This document shows positions 1 through 45,384 of a stretch of 45,384 nt of DNA, piece by piece. Under the pieces are notes generated by a model, which saw only the letters and a program-made list of their open reading frames with translations, was not told the origin of the DNA and ran no database searches. The position numbers were made by a program, and so were the translations under genes. The stretch is from Methanobacteriota archaeon (GTDB taxonomy: Archaea; Thermoplasmatota; Thermoplasmata; RBG-16-68-12; SOIM01). Where the stretch lies: contig CP070767.1 of assembly GCA_020345725.1 (NCBI GenBank), positions 26,342 through 71,725 on the forward strand. Reading direction: 5' to 3'. Positions within the stretch are counted from its first letter, which is position 1. Each line of letters opens with the position of its first letter.

Positions 1-1255
1 GCAGAACTATTAGGAGGAACGTCTGCTCGAACATAGTTGAGGAGTTGGAAGAAAGATTGGCTAGAGGTACTCCCCGCGTGTTGGTGTAGTTCAGTGTGGC
101 AGTATTTGTCAGAGTCGAACCTGATTGGGCAGAGCTGTTGATTCTAGCCTGAATACTGAATTGGTAGACGCCTGTTGCGACGTCGGTCAGCGTCCAAGAG
201 CATGTATTGCCAATGATAGAATGACAAACTGGAGAAGATGACAAGTAGTCCGTATCATCAGGGAGAGTATCGTTCATCCAGGCTACCTTTGCACTGCCGA
301 GCCCTGAGTTGCTTATCGTCAAGGTATAGTCCAGAATATCACCAATTCCGGCAACGCTTCTGTCCACTACCTTCTGAAATTGTATGTTCGGTACAACTAC
401 CATCGTATTGTTTGATGTGACTTCTTCAGGGAACCAGACACCGTTGACATTGCGGTACTGCAGATTGACAGTGTTGGTGATTAACAATCCATCTGGAAGA
501 CTGGACAGAGCCTGATATTCGATATTGAAATTGAGCGGACCTATGACGTCAGAGAAGCTCCAGTTAGATGGACCAATCTTTGTGCCACCGATTAGAGATG
601 CGGTATCGTTGATGTACACTAGAGATGCTGGTGGGAATTCATTGATCAATACTTCGGAAGCGTTTGTGCTGCCAACGTTCTGAAAGAAGACTGTGTAGTT
701 GAAGGTCTGTCCGGGTGAGATACTGGCAGTCTCAACTTCCTTCCATAACGTCATTACCGGTCTGTGAGCGGTGGAGGATACCAAGACATCCGGTGGCGGT
801 GCCATTGGCTGGCCGAGGTGGTTCAGATAGTCTAGGTGAGTTAGGAAGTCCAGTTTCTCCATATCTGAGACGGTTCCTGACACATTGAACCCGATCAAGA
901 AATAGTGATTTCCTATCGTCACGTTTGGAAACGTCCAGTTGTAGTCTCCCGTCTTCATGCCACCTTCAATGAAAGAATTATCCCAAGCGTAGATCAAGTG
1001 AACGGAGGCCGAGACGTTTATCCATACAGTAGAGGATTGGTTCGTGCCCGAATTGTCGAAGGAGACGTTCAGTGTCAGCATATCACCAGGCTCCACATCC
1101 GGAGAACTCACCACCATGCCCAGGCTCAACAAAGGGTTCGCCCTTGCATTTGGAATTGCGAACTGCCCCAACAGAGTTAGAAGAAGAACCATCACGAATA
1201 GAATTTCTTTGAGACCGTTGGAGTTGGTGTCCCTCTCTCTCCTTTGGCGTGTCAT
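1..1255 (-). CDS. Exported DUF11-repeat surface protein, 3' end missing
   Basis: The minus strand reads open from an ATG at 1255 to the window edge, giving 418 residues with no stop. The N-terminus is basic (MTRQRRERD), followed by a hydrophobic stretch at about residues 19-34 and a signal-peptidase-like ARA site near residue 39. The rest is rich in Asn, Ser and Thr with many N-x-S/T sequons. It has repeated beta-sandwich features of the conserved repeat domain DUF11 (for example SPGQTFNYTVFFQNVG and GIGDILDYTLTISNSG), typical of archaeal cell-surface proteins. An AGGTGG Shine-Dalgarno site lies just upstream. Function beyond a surface or adhesive role is not visible. The C-terminal anchor lies outside the window. 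Confidence 0.85.
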   Translation of the reverse strand, partial: MTRQRRERDTNSNGLKEILFVMVLLLTLLGQFAIPNARANPLLSLGMVVSSPDVEPGDMLTLNVSFDNSGTNQSSTVWINVSASVHLIYAWDNSFIEGGMKTGDYNWTFPNVTIGNHYFLIGFNVSGTVSDMEKLDFLTHLDYLNHLGQPMAPPPDVLVSSTAHRPVMTLWKEVETASISPGQTFNYTVFFQNVGSTNASEVLINEFPPASLVYINDTASLIGGTKIGPSNWSFSDVIGPLNFNIEYQALSSLPDGLLITNTVNLQYRNVNGVWFPEEVTSNNTMVVVPNIQFQKVVDRSVAGIGDILDYTLTISNSGLGSAKVAWMNDTLPDDTDYLSSSPVCHSIIGNTCSWTLTDVATGVYQFSIQARINSSAQSGSTLTNTATLNYTNTRGVPLANLSSNSSTMFEQTFLLIVL

Positions 1256-1321
1256 CTGGCCACCTGTCTGACCGCTAGACCTGAAATGTCCCTCGCTGCG
1301 AAAAAACATGCCCTTTGAGTG

Positions 1322-1329
1322 TATTTAAA
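1322..1329 (-). promoter_or_regulatory. TATA box of the left-edge surface gene
   Basis: Minus-strand TTTAAATA lies about 67 bases before the ATG at 1255, predicting a start of transcription near 1297 and a leader of roughly 40 bases that carries the Shine-Dalgarno site. Assigned by pattern only. Confidence 0.5.
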
Positions 1330-1411
1330 GAATGTTGTTCAATCTTCTATATGACAAGGGCTCCATCAGGTGGGACTGTTGGTTCTGCTACAATATTCCA
1401 CAATCGGTCAA

Positions 1412-2347
1412 CTACGGATCCGCGACCACTTCGAAAGTGAGTTCAAGTTTTCCCAGATAGCCGCCAAATATGTCGTAGTCAGTTACCAGGAGCGTGATTT
1501 TCACTTCTTCTGTATAAGGGCAATGTTCTACGCTGAATTCCCATTCATCGCTGGATTCGTCATCGTCCAATGGGTCGAATTCCCAGGCCTTTGCATAGAT
1601 GCGAATCCATACAAGGTCACCTTTCTTTCCTATGACTCCATCGAACACAACCGTGTTTATGTTTGTGGTCTCACTGTGGTTCAATTCCATGCTGCTCTTA
1701 TCCCCCGGCAGCCATGTTTTGGTTCCTCCGCTACTCTTTCCTTTGGCCACTCTGGTTCTTATCAGCCAATCGTCCCCCACATCATCTCCAGTGTAAGTTA
1801 TGGATTTGAGCGTGACTGTCACTCTACAGTCCGGACACACTGGAATGACTTCCAACATATCATTGAGTTCGAAGAACACCCCTGGCTCGATTTCTCCCCA
1901 CATCGTCACATTCACTGAACTCTTGCCGTTGTCCAATGGATGACATCCACCCATATCGCAAGCTTCTTGTGCTAGGCTACTCACAAGCTCTCTACTGACC
2001 TTGAACTTCGTGGCTTCATCGGGCTCCTCTTTCTCAAGCATGCAAATCGTTGTGTCCTTGTCCTCAGCGCACAGCCCGACCTCATCGAAACTGGCCATCG
2101 GAGCTGACGGCCCAAGAAGATCCCAACCGAAATCCAATCCCACCCCCTGGAAGATGTCCGGAGTCGGTCCTAGACCTCTCAAAGAGAAGAGCACAGTGTT
2201 CCCCTCGCTTCCAAGGTTGAGGGTGCTCGGTGAGATCTTCAGGGAAGGCTCTTCAGGCTCTTCATTGAGAAGCACCAGACCAAGGCCTGCCGCAACAAGA
2301 CTCACAATTGCCACAGCTACAAGGATTCCAGTCGTTAGCGGTTTCAT
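1412..2347 (-). CDS. Membrane-anchored exported protein of unknown function
   Basis: This 311-residue protein starts with a short hydrophobic segment (residues 7-27, TGILVAVAIVSLVAAGLGLV) that would act as a signal anchor. An acidic linker (NEEPEEP) and an extracytoplasmic domain of about 280 residues follow. The domain holds pairs of cysteines (CxxxxxTTIC, CDMGGC, CPDC) that could form disulfides or bind metal. It ends in a beta-rich stretch (KITLLVTDYDIFGGYLG). The start is supported by a GGAGAGGGGAG site just upstream. It follows the left-edge surface gene on the opposite side of a short gap, on the same strand, but each has its own promoter. I do not recognise the family. Confidence 0.75.
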   Translation of the reverse strand: MKPLTTGILVAVAIVSLVAAGLGLVLLNEEPEEPSLKISPSTLNLGSEGNTVLFSLRGLGPTPDIFQGVGLDFGWDLLGPSAPMASFDEVGLCAEDKDTTICMLEKEEPDEATKFKVSRELVSSLAQEACDMGGCHPLDNGKSSVNVTMWGEIEPGVFFELNDMLEVIPVCPDCRVTVTLKSITYTGDDVGDDWLIRTRVAKGKSSGGTKTWLPGDKSSMELNHSETTNINTVVFDGVIGKKGDLVWIRIYAKAWEFDPLDDDESSDEWEFSVEHCPYTEEVKITLLVTDYDIFGGYLGKLELTFEVVADP

Positions 2348-2390
2348 TATTCTCCCCTCTCCTGTCGTTGTGGATATTATGCAAATGCCA

Positions 2391-2400
2391 GTATATGTTT
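2391..2400 (-). promoter_or_regulatory. TATA box before the 1412-2347 gene
   Basis: Minus-strand AAACATATAC is about 45 bases before the ATG at 2347, placing the transcript start near 2367. The purine-rich ribosome site at about 2352-2362 would then be inside the leader. A second AT-rich motif nearer the gene would exclude that site. Confidence 0.4.
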
Positions 2401-2506
2401 ATTTTGGCAGCAAATCACGATTCCATTCGATTCCTGTTAAAGAGGACATGCTCTAGAAAGAATTATAGACCTCCGTTCATATTACCCCGCATCGAAGGGA
2501 TGGGAA

Positions 2507-3367
2507 ATGATCGATGATTCTTCTGAAATCGAGAAAGATGCAAAGGAGAGGGATTCAGTTCAACATTCACTGAACGAATACTTCGAGAAATCGGGACCCA
2601 CGGGTCTGGCCTACTTCATGTCCGAGGTTGATCCAGACAATTTCGAGGAATCTCTGAGGGGGATAATCACACGATATCCAGAAGTCCCCACACTGAGGGT
2701 CATCTATGCGAAGCATTTGATAGAGACAGGCAGACCAGCAGCCGCCATCGAGCAATTGAGAGAAGCCTTGAGAAGGGACGATTCTCTGGTCGAAGCTCGA
2801 TTGTTCCTTATCCAATCCTTGGCAATGATTGCTCAGTACGAGTTGGCGGAGAAGCATTGTCAAGCATATCTCAATAGAGAGCCAGACGATCCGTATGGAA
2901 ATCTCTACATGGGAATGATCGGGGAGAGGTTGTTACATCCGGACGATTCAGAGCATTTGGAGAAGGCGGTCAATCTTGCGCTTGATGAGGATCACACCGA
3001 CGAAGTCTTCGAGAACTTTGCCTCCTTCGCCGGAGCGGTCGGTTTCTCAAGTCATGAACAATGGCTTTATCGAAAATGGGCAGAAACTCAACCTGAGAAC
3101 TCGGTTCCTTTGAATCAGTTGGCCTTGATTATGGAGAGTTACGGCAATTTGGACGAATGTATTTCTCTATATAGGAAGTCTCTGGATCTGGAACCTGAAA
3201 ATCCTTGGACATATCTCTCTCTGGCGGAGGTGTATCGTTCTTTGGGTGAGAATGGGAAGGCTCGTGAGGTGTGCAACAAGAGCTTGGAAGTTATTTCTGG
3301 AGAAGCCAGTGAAGAGAACTGGGTCGCCCTGAAGGAAATCACATCTTTAATGAAGAAACTGGAGTGA
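2507..3367 (+). CDS. Tetratricopeptide (TPR) repeat protein
   Basis: The 286-residue soluble protein is almost all alpha-helical with TPR spacing. Repeats include a unit around residues 65-95 (LRVIYAKHLIETGRPAAAIE), the next around 96-130 (LVEARLFLIQSLAMIAQYELAEKHC), and a C-terminal pair around residues 200-275 (YGNLDECISLYRKSLDLEPENPW, SLGENGKAREVCNKSLE). TPR arrays act as protein-binding scaffolds, and no catalytic domain is attached. The ATG at 2507 follows a GGGATGGGA purine run. The gene ends 14 bases from the convergent rubrerythrin gene. The partner is not evident from context. Confidence 0.85.
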   Translation: MIDDSSEIEKDAKERDSVQHSLNEYFEKSGPTGLAYFMSEVDPDNFEESLRGIITRYPEVPTLRVIYAKHLIETGRPAAAIEQLREALRRDDSLVEARLFLIQSLAMIAQYELAEKHCQAYLNREPDDPYGNLYMGMIGERLLHPDDSEHLEKAVNLALDEDHTDEVFENFASFAGAVGFSSHEQWLYRKWAETQPENSVPLNQLALIMESYGNLDECISLYRKSLDLEPENPWTYLSLAEVYRSLGENGKAREVCNKSLEVISGEASEENWVALKEITSLMKKLE

Positions 3368-3381
3368 GAACCACTCCTAGA

Positions 3382-3927
3382 CTACTCAAAGGTCCTGAAC
3401 CTGTCCTTTCTTGCCTTGCATAGCGGACATTCGTCCGGGGCATCTCCCTCGACAGTCCAGCCGCAGATTTCACATATCTGGATGGGTCCAAGGTCTACAT
3501 CATTTCCGCCATCTACGGCTTCCTTGGCCTTCGTGTACAGCTTTTGATGCATCTTCTCTGCCTCGAGAGCCCAGCTGAAGCTTCGAGCCGCTGATTTCTC
3601 CTCCTGCTCCTCGGCCACCTTCAGGTATGCTGGATACATCTCTTCAACCTCAAATGTCTCTCCTTCGATTGCGACCACCAGGTTTTCTGAAGTGTCCTTG
3701 AAGCCGAATCCGCCTCCAGACACGGTGAGTTCGTCCTCGGCCTGTTTCAAAACCTTGAAATGGCTCTTTGCATGCAGGTGCTCAGCATATGCAACCGCCC
3801 TGAACAGTCTAGCTACGTTCGGAAAACCATCTACCTCTGCCTTCCCGGCATATATATCATATCTGTTCCTCGCCTGGCTTTCGCCCGCAAAGGCGCTTTT
3901 CAGGTTCATCTCTGTCATTGCTCTCAT
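3382..3927 (-). CDS. rbr: Rubrerythrin
   Basis: The 181-residue protein has the ferritin-like diiron domain first, with AFAGESQARNRY near residues 12-23 and AEHLHAKSH near 48-56. A C-terminal rubredoxin domain has two cysteine knuckles (CEICGW and CPLCKA). Rubrerythrins reduce hydrogen peroxide with electrons from rubredoxin or ferredoxin in anaerobes, in the cytoplasm. I chose ATG 3927 because MRAMTE is the usual family start and GGGG lies about 8 bases upstream. A GTG at 3939 would add four residues. The promoter region is shared head-to-head with the 2-oxoacid oxidoreductase genes. Confidence 0.95.
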   Translation of the reverse strand: MRAMTEMNLKSAFAGESQARNRYDIYAGKAEVDGFPNVARLFRAVAYAEHLHAKSHFKVLKQAEDELTVSGGGFGFKDTSENLVVAIEGETFEVEEMYPAYLKVAEEQEEKSAARSFSWALEAEKMHQKLYTKAKEAVDGGNDVDLGPIQICEICGWTVEGDAPDECPLCKARKDRFRTFE

Positions 3928-3985
3928 ATTTATCCCCACATTCTGATTCCGTGATTACGATTCCTTTCGCCCCATTGCGAATAAC

Positions 3986-3995
3986 ATTAATATTT
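3986..3995. promoter_or_regulatory. Shared AT-rich promoter element between rubrerythrin and korA
   Basis: ATTAATATTT sits in the divergent gap and reads as a TATA-like box in both directions. It is about 60 bases before the rubrerythrin ATG and about 80 before the korA ATG. Two separate boxes are also possible. Confidence 0.35.
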
Positions 3996-4073
3996 GTTGC
4001 CATTTTCATGGTGCCAATCGAAACAAGGAAAAACCTAAAGGGTATTAGGGGGCAACGCAGAGGAGGATTTGGT

Positions 4074-5741
4074 ATGGAACACGACAGATATTCTGTCCTC
4101 ATCGGGGGAGAAGCTGGTCAGGGAACGCGAATGAGTGGAATCCTGTTTTCACAGATCATGAACAAAGTGGGGAGATATGTCTTCGAGATGGACGATTATC
4201 CGTCCTTGATTCGAGGGGGACACAACTTCTCGGTGATCACCTCGTGCGTATCTCCGATTTACAGCCACTACGATGACCTGGACGTATTCGCCTGCCTGGA
4301 CGATAGAAGCTATGATCTTCATGTCAAGAAGGTGAAGGAGACTGGAACTCTGGTATACAACTCGGAAGCGATCAAAGAGGATGTCAAGGGAATTGGTCTC
4401 CCTGTCTACACCTGGGTGAAAGAAGAAGGTAATAGGCCTATCTTGGCAGGGACCGTTGGGGTTGCAGCAGCATGCGCACTGGGAGGAGTAGATTTTGCGA
4501 TTCTGGAGGATTCGTTGAGAAAGGCGTATCCAAAGGTAGCAGATGTGAATGTATCGATGGCAAAGAGGACATACGATGCTCTTGCAGATCACATCGGAAA
4601 GTACCCCATCAAGATGAAGGATGAGAAGATTGGGGCTATTATGACGGGCAATGAAGCGATTGCTCTTGGTGCTGTGGCTGGCGGGATGAAGGTCTACATC
4701 GCCTATCCAATGACACCTGCGTCTTCCGTTCTTCACTATCTGGCTGCGCAAGCGGACAGGTTGGGCATTGCCGTCTGCCACCCCGAGAACGAGATCGCCG
4801 TTATGAATATGGCCCTGGGATGCGCGTATGCTGGTGCCAAGACGATGGTGGGGTCCAGTGGCGGAGGCTTTGCCCTCATGCAGGAGGCTTTCAGTCTCTG
4901 CGGACAATCCGAAACACCTGTCCTGTGCTATCTGGGTACGAGACCCGGACCTTCTACTGGAGTACCGACCTACACATCTCAAGGCGATTTGAACTTCGCA
5001 ATATATCAGGGCCACGGAGAGTTCTCGAGGATAGTCCTATCACCCTCTGGGAATAATCAGGCCTTTTACAAGACAGCTGAGCTCATGAACCTACTGTGGA
5101 GATATCAGGTACCGGGAATATTGCTCACTGAGAAACACCTAGCTGAGAGCACGATGACCACCAATGTGGATGTTGATTCTGTCAAGGAAGAAGAACCATT
5201 GGTGTACGATGGAAAGCCCGAGGACTATGGAAGGTACCAGGACACAGAATCTGGCATATCACCATTGCTCTTCCCACCCGTTGAGAATGCGGTGGTAAAG
5301 GCTTCGAGCTACGAGACAGATCCACTTGGCTATACGACTGAGGTTCCTTCGGTCATCGCTCCTTCATTCGAGAAGAGGTATAGAAAGCGCAAGGCGATCG
5401 AAGAAGGACTGAGACAGGTGACAACTGTTGAAACGCACGGGGAAGGAAAGATAGCGCTCGTGACCTATGGATCAACAACTCTCTCCGTGATGGAGGCCGC
5501 AAAACATCTGGACAATGTCAAGGTCGTTCAGGTGATCTACCTGGAACCATTCCCAATATGGTCAGTGAAGGAGGCCTTGGAAGGGGCGGAGAAGATTATC
5601 ACTGTTGAGCTGACCATCAGCGGACAGTTCACCACACTTCTAAAGCACAACGGAATCAATGTTGATGGTTCGGTCAGGAAGTATGACGGAAGGCCTTTCG
5701 ACCCAGTTGATCTGGCCAATAGAATCAGGGAGGTGATGTGA
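4074..5741 (+). CDS. korA: 2-oxoacid:ferredoxin oxidoreductase, fused gamma-alpha subunit
   Basis: The 555-residue subunit oxidatively decarboxylates a 2-oxoacid to acyl-CoA with ferredoxin as acceptor, together with the beta subunit next door. Residues about 1-180 are the gamma domain (GGEAGQGTRMSG, with RGGHNF). Residues about 190-400 are the pyrimidine-binding alpha domain (GNEAIALGAVAGGMKVYIAY then MTPASS, and the ENEIAVMNMALGCAYAGAKT region). The C-terminal part is the transketolase-C-like domain. The start at 4074 has a GGAGG site 8 bases upstream, and upstream codons read across the promoter. The exact substrate (2-oxoglutarate, branched-chain or pyruvate) cannot be read from sequence. 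The kor symbol reflects the two-subunit, gamma-alpha fused type. Confidence 0.88.
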   Translation: MEHDRYSVLIGGEAGQGTRMSGILFSQIMNKVGRYVFEMDDYPSLIRGGHNFSVITSCVSPIYSHYDDLDVFACLDDRSYDLHVKKVKETGTLVYNSEAIKEDVKGIGLPVYTWVKEEGNRPILAGTVGVAAACALGGVDFAILEDSLRKAYPKVADVNVSMAKRTYDALADHIGKYPIKMKDEKIGAIMTGNEAIALGAVAGGMKVYIAYPMTPASSVLHYLAAQADRLGIAVCHPENEIAVMNMALGCAYAGAKTMVGSSGGGFALMQEAFSLCGQSETPVLCYLGTRPGPSTGVPTYTSQGDLNFAIYQGHGEFSRIVLSPSGNNQAFYKTAELMNLLWRYQVPGILLTEKHLAESTMTTNVDVDSVKEEEPLVYDGKPEDYGRYQDTESGISPLLFPPVENAVVKASSYETDPLGYTTEVPSVIAPSFEKRYRKRKAIEEGLRQVTTVETHGEGKIALVTYGSTTLSVMEAAKHLDNVKVVQVIYLEPFPIWSVKEALEGAEKIITVELTISGQFTTLLKHNGINVDGSVRKYDGRPFDPVDLANRIREVM

Positions 5742-6577
5742 TGGACTTGGACACTCCTGTAGAAAACACTTGGTGCCCTGGATGCGGCGACTTCGGACTT
5801 CTGAATGCATTCAAGAGGGCCGTCAGTGAGCTTGTGGAAGAAGGTTTCTGCAAGAAGGAGGACCTTGTTGTCTCTTCAGGTATTGGATGCCACGGGAAGA
5901 TCGTGGACTACCTCCATCTGAACAGCTTCTACTCCATTCACGGCAGGGCAATCACGACCATTTCGGGAATGAAGCTGGCAAACCCTAATCTCCAAGTGGT
6001 TGCCTTCCAAGGGGACGGAGATGCCCTTGCTGAGGGTATAGGACATATCGTGCACGTGGCCAAGAGGAACATAAACACCACAATGATCGTTCACAACAAC
6101 GAGGTCTACTCTCTCACAACTGGACAGTTCACACCTACGAGCAAGAAAGGGTTCAAAGGAAAGAGCACCCCAAAGGGGAACGTAGAGGAACCCATGAATC
6201 CAGCCATGCTGGCACTGGCCTCGGGAGGAACATTCGTTGCCAGGGGTTTTGTGGGCAAGATTGACCATTTGAAAGGGATTTTCAAGGAAGCGATAAAGCA
6301 CGAGGGATTCTCCTTCGTGGAAGTCATGCAGCCATGCGTGACGTTCCTCAACACTTTCAAGCTCTGGAAAGAGATGACATACATCTTGGAGAACCATGAT
6401 CCCTCTGACTTCGATGCTGCCTGGGAGAAGGCCAAGGAAACGGAGAAGCTTCCGATAGGCATTCTCTATCAGTCCAAGGCACCAACATACGAGAAAGAAC
6501 TGCTGGGAACGTTGATACCGGCACAGAAGAAAGGGGCTCCTTTGGAAGAGATTAAGGCGATTTTCTCAGAGAGATGA
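5741..6577 (+). CDS. korB: 2-oxoacid:ferredoxin oxidoreductase, beta subunit
   Basis: This 278-residue thiamine diphosphate-binding subunit has the iron-sulfur cysteines WCPGCGDFG at the N-terminus. Next come GIGCHGK near residue 47, and the ThDP/Mg site (QGDGDALAEG near 90 and HNNEVYSLTTGQ near 118). A further cysteine falls in EVMQPCVTF. The ATG overlaps the korA stop by one base (TGATG), and GGGAGGTGA inside the korA end is a good ribosome site, so the two are translationally coupled. GTG at 5738 is an alternative start one codon earlier. No delta subunit gene is adjacent, so electrons must pass to a separate ferredoxin. Confidence 0.9.
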   Translation: MDLDTPVENTWCPGCGDFGLLNAFKRAVSELVEEGFCKKEDLVVSSGIGCHGKIVDYLHLNSFYSIHGRAITTISGMKLANPNLQVVAFQGDGDALAEGIGHIVHVAKRNINTTMIVHNNEVYSLTTGQFTPTSKKGFKGKSTPKGNVEEPMNPAMLALASGGTFVARGFVGKIDHLKGIFKEAIKHEGFSFVEVMQPCVTFLNTFKLWKEMTYILENHDPSDFDAAWEKAKETEKLPIGILYQSKAPTYEKELLGTLIPAQKKGAPLEEIKAIFSER

Positions 6578-6823
6578 CAGGGAAGACACCCACCTCGCCT
6601 TACCAGAAGGCTCGAGAAATGCTATTGGGCGATAGCCACAATGGTCAAGTTCAATTGTTGAATCGCTTCCCAGAGAATCCAGATGCATTTCCTACTGTGC
6701 CTGGAACACATTTTCAAATACCGATATTTTGATAAGAACCATCAACCATTCCTCCCTTGGTGGAGGAACTGCATTGTTCGCCAAAGGTGGGGTTTCAAGG
6801 GTACTACTGGTAGGAGGAAGCAC

Positions 6824-7906
6824 TTGAGGAAGGCTTGGCTTGTGGTAGTTGTGACCGGAATCGTCGTTATTGGTATTATCGCAGCGACCTTTGTATTCAT
6901 CATATCTCCCGAACCGGGTCTGCAGTACGAAGGTGTCTATGAGTACAGGTGGGACTATGATGGACCCGGGAAGTACCACGAGGATCGCTTCTTCTTTTTG
7001 TCTTGGTCACCCGGTGGAACTCACCTAGCAAGCAATTTCGGAGCCTCTGGTGCAGCATTCTGGAACGATACAAACGGAGGGGAGTTAAAAACGGTTGACC
7101 TTCCTGTGTATGATCCCCATGAAGAGGGGAATGCGTTTTGGGATGTCAAGTTCAATCCGCATCTCGATGTAGCTGCCGTAGGATGGTACGAAGGTCTCGC
7201 TTTCTATGATTTAGAGGGAAATCTCCTGTCAGAGATTAGGGGACGGCAAGCGAGAAGCGTTGCTTGGTCTCCCTTGGGGGACGAGATTGCGGTTTCTTGG
7301 GTCGATGACGGAACGTCTTCCATATCTCTCGATGTTCTAACCTATCCAAATCTGATTGAGGTTTACTCGCGGAACATCGAAAAGGCCTTCGATGTGTTGG
7401 AGTGGTCTCCCGACTCCTCTCATCTGATTGGATGTACTCGATGGCATAATCCCCTTGTGCTTTTCGATAGAGAGCTTCAAGAAAGAAGAGTCCTTATCGA
7501 GGATTCACTATGTCACTACATGCTTTCCTGGTCTCCTGATTCTTCTACTGTTCTGGTCCCGGCAGAAAACGGTCTTATTCTCTTGGATGTTGAATCTGCT
7601 GAAGAAAGGCATGTTATCCCACAATCATCACAAAATGCATGTGGGACAGAATTGGGCTTTGCAGGAGTAGGGCTTTTGTATTCGGGGGCTTACAGTCCAA
7701 GTGGAGATATGATAGCAGTTGGCCACTACAACGGTCTCGTGGAAGTCTGGAGTGGAGATGGCAAGAATCGTATTGACACTCTGCTTTTCAGGCCTTGTGT
7801 AACTTCACCACCCAAAGATGTCTATTCTGTGAAATGGTCGCCTACCGGTGAGAAAATAGCTGCCACAGGTGAGCACGGAGTAACTGTTTGGGAAGCTGGA
7901 GAATAA
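6824..7906 (+). CDS. Membrane-anchored WD40-like beta-propeller protein
   Basis: The 360-residue protein has an N-terminal membrane segment (residues 4-26, AWLVVVVTGIVVIGIIAATF) and then at least six repeats. Each is marked by a W/Y-S-P motif: SWSPGG, AWSPLGD, EWSPDSS, SWSPDSS, AYSPSGD, KWSPTGE. This spacing is that of WD40/TolB-type propellers, which serve as binding platforms. I take TTG 6824 as the start because GGAGGAAG precedes it by about 6 bases. A TATA-like stretch (TCAAATACCGATATTTTG, 6716-6733) would start transcription near 6740. The reading frame is open further upstream, but the upstream residues are not domain-like. Partner or ligand unknown. Confidence 0.8.
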   Translation: MRKAWLVVVVTGIVVIGIIAATFVFIISPEPGLQYEGVYEYRWDYDGPGKYHEDRFFFLSWSPGGTHLASNFGASGAAFWNDTNGGELKTVDLPVYDPHEEGNAFWDVKFNPHLDVAAVGWYEGLAFYDLEGNLLSEIRGRQARSVAWSPLGDEIAVSWVDDGTSSISLDVLTYPNLIEVYSRNIEKAFDVLEWSPDSSHLIGCTRWHNPLVLFDRELQERRVLIEDSLCHYMLSWSPDSSTVLVPAENGLILLDVESAEERHVIPQSSQNACGTELGFAGVGLLYSGAYSPSGDMIAVGHYNGLVEVWSGDGKNRIDTLLFRPCVTSPPKDVYSVKWSPTGEKIAATGEHGVTVWEAGE

Positions 7907-7958
7907 GATATGTTGCATGACTATGATTAAGTAGCCGTTTTGCCCTCCCAATTTTCCA

Positions 7959-8906
7959 ATGAAATTCCTCGGTTATGATGAGATCGACCAGCAGGACGCG
8001 TACGTACTGAACATGATGGCCTTTGGATGGCCCCTCACCCCGACCAGGTTGAAAGCCCGGGTCAAACATGATGACAGATGGTATGATGACTCACCTCTGT
8101 ACGCTGTTGTCAAGGGCAAGGCGGTATCCCAGATTGTGGGATTGAGGATTCCAACTAGGACTGTTGATGGGAAAGAGACGGTAATGGGAGTAGCCGGTGT
8201 GACATCCTTGCCTTCGCATACCAGAAGAGGCTACTCTTACAAGCTGTTTGAAGAACTCCACAAACGATTTCTCGAAGAGGGGATTAGGATTGCGTTCTTG
8301 TGCACGGGCAAGTCATTGGTAGCCTATCCTTTGTACCGCAAGTTCGATTACAGAGATATCCAGTACTTCCCCAGAGCTGCAAAACCATTGATCAAGAGGA
8401 AGAAACCGAAGGGTATTACCCTAAGGAAATATCGGAAGAAGGATGCACCAGAGATTGATGCAATCCACAGGCGGTTCACGAGAGATTTGTACGGATTTGT
8501 GCTGAGGCAGGATGATTTCATTGGTGCTCGGGGCAAAGCCTGGACGGGTTTGAAGGATGTTCTCTCAGTTGTTGAAACGAAGAAAGGCATCTGTGGCTAT
8601 GTCATAAAGAGAGAGATGGATGGAGACGTGGTTCTCGAAGAGTATGTGGTTCCTTCAGTGCAGAATTCTGATAGGATTCTCAGATATCTTGAATCGCAAG
8701 AGAAGGGTGATTACATCATGGCCCATACGTTCGCAGGCAAGAAGCAGATAGACTATTTCAAATCGAGAGGATACAGATTGACTCATGAGTCTTGGGACCT
8801 GATAATGGCCACTCCATTGTCCAAATCGCTTTCACATAGAGAGCTTTCAAGGTTATACCAGTACAAGAAGGGTAAATTCTGCATGTTGGGTTTGGACACC
8901 TTTTGA
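7959..8906 (+). CDS. Eis-like GNAT family N-acetyltransferase
   Basis: The 315-residue protein has a GNAT acetyl-CoA fold in its first half. MGVAGVTSLPSHTRRGYSYK (residues about 75-94) matches the V-x-x-x-x-x-R-x-x-G-x pyrophosphate loop. IAFLCTGKSLVAYPLYRKFDY (about 112-132) is the strand and helix that follow. A second, degenerate GNAT-like half spans about 150-290, as in Eis-type enzymes. The acceptor amine is unknown. The start lies at the end of a short upstream region (7907-7958) with only a weak AT-rich box, suggesting a nearly leaderless message. It converges with the DUF457 gene. Confidence 0.8.
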   Translation: MKFLGYDEIDQQDAYVLNMMAFGWPLTPTRLKARVKHDDRWYDDSPLYAVVKGKAVSQIVGLRIPTRTVDGKETVMGVAGVTSLPSHTRRGYSYKLFEELHKRFLEEGIRIAFLCTGKSLVAYPLYRKFDYRDIQYFPRAAKPLIKRKKPKGITLRKYRKKDAPEIDAIHRRFTRDLYGFVLRQDDFIGARGKAWTGLKDVLSVVETKKGICGYVIKREMDGDVVLEEYVVPSVQNSDRILRYLESQEKGDYIMAHTFAGKKQIDYFKSRGYRLTHESWDLIMATPLSKSLSHRELSRLYQYKKGKFCMLGLDTF

Positions 8907-8918
8907 GACAGATCGGTT

Positions 8919-9452
8919 CTATTCACTCTGGGTCTTCTTCTTTAGGAATTTCCTCTCATCCAACCAGATTCTCCAGGCATATTCGCGCTTTCTGACAAGT
9001 AGCAGGAAGAACACCATGGAGAGTATGAATATCGTGGAAATGATCACAATGTGCCAGTTCGCTGCATCTGGTACTTGATTCTGCAGTCTTATTGCGTAAT
9101 CTGAGAAGGGCCAGAAATAGAATAGACCGTCCTGTGGTCTCACATAGCCAAGTGTGTTGGGGATATCTAGAGCAAGATGGATGAAGACACCGGAGAAAGC
9201 AAACAAGGCCACATTCTCTCTCGAGTAGATGTAGAATCCTAAGGTTATGATAAGGGCCAGAACCACTCCGATTAAAAGGGAATGCACCGGTCCTCCGTGA
9301 ATGTCTCTGAAGGCCTGAATTCCCAAGAAGATGGAGAAGCCGTCAATGTCAGGTATGACCGCTGCCAGGGTGATCGCCCTCATCTTGTTGAGGCTAGCAT
9401 TCGCCTTCCGACCAGCTGCGTAAGCGACCATGTAATGGGAGAAAGGGTCCAC
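8919..9452 (-). CDS. DUF457/YdjM-like integral membrane protein
   Basis: The 177-residue protein has about four membrane segments. It carries conserved polar residues of the DUF457 family: DPFSHYMVAYAAG at the N-terminus, PDIDGF near residue 36, and FRDIHGGPVHSLL near 48-60. Another His-Asp pair lies in FIHLALDIPNT. Members are called metal-dependent hydrolases (LexA-binding YdjM type), but the chemistry is not established. I chose GTG 9452 because family members begin M-D-P-x-x-H and a CGGAG site precedes it. An upstream TTG at 9500 would add 16 residues. It is divergent from the CARF-like gene. Confidence 0.8.
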   Translation of the reverse strand: MDPFSHYMVAYAAGRKANASLNKMRAITLAAVIPDIDGFSIFLGIQAFRDIHGGPVHSLLIGVVLALIITLGFYIYSRENVALFAFSGVFIHLALDIPNTLGYVRPQDGLFYFWPFSDYAIRLQNQVPDAANWHIVIISTIFILSMVFFLLLVRKREYAWRIWLDERKFLKKKTQSE

Positions 9453-9502
9453 AATACTCCGAAATCCTACCACCACAAATAACTTTCCAGACTGATACAA
9501 AA

Positions 9503-9523
9503 CCTATATTATGCCATATATCC
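9503..9523. promoter_or_regulatory. Divergent promoter region, DUF457 gene and CARF-like/PIN-like pair
   Basis: Two AT-rich boxes lie here, CTATATTA at about 9504-9511 and CATATATCC at 9515-9523. The first, read on the plus strand, would start transcription near 9532. That leaves an AGAGGAGGAG ribosome site in a 17-base leader before the CTG at 9549. Either box can serve the minus-strand gene. Confidence 0.45.
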
Positions 9524-9548
9524 TTTCAAACCAAGAGGAGGAGACCCA

Positions 9549-10022
9549 CTGAGAGTCTACATAACACTAGCAGGACAAGCGGAATGGGCCTTGCCTAACA
9601 GTCTTTGGGCCAGCATCAAGGAACAGGGAAATATCCCGGACAAGGTGTACATCTGTAGCACCAAGAAGAACATGAAGAGCGCAACGAAGAACAAGGACAG
9701 GGTTTCAATTCTCCTGCAAGGGTACGGAAGAAAAGCGACCGTGACAATGGTGGAGATACCTGAGAACGATTTTGTCGTGATCGGTGAGAAGATAGCTGAT
9801 ATTCTGAAGAAGGAGAAGAAAGCCGGGAACGAGGTGGCTCTTGACATTACCTCAGCGAGAAAGGCCATTGCCAGCCCCGCGCTCATCGTTGCGGACAAGT
9901 TCAAGGCCGACCACATATTCTACCTGTACCTTGAGGATGTGGCCAACGCCAACAGACCCTACATGATGATTCCTCTTAAGATCCAGCATTCCAACGATTT
10001 CCTTTCAGGGGGGAAGGCATGA
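9549..10022 (+). CDS. Small stand-alone CARF-like (Rossmann-type sensor) protein, probable CTG start
   Basis: The 157-residue protein has alternating beta strands and helices and two CARF-like motifs. The N-terminal strand and loop are VYITLAGQAEWALPNSLW (residues 3-20). The second motif is the DITSARKAI loop (99-107), resembling the D-I-T-x-x-x-R/K or N-x-T-G-G-T-K loop that binds cyclic oligoadenylate in CARF proteins. PDKVYICST (30-38) and HIFYLYLED (122-130) are the expected core strands. No ATG, GTG or TTG start is in frame before residue 15. CTG 9549 follows GGAGGAG by about 6 bases and keeps the first strand, whereas TTG 9591 would delete it. The stop overlaps the next start (ATGA). 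No effector domain is fused. The family call is by motif reading only. Confidence 0.6.
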   Translation: MRVYITLAGQAEWALPNSLWASIKEQGNIPDKVYICSTKKNMKSATKNKDRVSILLQGYGRKATVTMVEIPENDFVVIGEKIADILKKEKKAGNEVALDITSARKAIASPALIVADKFKADHIFYLYLEDVANANRPYMMIPLKIQHSNDFLSGGKA

Positions 10023-11089
10023 CTGAGTTGATTGTGGGCAAGGATTCCCTCATGGTTCTGATTAACGAGATGCATTCGATAGGCAAGGACTCCTTTCGCG
10101 TGAAGTACCCCTTCTACGACATCGATCTCTTTGACTTCCGGACCGATTTCCGGATCTCGAACGTGGTAGGGAAGGAGAGGCTGCAACAGTTGCGTTCCGA
10201 GCACGTACCAGATAGCGAATTCCTGCGGGATGATTTGCCTGGGTATGACGAACTGGAGACTAGCTTCCTTTCGAGTGGTTTGCTGGATTATGAGAATTGG
10301 GACGAGTTCAGGAAGTGGATGACCGATTTGGTCAGATATTCGAAGGACCCGAGGAGAATGGTGGGTTCCCTATCATTTGCGATTGACACTAGTGCTCTGT
10401 ACAACAAACTCTTCTCTTCCTATCTGCCTGGAAAGGAAATCGATTTCGACATCGATGATATCGACGTTGTCATAAGTGATGTGGTCAGGGGAGAGGTTTC
10501 CAGTCGCATTAAGTACAAGTACAGGTCATCAAACATACAGAAGATGAAGGCGGTCTTTCGCAACAAGCGTTTTCTTGACGAATTCGCCAACCGGAACATG
10601 TTGGGCACCAGAAAGGCGAAACTGGCTCAATTGGAACTGGACACCTTCACCCAGGAGCTATCCGCCCCTCGCATATCGAAAGTGGATATGAAAGACAGCG
10701 AAGAAAGGGACATCGAGATTGTAAGGACCTACAAGGTGTTCTCCCAAACCTGCGGAATGAACATCGCCCTCATCACCATGGACCAGAACATGGCAGACCA
10801 TGCCAAGAACAGCGGAGTTATGTACCACACCCTGGTCTATCCTAATAAAGAATACGGAGGTGGACACGTCAACCCATGGCGTTGTCTCAGTCTATTCCAC
10901 GACCTGGCAGTCAGATTCGGAGTCTTGGTACTCAGTGGAATGGGCGTTGTGGTCTTTGGGGAGTGGAGGGGCAAAACGAGCCAGGATTACACCAAAGAGA
11001 AGCTGAAACTCGTGATAGATGAGAAATCAGTCATCCATGAGAAGTTGGTACGCGATCTGGACTTGTGTGAGAAGATCTTGAATGTGTAA
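10019..11089 (+). CDS. PIN-like nuclease domain protein, partner of the CARF-like gene
   Basis: The 356-residue protein has an N-terminal region of about 115 residues of unknown fold and a central segment that reads as a PIN nuclease. Acidic residues fall in the usual order: AIDTSALYN (Asp123), VVRGEV (Glu159), EERDIEIV (Asp231) and LITMDQNMADHA (Asp255, Asp260). PIN domains cut RNA with metal ions at such a four-acid site. A basic helix-rich insert lies between the second and third acids (KYKYRSSNIQKMKAVFRNKRF). The C-terminal 60 residues include a short hydrophobic strand and a helical tail. The start codon overlaps the upstream stop (ATGA), so the pair should be co-translated. Sequence support is motif-level, and no family name is certain. 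Confidence 0.6.
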   Translation: MTELIVGKDSLMVLINEMHSIGKDSFRVKYPFYDIDLFDFRTDFRISNVVGKERLQQLRSEHVPDSEFLRDDLPGYDELETSFLSSGLLDYENWDEFRKWMTDLVRYSKDPRRMVGSLSFAIDTSALYNKLFSSYLPGKEIDFDIDDIDVVISDVVRGEVSSRIKYKYRSSNIQKMKAVFRNKRFLDEFANRNMLGTRKAKLAQLELDTFTQELSAPRISKVDMKDSEERDIEIVRTYKVFSQTCGMNIALITMDQNMADHAKNSGVMYHTLVYPNKEYGGGHVNPWRCLSLFHDLAVRFGVLVLSGMGVVVFGEWRGKTSQDYTKEKLKLVIDEKSVIHEKLVRDLDLCEKILNV

Positions 11090-11098
11090 ATAGTGAGC

Positions 11099-11959
11099 TC
11101 AGTACTCGCCCAGTGTTCCTTTCAATCTCGCTTTTCTCTCACCGCGTCTGTAGAGATAATATCCCACTATTGGAGATAGAATGCCGAACAGTACAACTAC
11201 CACGATTTCCCACTCAAGGGCCATCAGCTCTGGGCTTTGCCCGACGAGGACCGATCTGAAAGAATCCACGCCGTAGCTCAGTGGTATCCATCTCGTGACG
11301 GTGTTCAGGATTTCTGGAGGGAGTGCGGAGAAGGGGAAGAACATGGCGCAGAATATCATGAAGAAGAACTGGAGCACATTCAACAGCAGGTTCGCACTCT
11401 CTTTGAGCCTCAGTATCAGGGATGCGGCCATGAAGCCCATTCCAAGGATGCCAGTGATAGAGAAGAACAGTAGGAATAATGCAAGAAGCACGTTTTCTGC
11501 GGGGAGCCCTCCGACATAGTAATTGACCACCACCAAAGCTATGCCAACCATCCCTACAGTCCACACAACAATCGCGAATATTCTGGAGGTCAGATTGCTG
11601 AACTTGTTCACAGGTGAGAGGTAGAGTGACTCCAGTGTGCCGCGGTATTGCTCCTCCCTGACTGAGAAACCGATTTCCCAAAGAACGAAGATAAGGAACA
11701 TGTTGAGAACGAATCCATACATCATGATGCCAGCTATCCTCGGCAGACCTGCTCCCCCCTCGCCGATGAATATGATGGCAGCGAACATGAACATGCCAAC
11801 TATGAGGAGGACCTGGGAGAACTCAGCCACAAAAGAAATGGGATACCTAGAGAACTCTATGACCTGCTTCTTTGTCATGCTAAGGAAGGTGAAGAAGTTC
11901 TGCTTACGGCTATGGTCGGAGTAACCGAATCCTCTGTGAGCAGTTCCGCCAGACTTCAA
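11099..11959 (-). CDS. ABC-2 type transporter permease (second copy)
   Basis: The 286-residue membrane protein has six predicted membrane segments and the ABC-2 family signature region (EEQYRGTLESLYLSPVN near residue 100). That loop is typical of exporters for drugs, polysaccharides or peptides. It starts at TTG 11959, whose first bases overlap the stop of the preceding permease (TTGA), with GGGG a few bases upstream. An ATG at codon 28 is an alternative. It is the last gene of a three-gene operon transcribed from about 13890. Together with the permease before it, it would form the heterodimeric channel. Substrate unknown. Confidence 0.88.
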   Translation of the reverse strand: MKSGGTAHRGFGYSDHSRKQNFFTFLSMTKKQVIEFSRYPISFVAEFSQVLLIVGMFMFAAIIFIGEGGAGLPRIAGIMMYGFVLNMFLIFVLWEIGFSVREEQYRGTLESLYLSPVNKFSNLTSRIFAIVVWTVGMVGIALVVVNYYVGGLPAENVLLALFLLFFSITGILGMGFMAASLILRLKESANLLLNVLQFFFMIFCAMFFPFSALPPEILNTVTRWIPLSYGVDSFRSVLVGQSPELMALEWEIVVVVLFGILSPIVGYYLYRRGERKARLKGTLGEY

Positions 11960-12831
11960 TACAACCCCATCCCTTGATTCTTCTTCAATCGCTTCTCCGT
12001 TCTCATAAAGACCATGTATCCCAGGAGCGGGACTACCGCAGCGAACACGAAGATGATCGCCAAATCAATGTACCAGTGTTCGAAGAAGTATCCAACCTCA
12101 AGTAGAGACGCCCTCACCCCATTCGTCATCCAGGTGGGAGGAAATGACAGTGCCACATACCGCAGGAAGCCGGGTAGAACTGTGACCGGGAAGTAGACTC
12201 CCATGAAGAACGCCAGCACCCACTGCAGCATGTTGATGAGAGAGTTGGCTTCCTTGACCTTCAGAATGAGAGCCCCAAACATGAAACTGATACCCCAGAG
12301 GGGGAGGAGACCGATCATGATGAAAAGCACAGCTATCAAGATGTTCCCTTGAAACGGGTTTACGCCGAAGATTAATGAGCCTATTAGGAAGGAAATGATG
12401 AAGGCTGTGAAGGCTCGAATCAGTGCATAGCCAGTCACACCCCCGATTACCAGGTATTTCTTCGCCGGAGTCACCCATACTGACTCCAATGTGCCCGTGA
12501 CCATCTCTCTTCGAACCCAGAATCCAACCAACCAGGTCATCAGCGATACGACCGAGAAGGTGCAGGCACCAATCAGCATGAAAGCCCTGAAATCAGCGGT
12601 TCCAGAGGAGATCTTCCAATTCTCGGCAACGGGAGTCCCACCGCTTGCCAGGGAAACGCCGAGCATTATCGGAAGGGCGGCGAAGACTATGGGCATGAAG
12701 AGCTCCATTATTAGTGAGCCCTTGTATCTGGAAATGATGATCAATCTCGCCTTCAACACAGAAGCAAAGACGCCGAAACTGGTCCTCGGAGTCTTCTTGT
12801 AGAGACCCAGGCCAGCGATTGCCGTCCCCAC
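11956..12831 (-). CDS. ABC-2 type transporter permease (first copy)
   Basis: The 291-residue membrane protein has six predicted membrane segments and the ABC-2 loop VRREMVTGTLESVWVTPAKK near residue 110. That loop closely parallels the TGTLES-type loop of the next gene, so the two permeases are paralogues from a duplication. The N-terminus begins at GTG 12831, overlapping the ATPase stop by one base (TAGTG). All three genes overlap, so they are tightly coupled. Role: membrane half of an efflux transporter driven by the neighbouring ATPase. Confidence 0.88.
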   Translation of the reverse strand: MGTAIAGLGLYKKTPRTSFGVFASVLKARLIIISRYKGSLIMELFMPIVFAALPIMLGVSLASGGTPVAENWKISSGTADFRAFMLIGACTFSVVSLMTWLVGFWVRREMVTGTLESVWVTPAKKYLVIGGVTGYALIRAFTAFIISFLIGSLIFGVNPFQGNILIAVLFIMIGLLPLWGISFMFGALILKVKEANSLINMLQWVLAFFMGVYFPVTVLPGFLRYVALSFPPTWMTNGVRASLLEVGYFFEHWYIDLAIIFVFAAVVPLLGYMVFMRTEKRLKKNQGMGLY

Positions 12832-13877
12832 TATACTCTGCCCCCTGCTCCTCCCTTCTCCTCCTCGGGAACTTCAGAAGTATCAACGCTCAGTGCCCTT
12901 CCTGTCTTGGCGATGAACACGTCCTCAAGTGTAATGTCCTGCGGTTGGATGTATTCGATCTGAACTTCGTTCTCAAGGAGTACTTCCATTATCTTGGGTA
13001 ATAACTTTCTGCTATTGTCGCACATCACTCCAAGTGTGGATTTCCCTGCCTTCACGTCCTTGATGACAGCATCCTTCACGCCGGGTATGGCTTTCACCTT
13101 CTCGGCCACGCCCTTTGGAATCACTCCCTCAAGGTTTACAACGTCCTGGATCTTTAGCGATTTCTTCAATTGGGTTGGTGTTCCAAGTGCGATTATCTCC
13201 CCTCTATCGATGATGGCAACTCTCTGGCACAGTTCGTCCGCTTCGAACATCTGGTGCGTTGTGTAGACTATGGTGTGACCTTCCCTGTTAAGCTCTTTGA
13301 CGATCCTTCTGAGCTCTCGTGCGGCATGGACGTCCATTGTTACTGTGGGTTCGTCCAGAAACAGGATCGGAGCATCATTCACCAGCGATTTTGCGAAGGC
13401 CATGATCATTTTCTGCCCGCTTGAGTAGGTCTCCACTGTTCTGTCCAGAAATTCCTGCAAGTTCAAAAGATCTGTGAGGTAGCTGATCCTTTCCTTCCTC
13501 TTTTCCTTTGGGACATGGTAGAGCGCTCCGAAATATTCCAGATTCTCTCTGCCGGTCAGCTTCCAGTAGAGCCCCCTCTCCCCCATCAGCATGCAACCAA
13601 GTGAAGCTCTCACCAGATTCTCCTCCTTCTGGAGATTGAAACCGTTTACCCAGGCAGTCCCTTCAGTAGGGATTAGGAGGGTTGTCAAGCACTTGATGAG
13701 TGTTGTCTTTCCAGCTCCGTTGGGGCCCAATAGGCCGAATATCTCACCGTCGTAGATATCCAGATCGACGCTCTTGAGAGCCTGTATCTCCCTCTTCTCG
13801 GGTCTGAGGAACTTCTTTCTCTCTTTGGATATGAACGTCTTGGACATGTTCTGAACTTTGATGATTGCTCTCGGCAT
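12831..13877 (-). CDS. ABC transporter ATP-binding protein (exporter, DrrA/NatA-like)
   Basis: The 348-residue ATPase has Walker A GPNGAGKTT (residues 51-59), the signature YSSGQKM near 150, Walker B ILFLDEPT near 170 and the switch histidine in YTTHQM near 205. After about residue 235 there is a DrrA-type C-terminal domain of about 110 residues. I chose ATG 13877 because the TATA box at 13911-13918 predicts a transcript start near 13889. The longer frame upstream, to 13931, would begin before the promoter. The two following genes encode its membrane partners. The signature is SSGQ, the form found in ABC-2 exporters of the NatA group. Confidence 0.92.
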   Translation of the reverse strand: MPRAIIKVQNMSKTFISKERKKFLRPEKREIQALKSVDLDIYDGEIFGLLGPNGAGKTTLIKCLTTLLIPTEGTAWVNGFNLQKEENLVRASLGCMLMGERGLYWKLTGRENLEYFGALYHVPKEKRKERISYLTDLLNLQEFLDRTVETYSSGQKMIMAFAKSLVNDAPILFLDEPTVTMDVHAARELRRIVKELNREGHTIVYTTHQMFEADELCQRVAIIDRGEIIALGTPTQLKKSLKIQDVVNLEGVIPKGVAEKVKAIPGVKDAVIKDVKAGKSTLGVMCDNSRKLLPKIMEVLLENEVQIEYIQPQDITLEDVFIAKTGRALSVDTSEVPEEEKGGAGGRV

Positions 13878-13910
13878 ATGACCAACTGACCTTAGGAGAT
13901 TTGGGACTTT

Positions 13911-13918
13911 GTTTATAT
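13911..13918 (-). promoter_or_regulatory. TATA box of the ABC exporter operon
   Basis: Minus-strand ATATAAAC lies about 37 bases before ATG 13877. The predicted transcript start is near 13889. Confidence 0.55.
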
Positions 13919-13997
13919 GGGTATCGTTCAACTAACAGTAGCGGCAGTTCAGCGCGACTCGCCAGTGGACTCTCCCATTTGAGATTCTCAACGGAAG

Positions 13998-14006
13998 ATT
14001 AATATT
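13998..14006 (+). promoter_or_regulatory. TATA box of the coiled-coil gene
   Basis: ATTAATATT is centred about 28 bases before ATG 14030. That spacing predicts a leaderless transcript and supports this start over TTG 14012. Confidence 0.5.
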
Positions 14007-14029
14007 CACCATTGGAGTATGAACAACCA

Positions 14030-14650
14030 ATGCCATCCAAAAAGAACGACATGGCTTCCCGGATCAAAGAGGTCGAGAAATCTGTGAAGAAGGTCGAGGA
14101 GACTGTTGCTAAACTCTCCAAGAAGGTCGGCGAACAGAAGACAGAGACCAAGAAGCTCACCAAGAAAATGGAGACCCGGGTCAAGAGAGAGAGCATAGTG
14201 ATGGAAGCCATGGGAATGTCCAGCAGAACCAAGAAGGGCGACAGAGCCATTCTGGGGGATCTGAACGATTCCATCATCAAATTGGAAGAGTACCTCCTAA
14301 GGACGAGCGAGAGGATCGACAACATCCTGAACGCCCTGAAGAGCCACAGAGAATTCCTGGTCAAGATGAACAAAAAAGTCTATAAGATCGGTATGAGGGA
14401 ACGGATTGGCATGGAACTGGACATAATGAAGAACACCCTCACCATAATGGCCATGGGCGGTGTCAAGGTAGATGAATCCATTTTGAAGGACATAAAGAAA
14501 CTCAAGAAAGCATCGAATGATCCGAAGACCTCTCCTACCGACCTCAAGAAGAAGAAGGATAAGCTGGATAAGAAGTTCGGAGATGAACTGGGGCGCTATG
14601 ATCTGGAAAACATATGGAAGAAGAGAAAGGACATTCCCGGTTATGTCTGA
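14030..14650 (+). CDS. Lysine-rich coiled-coil protein of unknown function
   Basis: The 206-residue protein is highly charged. Residues about 5-55 form a heptad-rich coiled coil (VEKSVKKVEETVAKLSKKVG). A second helical hairpin follows (DSIIKLEEYLLRTSERIDNI, about 85-105), and a basic C-terminus ends in KKRKDIPGYV. There are no cysteines, signal peptide or membrane segments, so it is probably cytoplasmic and oligomeric. ATG 14030 fits the upstream TATA spacing. The last 10 bases overlap the convergent agmatinase gene. The family is not recognised. A nucleoid or cytoskeletal scaffold role would be speculation. Confidence 0.75.
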   Translation: MPSKKNDMASRIKEVEKSVKKVEETVAKLSKKVGEQKTETKKLTKKMETRVKRESIVMEAMGMSSRTKKGDRAILGDLNDSIIKLEEYLLRTSERIDNILNALKSHREFLVKMNKKVYKIGMRERIGMELDIMKNTLTIMAMGGVKVDESILKDIKKLKKASNDPKTSPTDLKKKKDKLDKKFGDELGRYDLENIWKKRKDIPGYV

Positions 14651-15498
14651 GCCTTCCAGGTGGCCATGATTGTTTCTCTCACAAGTCGAGCTGCAAGAGC
14701 GGATGTGTTGCCGTTGTCGAATGGTGGGGAGACCTCTACGACATCAAAGCCGACCAATCTGCCAGCAAGATAATTGATGCATTTCTTGATCTCGATGGGT
14801 GCAAGTCCAAAAGGTTCTGGATTGCTGATTCCGGGAGCGAAGGCCGGGTCTATTATGTCCATGTCAAGGGAAAGGTAGATCTTGTCCTTGTCAATCCATC
14901 TCAGAGCCATTTCCAATGCTTCCTGTATGGTGGTCTTCTCGCTCAGTTCGTAGCTGGTTATGAATCTCAAACCAAGTTCCTCAGCGTCCACCTCCTCTTC
15001 CTTAGAGAAGGAGCGGACTCCAATGGGAACCACGCTCTTCACACCAATAGAATCGGATATCCTTCTGACAGTACTGCAGTGGCTGAACTTCTCATCCTCG
15101 TACTCATCTCTGAAATCCAGGTGCGCATCCAGGACAATCACACCGATATCATCGAGACACTTGACAACACCAGGTGTTAGGGAATGTTCTCCTCCCAGAA
15201 CGATTGGTATCTTGCCTTTCTCTACAATTCCTCCAGTGAATTCCTCCACTCCCCGGATCATCGAGCTAACGTCCTCGAACTCCTCCAGATTCCCCAAATC
15301 GCAGTATTTGATCGATTCGATATCTTCCCCATGCTCGAACATGTACGTTTCGAAGTTGTGGGAAGCTTCCCTTATCTTATCAGGTGCTTGTGCGCTGCCA
15401 GACCTGAAAGAACTGGTCTTGTCAAAAGGAACCCCGAAGATGGCAAACCTTGCTTCTTCCAAACTTGAATTCGCGTCCGCGAAAAGGGATTCTGGCAT
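14641..15498 (-). CDS. speB: Agmatinase / ureohydrolase family enzyme
   Basis: The 285-residue enzyme of the arginase superfamily hydrolyses agmatine (or a close guanidino compound) to putrescine and urea. All binuclear manganese motifs are present: LGGEHS (His105), DAHLDFRDEY (Asp124, His126, Asp128) and SLDMDIIDPAFAPG (Asp212, Asp214). The length is normal for the family. It lies 10 bases after aIF5A on the same strand, so the two are probably co-transcribed. In some archaea an agmatinase-like enzyme takes part in hypusine formation on aIF5A, so aminopropyl-agmatine is an alternative substrate. Which guanidino substrate is used is not settled by sequence. Confidence 0.88.
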   Translation of the reverse strand: MPESLFADANSSLEEARFAIFGVPFDKTSSFRSGSAQAPDKIREASHNFETYMFEHGEDIESIKYCDLGNLEEFEDVSSMIRGVEEFTGGIVEKGKIPIVLGGEHSLTPGVVKCLDDIGVIVLDAHLDFRDEYEDEKFSHCSTVRRISDSIGVKSVVPIGVRSFSKEEEVDAEELGLRFITSYELSEKTTIQEALEMALRWIDKDKIYLSLDMDIIDPAFAPGISNPEPFGLAPIEIKKCINYLAGRLVGFDVVEVSPPFDNGNTSALAARLVRETIMATWKAQT

Positions 15499-15508
15499 AA
15501 GTCCCCCA

Positions 15509-15895
15509 CTACACCCTTGTTATCTTCTTCCTACCCATCGCCACTACGTATAGTATCTCCTTTCCTGGCTGTAGATTACCTTCAAACTCCTTCGGTATTG
15601 GTACGTTGAACGTTTCGTAGGTCTCCATGTCCATCAGCTGGACCTCGGCACCCATCAACGCAAGGACCTGTGCTTTTCTCCTGTCGATTATGGGAACCTT
15701 GACCTTGTGGGTAACTGGATGCACCAGGCTCCTCTTCTGACCGTCAAAAAGGCCCACGGCTTCGATTCTGCCCTTCGCTTCTCCGTGTTTCCCCGTCTTT
15801 CCCGTCTTAATGCTCAATATCTTACAGGGTTCATCATCGATCATGATGTACCTGTTCGGTTTCAGTGTTCTGAGTTCGGCCAAATTCCAGGACAT
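15509..15895 (-). CDS. eif5a: Translation factor aIF5A (hypusine-containing)
   Basis: The 128-residue protein has the SH3-like N-terminal domain with the modification loop KTGKTGKHGEAK, where Lys36 is the expected site of deoxyhypusine or hypusine. The OB-fold C-terminal domain follows (from about residue 72). The factor promotes peptide-bond formation on the ribosome, notably at difficult sequences. The loop is typical of the family, with GEAKGR rather than the eukaryotic GHAKVH. Start at ATG 15895 is supported by a TATA box 30-40 bases upstream and a short leader. Agmatinase follows at once. No deoxyhypusine synthase gene is in the window. Confidence 0.95.
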   Translation of the reverse strand: MSWNLAELRTLKPNRYIMIDDEPCKILSIKTGKTGKHGEAKGRIEAVGLFDGQKRSLVHPVTHKVKVPIIDRRKAQVLALMGAEVQLMDMETYETFNVPIPKEFEGNLQPGKEILYVVAMGRKKITRV

Positions 15896-15924
15896 GAAAA
15901 TCCCATGTGGATAATGTCAATTGG

Positions 15925-15936
15925 ACTTATACTTTT
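15925..15936 (-). promoter_or_regulatory. TATA box of the aIF5A-agmatinase pair
   Basis: Minus-strand AAAAGTATAAGT predicts a transcript start near 15905, giving a leader of about 10 bases. Confidence 0.5.
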
Positions 15937-15949
15937 GTCTATGGACGAC

Positions 15950-16993
15950 CTACTTTTTCCTCTTCCCCTTCTTCCTCGGCGGCGGTTCTTTGCGCTTCTT
16001 CCTGATATCCGTGATTGCCCGTTCCAGATCCTTTCTCAATTCATCCGCAATGAAATTCTTCGAGTAAAAGTCAGCCCTGGCCGCTATTGAAATCTTTCCT
16101 GCGAACGCCCTCGCAATACTCCCCCTCTGGTAGTATGGGGCCTTGTGTAGGTATGGATGCTGAAAGATCATGCCATGCTTCGGCGGTTTGGTTCCGCTCT
16201 TAACGTGCCTAAAGAGGGCCTTCTCTGCTCCCAGCAACTGGACAGTGCTGGACGGCATCTTCGCTAGATCCTCTAGACCTCCTGCCATTGATATCAGTTT
16301 GGCTCCTATGAGTGGCCCAGCCAGATGCTCCACATTGGGTGCGAACTCCTTCATGTTGGCTTCGATATATTTCTCCAGCTTCTCTTTCTCCGAGTCAACG
16401 TCCGTGATGAGTCTGGCGAAGTGCATTAGCGTATCTTTGTCCTCTTCTGTCAGCTCGGCACCAACGGACCCCTCGAACTCCACCTCTGGGATGCTCTCCC
16501 TGTTCCCGTGTTCAGCTATCAGTTGAGCGAACTTGCGTCCGCTTACCACCTTCTCCAGCTCAGGGAAGTGAAGATTGTACCATTCGTGCAACCTCTCGTT
16601 TAGAAGATTGGATGTGTGAGTTAGGTCATCGATTGTCTGTATGGCTTGGGATATGTGGTCGTCTATACCAACTGCCTTCCGGAGCCTTTTCTTGGCGACC
16701 TCAATCATTGCGTCCCTCAGTAGCGATTTATCAAAATCATAATACTCTGGCTTGGGAAGGTCAACCTCCATGGGTGAGTATGTCCCTCCCATCCTTTTCT
16801 CCAGTCTCTTCTCCAACACAAAGAACTCATCCAGACCCTTGGCCAGCTCCTTCTCCTCTTTCAGAGCCTCGTAGTCCTCCACCTTGATGAGCCTTTCCGC
16901 GATCTCATCCTTATCCTTTGGGAACAGCTTCTCAGCAGAGACCTCACCGTCATCGAGAAGGAAGGAACCGAACCACGTGGTGACTAGATACAT
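15950..16993 (-). CDS. nop5: Nop5/Nop56-58 family C/D box RNP core protein
   Basis: The 347-residue protein scaffolds archaeal C/D box methylation RNPs, joining L7Ae-bound guide RNA to fibrillarin. An N-terminal fibrillarin-binding domain (about 1-100) comes first. Then a long coiled coil spans about 105-220. The NOP domain follows from about 235, with VEHLAGPLIGAKLISMAGGL, PSSTVQLLGAEKALFRH and KHGMIFQHPYLHKAP. The tail is lysine/arginine-rich (KKRKEPPPRKKGKRKK). No fibrillarin gene follows, although fibrillarin is next to nop5 in many archaea. Instead aIF5A begins 55 bases downstream with its own promoter. Confidence 0.92.
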   Translation of the reverse strand: MYLVTTWFGSFLLDDGEVSAEKLFPKDKDEIAERLIKVEDYEALKEEKELAKGLDEFFVLEKRLEKRMGGTYSPMEVDLPKPEYYDFDKSLLRDAMIEVAKKRLRKAVGIDDHISQAIQTIDDLTHTSNLLNERLHEWYNLHFPELEKVVSGRKFAQLIAEHGNRESIPEVEFEGSVGAELTEEDKDTLMHFARLITDVDSEKEKLEKYIEANMKEFAPNVEHLAGPLIGAKLISMAGGLEDLAKMPSSTVQLLGAEKALFRHVKSGTKPPKHGMIFQHPYLHKAPYYQRGSIARAFAGKISIAARADFYSKNFIADELRKDLERAITDIRKKRKEPPPRKKGKRKK

Positions 16994-17034
16994 GCACTGG
17001 TAAAAAGTGTTGATAGGTTAAAATGTTATCTCAG

Positions 17035-17211
17035 CTAGCGGCGGTTTGGCTTATTTGGTTTATTTCGGTTCTTCTTGACCCCCCCTTTGATAGAGAGAAT
17101 CTGGACCTCGTCCACCTCACCCTTTGTGGCGAATAGCGAGAAATCAGTTCCACATTTTCCACAACTCTTGTCCTTGTCTCCAGATTCATAACCACAAATA
17201 GGACAGTTCAT
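17035..17211 (-). CDS. Small zinc-ribbon protein, 58 residues
   Basis: Reading the minus strand from ATG 17211 to a TAG at 17035 gives 58 codons. The first half is a four-cysteine zinc ribbon: CPICGYE then SCGKCGTDF, with knuckles 12 residues apart. It ends with a basic, asparagine-rich tail (KKNRNKPNKPNRR). A TATA box centred about 27 bases upstream implies a leaderless message, and that box overlaps the end of mtnA. Such peptides are often missed in annotation. Nucleic-acid or ribosome binding is plausible from the basic tail but is inference. Confidence 0.7.
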   Translation of the reverse strand: MNCPICGYESGDKDKSCGKCGTDFSLFATKGEVDEVQILSIKGGVKKNRNKPNKPNRR

Positions 17212-17233
17212 TGCGTTCTCAACAATGTTATGC

Positions 17234-17243
17234 CTTTAAAATC
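17234..17243 (-). promoter_or_regulatory. TATA box of the small zinc-ribbon gene
   Basis: Minus-strand GATTTTAAAG overlaps the mtnA stop codon and is spaced for transcription to begin at or next to ATG 17211. Confidence 0.45.
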
Positions 17244-18243
17244 ATTCCGATAACATTATCAGTTCTTCAGAAGAAAGAACACCTTTCTCGGTTATGTAGC
17301 CTGCTATGTACTTGGCCGGTGTTACATCAAAGGCCGGGTTCCTTGCCTCGGCACCCTCGGGAGCTATATTCTTCCCCCTTATGACAAGGACCTCCTCTGG
17401 ACTCCTCTCCTCGATGGGTATTTGATCTCCATTGGATAGACTGAAATCAAAGGTGCTGGCTGGCGCAGCCACGTAGAACGGAATCCCGTTTTCCTTGGCC
17501 ACGACCGCCTTCTCGTACGTTCCAATCTTGTTGGCCACGTCACCATTCCCAGCTACTCTGTCTGCACCAACGATTGCGAGGTTCACTTCTCCCTTCCTCA
17601 TGTAATAGCCAGCAGCATTGTCTGCGATAATGGCATGTGGAATGCCTTCTTGGAGCAGTTCCCATGACGTCAAGCTCGCGCCTTGGCATCTGGGTCTGGT
17701 CTCGTCAGCCCAAACGAAAATGCCCTTGCCACTCCTGTGTGCGGCTCTGATCGGTGCCAAAGCAGTTCCGAAATCTACAGTTGCCAGTGCCCCCGCGTTG
17801 CAGTGTGTTAGGATCCTATCTCCGTCCTTTATGAGATTGTTACCGTTCATTCCTATCTTCTTGCATCTTGCAGTTATGTCGTCCGCATACCTTCTCGCGG
17901 CACTAGCTGGATCAAGTCCTTCTTGGATTGCCTTCTCCATGTGATTCACTGCATGAAAAAGGTCGTGCGCTGTAGGCCTGGTGTCCTTCAGAATGGAAGC
18001 AGCCACGTCCATCTCTCTTCCCAGCATTTTGGCCAGAGCCATACCGTACGCGGCAGTGGCACCGATGGCAGGAGCACCTCTGACAACCATGTCCTCGATC
18101 GCGAATGCGACCTCTTCAACGCTTCCAGCAGAGAAGATCTTGAATTCATCTGGCAATATTCTCTGATCAATGAGTTTTACAGTCTCTCCCTCCATCCAGA
18201 CTGTCTCAATCTCCTTCTCCTCCCCCTCCAAAACAACCTTCAA
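17242..18243 (-). CDS. mtnA: S-methyl-5-thioribose-1-phosphate isomerase
   Basis: The 333-residue enzyme isomerises methylthioribose-1-phosphate to the ribulose form in methionine salvage; related archaeal proteins act on ribose-1,5-bisphosphate. Visible family motifs are VVRGAPAIG (53-61), LTHCNAG with catalytic Cys148, VGADRVAGNGDVANKIGTY with Asp228, and DNAAGYYM. The MtnA-like spacing and length favour mtnA over the shorter ribose-1,5-bisphosphate isomerases. It lies 8 bases after the second coiled-coil gene, so it is probably the last gene of that operon. No other methionine-salvage gene is in the window. Confidence 0.9.
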   Translation of the reverse strand: MKVVLEGEEKEIETVWMEGETVKLIDQRILPDEFKIFSAGSVEEVAFAIEDMVVRGAPAIGATAAYGMALAKMLGREMDVAASILKDTRPTAHDLFHAVNHMEKAIQEGLDPASAARRYADDITARCKKIGMNGNNLIKDGDRILTHCNAGALATVDFGTALAPIRAAHRSGKGIFVWADETRPRCQGASLTSWELLQEGIPHAIIADNAAGYYMRKGEVNLAIVGADRVAGNGDVANKIGTYEKAVVAKENGIPFYVAAPASTFDFSLSNGDQIPIEERSPEEVLVIRGKNIAPEGAEARNPAFDVTPAKYIAGYITEKGVLSSEELIMLSE

Positions 18244-18251
18244 GAAAACAC

Positions 18252-18491
18252 CTAGCCTTTTCGAAGCGTGCTCAACATTCCCGAGAGCTTGGGGGGTTCC
18301 AACTCCTTCTTCATGTCGCTTTCCAGAGAATCATAATAAGCGATCTGGGTCTCGACCCTTTCCAGTTCAGACAGCATACCTCTCTCTTCCTCCTCGATGC
18401 CTGCCAGTTGTTCTTCCAGTTTGATCTGCTTGGACTTCCAATCCTCCAGTTCCTGCTGGGCCATTCTCAAGGTTTCTTCCAGTCCAATCAC
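18252..18491 (-). CDS. Small coiled-coil protein B (paralogue of neighbour)
   Basis: The 79-residue protein is nearly all alpha-helix with heptad leucines (QIKLEEQLAGIEEEERG, LSELERVETQIAYYD). It starts at GTG 18491, overlapping the stop of the gene before it (GTGA), and ends 8 bases before mtnA. It aligns along its length with protein A. Shared residues include a Trp near position 18, the K-L-x-x-x-L-A-x-I block, the L-x-E-L-E-x-V block and the final A-x-Y-D. This is a tandem duplication. Prefoldin-like or DUF-type helical hairpins are possible relatives, but I make no family call. Confidence 0.7.
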   Translation of the reverse strand: MIGLEETLRMAQQELEDWKSKQIKLEEQLAGIEEEERGMLSELERVETQIAYYDSLESDMKKELEPPKLSGMLSTLRKG

Positions 18492-18712
18492 CTCAATGAG
18501 GGCACGGTCGGGGTGTCCTTGGGGCTCTTTGAATCCTTAAGGGATGTAACCATTCCATCATAGCGGGCGACCTGTCTCTTAACCTCTTCAAGTTCCTTCA
18601 GTACGGACGCCTTCCTCTCTCTTATCTTGGCTAGCTTCTTCTGGAGCTTCTTCCTCCTCTCTACCCACTTGTCCCGCTCCTCTAAAGCCAGCAGTACGTT
18701 TTCCACTTCCAT
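18488..18712 (-). CDS. Small coiled-coil protein A
   Basis: The 74-residue helical protein has the same pattern as protein B: RDKWVERRKKLQKKLAKIRE then LKELEEVKRQVARYD, followed by a proline-containing tail. It is basic in the first half where protein B is acidic, so the two could pair as a heterodimer. ATG 18712 is preceded by a TTTTTTATAG box about 30 bases upstream, so this is probably the first gene of an operon with protein B and mtnA. Function unknown. Confidence 0.7.
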   Translation of the reverse strand: MEVENVLLALEERDKWVERRKKLQKKLAKIRERKASVLKELEEVKRQVARYDGMVTSLKDSKSPKDTPTVPSLR

Positions 18713-18792
18713 AGGCTCGTCTCTCTAAGCCAATAGCATCTATAAAAAACTGTTGCAGGCGGGGGGATTGGCCATTGCTTTACGAAAGACTG

Positions 18793-18800
18793 ATATATAT
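18793..18800 (+). promoter_or_regulatory. TATA box of the small membrane protein gene
   Basis: ATATATAT is centred about 26 bases before ATG 18822. This predicts a leaderless transcript and sets the start. Confidence 0.55.
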
Positions 18801-18821
18801 CACTGGCTTTCTGGAAATCGA

Positions 18822-19055
18822 ATGAGAAGGGCTTGGTTTGGTCTGATACTCCTGGTATCGTTCTCTCTGTTCAGTCAGTTGGCTTCAGTCGGTCTGGCAG
18901 ATGATGACAACGGCAATGAAACCAACGAGACTTGGCACGCTGTCCACGAGACTGATCCTTCCGTCTGTCTCTCTACGATCTTCTTGCTTATGATAGTGTT
19001 GATTGCTATATCTTTGGTGATTATGGCCTTCTCAAGAGGCGGAGGCCCGCAATAA
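18822..19055 (+). CDS. Small exported membrane protein, 77 residues
   Basis: An N-terminal signal sequence (RRAWFGLILLVSFSLFSQLA, ending near GLA at residue 26) is followed by an acidic extracytoplasmic loop with two N-x-T sequons (DDDNGNETNETW). A C-terminal membrane helix (IFLLMIVLIAISLVIMAF) and a short SRGGGPQ tail close it. Start chosen from the TATA spacing. A longer frame from 18753 would begin before the promoter. The short outside loop between two hydrophobic ends recalls small regulatory or stabilising membrane peptides. The family is not recognised. Confidence 0.65.
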   Translation: MRRAWFGLILLVSFSLFSQLASVGLADDDNGNETNETWHAVHETDPSVCLSTIFLLMIVLIAISLVIMAFSRGGGPQ

Positions 19056-19086
19056 TCTGTGAGGGATTGGTTCTTGGTTGTGATTG

Positions 19087-19096
19087 TTTATATATT
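19087..19096 (+). promoter_or_regulatory. Orphan TATA box before a tRNA-like fragment
   Basis: TTTATATATT has no protein gene in the right position downstream. The next element on the plus strand is the tRNA-like fragment that starts 46 bases later. The true tRNA-Val gene has a near-identical TTTATATAT box upstream. Confidence 0.4.
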
Positions 19097-19132
19097 CCCG
19101 TCACGATTATTAGGCAGATTGAAACAAGAAAA

Positions 19133-19164
19133 GGGCTCGTGGTCTAACAGCTATTCTCCTCTCA
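19133..19164 (+). other. Fragment resembling the 5' half of tRNA-Val
   Basis: The first 22 bases (GGGCTCGTGGTCTAACAGCT and two more) match the 5' end of the tRNA-Val gene at 20428 at 18 positions, in the same orientation. A CTCTCA anticodon-loop-like string follows with a three-base offset. No T-arm or 3' acceptor strand follows, so it is not a functional tRNA. It may be a displaced tRNA end left by an integration or a decayed gene copy. Chance similarity cannot be excluded. Confidence 0.45.
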
Positions 19165-19181
19165 TTATGGGAAGTCCATTG

Positions 19182-20198
19182 CTACCTCTTTCTATAAACG
19201 AGGCTCTTGACATGTTTCCTCTCTTTCCTCGTAGGCAAATTGGTTCTCAGGAGCTCTTCCAGAAATACTTTGGCGATCTTGGCATCCTTGCCCCCACTTG
19301 TTTCTCCTTTGCTTGAAATCCGTGATAGGTCCTTAATCTTGTCTTTTCCTTGTCTAAGCCAGTTGCGAAACATCATAGATGTCAGGAGCTGGTCGAATAT
19401 TAAGTCCCAAAGCTCCGATTTCCTGCACTCTTCATCAGTCTTCTCGTAAAGTAGAGATATGAATGGAATGTACTTCCTTGCCCTCCGTATGTACCATTTC
19501 TGTGACTTCCCTCCCCAATTCAAAGCTGTATTTCCAATCAGGTAGACTTCTGCCCATAGATATGGCTCAAATTCGCTACCCTTGAAAATGAGCGTACGCG
19601 CATGATTTAGAATACACACACCTCTCCACGTACCCTCTTTGGTGTTTCTTTCAAAGTGTAGTTCAGCCTCCTTCTGCACCTCGCTGAACTTCTGTTCAGT
19701 GTTGAGACCCTTCAGAGATTCGAGCTTTCTGAGATCCCTAATCCTATCAGATTCGAAGTAGTAGTGACAGTATTGCATAGAGAGAGTGGAGTAGTCCGAT
19801 TCAATCTCCCGAAGATAGTGTTCTATGACGGTGTCATTTGGTACATATCGGGAAATGTATGGTCCGAGCTCATCTCGTTTCACAAAGATTTGCGAGTTTG
19901 ATGATAGGTCGAATTCAGACCAGCAATTGAGTTCCCTATCATTCCAAATCTCAAGGAGAACTTTGCAGTCGGAAACTAGAATCGCGAAACCGTACATCTC
20001 TATGTCCTCTGTGGCAAACCCTCTCAAACTGGTCGATGTTCCATGAGAATGACGGTAGTCTTCGATTCTGAAATGAAATTCACTTCCTTCAACTTCCATA
20101 TCCTGATCATGTCTGATATAGTTCGGAAGGTTCATCAAGGATTTCAGAAATCGAGGCGGCATGGCCCCCCATGGGTCACCATCTCCATTTTCTATCAT
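19182..20198 (-). CDS. Orphan protein of unknown function, 338 residues
   Basis: ATG 20198 follows GGAAAG by about 6 bases. The protein is soluble, rich in Trp, Tyr and Phe, with acidic and basic patches and no membrane segments. The first half looks mixed alpha/beta (FHFRIEDYRHSHG, YGFAILVSDCKVLLEIWND). The second half is helical (WYIRRARKYIPFISLLYEKT, LWDLIFDQLLTSMMF) and ends in a basic tail (TRKERKHVKSLVYRKR). No catalytic motif is recognisable. It lies between a tRNA-like fragment and an intact tRNA gene and has no operon partner, which suggests a horizontally acquired gene. That origin is inference. Confidence 0.7.
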   Translation of the reverse strand: MIENGDGDPWGAMPPRFLKSLMNLPNYIRHDQDMEVEGSEFHFRIEDYRHSHGTSTSLRGFATEDIEMYGFAILVSDCKVLLEIWNDRELNCWSEFDLSSNSQIFVKRDELGPYISRYVPNDTVIEHYLREIESDYSTLSMQYCHYYFESDRIRDLRKLESLKGLNTEQKFSEVQKEAELHFERNTKEGTWRGVCILNHARTLIFKGSEFEPYLWAEVYLIGNTALNWGGKSQKWYIRRARKYIPFISLLYEKTDEECRKSELWDLIFDQLLTSMMFRNWLRQGKDKIKDLSRISSKGETSGGKDAKIAKVFLEELLRTNLPTRKERKHVKSLVYRKR

Positions 20199-20351
20199 TC
20201 ATCTTTCCAACTATTCTCCAACTAAATCTAGGTTTCGGTTCTGTGAATGTGTGCTGGACCCCAGTGGTGGGTGTTTCTGTCCACTTCTCTAATACTCTCA
20301 GTGACACGTCAATCTTAATGTGAAATGTTCTACTGGTCTATCCCGCCAGTC

Positions 20352-20360
20352 TTTATATAT
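20352..20360 (+). promoter_or_regulatory. TATA box upstream of tRNA-Val
   Basis: TTTATATAT lies 76 bases before the mature tRNA 5' end, predicting a precursor with a 5' leader of about 50 bases for RNase P to remove. Confidence 0.45.
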
Positions 20361-20427
20361 GTCTACTTCAATCTTCTACAGACGTAAGGAGAATGAGCAC
20401 AACAATCCAGTCGACGATTAACCCAAT

Positions 20428-20500
20428 GGGCTCATGGTCTAGCGGTTATGACGTCACTCTCACACAGTGAAGGTCGCCGGTTCGATCCCGGCTGAGCCCA
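20428..20500 (+). tRNA. tRNA-Val (anticodon CAC)
   Basis: The 73-base gene folds as a full cloverleaf. The acceptor stem is GGGCTCA paired with TGAGCCC, followed by discriminator A. The D-arm is GTC...GAC. The anticodon stem TCACT/AGTGA has loop CTCACAC, placing CAC at positions 34-36. The T-arm is GCCGG TTCGATC CCGGC. No CCA is encoded and no intron is present at position 37/38. It decodes GTG codons. Confidence 0.95.
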
Positions 20501-20616
20501 TACCCATTCTCTTCTTTCGCTTGACCATTGTGATTTGCCCGCTAATCCAGTCCGATTTTCTTAAATGATAACCGTAAACTAACGTCTAAATAGCTACTAG
20601 GGGTCTCTTCGTTAGA

Positions 20617-21693
20617 ATGCCAGTCCGTAGAAAGAGAAAATGGCCAACCGTAATCCTCATCATTCTACTCGGTATCACCCTAGTCCTTCTGATGATGAGC
20701 CGTGGCCTCATTCCGAATTACCTTCCTTTCGACATATATTTGGGCGAATATGCACCCCTTCTCGTGACAGTCCTGATTATTGCAGCCACGAAGATATGGT
20801 TGGATCTTGTCGAGCCTCTCTTCATTCGGGCTTTTACCTCAAGAACAAAATCGGAGGCTGACGCGGCCGCAGTCTTCCAGATGCTCGGTTACGTCGTCTG
20901 GTTTGTCGCTCTAGGAGCTGTCTTGTGGATTGTTGCCGGTGGTCCGCAGGGAATCGATTTCCTGAGCCTTGGCCTGGTTAGCGCTGCGTTGATTTATGTT
21001 CTCCAAAAACCATTGTTGAACATCGTGGGCTGGGCAGTTCTGACATACCGAAGGATATACCATCTCGGTGATAGGATCAAGGTCAGTGATGTAAGGGGCT
21101 ATGTCACCAACATTTCAGTGATGAACACAACCGTACGCGAGTTCGGTGGGTGGATGAGCGGGGATACCTTCACTGGACGACTTGTATCCATTCCAAACAG
21201 CCAGATACTGGAAACCAACGTTTTCAACTACACAAGAGACACGAAATTCATCTGGGACGAGGTAATGGTCAGCATCACGTACGAGAGCGACATCGTGGCA
21301 GCCAAAAAGATTGTCATGGAATCCACTGAAAAGGTCGTTGGGAAATTCATGCGGAAGTACGCCAAGAGGGTCAGGGCGAAATATGAATTCAGCGATATGC
21401 GGGAGATGATGATTGAGGAGCCGAGAGTGCTTCTCACATTGGGTGATTTCTGCGTTCAACTCTTCGCTGTCTACTTCTGTCCAGTACACAGACGGAGGGA
21501 GGTTAGATCCAGGATAACTTCTGTCATTCTGAAGAGAATCCGTGCGGTCGACAATGTCCAGATCGCCTATCCCCATGTCGAAGTCGTTCCCTATAAGCAT
21601 AGGCCCTTCGAGAGTCGCACTGTCAGTGTGTCAGCAGAGGAATTCACTACCATTCAGTCACACGGCAAGGAGAAGGTGAGGGAAGAGGGGTAG
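20617..21693 (+). CDS. mscS: MscS-family mechanosensitive ion channel
   Basis: The 358-residue protein has about four to five membrane segments in its first 150 residues. The third is the pore-lining helix region (SLGLVSAALIYVLQKPLLNIVGWAVLTYR), followed by the MscS beta domain. There GDRIKVSDVRGYVTNISVMNTTVR and VSIPNSQILETNVFNYTRD are classic. A longer cytoplasmic C-terminal part carries basic residues. It opens under membrane tension to release solutes. TCTAAATAG about 28 bases before ATG 20617 indicates a leaderless message. Confidence 0.9.
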   Translation: MPVRRKRKWPTVILIILLGITLVLLMMSRGLIPNYLPFDIYLGEYAPLLVTVLIIAATKIWLDLVEPLFIRAFTSRTKSEADAAAVFQMLGYVVWFVALGAVLWIVAGGPQGIDFLSLGLVSAALIYVLQKPLLNIVGWAVLTYRRIYHLGDRIKVSDVRGYVTNISVMNTTVREFGGWMSGDTFTGRLVSIPNSQILETNVFNYTRDTKFIWDEVMVSITYESDIVAAKKIVMESTEKVVGKFMRKYAKRVRAKYEFSDMREMMIEEPRVLLTLGDFCVQLFAVYFCPVHRRREVRSRITSVILKRIRAVDNVQIAYPHVEVVPYKHRPFESRTVSVSAEEFTTIQSHGKEKVREEG

Positions 21694-21761
21694 TGTTCTT
21701 CAGTGCTTGATTTGCTTGTTTGCCAGCTGTTGAGAATCGAATCCGTCCAATCCCATCCCAA

Positions 21762-22124
21762 TCAATGCAGTTTCCTAGGTTGGAGGACCTTCCATGTTCT
21801 CTTTTCCTTCTGTTTTTCTCCGGGCTCTTCCATTCCTTTGCGTTGACCCATCAAATAAGCCCAGTAGATCAGAAGGATGAAAGCCACGATTACGAGCGAA
21901 GAACCCAAAGCGTAACCAATCCTGAATACCTCTGCCTTTTTCTCCAGCTCAATCAACGTTTCAGGAGCTGTCTCACCCGTCCCTTCGAAAGCAACTTCCA
22001 AAGACATAATCCAGTACGCGTAGGAGATGAAACTCAGAGTAATTCCGGCGACAAAGAAGATGACCATCAGTCTACCGTACCACCTCTCCTTCCTTCGCAG
22101 TGTCTCATAGGAGTCCGGTTCCAT
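21762..22124 (-). CDS. Small two-helix membrane protein
   Basis: From ATG 22124 the 120-residue protein has two membrane helices (LMVIFFVAGITLSFISYAYWI near 20-40 and ALGSSLVIVAFILLIYWAYL near 73-92), joined by an acidic outside loop. A basic cytoplasmic tail follows (GQRKGMEEPGEKQKEKR). GTG 22139 and TTG 22130 in the same frame are alternative starts. A GCTTAAAG box near 22175 is a possible promoter. Family not recognised. Confidence 0.6.
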   Translation of the reverse strand: MEPDSYETLRRKERWYGRLMVIFFVAGITLSFISYAYWIMSLEVAFEGTGETAPETLIELEKKAEVFRIGYALGSSLVIVAFILLIYWAYLMGQRKGMEEPGEKQKEKRTWKVLQPRKLH

Positions 22125-22283
22125 TCTCAAACATCCCACCTTTCTCGTAGTGAAGAACAGTTCTTAGGTTCTTTAAGCTTTCCTTGAAGAAAGAGAAATG
22201 GGGAGACACTCCGAACTCAATCATCAGTTTCATATTGCATTATCTCCTATGCCGTCTGCAGTCAGAGAAGAGGAGGTGTCTGT

Positions 22284-23249
22284 TTGGAATGCGTAGAACT
22301 GGGCAAGAGCGACTTGAAAGTTTCAAGAATTGGACTTGGCGCCATGCAGTTCGCACCTGCATGGATCGGTGATAAGGAAATGATGAAGAAGGTTCTTGCA
22401 TGCGCCTTGGACAACGGGATTAACTTCATTGACACTGCAGAGAGGTATGGTCTGGGAATGTCCGAGACTGTGATTGGGGAGACCATCATGGATAGGGGTG
22501 ACCGAGACGACTTGGTTATTGTGACCAAAGTTTCCCTCATTCATCTGAGATACAAGGACGTCATCAAGGCCGCGGAAGCGAGTCTCAAGCGTTTGCAGAC
22601 TGACGTTATCGATCTATATCAGATTCATGCGCCTTCTTGCTACGTTCCCACATCTGAGACAATGAAAGCCATGGACTGGCTGTTGAAAGAGGGAAAGGTG
22701 AGATATGTGGGTCTTTCGAACTATCCGGTTTGTCGCACCAGGGAAGCCATTGAATGTCTCAAGAATGGGGACATAATAACCAACCAATTGGAATATAGTG
22801 TCGTGATGAGGGATATTGAAGCCGAGATGCTTCCTTTCTTGAGGGAAACTGGAATCGTCACAATCGCCTATTCTCCTTTGGCAATGGGAATACTGACTGG
22901 CAAGTATGTTGAGACTACCGAGATTCCGAAAGAGGATCCTAGACTGGGCGATCCACTGTTCAAGAACGGGGAGAACCTGGGAAGCGTTCAGCCAGTTATC
23001 AGCCTTATGAGAGAAATCGCTGAAGCACATGAAGCCACTGTGGCACAGGTCGCGCTGAACTGGTTATTGAGATTCGATGATGTTTTTCCGATACCAGGTG
23101 CCAAGACTCCCGAGCAAGTGGAGAGCAATATCAATGCAACGAAGTGGAAGTTAAGCGAGGAAGAGTGGAACAGGATAACTGAGGCCTCGGACGAGCTCGA
23201 CTTAAACTTCTTCCTTGATTTTGGCCGTTTCTTGGACTCTTCCCAGTAG
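22284..23249 (+). CDS. Aldo-keto reductase
   Basis: The 321-residue TIM-barrel NAD(P)H oxidoreductase has the full catalytic tetrad: Asp50 and Tyr55 (FIDTAERYG), Lys82 (VTKVS) and His115 (LYQIHAP). Cofactor-site motifs are VGLSNY, QLEYSV, and GAKTPEQVESN near the C-terminus. It starts at TTG 22284 behind a strong AGGAGGTG site. The N-terminus MECVELGKSDLKVSRIGLG is standard for the family. It probably reduces a carbonyl in the cytoplasm. The substrate is unknown and no pathway partner is adjacent. Confidence 0.92.
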   Translation: MECVELGKSDLKVSRIGLGAMQFAPAWIGDKEMMKKVLACALDNGINFIDTAERYGLGMSETVIGETIMDRGDRDDLVIVTKVSLIHLRYKDVIKAAEASLKRLQTDVIDLYQIHAPSCYVPTSETMKAMDWLLKEGKVRYVGLSNYPVCRTREAIECLKNGDIITNQLEYSVVMRDIEAEMLPFLRETGIVTIAYSPLAMGILTGKYVETTEIPKEDPRLGDPLFKNGENLGSVQPVISLMREIAEAHEATVAQVALNWLLRFDDVFPIPGAKTPEQVESNINATKWKLSEEEWNRITEASDELDLNFFLDFGRFLDSSQ

Positions 23250-23280
23250 AATCAAGAATAGAGAGGAGTCGGTTAAGTCT

Positions 23281-24171
23281 TCAGTTGCCGTTGCTCCTTG
23301 AACGAGAAGCGACGAAGTAGATTCCAACCAGAATTAGAATTCCCCCAGAGAGAACCCAGATGCTTGGGATTTCAGCGGGGACCAAAAGAAATGTGGCGAA
23401 TATTGCGGACAGAATAGGCTCAAAAAGAATGCTCATCGAAACAATCAGTGTTGTCACATATTTCAGTGTCCAATTGTACACCGTATGTCCGAATATGGTC
23501 GGAACGATTGCTAGTGCCAGGAAAAGAATCCATTCTTGGCCTTGATTTGGAATCAGTTGAGCACCGAATATGAAGCATCCGATAAACAGGCAGACAGCAG
23601 CTATCCCGTATACCACGGTCACGTATGGCAGTACCGAGGTCTTCTGTCGTATCTTTCTTCCACTGAGCAGATACGCTGCCAAGGCGAACATGCCCAACAG
23701 AGCGAGGACGTCACCTAGCAAGAACTCTGGGCTGAGCGCAAGGTCGCTTGAACCAATGATTATCATTCCAATGAGGGCAATTCCCACCCCAACACCAGCA
23801 ATGAGTGTAATTCGTTCTCGGACGTAGTAGTGTGAGATGATCCCCACCAGGATCGGATGTGTGCTCACCAGAAGGACGGAATTGGCCACGGTTGTGTGTT
23901 TTAGAGAGGATATCCAGAATCCGAAGTGGAAGGCAAGGGCTATGCCAACAAGAGCCAGGACGACAAATTCCTTTCTTGAGAGTCCAAAGAGTTCCTGTCT
24001 GTTCAATAGGAAGGTCGGAATGAGAAGTATCAGAGTAGCGAAACCCAACCTGTAAGCGGCTATCGTCAGTGCATCCGACTCGCTCCACTTGATGAAGATG
24101 GAAGCAAAAGAGATGGATACAACCGCCACCACGATCGCCAAACGGGGGTCGAACCTGGGTTTCACAAGCAA
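23281..24171 (-). CDS. DMT-superfamily (EamA) transporter
   Basis: The 296-residue protein has ten predicted membrane helices arranged as two EamA repeats. The first starts at LAIVVAVVSISFASIFIKW, and the second near DVLALLGMFALAAYLLSGRKI. The HTTVANSVLL and FGHTVYNWTLKYV motifs are typical. Such carriers export amino acids, nucleobases or other metabolites. The frame is open to 24231, but a GCTAAATAT box near 24250 makes the earliest start unlikely. I prefer TTG 24171 or GTG 24165. Substrate unknown. Confidence 0.85.
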   Translation of the reverse strand: MLVKPRFDPRLAIVVAVVSISFASIFIKWSESDALTIAAYRLGFATLILLIPTFLLNRQELFGLSRKEFVVLALVGIALAFHFGFWISSLKHTTVANSVLLVSTHPILVGIISHYYVRERITLIAGVGVGIALIGMIIIGSSDLALSPEFLLGDVLALLGMFALAAYLLSGRKIRQKTSVLPYVTVVYGIAAVCLFIGCFIFGAQLIPNQGQEWILFLALAIVPTIFGHTVYNWTLKYVTTLIVSMSILFEPILSAIFATFLLVPAEIPSIWVLSGGILILVGIYFVASRSRSNGN

Positions 24172-24307
24172 GGCATATCTTCTTCTCCGATTTAGTTTTC
24201 CCCAAAGACTGTCGAAACAAATCAGAAGCACTGGTTGGCCGAAACATATTTAGCATTCCAGAACCATTTGAATTCCAACCCTCAGGGGATAGGAGGAGGG
24301 GATAATC

Positions 24308-25852
24308 ATGAAAGTGAAGACAGTCTATCTTTGTGCGCTTTTAGTTGCAGCTATTCTAATAATGCCTTCGCTCACGCCTGTGGATGGAGCAATTGCTCCC
24401 CCGACGCCAGAAGGCACGCTCAAGAAGGCTTTGAAACAGATCAAGAACGAATTTGGTGATTTGCTCCCCGCCAGCACATGGGGTGGATGGGACGGTAGCG
24501 ATGCCGGTCTGACATCAGGGACAACTGATGGTGGGGCCACTCCCACTTTGACCTTTGACAACTGTACCATTGCACTTCCTGCCAACAACTCGGGCACACC
24601 AGCTCCGACATCAGCAGGTGTCGCTGTACCACAACCGCCATATACGCCAAACGGCCAGGTGAACATCTCGATAAACGTATCATACGTGAACTCGAACTTG
24701 GCGAGAATGAAGGTCGTCCTTTTCCATGAGCTCACACACGTCGCGCAATGGCGAGATACTGATGGAGAATGGGATGACATTGGTGGAGGCAATCACCGCT
24801 GGAACTGGACCAAGGACAGGAACCTCACAGGACTTAAGGAGGTCCAATCATCCGGACTGACATTGAAGTTCATACAGAAACTGATGAAGAAGAAAGAGTT
24901 CCAAACCAAGTCAATGAAGGACGAGTTCAAGAGAGAGATGGAGAACCTTCAGAAGCGTCTTAAGAAGGCCGGCTTTGACAGGAACAACATCTCGAGCCAG
25001 GATTGGGGCAGGGACTTGTTGAGAAAGTGGTTCCCTCGTGATCTAATTCTCCTAATCTTGATGAAGAAGGCGATTTTCTACGGTTGGGTAACATCCGGGA
25101 CGATTATGCCAGCAGAACTTGCTCACACGATGGAGGTCGCAGAGCAGGTTGAAGACTTCGATGCCTACGATGATGACCTGATATGGGGTGACAGCTACGG
25201 CCAGATATTCGTTGAAGCGCTCCATGAAGCTAGGGAATCGAAAGAGTTGCGTGGTCACTTAGTTGTCAATGCCGTTCAATCATTCTACAAAGGGCAGTTC
25301 GGGGCAGCCATGAACCAGCTCAACGCATACATCAACCACGTGAATGCCCAGAGAAGCAAGTTGGGGGACGAGGTTGCGGACAAGGTCCTGGAGTTGGTTG
25401 ATCACATCGCTCACTACATGCTTGGTCTGGACTTCTATCCTCCAGAACCGTTCATAGTAAATCCTCTGGATGGTGCCATAGTCAGCGGCTGGGTCATTGT
25501 GGAAGCTGTTGAGACAAGCGGGGCTGATGATGTCATATCCACCTACTTCGAGTTCTCTCCAGACGCGATCATCTGGATGGAAATCGGGGAGGACATCGAT
25601 GGAATGGACGGATGGTGGGTAGAGTGGGACTCACTCGGTGTTCCGGATGGTTTCTATTTCCTAAGAGCCACTATGACGGATTATGCAGGCAACACTGGAA
25701 TACACGAGATCGGCGTACTGGTCGACAATATCATTACTGGAACACGCTTCGAAGGGCAACTCACCTCAAAGGGTAGACAGGCAGAGAATATGGGCTCTCA
25801 GCTCCTCACGGGAGAAATCGTCTGTATGAATTGCTCTCCGCAACCCTACTAG
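24308..25852 (+). CDS. Exported putative zinc metallopeptidase with HELTH motif
   Basis: The 514-residue protein has a signal peptide (hydrophobic residues 7-24, cleavage near DGA). A Thr/Pro/Asn-rich region follows. A helix with VLFHELTHVAQW places His140, Glu141 and His144 as the zincin HExxH core. After a helical domain of about 250 residues, residues about 385-480 form an Ig-like beta domain (PFIVNPLDGAIVSGWVIVEA ... DSLGVPDGFYFLRATMTDYAG) as in surface-anchored hydrolases. The third zinc ligand is not obvious. The start has an AGGAGGGGA site 8 bases upstream. It is likely secreted or anchored outside the cell. Exact peptidase family unknown. Confidence 0.75.
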   Translation: MKVKTVYLCALLVAAILIMPSLTPVDGAIAPPTPEGTLKKALKQIKNEFGDLLPASTWGGWDGSDAGLTSGTTDGGATPTLTFDNCTIALPANNSGTPAPTSAGVAVPQPPYTPNGQVNISINVSYVNSNLARMKVVLFHELTHVAQWRDTDGEWDDIGGGNHRWNWTKDRNLTGLKEVQSSGLTLKFIQKLMKKKEFQTKSMKDEFKREMENLQKRLKKAGFDRNNISSQDWGRDLLRKWFPRDLILLILMKKAIFYGWVTSGTIMPAELAHTMEVAEQVEDFDAYDDDLIWGDSYGQIFVEALHEARESKELRGHLVVNAVQSFYKGQFGAAMNQLNAYINHVNAQRSKLGDEVADKVLELVDHIAHYMLGLDFYPPEPFIVNPLDGAIVSGWVIVEAVETSGADDVISTYFEFSPDAIIWMEIGEDIDGMDGWWVEWDSLGVPDGFYFLRATMTDYAGNTGIHEIGVLVDNIITGTRFEGQLTSKGRQAENMGSQLLTGEIVCMNCSPQPY

Positions 25853-25904
25853 TCCGTCAGAAATTGGGAAAGTTTATCTGTTCGTCTGAGCTTTCAAGCT
25901 ATGC

Positions 25905-26477
25905 ATGGATGTCCTATACTTCCTATTACTGGCACTCGGCATCGTTGTGGTAGCTGAACTGGGAGACAAGTCGCAGCTAATGACGATATCCCTCGCATCC
26001 AGATACTCAAGGAGGACTATCTATCTTGCAGCATTGCTAGGCCTGGGGATAATAACGATCATTGGGGTGGCAATTGGCATCGCACTATACGCAGCCCTTC
26101 CAATCTTCTATGTCAAAATTGTTGCCGCTGCCATATTCATCTTCTTCGGCGTCTGGGTGCTTATGAAGAAGGAAGAACAGCTGGAGGAGAAGGAGATTCC
26201 TGAGAAGAAGGTCTTCATACAAACATTTATACTCTTCGTCTTGGCAGAGTTCGGAGATAAGACCCAGTTGGCCGTGATATCCCTGACTGCCACTTCAGGG
26301 TACCCCGCGTCCGTTCTCATCGGAGCTTTGATAGGTTTCGCTTTGGTGATTGCGGTCGGTGTGCTGATTGGTAGAGAGATTAGAAAAAGGGTGAAGCTCG
26401 AATGGATCGTTCTTGCTTCTGGAATCATCTTCATCATTGTTGGTGTGATTATGGCAATAGAGGCTTTCTTGCCGTAG
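25905..26477 (+). CDS. UPF0016/GDT1 family cation transporter
   Basis: The 190-residue membrane protein has two homologous halves, each with the hallmark E-x-G-D-K-S/T motif: AELGDKS (residues 17-23) and AEFGDKT (114-120). About six helices span the membrane. Relatives (TMEM165, Gdt1, MneA-like) move manganese or calcium, usually out of the cytoplasm. A TTTATC box about 28 bases before the ATG suggests a nearly leaderless message. A ZIP transporter and a peroxiredoxin lie just downstream, so a metal-stress role is plausible. Confidence 0.9.
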   Translation: MDVLYFLLLALGIVVVAELGDKSQLMTISLASRYSRRTIYLAALLGLGIITIIGVAIGIALYAALPIFYVKIVAAAIFIFFGVWVLMKKEEQLEEKEIPEKKVFIQTFILFVLAEFGDKTQLAVISLTATSGYPASVLIGALIGFALVIAVGVLIGREIRKRVKLEWIVLASGIIFIIVGVIMAIEAFLP

Positions 26478-26481
26478 TGGT

Positions 26482-26961
26482 TCAACCGATTTCCCTGAGC
26501 TTGATCTCGATTTCTCCATAGTCTGGTTCTACCGCCGGGTCTTCTGATATCCACTTGTATCTTATCTTTCCTTCCTTGTCTATGATGAACACAGACCGCT
26601 TTGAAGCCGTGTATCCTATCATCCCAGCGAAGTCATTCAGTGCCACCCCATATCCCCTCACAACTTCTCTATCATAATCGCTCAACAGGGGGAAATTCAA
26701 CTGGTTCTGCTCTGCAAACGCTTTGTTGGAGAATGGATCGTTAACGCTGATCCCTACCACTCTTGCATCCATTTCGTTGAATCTTGCCAATGAGTCTCTG
26801 AGGGCGCACATCTCTTGGGTACATACGGACGTGAATGCACCTGGATAAAATGCCACAACCAGGTTTCCATCGAGAAGCTCCTCAAGGCTCTTCTTGTTTC
26901 TGTTCTCATCAAGAAGTGTGAAGCTCGGAGCCTTCTCCCCTACCTCTACGTTGTTTCCCAC
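26482..26961 (-). CDS. Peroxiredoxin (AhpC/TSA, Bcp-like)
   Basis: The 159-residue thiol peroxidase has the peroxidatic cysteine in PGAFTSVCTQEMC (Cys47) with a second Cys52 five residues later, as in the 1-Cys/atypical Bcp-like group of archaea. Other conserved marks are the N-terminal VGEKAPSFTLLDE and the later FPLLSDYDREVVRGYGV and KRSVFIIDKEGKIRY stretches. It starts at GTG 26961 behind AGGTGA. It removes hydrogen peroxide and organic peroxides in the cytoplasm, and together with rubrerythrin points to oxygen exposure. It converges with the UPF0016 gene, leaving a 4-base gap. Confidence 0.93.
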   Translation of the reverse strand: MGNNVEVGEKAPSFTLLDENRNKKSLEELLDGNLVVAFYPGAFTSVCTQEMCALRDSLARFNEMDARVVGISVNDPFSNKAFAEQNQLNFPLLSDYDREVVRGYGVALNDFAGMIGYTASKRSVFIIDKEGKIRYKWISEDPAVEPDYGEIEIKLREIG

Positions 26962-27095
26962 TTTGTCACCTGCTGATTGTTAGATTGATCTCATTGATAA
27001 GCTTTTCACATCTTTGGTTATTCGATTGTCCATCATCAGCCTGAAAATCAAAAGGTTTAAGCAAAATAAATGGATGGTCGAGAACAGGAAATGGT

Positions 27096-27845
27096 ATGGA
27101 CATCATACTAGTCATAATAATTCTGGCCACGCTAATCATTAGTCTAATAGCGTTTATTGGAATTTTCTCCCTAGCCATGAGCGAGAATCTGCTCAGGAAG
27201 ATACTTCTGGCACTCGTGAGTTTCTCGGCAGGTGCCCTCATGGGAGGAGCGTTCATTCATCTTCTTCCGGAGGCGGTGGAGAGTTCAAGCTTTGGTCCAA
27301 GCGTAATCATCATTGCATTACTGGGTTTCGTAGTGTTCCTGGTCATCGAGAAAGCTCTTTTCTGGCACCACTGTCACGAAGGTCCTTGCGATGTCCACAC
27401 CTTCAGGTATATGAACTTGGTTGGAGACGGCGTACATAATCTCATAGACGGCCTGATACTGGCCGTCGCATTCATCACTTCTGTGGGACTGGGGATAACC
27501 ACGGCAATTGCAATCGCCTTCCACGAGATACCTCCGGAGATGGGGGACTTCGGGGTCCTGGTCTATGGAGGCTTCAAGAGAAGAAGGGCTCTTATGCTCA
27601 ATTTTGCTGTGTCTACCCTGATTGTGGTCGGAGGTATCATAGGTTATTTTGTATCCAGTCAGGTGGAGGGAGCCGTGACCTATCTATTGCCGTTCGCAGC
27701 TGGAGGTTTCATTTATGTGGCTGCCACCGATCTTGTACCTGAGATCAAGCATGAATTGGACGTGAAGAAATCTGTGGCAACAGTGTTGATCTTCGTGGGC
27801 GGCATAGCCCTCATGTGGCTGATTAAGGTGATCTTCCCGGGCTAG
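27096..27845 (+). CDS. ZIP family metal transporter
   Basis: The 249-residue membrane protein has eight predicted helices, with the metal-site motifs of ZIP transporters in helices IV and V: HNLIDGL (His114) and HEIPPEMGDF (His143). A His/Cys-rich loop (FWHHCHEGPCDVH, 89-101) sits between helices III and IV and probably senses or captures metal. ZIP proteins bring zinc, iron or manganese into the cytoplasm. ATG 27096 is close to an AT-rich region with AGGTTTAAGC. It lies near UPF0016 and not far from the CDF transporter. Confidence 0.92.
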   Translation: MDIILVIIILATLIISLIAFIGIFSLAMSENLLRKILLALVSFSAGALMGGAFIHLLPEAVESSSFGPSVIIIALLGFVVFLVIEKALFWHHCHEGPCDVHTFRYMNLVGDGVHNLIDGLILAVAFITSVGLGITTAIAIAFHEIPPEMGDFGVLVYGGFKRRRALMLNFAVSTLIVVGGIIGYFVSSQVEGAVTYLLPFAAGGFIYVAATDLVPEIKHELDVKKSVATVLIFVGGIALMWLIKVIFPG

Positions 27846-27898
27846 TTCTGTCCACGCTCATAGATGTAGGATTGCCAAGAAAGACTCGTTAAGTCTAG

Positions 27899-28357
27899 CT
27901 ACTTGGGAATGATATCCAGCTTTGCACCGCACTGATGACATTCTTCCATGTGACATGAAATGGGCTTGCCACAGGACTTGCACCGCCATTTGCTTTCTTG
28001 TTCCATAACCCAACCTTCAGCATCACCCGCTTTGATTCTCTCCAGATTTCCCTTTATGTCCACTCCCAGTTCCTCATATCCTTCATGCAACTTCGAGTGT
28101 TTGGGGCAACTCTTCAAATCGCTGCATTCATGGCAGAATGAGAACCCTTTTCCTCTCAGACAATTCACGATCTTGCAATTGTGACCCCAGCATTCTGGTG
28201 TTAGTTCCTGACACCCTTCGCATCTAACAAGCTGAGGAGAACAATCAAAGGATTCGGCCACTTCTTTTAGATAATCTCCTCCATCCCTGTAAGCGCGATA
28301 GATTCCACAAGCACCGCAATACAATCCGCACCTTCCCACAAGCGACAGGTCAGCCAT
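27899..28357 (-). CDS. DUF3795 cysteine-rich protein with C-terminal zinc ribbon
   Basis: The 152-residue protein begins with the DUF3795 pattern GRCGLYCGACGIYRAY, continues with RCEGCQEL and NCLRGKGFSFCHEC, and ends with a separate two-knuckle ribbon (CKSCGKPISCHMEECHQCGA). Cysteines are numerous enough for two or three metal or iron-sulfur sites. DUF3795 is widespread in anaerobic archaea and bacteria, with no confirmed function. The start ATG 28357 has no strong ribosome site. Confidence 0.8.
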   Translation of the reverse strand: MADLSLVGRCGLYCGACGIYRAYRDGGDYLKEVAESFDCSPQLVRCEGCQELTPECWGHNCKIVNCLRGKGFSFCHECSDLKSCPKHSKLHEGYEELGVDIKGNLERIKAGDAEGWVMEQESKWRCKSCGKPISCHMEECHQCGAKLDIIPK

Positions 28358-28481
28358 CTATTCCCCGCTGTTGTAATGTTGATTTGTTTAAAAACATGAC
28401 GGATTTTCTGGGGGTATGGCATCATTGCATTTTGGAAGAAGTCCGCAACACTTCGTCTGTTTACGAAAAATAAAGAATATT

Positions 28482-28497
28482 GCGGGGTCTCCCCCGC
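28482..28497 (-). terminator. Hairpin terminator after the SdrD-B surface gene
   Basis: On the minus strand GCGGGG-GAGA-CCCCGC forms a perfect 6-pair GC stem with a GAGA (GNRA) tetraloop. It begins 23 bases beyond the stop codon and is followed by a T-rich run (TATTCTTTATTTTTCG). This is a strong structure for an archaeal gene, where T-tracts alone usually suffice. It could also stabilise the mRNA 3' end. Confidence 0.7.
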
Positions 28498-28520
28498 TTT
28501 CGGTTTTTGCACTTGTGCTT

Positions 28521-30905
28521 CTAGTACTCGGGTGCCGGAGGAGTCTCCAACACTAGTACGTGTCCACCTGGATCTGCGTGTCCATTGTTGTTGATTCTAT
28601 CCAACGTCTCTTGGAATGACGTGAAGTCATGGTCCATTCCGTCGGTCAACAATGCAATGGCGTCGTCATAGATTTCCTGAACGCTGTCTCCGCTGTGTGA
28701 ATCACCCGGATACTGGTAGATCATATCTCCCATTCCGTCGAACTTCAGCAAGTTCATGTGCAAGGCCAACAGCTGGGCCCTGAACAAGCTCCTGCAGTCG
28801 TCCGAACAGGATGCTGGGTAATCTCCGGCTCCGTCGAAGATCCACTTGGCTTCGTAGTCGTACTCGACCCAGTAGTCACCGTCAGGTGTCTCGACATCCA
28901 CGTCCATCGGGTTGTCAGGCAACAGGTCGTATGCTGGGTCTCTCGCTGGCGCATCCAGTCCTGTATGGGTCTTCCAGTATCCCCAAGTCAGGCCACCTGT
29001 GAACTCGACCACATTTCCGAAGTCCGCATCATTCACTTCAGTTCCGGAAATCAATGGAATGAATTCCCAGTTGCCCTCTGGATACGTCTGAGCCCAAGCA
29101 AGGTAGTCGCCCGGATCCAACGGCATCACTTCCTGGATGACATAGTCGCCAGGTCCAAGGTCGTTGAAGCAGTATTCTCCGTTCGCATCTGTGTACACTG
29201 TCTCTATCAGGACGCCGTCCTTCCAGAGTTCTATCTTGAAGCCCTCGATGTAGCTCTCGTCCGCATCGATTACTCCGTCCTTGTCAAAGTCGTACCACTT
29301 GTGTCCACAGATGTTGCCTAGCTTGTAGTTGAAGAAGTCCTGTGTCCAAGACTTTCCGCTCTCTGCTGTGAACTGGAATGAAGTATCGCTTGTTGCGATC
29401 CAGCCATCTCGGCTCTCCTCGACTATCTTGTAGACGCCACCACCGCAGACTCCGAAGGAATAGTATCCGTTCGAATCCGTGGTAGTCTCGTCGAAGAGGA
29501 CCCAAGCTCCGAACTCGTCCATCTTGTAGAGGGATATCGTCCAACCCTCGATGCCGGTGTCGCCTTCGTCCCAGTCTCCGTCTCCGACCTTGTCATCGTA
29601 CTTGTATCCGCTCACGGTGAAACACTCGAAGTTGAGGAAGTCAAATGGTCCTTGATCGGCACCACTTATTCCATCGAAGATGAAGTATGGATCGCTTGTA
29701 TGTGTCCATCCATCTCGGTCTTCCTCGACAACCTTGTAGGATCCTCCGTCGCAGGCCTCGAATTCATAGTGTCCGTTCGCATCGGTCACTGTGGATGCGT
29801 ACTCTGTCCATGAGAACCCGCCATCGGTGGAATGATACAGGGTGACTCCCCAGTTCATTATTCCTGGTTCGCCCATGTCGTGTGTTCCGTCTCCATCCAG
29901 GTCCTTGTATTTGTGTCCGTTAATCATGAAGCACTCGAAGTTACCGAAGGTAACTGAATAGCTCACAGATTCCTTCCCGACGACCTCTATGGTGACTGAC
30001 TGTGTTGGAGGTACCGCATTTCCATTCACTATCGTCGCGGTCACGGACCAACCTTCAGGCATGTGCTCCTGGATTGTGTAGAATCCGTCCACTGAGACAT
30101 CGATTACAATACAGCCATCGGCTCCAGTGTAGTATGTGTTCAACACGGCCAGCGGATCGGTCACATCGAAGCCCCAACCTGCTATTCCAGGTTCGCCATC
30201 GTCCCAGATTCCATTTCCATTCAGGTCCTCAAACTTGCACATCTGCAACTCAGGTGTGGGCCAGACTTTACCCTTCTTCACCTTGAAGTTGTCTGTCTTT
30301 GAGTGCCCAGGAATGAATCCGTGGAAGTAACCGCCTCTGTATCCGTTGTCAACCTTATTTGGATCACCATCGAAGTGCTCGATTGGTGTTGCCCAAGCCT
30401 TGTACACACCACCTTTGTTTGGTGTGTTCTTGTAGGGCATCAACTGGATTGATATTGCCAGATGATCCACGCTTATTCCAAGATCGTGCTTGCCGTATTG
30501 CCATCCATCCTTGTAGCAGGGCACATCTTTGCCCTTGTGCTTGTATGTCCGACCAATCGACACGTATTCATCGATCCTACCGTTCTCAACTCTGAACTCT
30601 CTGCAGTACACTGGATCCTCTGATAGCAGGGTCTTTCCTGATGGGTCGGTAACCTGGAAATAGTAGTTACCGTCTGGCAGACCCGCTGAGGTCTGTGGTG
30701 CATTGGGCGGTGGCCCTGCGTTCAGATACACATCGCGCTTGTCCGCGTAGTGGTTAGCGTTTACCTGTCCTCCGTCTTCCAACCCAGTGAAGATCGCTCC
30801 CGAGAGCGGAGCTCCTGCACTGGCCCCTTGTAGGAACAATGAGAACACTACCCCTACCAAAGCTATTGCTGTTATGAAACTTTTCTTCAGCTTCCCCACC
30901 TCCAT
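28521..30905 (-). CDS. Large exported SdrD-B-like repeat surface protein with GYWKTH domain
   Basis: The 794-residue protein has a signal peptide (FITAIALVGVVFSLFLQ, cleavage near ASA). A non-repetitive domain of about 220 residues follows, then four SdrD-B-like units. Each begins with a calcium-binding-type D-x-N/D-x-D-G loop: FEDLNGNGIWDDGEPGI, YKDLDGDGTHDMGEPGI, YDDKVGDGDWDEGDTGI, and YDFDKDGVIDADE. Each ends with Y-K/T-I/V-x-E-type strands. The C-terminal domain of about 155 residues starts with GYWKTHTG, a motif seen in exported archaeal and bacterial proteins. ATG 30905 follows the TATA box at about 30940 by about 30 bases. Role: cell-surface structure or adhesion. No membrane anchor is seen at the C-terminus. 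Confidence 0.88.
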   Translation of the reverse strand: MEVGKLKKSFITAIALVGVVFSLFLQGASAGAPLSGAIFTGLEDGGQVNANHYADKRDVYLNAGPPPNAPQTSAGLPDGNYYFQVTDPSGKTLLSEDPVYCREFRVENGRIDEYVSIGRTYKHKGKDVPCYKDGWQYGKHDLGISVDHLAISIQLMPYKNTPNKGGVYKAWATPIEHFDGDPNKVDNGYRGGYFHGFIPGHSKTDNFKVKKGKVWPTPELQMCKFEDLNGNGIWDDGEPGIAGWGFDVTDPLAVLNTYYTGADGCIVIDVSVDGFYTIQEHMPEGWSVTATIVNGNAVPPTQSVTIEVVGKESVSYSVTFGNFECFMINGHKYKDLDGDGTHDMGEPGIMNWGVTLYHSTDGGFSWTEYASTVTDANGHYEFEACDGGSYKVVEEDRDGWTHTSDPYFIFDGISGADQGPFDFLNFECFTVSGYKYDDKVGDGDWDEGDTGIEGWTISLYKMDEFGAWVLFDETTTDSNGYYSFGVCGGGVYKIVEESRDGWIATSDTSFQFTAESGKSWTQDFFNYKLGNICGHKWYDFDKDGVIDADESYIEGFKIELWKDGVLIETVYTDANGEYCFNDLGPGDYVIQEVMPLDPGDYLAWAQTYPEGNWEFIPLISGTEVNDADFGNVVEFTGGLTWGYWKTHTGLDAPARDPAYDLLPDNPMDVDVETPDGDYWVEYDYEAKWIFDGAGDYPASCSDDCRSLFRAQLLALHMNLLKFDGMGDMIYQYPGDSHSGDSVQEIYDDAIALLTDGMDHDFTSFQETLDRINNNGHADPGGHVLVLETPPAPEY

Positions 30906-30934
30906 GTGTGGTTCTGTTCTCGGGATTGGTTTCA

Positions 30935-30944
30935 GGATATAAAT
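30935..30944 (-). promoter_or_regulatory. TATA box of the SdrD-B surface gene
   Basis: Minus-strand ATTTATATCC predicts a transcript start near 30914 and a leader of about 9 bases. This excludes the longer upstream frame that runs to 31052. Confidence 0.55.
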
Positions 30945-31063
30945 AGTTGGCGTGTTTTGCTCTGCAACGGATGGGTTTTTGTACGCAATGGATGAAAGAA
31001 ACTTACAGAATAGTGCGATAGAATTGCGAGATTCGTGATATGTTGCCAACAAGATTGAAGATT

Positions 31064-31687
31064 CTACACACCGCTTTTCCTGGGATACAACAGGATTTCC
31101 TCTGAGCTAAGGATGAATTTCTCAGTGGCCTCTGAGATGTCTATTTCTGTTTCCGGCCTACCTTCAAACAACCCGCCTCCCACATCAGCACTATGCATCT
31201 TGATGATTGAGAACAACGGGATCTCCAAATCATGAAGCAGGGACCTCATCTCCATCAATGGACCTTCCAACCATTTCTCACCTGGTTGTCCGCAGACTGA
31301 GATAATCATTGCTCTCTTGCCTTCTGAGAACCGACTGCCAGCTGGTAGGTTGTTCTTGTAATCCCAAATCACCTTTGCTCTCCCCGTCCTGTCTATGAAC
31401 ATCTTCATCTGAGCAGTCACGCCCGAGTAATATGTAGGGGATGCGAGAACCAACCCATCACTCGATTCCACCTTCTCCCACAGCTCTTCCATATCGTCCT
31501 TCTGTATGCAGTCTCCAGTGTCTTCACATGATGCGCAACCCCGGCAAGGATTCAGGGCAAGTCTGTCCAGGAAGACAACCTCCGTATCTATGCTTTTCCC
31601 AGATAGTATCTCCTCCACTTGTTCTACAACCCTCGCAGTATTGCCTTTGACTTTGGGAGATCCAACCAGGATAATGACATTCTTCAT
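31064..31687 (-). CDS. NADPH-dependent FMN reductase / iron-sulfur flavoprotein-like
   Basis: From ATG 31687 the 207-residue protein has a flavodoxin-like fold with the FMN phosphate loop VGSPKVKGNT (residues 8-17). The flavin-contacting LASPTYYSGVTAQMKMFIDR region lies around 77-96. A cysteine cluster (CRGCASCEDTGDC, residues 48-60) fits C-x2-C-x2-C-x5-C, as in iron-sulfur flavoproteins that bind a [4Fe-4S] cluster. It probably moves electrons between ferredoxin and an acceptor. An AATTAATATG stretch about 25 bases upstream would make the message leaderless. The longer frame upstream reads antisense into the CDF gene. Confidence 0.82.
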   Translation of the reverse strand: MKNVIILVGSPKVKGNTARVVEQVEEILSGKSIDTEVVFLDRLALNPCRGCASCEDTGDCIQKDDMEELWEKVESSDGLVLASPTYYSGVTAQMKMFIDRTGRAKVIWDYKNNLPAGSRFSEGKRAMIISVCGQPGEKWLEGPLMEMRSLLHDLEIPLFSIIKMHSADVGGGLFEGRPETEIDISEATEKFILSSEEILLYPRKSGV

Positions 31688-31730
31688 CATCTGAAAGAAA
31701 TCCTTCACCATATTAATTCGTTTGCAGTCG

Positions 31731-32942
31731 TCAAGCTTCCTTCTCAAAACCCCTAGAACATATCTCTTGGCAGACCTTGCATTCGCCCCCACAGGGTTCC
31801 ACGTGAACGTTTGCCTCATGGTCTGGCAATCGTCTGGAGATGCTGGAACTGATGTCGTGAACCAACTTGTGGGCATCCTCCACATTCATGTGCTTGTCTA
31901 TCAGAATGTGCATGTCGATTCTGCCCCCTCTGCCGTGAGGCTCCACCCTGATGTTGTGTGAGGACAAGACCTCCTTGTATCCCGAGATGACTTCCTCAAT
32001 CTGCCTCTCCAGTTCCTTCACATCCATGGCCTCTTGTTTGGGTTCGATATGCACGATGGACTCAACGTTCATCTTGTCCTTCATGGCAGTCTCGACCTCT
32101 GATGCGATGTCATGAGCTTCCCCGGCTGTTAGGGACTCCTTCACGGTCACGTGCAAAGACATAGTCTTGTATGTTCCATAGTCATGGACAAGGACATCAT
32201 GAGCATCCTCCACACCCTCCACTTCCGAAGCGACTTCCCGTACCGCTCTCAGTACATCCTCAGAAGGTGTTCTTCCCAGCAGCTCATCCCCGGTCTCTTT
32301 GATGAGCCTGAAACCGGTATACATCACAAAGACTGCCACAACGACACCAAGAACTGGATCGATTATTCTGAGTTGCGCGTCGAGCGTGGACAGGTAGATC
32401 CCCCCCGCGATTACCACTGAAATGATGGCATCGAATCTGTGGTTCCATCCATCTGCTCTCAGGGCCTTGCTGTCTATCTTGCTGGCAATAGCAAATGCGA
32501 ATCTGGCCATGGCCTCTTTCACCAAGGCGAAGACAAGAACAAGGATGGCAATGGTGAGGCTCCCGCGTATCATAGGGGCCATTAGACCTTGGGCTGAAGC
32601 CATCAAAACCGCAATGCCCATTGCCACTACTAGGGTCGCAACCACAATGGAGAGAATCCCCTCCGCTCTGGCATGACCAAATGGATGCTCTTTATCTGCT
32701 TCCTTCTTGGCAAGCCTGAATCCGAAGAGCAGCACGAGGGATATACCCAGGTCTGTCAGATGGTTCAGTGAGTCTCCGAACAAAGCTATGCTTGAGATCA
32801 GAAGTCCAATCACTAACTTAGCTGCGAAAAGGGAGGAGTTCCCGATCAGACCCACTGTGGATTCCAGATATCCATACTTGGCTCTCACTTCAGGATTTGA
32901 GGGGTCACCATAGTCCGGAATTAATGACACTGCTGCGTCCAA
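31731..32942 (-). CDS. CDF family cation efflux transporter with doubled C-terminal domain
   Basis: The 403-residue protein has six membrane helices in residues about 25-225. Metal-site residues are in helix II (FGDSLNHLTD) and helix V (WNHRFDAI). Instead of one cytoplasmic dimerisation domain it has two copies in series, about 240-300 (HDVLVHDYGTYKTMSLHVTV) and about 310-385 (HNIRVEPHGRGGRIDMHILI). It ends in a cysteine cluster (CGGECKVCQEIC). CDF proteins export zinc, iron, manganese or cobalt. TTG 32942 and GTG 32930 are possible starts. A CTTATATCCC box at 32953-32962 favours GTG 32930 as a leaderless start. Confidence 0.87.
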   Translation of the reverse strand: MDAAVSLIPDYGDPSNPEVRAKYGYLESTVGLIGNSSLFAAKLVIGLLISSIALFGDSLNHLTDLGISLVLLFGFRLAKKEADKEHPFGHARAEGILSIVVATLVVAMGIAVLMASAQGLMAPMIRGSLTIAILVLVFALVKEAMARFAFAIASKIDSKALRADGWNHRFDAIISVVIAGGIYLSTLDAQLRIIDPVLGVVVAVFVMYTGFRLIKETGDELLGRTPSEDVLRAVREVASEVEGVEDAHDVLVHDYGTYKTMSLHVTVKESLTAGEAHDIASEVETAMKDKMNVESIVHIEPKQEAMDVKELERQIEEVISGYKEVLSSHNIRVEPHGRGGRIDMHILIDKHMNVEDAHKLVHDISSSISRRLPDHEANVHVEPCGGECKVCQEICSRGFEKEA

Positions 32943-33017
32943 CAGCGGATTGGGATATAAGGATTATGTTGGCTGGCCAGGACATAACGTGTATCGCCAT
33001 TTACTGCTAGAAAGAGC

Positions 33018-33025
33018 AATATATC
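33018..33025 (+). promoter_or_regulatory. TATA box of the AlkD-like gene
   Basis: CAATATAT is centred about 24 bases before GTG 33045, implying a leaderless transcript that begins at the start codon. Confidence 0.5.
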
Positions 33026-33044
33026 CCCAACAGAATCTTCCTCC

Positions 33045-33767
33045 GTGCAGAAAGAGACCAGTGAGCTCGCAAAGACTGTGAAGAATAACAAGAACCTCAA
33101 GGACGCTCCTCATGTGAAGCGATACATAAAGACGGATTTGGAATGTCTAGGTGTTAGGAAACCCATTCTCCATTCTCTGGCGAAGGAGTTCTATGACAAA
33201 CATAAGAAGGATGGAAATCTGGACCATGTCCATAAGGTTGTTAAGGAGCTTTGGAGCGTTCCGATCTATGATGTGAAGACCTTGGCCATATCAATCCTCA
33301 GGAGATTCGACAGGATGGTTGATAGGTCAACTTTGAACATGGTTGAGACATGGTATGATGACATCGACAACTGGTCCCACTGCGACGGTCTGTCCGTGTA
33401 TGTGCTCGGTTCAATCGTTCTGAAGGACGAATCTGTGGTTCCTGAGATAATGAGCTGGACAAAATCCCATAACTTCTGGAAGAGGCGTGGCGCTCTGTTA
33501 TCCACAATGATAGGAAATAGAAAGGGCAAGGGTGATCCCTTCTGGACGTTCACAATGTTGAACGACCTTCTGGAGGACAAGGAATACTACGTGCGGAAAG
33601 CTTTCAGCTGGGTGCTGAGAGAGATGGGGAAAGGTTACCCCGATTTCGTTTATGAATATCTAATGTATAATAAGGCGAAGTTCAGCAAGAAGGACGTGGA
33701 AGAGTCCGTGAAGTACATTCCAGAGGATAAAGCCAAGATGGTCTTGGAATACGATCTCAATGGTTAG
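33045..33767 (+). CDS. alkD: DNA alkylation repair glycosylase, AlkD-like
   Basis: The 240-residue all-helical protein is built of HEAT-like repeats, as in AlkC/AlkD. It has GVRKPILHSLAKEFY (36-50) at the N-terminus, the central IDNWSHCDGLSVYVLG segment with the conserved aspartate in CDGL, and the WKRRGALLST repeat. AlkD removes bulky or cationic alkylated bases by trapping the damaged pair through its concave basic face. The TATA box places transcription at GTG 33045. The tldD gene begins 110 bases later. Length and motif order are normal. Confidence 0.88.
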   Translation: MQKETSELAKTVKNNKNLKDAPHVKRYIKTDLECLGVRKPILHSLAKEFYDKHKKDGNLDHVHKVVKELWSVPIYDVKTLAISILRRFDRMVDRSTLNMVETWYDDIDNWSHCDGLSVYVLGSIVLKDESVVPEIMSWTKSHNFWKRRGALLSTMIGNRKGKGDPFWTFTMLNDLLEDKEYYVRKAFSWVLREMGKGYPDFVYEYLMYNKAKFSKKDVEESVKYIPEDKAKMVLEYDLNG

Positions 33768-33877
33768 CTGTGTGACGCTTTCCAAACCCTTTTATCTTCG
33801 AATGGTCTGTACGTCATCAATCGGTGAAGCTCATCTGGTCCGGCTTCGCCATTCTGAGATATTGGGGCGAGATTCCT

Positions 33878-35263
33878 ATGATGGAGAGGCTTTCCAAATC
33901 AGTCGAGAAGGCGCTGGAGATGGGAGCGCACTTCGCGGACGCAAGATTAGAGAACAGGAAATTGTCAACCATCTTCGTTGTCAACGATGAGTTGCGGTCC
34001 TATCAGAACATGTCGGTGAGAGGGGTTGGGATAAGGGCTCTCGTAGGTGGTTCATGGGGTCTGAGTTCCACAACCCAATTGGACGCGGATTCGCTCCTGG
34101 AAGCGGCTGAGATGGCCGTTAGGATTGCGAAGCATAATGCGCAGAAAGTGGAGAAGGAAGTATCCCTGGACTCCGCAAGATCGTTGAAGAAGAGCCTCGG
34201 AGCAAGGGTGAAGAAGAATCCACTGGACGTTGATTCAGAATCAAAACTCTCTTTCGTAATGGACCTGACCAAAGCACAGAAAGTGGACGACAGGGTAGTC
34301 AACACGAACTCAAGATATGGAGAGAGAATCTACAACTTTCTCTTGGTTAACTCACTCGGCAGTGAACTGGAATGGGAGGAGATTAGGACCTTCGCGTTTG
34401 CTCACTCGGTCGCAGCAGAGGGCGATAAGAGGGAATTCTCCTACGATATCAAGGACGGTACCAAGGGCTTTGAGCTCATCGATGAGATCGATCCCAATGC
34501 GATGGGGGAGAAGGTCGGCAATGAATCAATTGAGCTTCTCGGTGCGAAAAGACCTCCAAACGGTATGATGACAGTCGTTGCAGATCCTGATATCTCCGGT
34601 CTGCTGGCTCATGAGGTCATGGGTCATGCTTCAGAAGCGGACGAGGTGGTGAAGGAGAGATCCTTCCTTACTCCAATGGTTGGAAAGAGAGTGGGGAGCG
34701 ATTTGATCTCAATGGTGGACGATGGAACATATCCTGGTGCAAATGGGATGATACCATTCGACAGTGAGGGTACCCCGTCTGCTCACACCTCGATAATCGA
34801 GAAAGGGGTGTACCGTGGATACATGCACAATCTGGAGACGGCAGCTGAGATGGGAGTGGAACCCACCGGAAATGGAAGGGCCGAGGATTTCTCTCGGAGA
34901 GTATGGGTGAGAATGACCAACACCTACTTCGAGAAGGGTCCTGACAGCTTGGATGAGATGATTGCAGAGACGAAGGAAGGCATACTGACCTCCAAAGCGA
35001 TGAGAGGCATGGAAGATCCTGTAGGTGGCGGTTTTGAAGCCGTGGCACTCAAAGGCTATATTATCAAGAATGGTGAGGTGACAGATCCAATTCCATCCTT
35101 CACACTGGCAGGAAGTGCACTTGACATACTGAACACCGTGGACATGGCCAGCAAGGAATTCGAACTGAGCGGTGGAACATGCGGAAAGGGGGATGAAGAT
35201 TGGGTTAACGTATCCTCCGGTGGGCCGTATATCCGCGCAAAGATTGTTGTGGGAGGTGCATAG
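33878..35263 (+). CDS. tldD: TldD-type metalloprotease subunit
   Basis: The 461-residue protein matches the U62 family, with an N-terminal domain and the metal-binding HEVMGH motif (HExxxH) near residue 244 in LLAHEVMGHASEAD. A C-terminal GGTCGKGDEDW...SSGGPYI stretch supplies the remaining ligand (Cys). TldD/TldE heterodimers cut unfolded or modified peptides. The frame is open to GTG 33824, but MMERLSKSVEKALEMGAHFADAR is the usual N-terminus, so I use ATG 33878. It is directly followed by tldE. Confidence 0.93.
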   Translation: MMERLSKSVEKALEMGAHFADARLENRKLSTIFVVNDELRSYQNMSVRGVGIRALVGGSWGLSSTTQLDADSLLEAAEMAVRIAKHNAQKVEKEVSLDSARSLKKSLGARVKKNPLDVDSESKLSFVMDLTKAQKVDDRVVNTNSRYGERIYNFLLVNSLGSELEWEEIRTFAFAHSVAAEGDKREFSYDIKDGTKGFELIDEIDPNAMGEKVGNESIELLGAKRPPNGMMTVVADPDISGLLAHEVMGHASEADEVVKERSFLTPMVGKRVGSDLISMVDDGTYPGANGMIPFDSEGTPSAHTSIIEKGVYRGYMHNLETAAEMGVEPTGNGRAEDFSRRVWVRMTNTYFEKGPDSLDEMIAETKEGILTSKAMRGMEDPVGGGFEAVALKGYIIKNGEVTDPIPSFTLAGSALDILNTVDMASKEFELSGGTCGKGDEDWVNVSSGGPYIRAKIVVGGA

Positions 35264-36655
35264 ATGATTGATTTGGGTTCTGTGAATGGGAGGGTTATCT
35301 CCAAGGCCAACAAGGAAGGGGTATCAGCCGTCGAGACCTTCTCGGTGAGCTGGCGCTCCAAGAGTGCATACATAGAAGATTCCATGCCTAACTTCGTAAT
35401 CGAGGATAAGCAATCTGGAATTGGAGTCAAGGTGGCGATTGGCAAGAAGGTGGGCTTTTCTTCATCATCTCTTGAAAAGGAAGAGGACGCTTTGGCCGCA
35501 CTGGATGCCGCGATTAAGATTGCCAGACTATCTCCAGATGATGCACATTTCGAATCATTTCCACCAATCAAGGAGGTCACTGGCTCTGTTGATGGAGTGT
35601 ATGATGGGAGCATACCAGAATCCTCGTCGGCAGATCTCATGGACAAGGCCATGATTGTTGTTGAGTCAGCGACTGCCACCAAGGACATGGAAGTGCCAAA
35701 GGGGATGATCAGGGCACAAGATTATGAGTTCAAGATATCAAATTCAACTGGATTGGAGAACGGACATAAGGGCACCATCCTCTTTCTGTCATTTTCCTCG
35801 AAGATCGCAGCAGGAGGCAATAGCGGTGAAGGTATCGAGAAGGCATACTCCACAGAACTGAAGGGGATAGATTTCGAATCAATCGGTGAGAAGATTTCCA
35901 GCCGTGCCGTGAATACACTTGACGCAATTCCTTTCAAGGGCAAGTTCGAGGCCCCTGCAATAATCGCCAACTCGGAGCTAGGTCAGATGCTTCTTTCTAG
36001 CTTGGGATATGCCATAAGTGGGGAGAATGTCAATAAGAAGAGGAGTCCCTGGATTGACAAGATAGGGAGCAAGATGTTTTCGGAAACCCTGAACATCATG
36101 GACGACCCTCTTCTCCCAGGAGGAATTCAATCCGCTCCCATTGATGACGAAGGCAGCCCTGCCGTGCGCAAGACCATTGTTGAGAAGGGAGTCCTGAAGC
36201 GATTCATCTACGACCACTACAACGCTCAGATCGCCCAGCAAGAGGGCGGGAACGGGTTCAGAAGAGGTGTGGGTACTATAGAGAAGAGCCACTTCATCCC
36301 TGCCTCATGCTCCGTCTCGAATCTCACGATTCCACCTGGAGACAAAGGGTTGGATGAAATGATTTCGGAATTGGACAAAGGAATTTTGGTGGAGAAGTTC
36401 GCCGCTCCAGAGGTCAATCAGTTCTCTGGTGCCTTCGGTCTTGAAGTTAGAAACGCCTCCATCATAGAAAAAGGCGAGATCAAGGAGTATGTGAAGTTCG
36501 CGCTGCTGTCTGGTAACCTCTTTGAAAGTCTGGGAAAGGTTCTGATGATTGGGAATGACAACGCGATCGGGGGACCCTGGATGATCACTAGTCCTGGGGC
36601 GGCATATTGTCCCTCGGTAACCTTCGAAGGGTTCCAGCTGGTCGGTCAAGAGTGA
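35264..36655 (+). CDS. tldE: TldE/PmbA-type inactive protease subunit
   Basis: The 463-residue partner of TldD lacks the HExxxH site, as expected for TldE/PmbA, and keeps the family fold (ENGHKGTILFLSFSSK, GFRRGVGTIEKSHFIPAS, FGLEVRNASIIEKGEIKEYV). ATG follows the tldD stop directly, and GGGAGGTG lies at the end of tldD, so translation is coupled. Family evidence comes from bacterial microcin B17 processing and from the heterodimer structure; the archaeal substrate is not known. Confidence 0.93.
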   Translation: MIDLGSVNGRVISKANKEGVSAVETFSVSWRSKSAYIEDSMPNFVIEDKQSGIGVKVAIGKKVGFSSSSLEKEEDALAALDAAIKIARLSPDDAHFESFPPIKEVTGSVDGVYDGSIPESSSADLMDKAMIVVESATATKDMEVPKGMIRAQDYEFKISNSTGLENGHKGTILFLSFSSKIAAGGNSGEGIEKAYSTELKGIDFESIGEKISSRAVNTLDAIPFKGKFEAPAIIANSELGQMLLSSLGYAISGENVNKKRSPWIDKIGSKMFSETLNIMDDPLLPGGIQSAPIDDEGSPAVRKTIVEKGVLKRFIYDHYNAQIAQQEGGNGFRRGVGTIEKSHFIPASCSVSNLTIPPGDKGLDEMISELDKGILVEKFAAPEVNQFSGAFGLEVRNASIIEKGEIKEYVKFALLSGNLFESLGKVLMIGNDNAIGGPWMITSPGAAYCPSVTFEGFQLVGQE

Positions 36656-36715
36656 TCCGGCCTTTCAACAATCATAAATATCCATTGGGGCATACGATTC
36701 GTGAGGAGGCAGTGA

Positions 36716-37066
36716 ATGGACGTGGCAAAACTCTATGAGGAGCTTGTGGACCTCAAGAAGAGGTTGAAGACAATCGAGGACATGAACGGTATCACTCATT
36801 TCTGCGATTTGAGGGACGAAGAGAAAGAGAGAACAATTCTTGACCACCTCACCAAGAATCCAGATGTGTCGGAGGTTGCTCTGTCCCAGGAGACAGGCAT
36901 CGACCCAGGTGATCTCAAATGCTATACTACTTCCCTTCTCTATCGCGACATGATTAGAGTCCTTGCTGTTGAATCGGAAGTCCGGGAAGGCTATGCGGTG
37001 ACGATAGTCCAGAGGCTTGGAATTACCCAGAAGGGCAAGGATTATCTCGCTGAAATCTCCATCTGA
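36716..37066 (+). CDS. Predicted winged-helix protein with N-terminal coiled coil
   Basis: The 116-residue protein starts with a heptad coiled coil (AKLYEELVDLKKRLKTIEDM). A winged-helix-like part follows: a helix (ERTILDHLTKNPDVSEVALS), a turn and recognition helix (IDPGDLKCYTTSLLYRDMIRVL), and a wing ending ITQKGKDYLAEI, the T-x-K-G-x-x-Y pattern of archaeal transcription regulators. GAGGAGG precedes ATG 36716, and a CATAAATATCC box at 36673-36683 is a likely promoter. It may regulate neighbours as a dimer. Targets unknown. Confidence 0.72.
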   Translation: MDVAKLYEELVDLKKRLKTIEDMNGITHFCDLRDEEKERTILDHLTKNPDVSEVALSQETGIDPGDLKCYTTSLLYRDMIRVLAVESEVREGYAVTIVQRLGITQKGKDYLAEISI

Positions 37067-37088
37067 ATCTATTCCAGAATCTCCCCAT

Positions 37089-37736
37089 CTACCTGCAAAA
37101 CCTTTCGAAGTACTCTCTTGTCATGATACTGGCAGTTCTTAGTTCTTCCATCTCGATTCCTGGTACTCCGCACGAAAGGACATAGATCTCCTTTGTATTG
37201 TTGGTGACCTTCGACCCGTCCGCATCCCTGTATGGGTAGATTGCAACCAGTTTATCCTCATCAGAGACTACTATCTCGCGTCCCTTCAGTACCATTGGCT
37301 CTTTCATACCTATTCCGAGGAACTTCTCGCCCTCCTCTGCCCATCTCATCATCAGAGCTCCTTCTAACATACCCTCGTCAAAAGCTCCGATTGCGATGTG
37401 GGTCTCAATGCTCACCAGATTGTAGGCATCCACTGCTGTGTTTATCTTGGGAATGGGCTTTCCCTGCAGAATCCTTCTTATGAGGGCTTCGCTCGCCGGT
37501 CTTATCTTGGTCGGATCAATCCCCAAGCGCCAGAAGAAATCTCTGTATTTCCTGATTGTCTCCACGTCCTTCAATGATTCGAGCTCATAGGTGTCCTCGA
37601 TCTTGGCAATCAGCTCCTTCTTGAACGCCTCCAGCTCGGGGTTCTCTCTCTTCACCGTCAGGTTTGGGATTGTTGTCTCATGAACGGCCAGCTCATCATA
37701 TTCCCTTGTCAGTGAAGGTTCTATGCTGATTCTCAT
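37089..37736 (-). CDS. B3/B4 domain protein (PheRS-beta-like tRNA/amino-acid-binding fold)
   Basis: The 215-residue protein matches the stand-alone B3/B4 family, which resembles the editing region of phenylalanyl-tRNA synthetase beta. Visible parts are FFWRLGIDPTKIRPASEALIRR (residues about 68-89), INTAVDAYNLVSIETHIAIG (98-117), and the C-terminal PYRDADGSKVTNN. Stand-alone B3/B4 proteins probably have a quality-control or hydrolase role, not shown experimentally in most cases. ATG 37736 is the first start in the frame. It converges with the winged-helix gene. Confidence 0.85.
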   Translation of the reverse strand: MRISIEPSLTREYDELAVHETTIPNLTVKRENPELEAFKKELIAKIEDTYELESLKDVETIRKYRDFFWRLGIDPTKIRPASEALIRRILQGKPIPKINTAVDAYNLVSIETHIAIGAFDEGMLEGALMMRWAEEGEKFLGIGMKEPMVLKGREIVVSDEDKLVAIYPYRDADGSKVTNNTKEIYVLSCGVPGIEMEELRTASIMTREYFERFCR

Positions 37737-37863
37737 CGTTTGGTGGATAAATCAAGAAATAATGATACTTTCGGGAGGACGGCACCAACCGATTCCGCTA
37801 TCCTTATCTTCCGCAGTGCTATTCAGGTTCGGTGCTTGCATCCCGAGAAGAAAATATGGGAGG

Positions 37864-37995
37864 ATGGTCAAACCCCTGATGCCAGTGGACCCCAAGAAGT
37901 GCAGATATTGCAAGCTCGGCTGGAACTGCCCCACCCACGGAGAGACGAGCAAGTCCGAAGATACCATTTTAGAGACGGTCAAGGACTCTCCATGA
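37864..37995 (+). CDS. 43-residue zinc-type peptide
   Basis: From ATG 37864 to a TGA at 37995 the frame encodes 43 residues. It has KKCRYCKLGWNCPTHGE, a C-x2-C-x5-C-x2-H metal-site pattern, in a short basic-then-acidic peptide. ATG 37879 is an alternative leaderless start, spaced about 25 bases from AAAATATG. The last 17 bases overlap the convergent yjbQ gene. It has no known family, but the compact Cys/His pattern makes it unlikely to be chance. Confidence 0.5.
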   Translation: MVKPLMPVDPKKCRYCKLGWNCPTHGETSKSEDTILETVKDSP

Positions 37996-38380
37996 CCTTC
38001 ATGTGAACCCTTCTGCTTCTCGGTCCGTCAAATTCACAGAAGAATATTCCTTGCCAGGTACCCAGGACTATGTCACCTCCTTCCACAAACAGGGAGAGGT
38101 TTGGTCCGAACATTACTGATTTGATGTGAGCCGCTGCATTACCTTCCATGTGGGCGTACCCATCCTCGAAGGGCACTATCTTGTTCGTTTCCATCACTAT
38201 GTCCCTCTTGACGCTCGGGTCAGCGTTCTCGTTGATGGCAATACCTGCTGTTGTGTGGGGTACAAAGAGAAGACACACCCCTTCCTTCACTCCTGACTTT
38301 CGGACAGCCTTCCGAACCTTGTCAGTCATGTCCACCAGCTCAACCCTGGATCCTGTCTTCACATCCAAAGTCGTCTTCAT
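37979..38380 (-). CDS. yjbQ: YjbQ/UPF0047 family protein
   Basis: The 133-residue protein has the full family signature: PHTTAGIAINENADP (residues 41-55), HMEGNAAAHIKS (77-88), and GTWQGIFFCEFDGPRSRR near the C-terminus. The conserved histidines form a metal site in a small trimeric beta-barrel. It can act as a secondary thiamine phosphate synthase in bacteria, but its main role is unknown. ATG 38380 opens the frame. Confidence 0.93.
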   Translation of the reverse strand: MKTTLDVKTGSRVELVDMTDKVRKAVRKSGVKEGVCLLFVPHTTAGIAINENADPSVKRDIVMETNKIVPFEDGYAHMEGNAAAHIKSVMFGPNLSLFVEGGDIVLGTWQGIFFCEFDGPRSRRVHMKVMESP

Positions 38381-38472
38381 ACAACCCCTCGAGGGTTAAT
38401 CCGAAGAGCATTAAATAACCTCTTTTGGATGCTTGTCCATATCTGCTATTGAATAGAACCATTCTCACTATC

Positions 38473-38480
38473 CTTTTATA
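38473..38480 (+). promoter_or_regulatory. TATA box of the MFS gene
   Basis: CTTTTATA is about 28 bases before ATG 38505. The spacing supports a leaderless start there and excludes TTG 38487. Confidence 0.55.
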
Positions 38481-38504
38481 TCGAAATTGTTTCAGTGGTT
38501 CTCA

Positions 38505-39797
38505 ATGGAGAAGCGCAAGTCCAAGACACCCGTCTCAGAAGAGGAAAGAAAGGCACATCGTCCTCTCTATGCCAATCAGACAGTGAGCAGTCTCAGCAAC
38601 GGGCTCGCGATGCCCTACATCCCCTTCTACGCCACCCGGCTAGGTGCAACATCAGCAGAGCTCGGCTGGCTCCAGGCATTCAGGAATCTCTTTCCAAACA
38701 TCATGCAGTTGCCCTGGGGGTCTCTCAGCGATCGCCTGAAGACAAGAATCCCTTTCCTCATCTTGGGAGGTTGGATATCTTCGATCATGTTCTTGTTCAT
38801 AGCTTTCTCAGTTTCACCCTCTCTGCTCATCCTCTTGGTCGCTGTCCAGTCATTTGCCATATCTATGATGATACCCACCTGGTCTGCTTTGTTGGGGGAA
38901 AAGGTCGGCAAGGGGCACAGAGGCTACGTCTTCTCAAGAATCGTGATGGTAAGTGTGGCGGCAGCTCTGGTTGGGAATCTGCTTACCGGTGTCATGGTAA
39001 TCAATGGTCCTCCTGACGCCACCTGGGTGTTCCAGTATCCTTTCATTGCTGCGATGATTCTGGGAATACTGGCAACGGTTTTCCTCTTCAGGATTCCAGC
39101 CAAGGAACCAACGAAGGAAGAGGAGGAGAAGGTCACCGAGGAAGAGGAATGGAAAAGGAAGAGAGATTTTCGCTATCTTGTCACCTTCCAGCTCTTCTAC
39201 ATGTTCTTCATGTCAATGCTGTGGCCACTGATGCCCAAAACGACGGTGGACATCATTGGGGCCGATAACCTGGAGATCGTGCTGTTGACAGTAGTGGGTT
39301 CTGTGAGCATCCTCGCTGTTCAAATGCAGATTGGGAGATTGCAGGACAGGGTGGGTCCAGGAGTTCTTATCAAACTCAGCAGATTCATGCTCGTGCCTGT
39401 ACCCCTTGTATACGCCTTCGCAACTGAAATGTGGCACCTGTATGTCCTAAACATTGTGGCTGGTGCTGGCATCGCAATAATCAACATATCTTTCACAACC
39501 TACCTGCTGGATGTTGCTCCCGCCTCCAAAACGGCCAGGTATTTCGCGATATTCAATGCTGGTATGGGGATTGTGACATTCGTGGGATCTGTGTCAGCAG
39601 GCTATTTGGCGGACCATTTCACAGTGATGTACGGCCTCTGGACAGGGCTCTTCATTGTGTATATGGTGTCGACCGTTGGCCGTCTCATTGGCTCTATATT
39701 CTTCCTGAAGCTCAAACCATCCAGGAGATACCCTGAAACCCTTCATGATGTTCTGCCTAGAATCTCCAGAATCCTGCATCTTGGCCGGGGACAATGA
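38505..39797 (+). CDS. MFS transporter
   Basis: The 430-residue membrane protein has twelve predicted helices. The loop between helices 2 and 3 (GSLSDRLKTRIPFLILGG) has the G-x-L-x-D-R-x-x-R-R-like MFS motif A. A highly charged cytoplasmic loop (KEPTKEEEEKVTEEEEWKRKRD) separates the two six-helix halves. The second half repeats motif A weakly (IGRLQDRVGPGVLI). The start is set by the TATA spacing. It is probably an exporter; the substrate cannot be read. The Ras-like GTPase gene starts 66 bases after it. Confidence 0.9.
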   Translation: MEKRKSKTPVSEEERKAHRPLYANQTVSSLSNGLAMPYIPFYATRLGATSAELGWLQAFRNLFPNIMQLPWGSLSDRLKTRIPFLILGGWISSIMFLFIAFSVSPSLLILLVAVQSFAISMMIPTWSALLGEKVGKGHRGYVFSRIVMVSVAAALVGNLLTGVMVINGPPDATWVFQYPFIAAMILGILATVFLFRIPAKEPTKEEEEKVTEEEEWKRKRDFRYLVTFQLFYMFFMSMLWPLMPKTTVDIIGADNLEIVLLTVVGSVSILAVQMQIGRLQDRVGPGVLIKLSRFMLVPVPLVYAFATEMWHLYVLNIVAGAGIAIINISFTTYLLDVAPASKTARYFAIFNAGMGIVTFVGSVSAGYLADHFTVMYGLWTGLFIVYMVSTVGRLIGSIFFLKLKPSRRYPETLHDVLPRISRILHLGRGQ

Positions 39798-39863
39798 GAT
39801 TGGCCAGATGTCAAGTTGGGACATTATCAATTTTGATACGGACAAGGAAACCATTAATGAGAT

Positions 39864-40466
39864 ATGGAACGACTGGAATGGACTGAGGAATGCGTGATGT
39901 CTCCCCTCCGTAAAGAGAAAATCAAGATGAAGGTCTGCATGGTTGGTGACAATTCTGTCGGTAAGACCAGTCTTGTGAGGAGGTTTGTGTTTGACAACTT
40001 CGAAGACAAGTACATCGCCACTCTTGGAGCGAAGGTGACCAAGAAGTTGTCAACTGTGAAATTCCCTGAGCTTGGAGTCGAATATGAAGTTGCTATGATA
40101 ATCTACGACATCATGGGTGCGAGGGAATTCCGAAGTCTTTTGAGGGAGGCCTATTTCTATGGTGCCCAGGGATTGATCGCAGTTTGCGATTTGACATCTG
40201 GTGAGACGTTCGATAGCCTGGAGGATTGGATTCAGAACGCCTACGGTGTGACTGGTAGAATTCCTCTGGAGCTCTTGGGAAACAAGGTCGATCTGGAGGG
40301 CGAACTGGTTGTATCCAAGAACGAAATGGACAAATTGGGGCGGAGCTACGGGTCTCCTCATAAGCTCACCAGCGCCAAGACGGGAAAGAACGTGGAGCTC
40401 GCATTTGAGGAAATAGCAGAGATGGCGGCAAAGAAGACTATCAAGTCCAAACTTCTAGAAACTTAG
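39864..40466 (+). CDS. Ras/Rab-like small GTPase
   Basis: The 200-residue protein has all the GTPase boxes: G1 GDNSVGKTS (28-36), a switch-I threonine in YIATLGAKV, G3 DIMGA (82-86), G4 NKVD (140-143) and G5 TSAK (169-172). The position after G3 Gly, normally the catalytic glutamine in Ras and Rab, is alanine. No lipid-attachment cysteine is at the C-terminus. Archaeal Ras-like GTPases are thought to be ancestral to eukaryotic ones, with unknown roles. ATG 39897 (preceded by GAGGA) and ATG 39930 are alternative starts; the longest is given. Confidence 0.85.
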   Translation: MERLEWTEECVMSPLRKEKIKMKVCMVGDNSVGKTSLVRRFVFDNFEDKYIATLGAKVTKKLSTVKFPELGVEYEVAMIIYDIMGAREFRSLLREAYFYGAQGLIAVCDLTSGETFDSLEDWIQNAYGVTGRIPLELLGNKVDLEGELVVSKNEMDKLGRSYGSPHKLTSAKTGKNVELAFEEIAEMAAKKTIKSKLLET

Positions 40467-40557
40467 CACCTCGTTCCACATCATCTGGTTCTTCTAACGG
40501 AAAGTATATTCTATTGTCAGCGGTCTTTCGGATAGACAATGGTCAGGGGGTGTTCCG

Positions 40558-40899
40558 TTGGTCAATATTGATGAGATAAGAGAATACCGATCGAGAATGA
40601 ATGAGAAGATACTAGCATCTGGCAATAGGGATATTCAAAGGTTCTTTGCTCTTGACAATCGGGTCTACGAGAAGGGGGCACTGTCTGCCAAGACGAAGGA
40701 ATTGATGGGACTGGTCGCCTCCCTGGTCCTCAGGTGCAATGAGTGCGTGTTCTATCACATCGACAGGTGCGTGGAGGAAGGTGTGACGGCAGAAGAGTTC
40801 TATGAGGCCTTCTCAGTGGCGCTTGTGATTGGTGGCTCAATAACCATTCCCCATGTCAGATATGCATTTGATGTTCTGGACGAGATTGCGGGAAACTAG
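40558..40899 (+). CDS. Carboxymuconolactone decarboxylase-like (AhpD-type) protein
   Basis: The 113-residue protein has the AhpD-type redox motif CNECVFYHIDRC (C60-x2-C63, His67), in the helical CMD fold (ALSAKTKELMGLVASLVLRC before it, GVTAEEFYEAFSVALVIGG after it). These proteins move electrons to peroxiredoxins or act in thiol chemistry. It starts at TTG 40558 behind GGGGGTG. The DsrE gene follows after 74 bases and the next three genes are sulfur-related, so it may belong to the same thiol/sulfur system. Confidence 0.88.
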   Translation: MVNIDEIREYRSRMNEKILASGNRDIQRFFALDNRVYEKGALSAKTKELMGLVASLVLRCNECVFYHIDRCVEEGVTAEEFYEAFSVALVIGGSITIPHVRYAFDVLDEIAGN

Positions 40900-40973
40900 G
40901 AATTGTAATTCCCATCGATTACATGCTAATGCATATAAGGTCGAAAATGCTCATTCGAAGAAAGGTGAAAAAC

Positions 40974-41390
40974 ATGGCAGATAAGATGTCAATTATACTC
41001 TTTTCCGGGACAGTAGATAAGCTCATGCCTGTGGGCATCCTGGCTTCTGGAGGAGTAGCAATGGGAATGGATGTCGAGATATTCGCTACCTTCTGGGGAC
41101 TTCAAGCTCTCTCAAAGGGAGCCTCTGAGCAGCCTCCAAGGATGAGCAAGGATTTTGAGGATATGGCACCCATGATGATGCAGATGATGCAAGAGAAGAA
41201 TGTGCCCTCCTGGATTGACACCCTGAAGAACGCCAAGGAACTTGGGAATGTGAAGGTGTACGCCTGCTCGATGACCATGGACTTGATGGGAATGAACAAG
41301 GACAGCTTCATTGACATCGTGGACGATGTCGTGGGCGTCGGAGAGTTCGTGGACAATGCGAAGGACGCAAAGATAACACTATTTATCTAG
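40974..41390 (+). CDS. DsrE-family sulfur-carrier-like protein
   Basis: The 138-residue protein has the DsrE/F/H alpha-beta fold: MSIILFSGTVDKLMPVGILASGG (N-terminal strand and helix), VEIFATFWGLQAL, then VKVYACSMTMDLMGM with a cysteine at the usual place, and the final VVGVGEFVDNAKDAKITLFI. A methionine-rich loop (MAPMMMQMMQEK) is typical of the DsrE2-like group. These proteins relay sulfur as persulfides. The ATG has AAAGGTGA upstream. A GCATATAAGG box at about 40931 gives it its own promoter. TusA follows 24 bases later. Confidence 0.87.
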   Translation: MADKMSIILFSGTVDKLMPVGILASGGVAMGMDVEIFATFWGLQALSKGASEQPPRMSKDFEDMAPMMMQMMQEKNVPSWIDTLKNAKELGNVKVYACSMTMDLMGMNKDSFIDIVDDVVGVGEFVDNAKDAKITLFI

Positions 41391-41414
41391 TGTGGTCGCG
41401 ATTGAGGTGCTAGA

Positions 41415-41657
41415 ATGTCTGAGGAACTAGAACCAACAGTGACGGTAGATGCCAGGGGCAGCTTTTGCCCTGGTCCGTTGATGGAACTGATTCGTGCGAT
41501 TAGGGAAGGACAGGTCGGGGACATAATCGCCGTGCTCTCAAGCGATACAGGCTCTCGGAGAGATATTCCGCTTTGGGTCGATAATGCCGGGCACGAAATG
41601 GTTGGCATTTTCGACAAGGAAGACCACGCCAGGTTCATCGTGAAGAAGTTGAAATAG
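41415..41657 (+). CDS. tusA: TusA/SirA family sulfur-transfer protein
   Basis: The 80-residue protein has the TusA signature DARGSFCPGPLMEL with the persulfide-carrying Cys18 followed by Pro, then a two-layer alpha/beta body ending FDKEDHARFIVKKLK. It takes sulfane sulfur and passes it to a partner such as DsrE, which lies just upstream, or to tRNA- or cofactor-modifying enzymes. The SQR-like gene follows 41 bases downstream. Confidence 0.93.
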   Translation: MSEELEPTVTVDARGSFCPGPLMELIRAIREGQVGDIIAVLSSDTGSRRDIPLWVDNAGHEMVGIFDKEDHARFIVKKLK

Positions 41658-41698
41658 GCGGAACTGCTGTCCTTGACATACTGGGAGGAGGCAGGAAG

Positions 41699-42853
41699 AT
41701 GCCCAAGAAAGTGGTAGTTCTGGGAGGTGGTGTGGGCGGAACGATGGTAGCCAACGCATTAGCGAAGGAACTGAAGAAGGAAGCTGAAGTCACCATTGTC
41801 GATGAAGATGGGAAACACGTCTATCAACCCGGCTTTGTGTACATCTCCTTTGGGAAAGAAAAGCCCCACAAGATCGTCAAGGACGAGAGGAAGCTACTAA
41901 GAAAGAATGTTGGACTGGTAGTGGACAAAGCTGTAAAGATTGACAAGGAAGACAGGAGAGTGCAGCTAGCAAATGGCTCTCTGGATTATGACTATCTCGT
42001 CCTGGCTACTGGCGCAGAAATCCATCCGGAAGAGATTCAGGGCTATGAGGATGCACATCACTTCTATGACATGCAGGCCTCTGTCAAGCTAAAGAATGCA
42101 CTGGCGAGGTTCAATGGTGGAAAGATCGTTGTAGCCATCGGCGGTGTACCATACAGGTGCCCCCCTGCCCCAGCAGAGTCCATTTGTCTTCTCGATTACT
42201 ACTTCCACAAGAGGGGAATTAGGAAAAAGGTGGACCTCTGGTTCATGTCTCCACTAGTGAGGATCTTCCCTCTGGAAACGGTAGATCCATTCGTCGCAAG
42301 GGCAATGGAGGAAAAGAACGTGAATACACAGACCTTCTTCAACGTGGAGTACGTGGATCCAAAGAAGAAGATGGTTCACTCCTTGGAAGGAGAGTCGATT
42401 GACTACGACCTGCTGATACTGATTCCTCCCCACAAAGGGGCCCAGGTGATCAGAGATTCCGAATTGGGGGATAGAGGAGGCTGGATTCTCACTGATAGAC
42501 ACACTCTGCAAGCCGAGAATGCTGATGACCTATACGCAATCGGAGACGCCACCAATCTTCCCGTGTCAAAATCCGGAGCAGCAGCCCACTATGAGAGCCC
42601 GATTGTAGTTGATGGCATAGTCTCGGACATGACAGGTACTCCTCCGTCGAAGAAATATGATGGAAGGGTTACCTGCTTCTGTGATGGTGGGTTCAAAAAG
42701 GGGATAATGATGGATTTTGATTACGAACACCCCCCATCTCCGCCACCTTTCTCAAGAAGGGCCTACTGGAAGAAGATTCTCTTCAACAAACTGTACTGGT
42801 GGCTTTTGCCTAAGGACCGATTGCCAGGGTTCTTGATGGGTTCCGTGAAGTAA
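41699..42853 (+). CDS. Sulfide:quinone oxidoreductase-like FAD protein
   Basis: The 384-residue flavoprotein has an N-terminal dinucleotide fold (VVVLGGGVGG, 5-14), ATGAEI at 103-108, and GDATN at 282-286, which binds FAD. It has CPPAPAE with Cys154, corresponding to one SQR catalytic cysteine. Its C-terminal region has a CFC pair (Cys326, Cys328) and a hydrophobic/amphipathic tail (YWKKILFNKLYWWLL) suitable for membrane attachment. SQRs oxidise sulfide to persulfide or polysulfide and feed electrons to quinone, but the quinone site cannot be checked here. The start has GGAGGAGG upstream. It shares an operon-like layout with TusA and DsrE. Confidence 0.85.
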   Translation: MPKKVVVLGGGVGGTMVANALAKELKKEAEVTIVDEDGKHVYQPGFVYISFGKEKPHKIVKDERKLLRKNVGLVVDKAVKIDKEDRRVQLANGSLDYDYLVLATGAEIHPEEIQGYEDAHHFYDMQASVKLKNALARFNGGKIVVAIGGVPYRCPPAPAESICLLDYYFHKRGIRKKVDLWFMSPLVRIFPLETVDPFVARAMEEKNVNTQTFFNVEYVDPKKKMVHSLEGESIDYDLLILIPPHKGAQVIRDSELGDRGGWILTDRHTLQAENADDLYAIGDATNLPVSKSGAAAHYESPIVVDGIVSDMTGTPPSKKYDGRVTCFCDGGFKKGIMMDFDYEHPPSPPPFSRRAYWKKILFNKLYWWLLPKDRLPGFLMGSVK

Positions 42854-42857
42854 TTTA

Positions 42858-44243
42858 CTATGTTACTTCGGGGGGCATTTTGATATAGCCTTCTTTCATC
42901 ATAAGTTGGACCTTCTCCCTTGCGTCTTTGATGATGGATTCGGCTCTGTCAAAAATCTCCTGTTTGCTCTTCTTCACACGTGCGATGCCTTGCTCTATTG
43001 CCTTCAGGGCTACTGCAGTGGCTTCTCTCGGGAAGACCTCCCATTCATCCATGGTTGGGACGATGTACTCTTCGTGGATGCCATTGTCCTCCGCTGTCTT
43101 CGCCAGTTCGAATGCCGCAGCTATGCACATCTCGTCAGTGATCGTCTTCGCATACACGTCAAGCGTGCCTCTGAAGATCCCAGGGACGCCAAGTGAGTTG
43201 TTGACCTGATTGGGAAAGTCCGATCTTCCTGTTCCAACGACCCTTGCTCCGCCTTCAAGTGCTTCCCACGGCCATATCTCAGGGACGGGATTGGCAATTG
43301 GGAAGATGATAGCATCGTCAGCCATCATTGAGACCCATTCCTTCTTTATGATCCCTGGTCCAGGTCTCGAAGCGGAGATGCACATGTCTGTATCCTTCAT
43401 GCATTCGGGGATTCCACCCTCCCTTCCCTCCTCGTTCGATTTGAGGGCGAAGTCCCATTTCTCTGGGTACTTCTCTTTGATGTCCGTTCTGTTGGGTCCA
43501 AGAATCCCCTTACTATCCGCCATCATTATCTTCTTCTGGTCGCAACCAGCCGAAATGAGAACCCGTGCTATTGCGATGTTCGATGCACCCGCACCGATCA
43601 TTGAGATGGTGACCTCATCCATCTTCTTTCCAACGACCTTGAGTGCGTTGATCGCGCCCGCCACGACTATTGTGGCAGTCCCCTGCTGATCATCATGCCA
43701 TACCGGAATGGTAGCCTCCTTTCTGAGTGTGTCGAGGATGTAGAAGCATTTGGGTTGAGAAAGGTCCTCCAGGTTGATGCCGCCAAAAGATGGTGTCAAC
43801 CATTTCACAGCAGTGATTATCTCATCTGGATCCTTCGTGTCCAAGACAATGGGATATGCATCAACACCACCCAGGTACTTGAAAAGCAAAGACTTCCCTT
43901 CCATAACCGGAAGCCCCGCAACAGGACCTATGTCCCCCAATCCTAGTACCCTAGTGCCATCCGAAACGACCGCAATGGTATTCCACCTGTTGGTGTGCCT
44001 GAAACCCTCTTCCTCGTCCTTCTCTATTATCCGGCACGGTTCTGCCACTCCCGGTGTATACCAGATAGCAAAATCGTTGAAATCTCTGATGGCCGCTTTG
44101 GGCATTATCTCTATCTTTCCCTCATAGAACGGATGGTACGCGGCTGCCTGTCGAGCCGGTAGTTCCGCCTTCTTGATCATTGCTTCGACTTCCTCTGGAG
44201 TCGGAGCAGATCCCTTACCCTTCCCAGCGTCTTCCTCGCTCAT
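42858..44243 (-). CDS. maeB: NAD(P)-dependent malic enzyme
   Basis: The 461-residue enzyme decarboxylates malate to pyruvate. The malic domain comes first: YTPGVAEPCR (66-75 approx), SDGTRVLGLGDIGPVAGLPVMEGK. A cofactor domain follows: SMIGAGASNIAIARVLISAG, and the DADD-type FPIANPVPEIWP and GRSDFPNQVNN regions. The extended C-terminus ends in helices (FDRAESIIKDAREKVQLMM). The frame is open to ATG 44273, but GGAGGAAGGGGAG precedes ATG 44243, so I choose that. It converges with the SQR-like gene, with 4 bases between the stops. NAD or NADP use cannot be settled. Confidence 0.93.
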   Translation of the reverse strand: MSEEDAGKGKGSAPTPEEVEAMIKKAELPARQAAAYHPFYEGKIEIMPKAAIRDFNDFAIWYTPGVAEPCRIIEKDEEEGFRHTNRWNTIAVVSDGTRVLGLGDIGPVAGLPVMEGKSLLFKYLGGVDAYPIVLDTKDPDEIITAVKWLTPSFGGINLEDLSQPKCFYILDTLRKEATIPVWHDDQQGTATIVVAGAINALKVVGKKMDEVTISMIGAGASNIAIARVLISAGCDQKKIMMADSKGILGPNRTDIKEKYPEKWDFALKSNEEGREGGIPECMKDTDMCISASRPGPGIIKKEWVSMMADDAIIFPIANPVPEIWPWEALEGGARVVGTGRSDFPNQVNNSLGVPGIFRGTLDVYAKTITDEMCIAAAFELAKTAEDNGIHEEYIVPTMDEWEVFPREATAVALKAIEQGIARVKKSKQEIFDRAESIIKDAREKVQLMMKEGYIKMPPEVT

Positions 44244-44489
44244 GTGTATCGCTCCCCTTCCTCCCCTTGACATCGTTGACTCATCAATCGACGGTCCTCC
44301 TCTGCATCATGCAAAAAAGGATTTCGGTTTGCTTTCGTGGATGTGCAAATTTCTACTTAACGATTTCTCTATAAACGGTAGAAAACCGACGAAATGAAGC
44401 ACCCAAAAGACTAATCATGGCTATCCTCCACCGATATGTGTGAGAAAATGGGTAGAAAAGGATTTTAGGTCTAATGGTAATCTTACAGC

Positions 44490-45384
44490 GTGCTCTGTCT
44501 AGGTATCGAAGGAACGGCCCATACGGTTGGCGCAAGCGTCGTTGATGAGAACTGCAGAGTGTTATCCAACCTGATGGACATGTACGAACCCTTGGAGGGT
44601 GGTATTCATCCCAGGGAAGCTGCTAATCATCATGCCGATTGTCTGATACATCTTCTGAACAAGTCTCTTGAGAAGGCGGGCAAGAACTTCGGCGACCTGG
44701 ATCTTGTAGCATTCTCCCAAGGTCCTGGTTTGGGTCCGTGCCTCAGAACTGTCGCAACGGCTGCCAGATCTTTGTCATTGTCTCTCAACATCCCAATAAT
44801 AGGGGTCAATCACTGCATTGCACACTTGGAGATAGGGAGAAAGACTACCGGCTGCAAGGACCCTGTGCTTCTCTATCTCTCCGGTGGTAATACACAAGTC
44901 ATAGCATACTCCGAGAAACGCTACCGGGTGTTTGGGGAGACATTGGACATTGGAATCGGCAATCTTTTGGACAAGTTCGGTAGGGAAGTCGGTCTGCAGT
45001 TTCCATCAGGTCCAGCTATTGAGAAATTGGCCAAGAAGGGGGAGAAGCTCCTTAACCTGCCCTATTCCGTCAAGGGTATGGATGTTTCTTACTCCGGAAT
45101 ACTGACTGCAGCCCTCAATTTGATGAATCAGGGGGAGAAGCTGGAAGACATATGTTCATCTCTTCAAGAGACCTCCTTCGCGATGGTCACCGAGGTTACC
45201 GAGAGGGCGATGGCACACTTGGAAAAGGAGGAAGTACTTCGGGGAGGTGGAGTTGCCTGTAATCAGACTCTCAGAAAGATGGTGGAACGCATGGCAGTTG
45301 AGAGGGATGCAAAGATGTTCGTACCTGACCCTGAGCTGTGTGTTGACAATGGAGCAATGATAGCCTGGACAGGAATTCTCGCCT
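44490..45384 (+). CDS. kae1: Kae1/TsaD tRNA threonylcarbamoyladenosine protein, 3' end missing
   Basis: The frame is open from GTG 44490 to the right edge, 298 codons. An in-frame stop at 44478 rules out a longer start. It is the ASKHA-fold catalytic subunit of the KEOPS complex that makes t6A on tRNA. Features: the N-terminal [40 protein letters not shown] with metal-binding His108 and His112, SGGNTQ (131-136), and the C-terminal DNGAMIAW aspartate site. GATTTTAGG about 25 bases upstream suggests a leaderless message. In many archaea the gene continues into a Bud32 kinase domain, outside this window. Confidence 0.94.

Follow-up and report, generated by a model that had tools for sequence, protein, structure and literature searches.

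The genes dsrE2, tusA and sqr, encoding a DsrE2B-type sulfur carrier, a TusA sulfur carrier and a type III SQR-like flavoprotein, form a real cassette in the Thermoplasmata. Both carrier genes were located within 2.6 kb of sqr at 33 of 35 distinct Thermoplasmata loci with an SQR identity of at least 38%, a limit chosen after the table was seen, and this count includes L005/L033 (genome G003), where CMD is absent and dsrE2 is shortened, since the second half of dsrE2 matches. Below 38% identity they were found beside sqr at 0 of 12 loci, three of which lie at a contig edge (in L020/L051, L022 and L023 the contig ends at, or no more than 0.4 kb upstream of, sqr, and the carriers' expected side is unseen). 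The difference between 33/35 and 0/12 places the adjacency beyond chance. We consider it moderately likely that dsrE2-tusA-sqr encodes a unit for membrane-side oxidation of sulfide that has sulfur carriers of its own.

Genes and proteins of the locus

The window, that is, the whole 45,384-nucleotide stretch of DNA that was analysed, carries the cassette on its forward strand downstream of a CMD/AhpD-like gene, the four genes being consecutive between 40558 and 42853 (open reading frames and translations):

40558..40899, + strand: CMD/AhpD-like protein, 113 aa, TTG start; PF02627 56.5 bits
40931..40939, + strand: candidate TATA-like box GCATATAAG, read directly, located 35 bases upstream of the dsrE2 start codon (ATG)
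40974..41390, + strand: DsrE2B-type sulfur carrier, 138 aa, single Cys98; PF13686 107.9 bits
41415..41657, + strand: TusA sulfur carrier, 80 aa, Cys18 in FCPGP; PF01206 70.8 bits
41699..42853, + strand: type III SQR-like flavoprotein, 384 aa; Cys154, Cys163, Cys326, Cys328; NF049943 380.9 bits

The initial annotation had described four genes in a row with gaps of 24 to 74 bases and no Hdr-like or rhodanese gene nearby, and the open reading frames listed for the window bear this out. The dsrE2 frame is open from 40923; GAAAGGTG precedes the ATG at 40974, so the start is probably at 40974 (138 aa) rather than at 40923, which makes the gap before dsrE2 the largest (74 bases, the others being 24 and 41). 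The TATA-like box GCATATAAG could be a promoter belonging to dsrE2-tusA-sqr itself.

The flavoprotein matches Pyr_redox_2 (PF07992, 79.7 bits) and FCSD_central (PF21706, 36.1 bits), both above the Pfam cut-offs, and by sequence it has the disulfide-reductase fold with an FAD-binding N terminus (GGGVGG). Its top NCBIfam model by a wide margin is NF049943 (type III SQR, selenoprotein subtype), with a score below the cut-off of 525. Among solved structures, 36 distinct PDB sequences match, the best being human mitochondrial SQOR (8dhk, 143.7 bits), and the sequence alignment pairs Cys154 with SQOR chain cysteine 161 and Cys326 with chain cysteine 339, two positions that we take to be Cys201 and Cys379 of the precursor. 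The two redox cysteines required of an SQR, whose loss the initial annotation had named as evidence against its reading, are thus both present by alignment, and they are conserved across the SQR rows (Cys154 in 41/41, Cys326 in 40/41). That annotation had singled out Cys154 and a CFC pair; Cys154 and the first cysteine of the pair, Cys326, align as catalytic residues, whereas Cys328 is an additional cysteine specific to the window's clade. Human SQOR is a type II enzyme whose acceptors are small thiols; the window SQR differs in having TusA encoded as its neighbor.

Several further features of the flavoprotein were considered. It is not assigned to the selenoprotein subtype, as the window gene has no in-frame stop and the NF049943 score is below cut-off; inner TGA (four relatives) and TAA (one relative) codons flagged in SQR genes proved on frame reading to be terminal stops only. 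The C terminus shows no significant amphipathic character, the hydrophobic moment of this stretch being no higher than that of shuffled sequences (1074 of 2000 shuffles equally high), a point against the proposed membrane contact. An AlphaFold model built from 7 sequences was of poor quality (mean pLDDT 47.3).

TusA, the single TusA-domain match found in its genome, scores above the PF01206 cut-off, has 1pav (Ta1170/Ta1414) as its best solved structure (88.6 bits) and carries the CPxP-type cysteine as its sole cysteine (FC18PGP). DsrE2 scores above cut-off for DrsE_2 (PF13686), and its best solved structure is 2qs7 (155.4 bits), which is SSO1126, named DsrE2B in the accessible text of PMC4175335. 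The domain, the closeness to SSO1126 and an active-site cysteine (Cys98, invariant in 18/18 aligned rows) place the window protein with DsrE2B, although NCBIfam NF047629 counts against this assignment at 72.1 bits, under its cut-off of 210. According to the part of PMC4175335 available, DsrE2B of Metallosphaera cuprina, where the cysteine is C99, reacted with nothing tested, which counts against the proposed unit.

The CMD protein scores above cut-off for PF02627 and TIGR00778, has 1vke as its closest solved structure (122.2 bits), and its residues E48, C60, C63 and H67 fit the spacing E-x11-C-x2-C-x3-H, which we take to be the AhpD motif.

Conservation and neighborhood of the cassette

Twenty stretches were picked by hand, mostly the best-scoring, from matches in 55 of 389 genomes; family f22 includes single-contig genomes at 99% completeness. 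Genes were called with codon-use scoring, which performed poorly in L043 and L048 and left L076, L078 and L079 without an sqr call; the linkage counts are based on tblastn positions instead of gene calls. The initial annotation had held that unlinked genes in relatives would count against a relay, and sqr, tusA and dsrE2 remain linked there. Pairwise distances of SQR, TusA and DsrE2 correlate (r 0.80–0.82 over 31 loci), for which shared ancestry alone could suffice. In a midpoint-rooted SQR tree with long branches, which leaves out L005, L023, L024, L025 and L092, the SQRs from trio loci do not group in a single clade, the trio label needs four changes, and the window's clade adjoins seven trio-less rows (fork 94/90), all of which counts against the proposed unit. 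Family f14 (L045, L046) has the order tusA-sqr-dsrE.

The genes flanking the trio vary between most families. The CMD gene lies beside the trio in four of the five genomes of the window's own family (f1) and nowhere else among the trio loci. In f1 the GTPase and malic enzyme genes are conserved as well, so the position of CMD there carries no functional signal. The initial annotation had proposed a sulfane-sulfur relay of CMD, DsrE, TusA and SQR; the cysteines, the linkage and the f15 island described below speak for a putative relay of SQR, TusA and DsrE2, and CMD is rejected as a member on its distribution. CMD probably stands outside the conserved relay, either as a bystander or as a helper in local thiol-redox chemistry.

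In favor of the proposed unit, families f2, f3 and f4 have an ArsR-type regulator, identified as such by Pfam at two loci, next to the trio at 10 of their 11 loci, the contig of the eleventh (L025) ending inside sqr; no ArsR gene lies beside the window's trio. Two conserved cysteines are the criterion for sulfane-sulfur repressors of the SqrR/BigR/sHdrR type in the portion of PMC12423496 consulted. The f2, f3 and f4 neighbors were rejected as two-cysteine sensors of the SqrR type, a single invariant cysteine column being found among 8 aligned proteins; the f2 proteins have a second cysteine near the N terminus.

Proposed fate of sulfur and electrons

The proposed unit predicts that the type III SQR will take up sulfide at Cys154/Cys326 and transfer two electrons by way of FAD to a quinone in the membrane, leaving persulfide on SQR, from which TusA would collect the sulfane sulfur on Cys18, with DsrE2B (Cys98) in turn holding it or handing it on. 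In relatives with sHdr-LbpA the sulfur would then be oxidized to sulfite; sHdr-LbpA was not found in the window's family, so the last acceptor there is probably something else. To our knowledge, how sulfane sulfur leaves SQR in prokaryotes without rhodanese is not settled, and the conserved trio (33 Thermoplasmata loci, one facing sHdr-LbpA-Apr, the window's family without it) is a small protein set for direct testing of SQR-to-TusA transfer.

The single examined locus with both systems is in genome G403 (family f15), where the cassette and a second tusA-dsrE2 pair stand opposite an sHdr-LbpA-AprBA island with the order lplA, dsrE, lbpA, hdrB2, hdrC2, hypothetical, hdrA (345 aa), hdrB1, hdrC1, aprA, aprB; the hdr names were given here from domain matches and gene order, and aprA (911.4 bits) and aprB (139.9 bits) are both above cut-off. 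sHdr-LbpA-AprBA is the established pathway by which sulfur bound to TusA is converted to sulfite, and its position facing the cassette supports the relay. LbpA is essential in the Hdr-like sulfur-oxidizing system, with TusA proposed as carrier (PMC6067878, accessible part). Published DsrE2 proteins are linked to Dsr or Hdr systems, as far as the text of PMC4175335 at hand goes; this link is present in G403, and in the window the dsrE2 copy adjoins sqr, the genome's six CCG-protein loci lying elsewhere.

In the window's own genome (G000, rated 76% complete) we found 12 CCG domains in six proteins, and the hdrC1B1A-hyp-hdrC2B2 arrangement was absent from the CCG loci read. The same genome encodes a single GcvH (146.1 bits); a further match, next to a biotin-carboxylase-like gene, is weak (21.7 bits), and no second strong GCV_H match indicative of LbpA was found in the five f1 genomes. 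Rhodanese (PF00581), present in 10 of 21 genomes searched, was matched in none of the 11 searched from families f1, f2 and f3, G000 included; the rhodanese gene of an rhd-tusA-dsrE2 cassette was accordingly not found in the window's genome. An sHdr system in f3 and f4 was rejected, second GcvH-like genes (G006, G011, G015) having no visible hdr cluster beside them, with two of the contigs short (9.4 and 13.5 kb). The missing rhodanese and LbpA, the single TusA and the lack of a haem-copper oxidase match in the 11 f1–f3 genomes would also fit sulfide detoxification combined with sulfur supply instead of energy metabolism; an anaerobe lacking rhodanese would then use TusA/DsrE2 to bring SQR persulfide to tRNA thiolation or to the assembly of cofactors or Fe-S clusters. 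We regard this as unlikely, given the G403 cassette at its sHdr-LbpA-AprBA island and the published ties of DsrE2 to Dsr or Hdr systems.

For the electrons of the proposed sulfide oxidation unit, a quinone is plausible in the window's family by virtue of a MenA-like protein (G000, 1757162; TIGR00751 118.7 bits, cut-off 102.15, other MenA models under theirs). Genes for a polyprenyl synthase and a geranylgeranyl reductase lie near its gene, as does one for a UbiE/MenG-like methyltransferase that scores below cut-off. No MqnA/D was found in the own genome, at its 76% completeness, and no MenD above cut-off in 21 genomes, so that no source of the quinone head group was found. The own genome has one molybdopterin oxidoreductase match; with no haem-copper oxidase or rhodanese match in the 11 f1–f3 genomes, there is no obvious quinol or sulfur sink, which counts against the proposed unit. 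Family f4 has a haem-copper oxidase in 21 of 22 genomes. Families f1 to f3, without a haem-copper oxidase match in the genomes searched, could instead run the flavoprotein in reverse, with a quinol or other donor reducing the sulfane sulfur that TusA/DsrE2 deliver to sulfide, a form of sulfur respiration that would need no molybdenum enzyme; an EtfBA-like pair (by eye) with a membrane CCG protein at 233–237 kb could feed a quinone. We judge this very improbable: Cys328 is no marker of anaerobic use, occurring also in oxidase-bearing f4, and the f15 island is of the oxidative type, although Apr and Hdr can be reversible.

A candidate acceptor for oxidation lies at 842–845 kb of the own genome, where a dihydrolipoyl dehydrogenase gene (TIGR01350 528.1 bits, above cut-off) is followed by HdrC-like and HdrB-like genes, which might form a reduced sHdr-like system; a dihydrolipoyl dehydrogenase-type gene also flanks dsrE3A-dsrE2B-tusA-hdr in the Sulfolobales (PMC4175335, PMC5461723, accessible text). 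That this pair serves the cassette is improbable, as LbpA was not found, the 17-kb stretch read by eye shows neither another HdrB/C pair nor a short HdrA, the trio is ~770 kb away, and a role in glycine cleavage is equally likely with GcvP-like genes (by eye) ~6 kb off. More speculatively, where anaerobic Thermoplasmata lack a terminal oxidase, rhodanese and sHdr-LbpA, the SQR-TusA-DsrE2B branch might end on an undescribed acceptor, and the clade-specific C-x-C SQR might pass persulfide to TusA via Cys328, a tentative suggestion that we hold at low confidence.

Relation to published systems

The component families, the adjacency of TusA, SQR and DsrE4 in Metallosphaera and the presence of sqr in 'Ca. 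Yaplasmales' are already in print; a description of dsrE2-tusA-sqr in Thermoplasmata was not found in the literature covered. The closest published arrangement found is that of M. cuprina, where tusA, sqr and a dsrE gene have successive locus tags (Mcup_1722, TusA; Mcup_1723, SQR; Mcup_1724, DsrE4) in a sulfur island that also holds thiosulfate:quinone oxidoreductase genes (PMC4175335, in the part available). It differs in that its DsrE belongs to group 4 and is encoded downstream of sqr, whereas in the window a gene for a DsrE2B-type protein leads the cassette. In the Sulfolobales, as given in the accessible text of PMC4175335 and PMC5461723, dsrE3A-dsrE2B-tusA lies beside hdrC1B1AhyphdrC2B2; the DsrE2B and TusA families are common to both, in keeping with 2qs7 as best structural match, but the window carriers are joined to sqr without an hdr cluster, and G403 has both. 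Counting against the proposed unit, SQR and a DsrE/DsrF-like protein occur in the Cuniculiplasma proteome with locus tags far apart (PMC7285479).

In the available text of PMC9239135, sqr is reported for 'Ca. Yaplasmales' (former RBG-16-68-12), deep-sea Thermoplasmatota that the authors consider probably anaerobic and lacking cytochrome bc and bd; unlike our account, the main text does not mention TusA, DsrE or rhodanese. We infer that the window belongs to this group, and its lineage is apparently anaerobic. Work on the trio would also help to decide if sulfide can serve as electron donor for anaerobic archaea of sediments. Eight named relatives of the window SQR are MAGs labelled Methanomassiliicoccales (three), Thermoplasmata (four) and Ca. 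Thermoplasmatota (one).

The dsrE2-tusA-sqr trio and its cysteines

Four genes stand in a row in the window, followed here with the one directly upstream:

39864-40466: Ras/Roc-like small GTPase, on that side of the trio in all five genomes of the window's family (f1)
40558-42853, + strand: CMD/AhpD-like protein, DsrE2-family protein, TusA and SQR-like flavoprotein

The initial annotation had read the row, with gaps of 24–74 bases, as a candidate sulfane-sulfur relay, and the row itself is confirmed, with intergenic gaps of 74, 24 and 41 bases when dsrE2 is taken from 40974, just 5' of which lies a ribosome-binding-like GGTG. The surrounding genome is archaeal (1.99 Mb, one contig, rated 76% complete), and the eight named SQR relatives are all MAGs, labelled Thermoplasmata (four), Methanomassiliicoccales (three) and Ca. 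Thermoplasmatota (one).

Human SQOR is the best solved relative of the flavoprotein (143.7 bits). The Cys154 and terminal CFC pair noted previously are both present, and in sequence alignment Cys154 and Cys326 match two SQOR cysteines (161 and 339 of the chain), corresponding to the catalytic Cys201 and Cys379. Cys154 is conserved in 41/41 aligned SQR-like rows and Cys326 in 40/41; Cys328, the second cysteine of the CFC pair, is found in all 14 rows of the window's clade (support 100/97) versus none of the 27 others. The cysteine, acid and histidine spacing of CMD is that of the AhpD tetrad. TusA retains Cys18 within a CPGP motif, and DsrE2 has a single cysteine, Cys98, its best solved relative being 2qs7, a protein called DsrE2B in PMC4175335.

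Linkage in relatives and neighboring genes

SQR-like matches were found in 35 of 61 genomes (the window's own and 60 relatives) at E <= 0.001, and in 55 of 389 genomes of a phylum draw at E <= 1e-40. The neighborhoods examined comprised 24 loci from the 61-genome set, 20 hand-chosen stretches from the phylum draw, one of which bears two SQR genes, and two paralogues. The linkage that the initial annotation proposed to check in relatives holds at 33 of the 35 distinct loci with at least 38% SQR identity (tblastn), where tusA and dsrE2 lie beside sqr. Of the two exceptions, L087 has neither gene, and at L092 (3760-5118, genome G413) the start of dsrE2 runs in frame into sqr (452 aa) and tusA is missing, an arrangement reflecting a deletion, a fusion or an assembly error. 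Below 38% identity the pair was found at 0 of 12 loci, although at three of them the contig stops on the upstream side, directly at sqr or no more than 0.4 kb before it.

Gene order is dsrE2-tusA-sqr throughout, except at two f14 loci (tusA-sqr-dsrE-DUF1641). A DUF1641-like gene, its identity backed by Pfam for four copies, lies downstream at all 17 trio loci of the Thermoplasmata families f14, f15, f22 and f28, but no f1, f2, f3 or f4 locus has it. Apart from this gene and an ArsR-type neighbor, flanking genes are unlike between most families, so recent ancestry alone does not account for the three genes staying together. Trio-less rows require 4 changes on the SQR tree, against a shuffled mean of 9.1. 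Trio-bearing SQRs do not form one clade and the neighbors of the window's clade are trio-less (fork 94/90, with long branches and a midpoint root), which implies repeated gain or loss of the trio. The distances of its three proteins are correlated (0.80–0.82), as shared ancestry could also produce.

CMD, previously proposed as a relay member, is not supported in that role. It adjoins the trio in G000 (the window's genome), G001, G002 and G004, all f1, and was not found at the trio loci examined outside f1. Because f1 equally keeps the upstream GTPase and a downstream malic enzyme around the trio, the position of CMD is no evidence of shared function. In the fifth f1 genome, G003 (L033:5274-5633, also L005), no CMD gene stands between the GTPase and tusA, and dsrE2 lacks its first half, either through a deletion or because of how the assembly was joined. 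A separate promoter for the trio is possible, given a TATA-like box between CMD and dsrE2.

An ArsR-type regulator, identified by Pfam in two of these neighbors, adjoins the trio at 10 of 11 loci of f2, f3 and f4, the eleventh being cut by a contig end. AT-rich inverted repeats seen by eye 5' of dsrE2 in some of L007-L016 (for example ATATTCGAATAT and GCATATAC/ACATATGC) are possible ArsR operators. At f3 and f4 trio loci the ArsR gene is adjoined by a conserved protein of 103–114 aa with an MCMRW motif, for which a Pfam scan of a single copy (L042) gave no match. Its copies are:

L042:7761-8072
L041:6372-6692
L044:10879-11223
L049:5234-5554

Published arrangements

In PMC4175335, Metallosphaera cuprina has TusA, SQR and DsrE4 on successive locus tags, DsrE4 is defined by its position downstream of SQR, DsrE2 is linked to Dsr or Hdr systems, and the functional data found for DsrE2B are negative only. 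The sqr gene is reported for 'Ca. Yaplasmales', probable anaerobes, in PMC9239135, whose main text mentions neither TusA nor DsrE. An arrangement of SQR, TusA and DsrE is thus of a known kind, and the DsrE2B-first Thermoplasmata cassette is a variant of it: DsrE4 lies downstream of SQR in M. cuprina, whereas a DsrE2B-type protein comes first in the window's trio. The literature searched yielded no description of such a cassette led by DsrE2B, of how widely it is spread in Thermoplasmata, or of its occurrence without sHdr-LbpA (an Hdr-like sulfur-oxidising system) or rhodanese. The Cuniculiplasma proteome contains both an SQR and a DsrE/DsrF-like protein, but their locus tags are widely separated (PMC7285479), so linkage is not to be expected for every pair of this kind.

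Sulfur and electron acceptors

In the f15 genome G403, the sqr cassette and a second tusA-dsrE2 pair are convergent with an sHdr-LbpA-Apr island, ordered lplA, dsrE, lbpA, hdrB2, hdrC2, a hypothetical gene, hdrA (345 aa), hdrB1, hdrC1, aprA and aprB:

L118:2084-9150 with L075:3735-7103 (G403, contig C12): island and cassette, with doubled tusA-dsrE2 plus sqr-DUF1641

The hdr names are based on domain matches and published order; aprA and aprB score above NCBIfam cut-offs. According to PMC6067878, LbpA is essential in the Hdr-like system and TusA is a proposed carrier feeding it. The cassette facing this island, in one genome read through, is the strongest support for a relay in which SQR persulfide sulfur would pass to the TusA and DsrE2 carriers, and on paper the two together would lead from sulfide to APS within this single Thermoplasmata genome. 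The doubled tusA-dsrE2 recurs at four further f15 loci (L076 to L079).

The window's genome encodes six CCG proteins, whose surroundings were read by eye and in part by family searches: hydrogenase-linked Hdr, HdrA clusters, GlcF-like, Etf-linked, and an HdrC-HdrB pair by dihydrolipoyl dehydrogenase. No sHdr cluster was seen among these six surroundings. The last group (L070:6240-9079; G000:C1:842239-845078), in which dihydrolipoyl dehydrogenase precedes the HdrC-like and HdrB-like genes, is possibly a separate thiol-redox module. GcvH gave one strong match in each of the five f1 genomes, with a weak second (about 21 bits) in two. A rhodanese search of 11 genomes from f1, f2 and f3 gave 0 matches; incomplete MAGs weaken claims of absence throughout.

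The 11 genomes from f1, f2 and f3 likewise gave 0 matches to haem-copper oxidase, which is present in 21 of 22 f4 genomes; the window's genome has one molybdopterin oxidoreductase. MqnA/D was not found there, and no MenD exceeded its cut-off in 21 genomes. A MenA-like prenyltransferase scores above the TIGR00751 cut-off and has a UbiE/MenG-like methyltransferase and polyprenyl synthase in its vicinity, which makes a quinone plausible in this genome. The same genome, which lacks a COX1 match, has a haem o synthase (L107:4898-5752; G000:C1:621897) over the TIGR01473 cut-off at 233.7 bits. At L069:2383-6214 (G000:C1:233383-237214), an EtfBA-like pair, recognized by eye, is followed by a membrane CCG protein, a combination resembling the ETF:quinone oxidoreductases of anaerobes.
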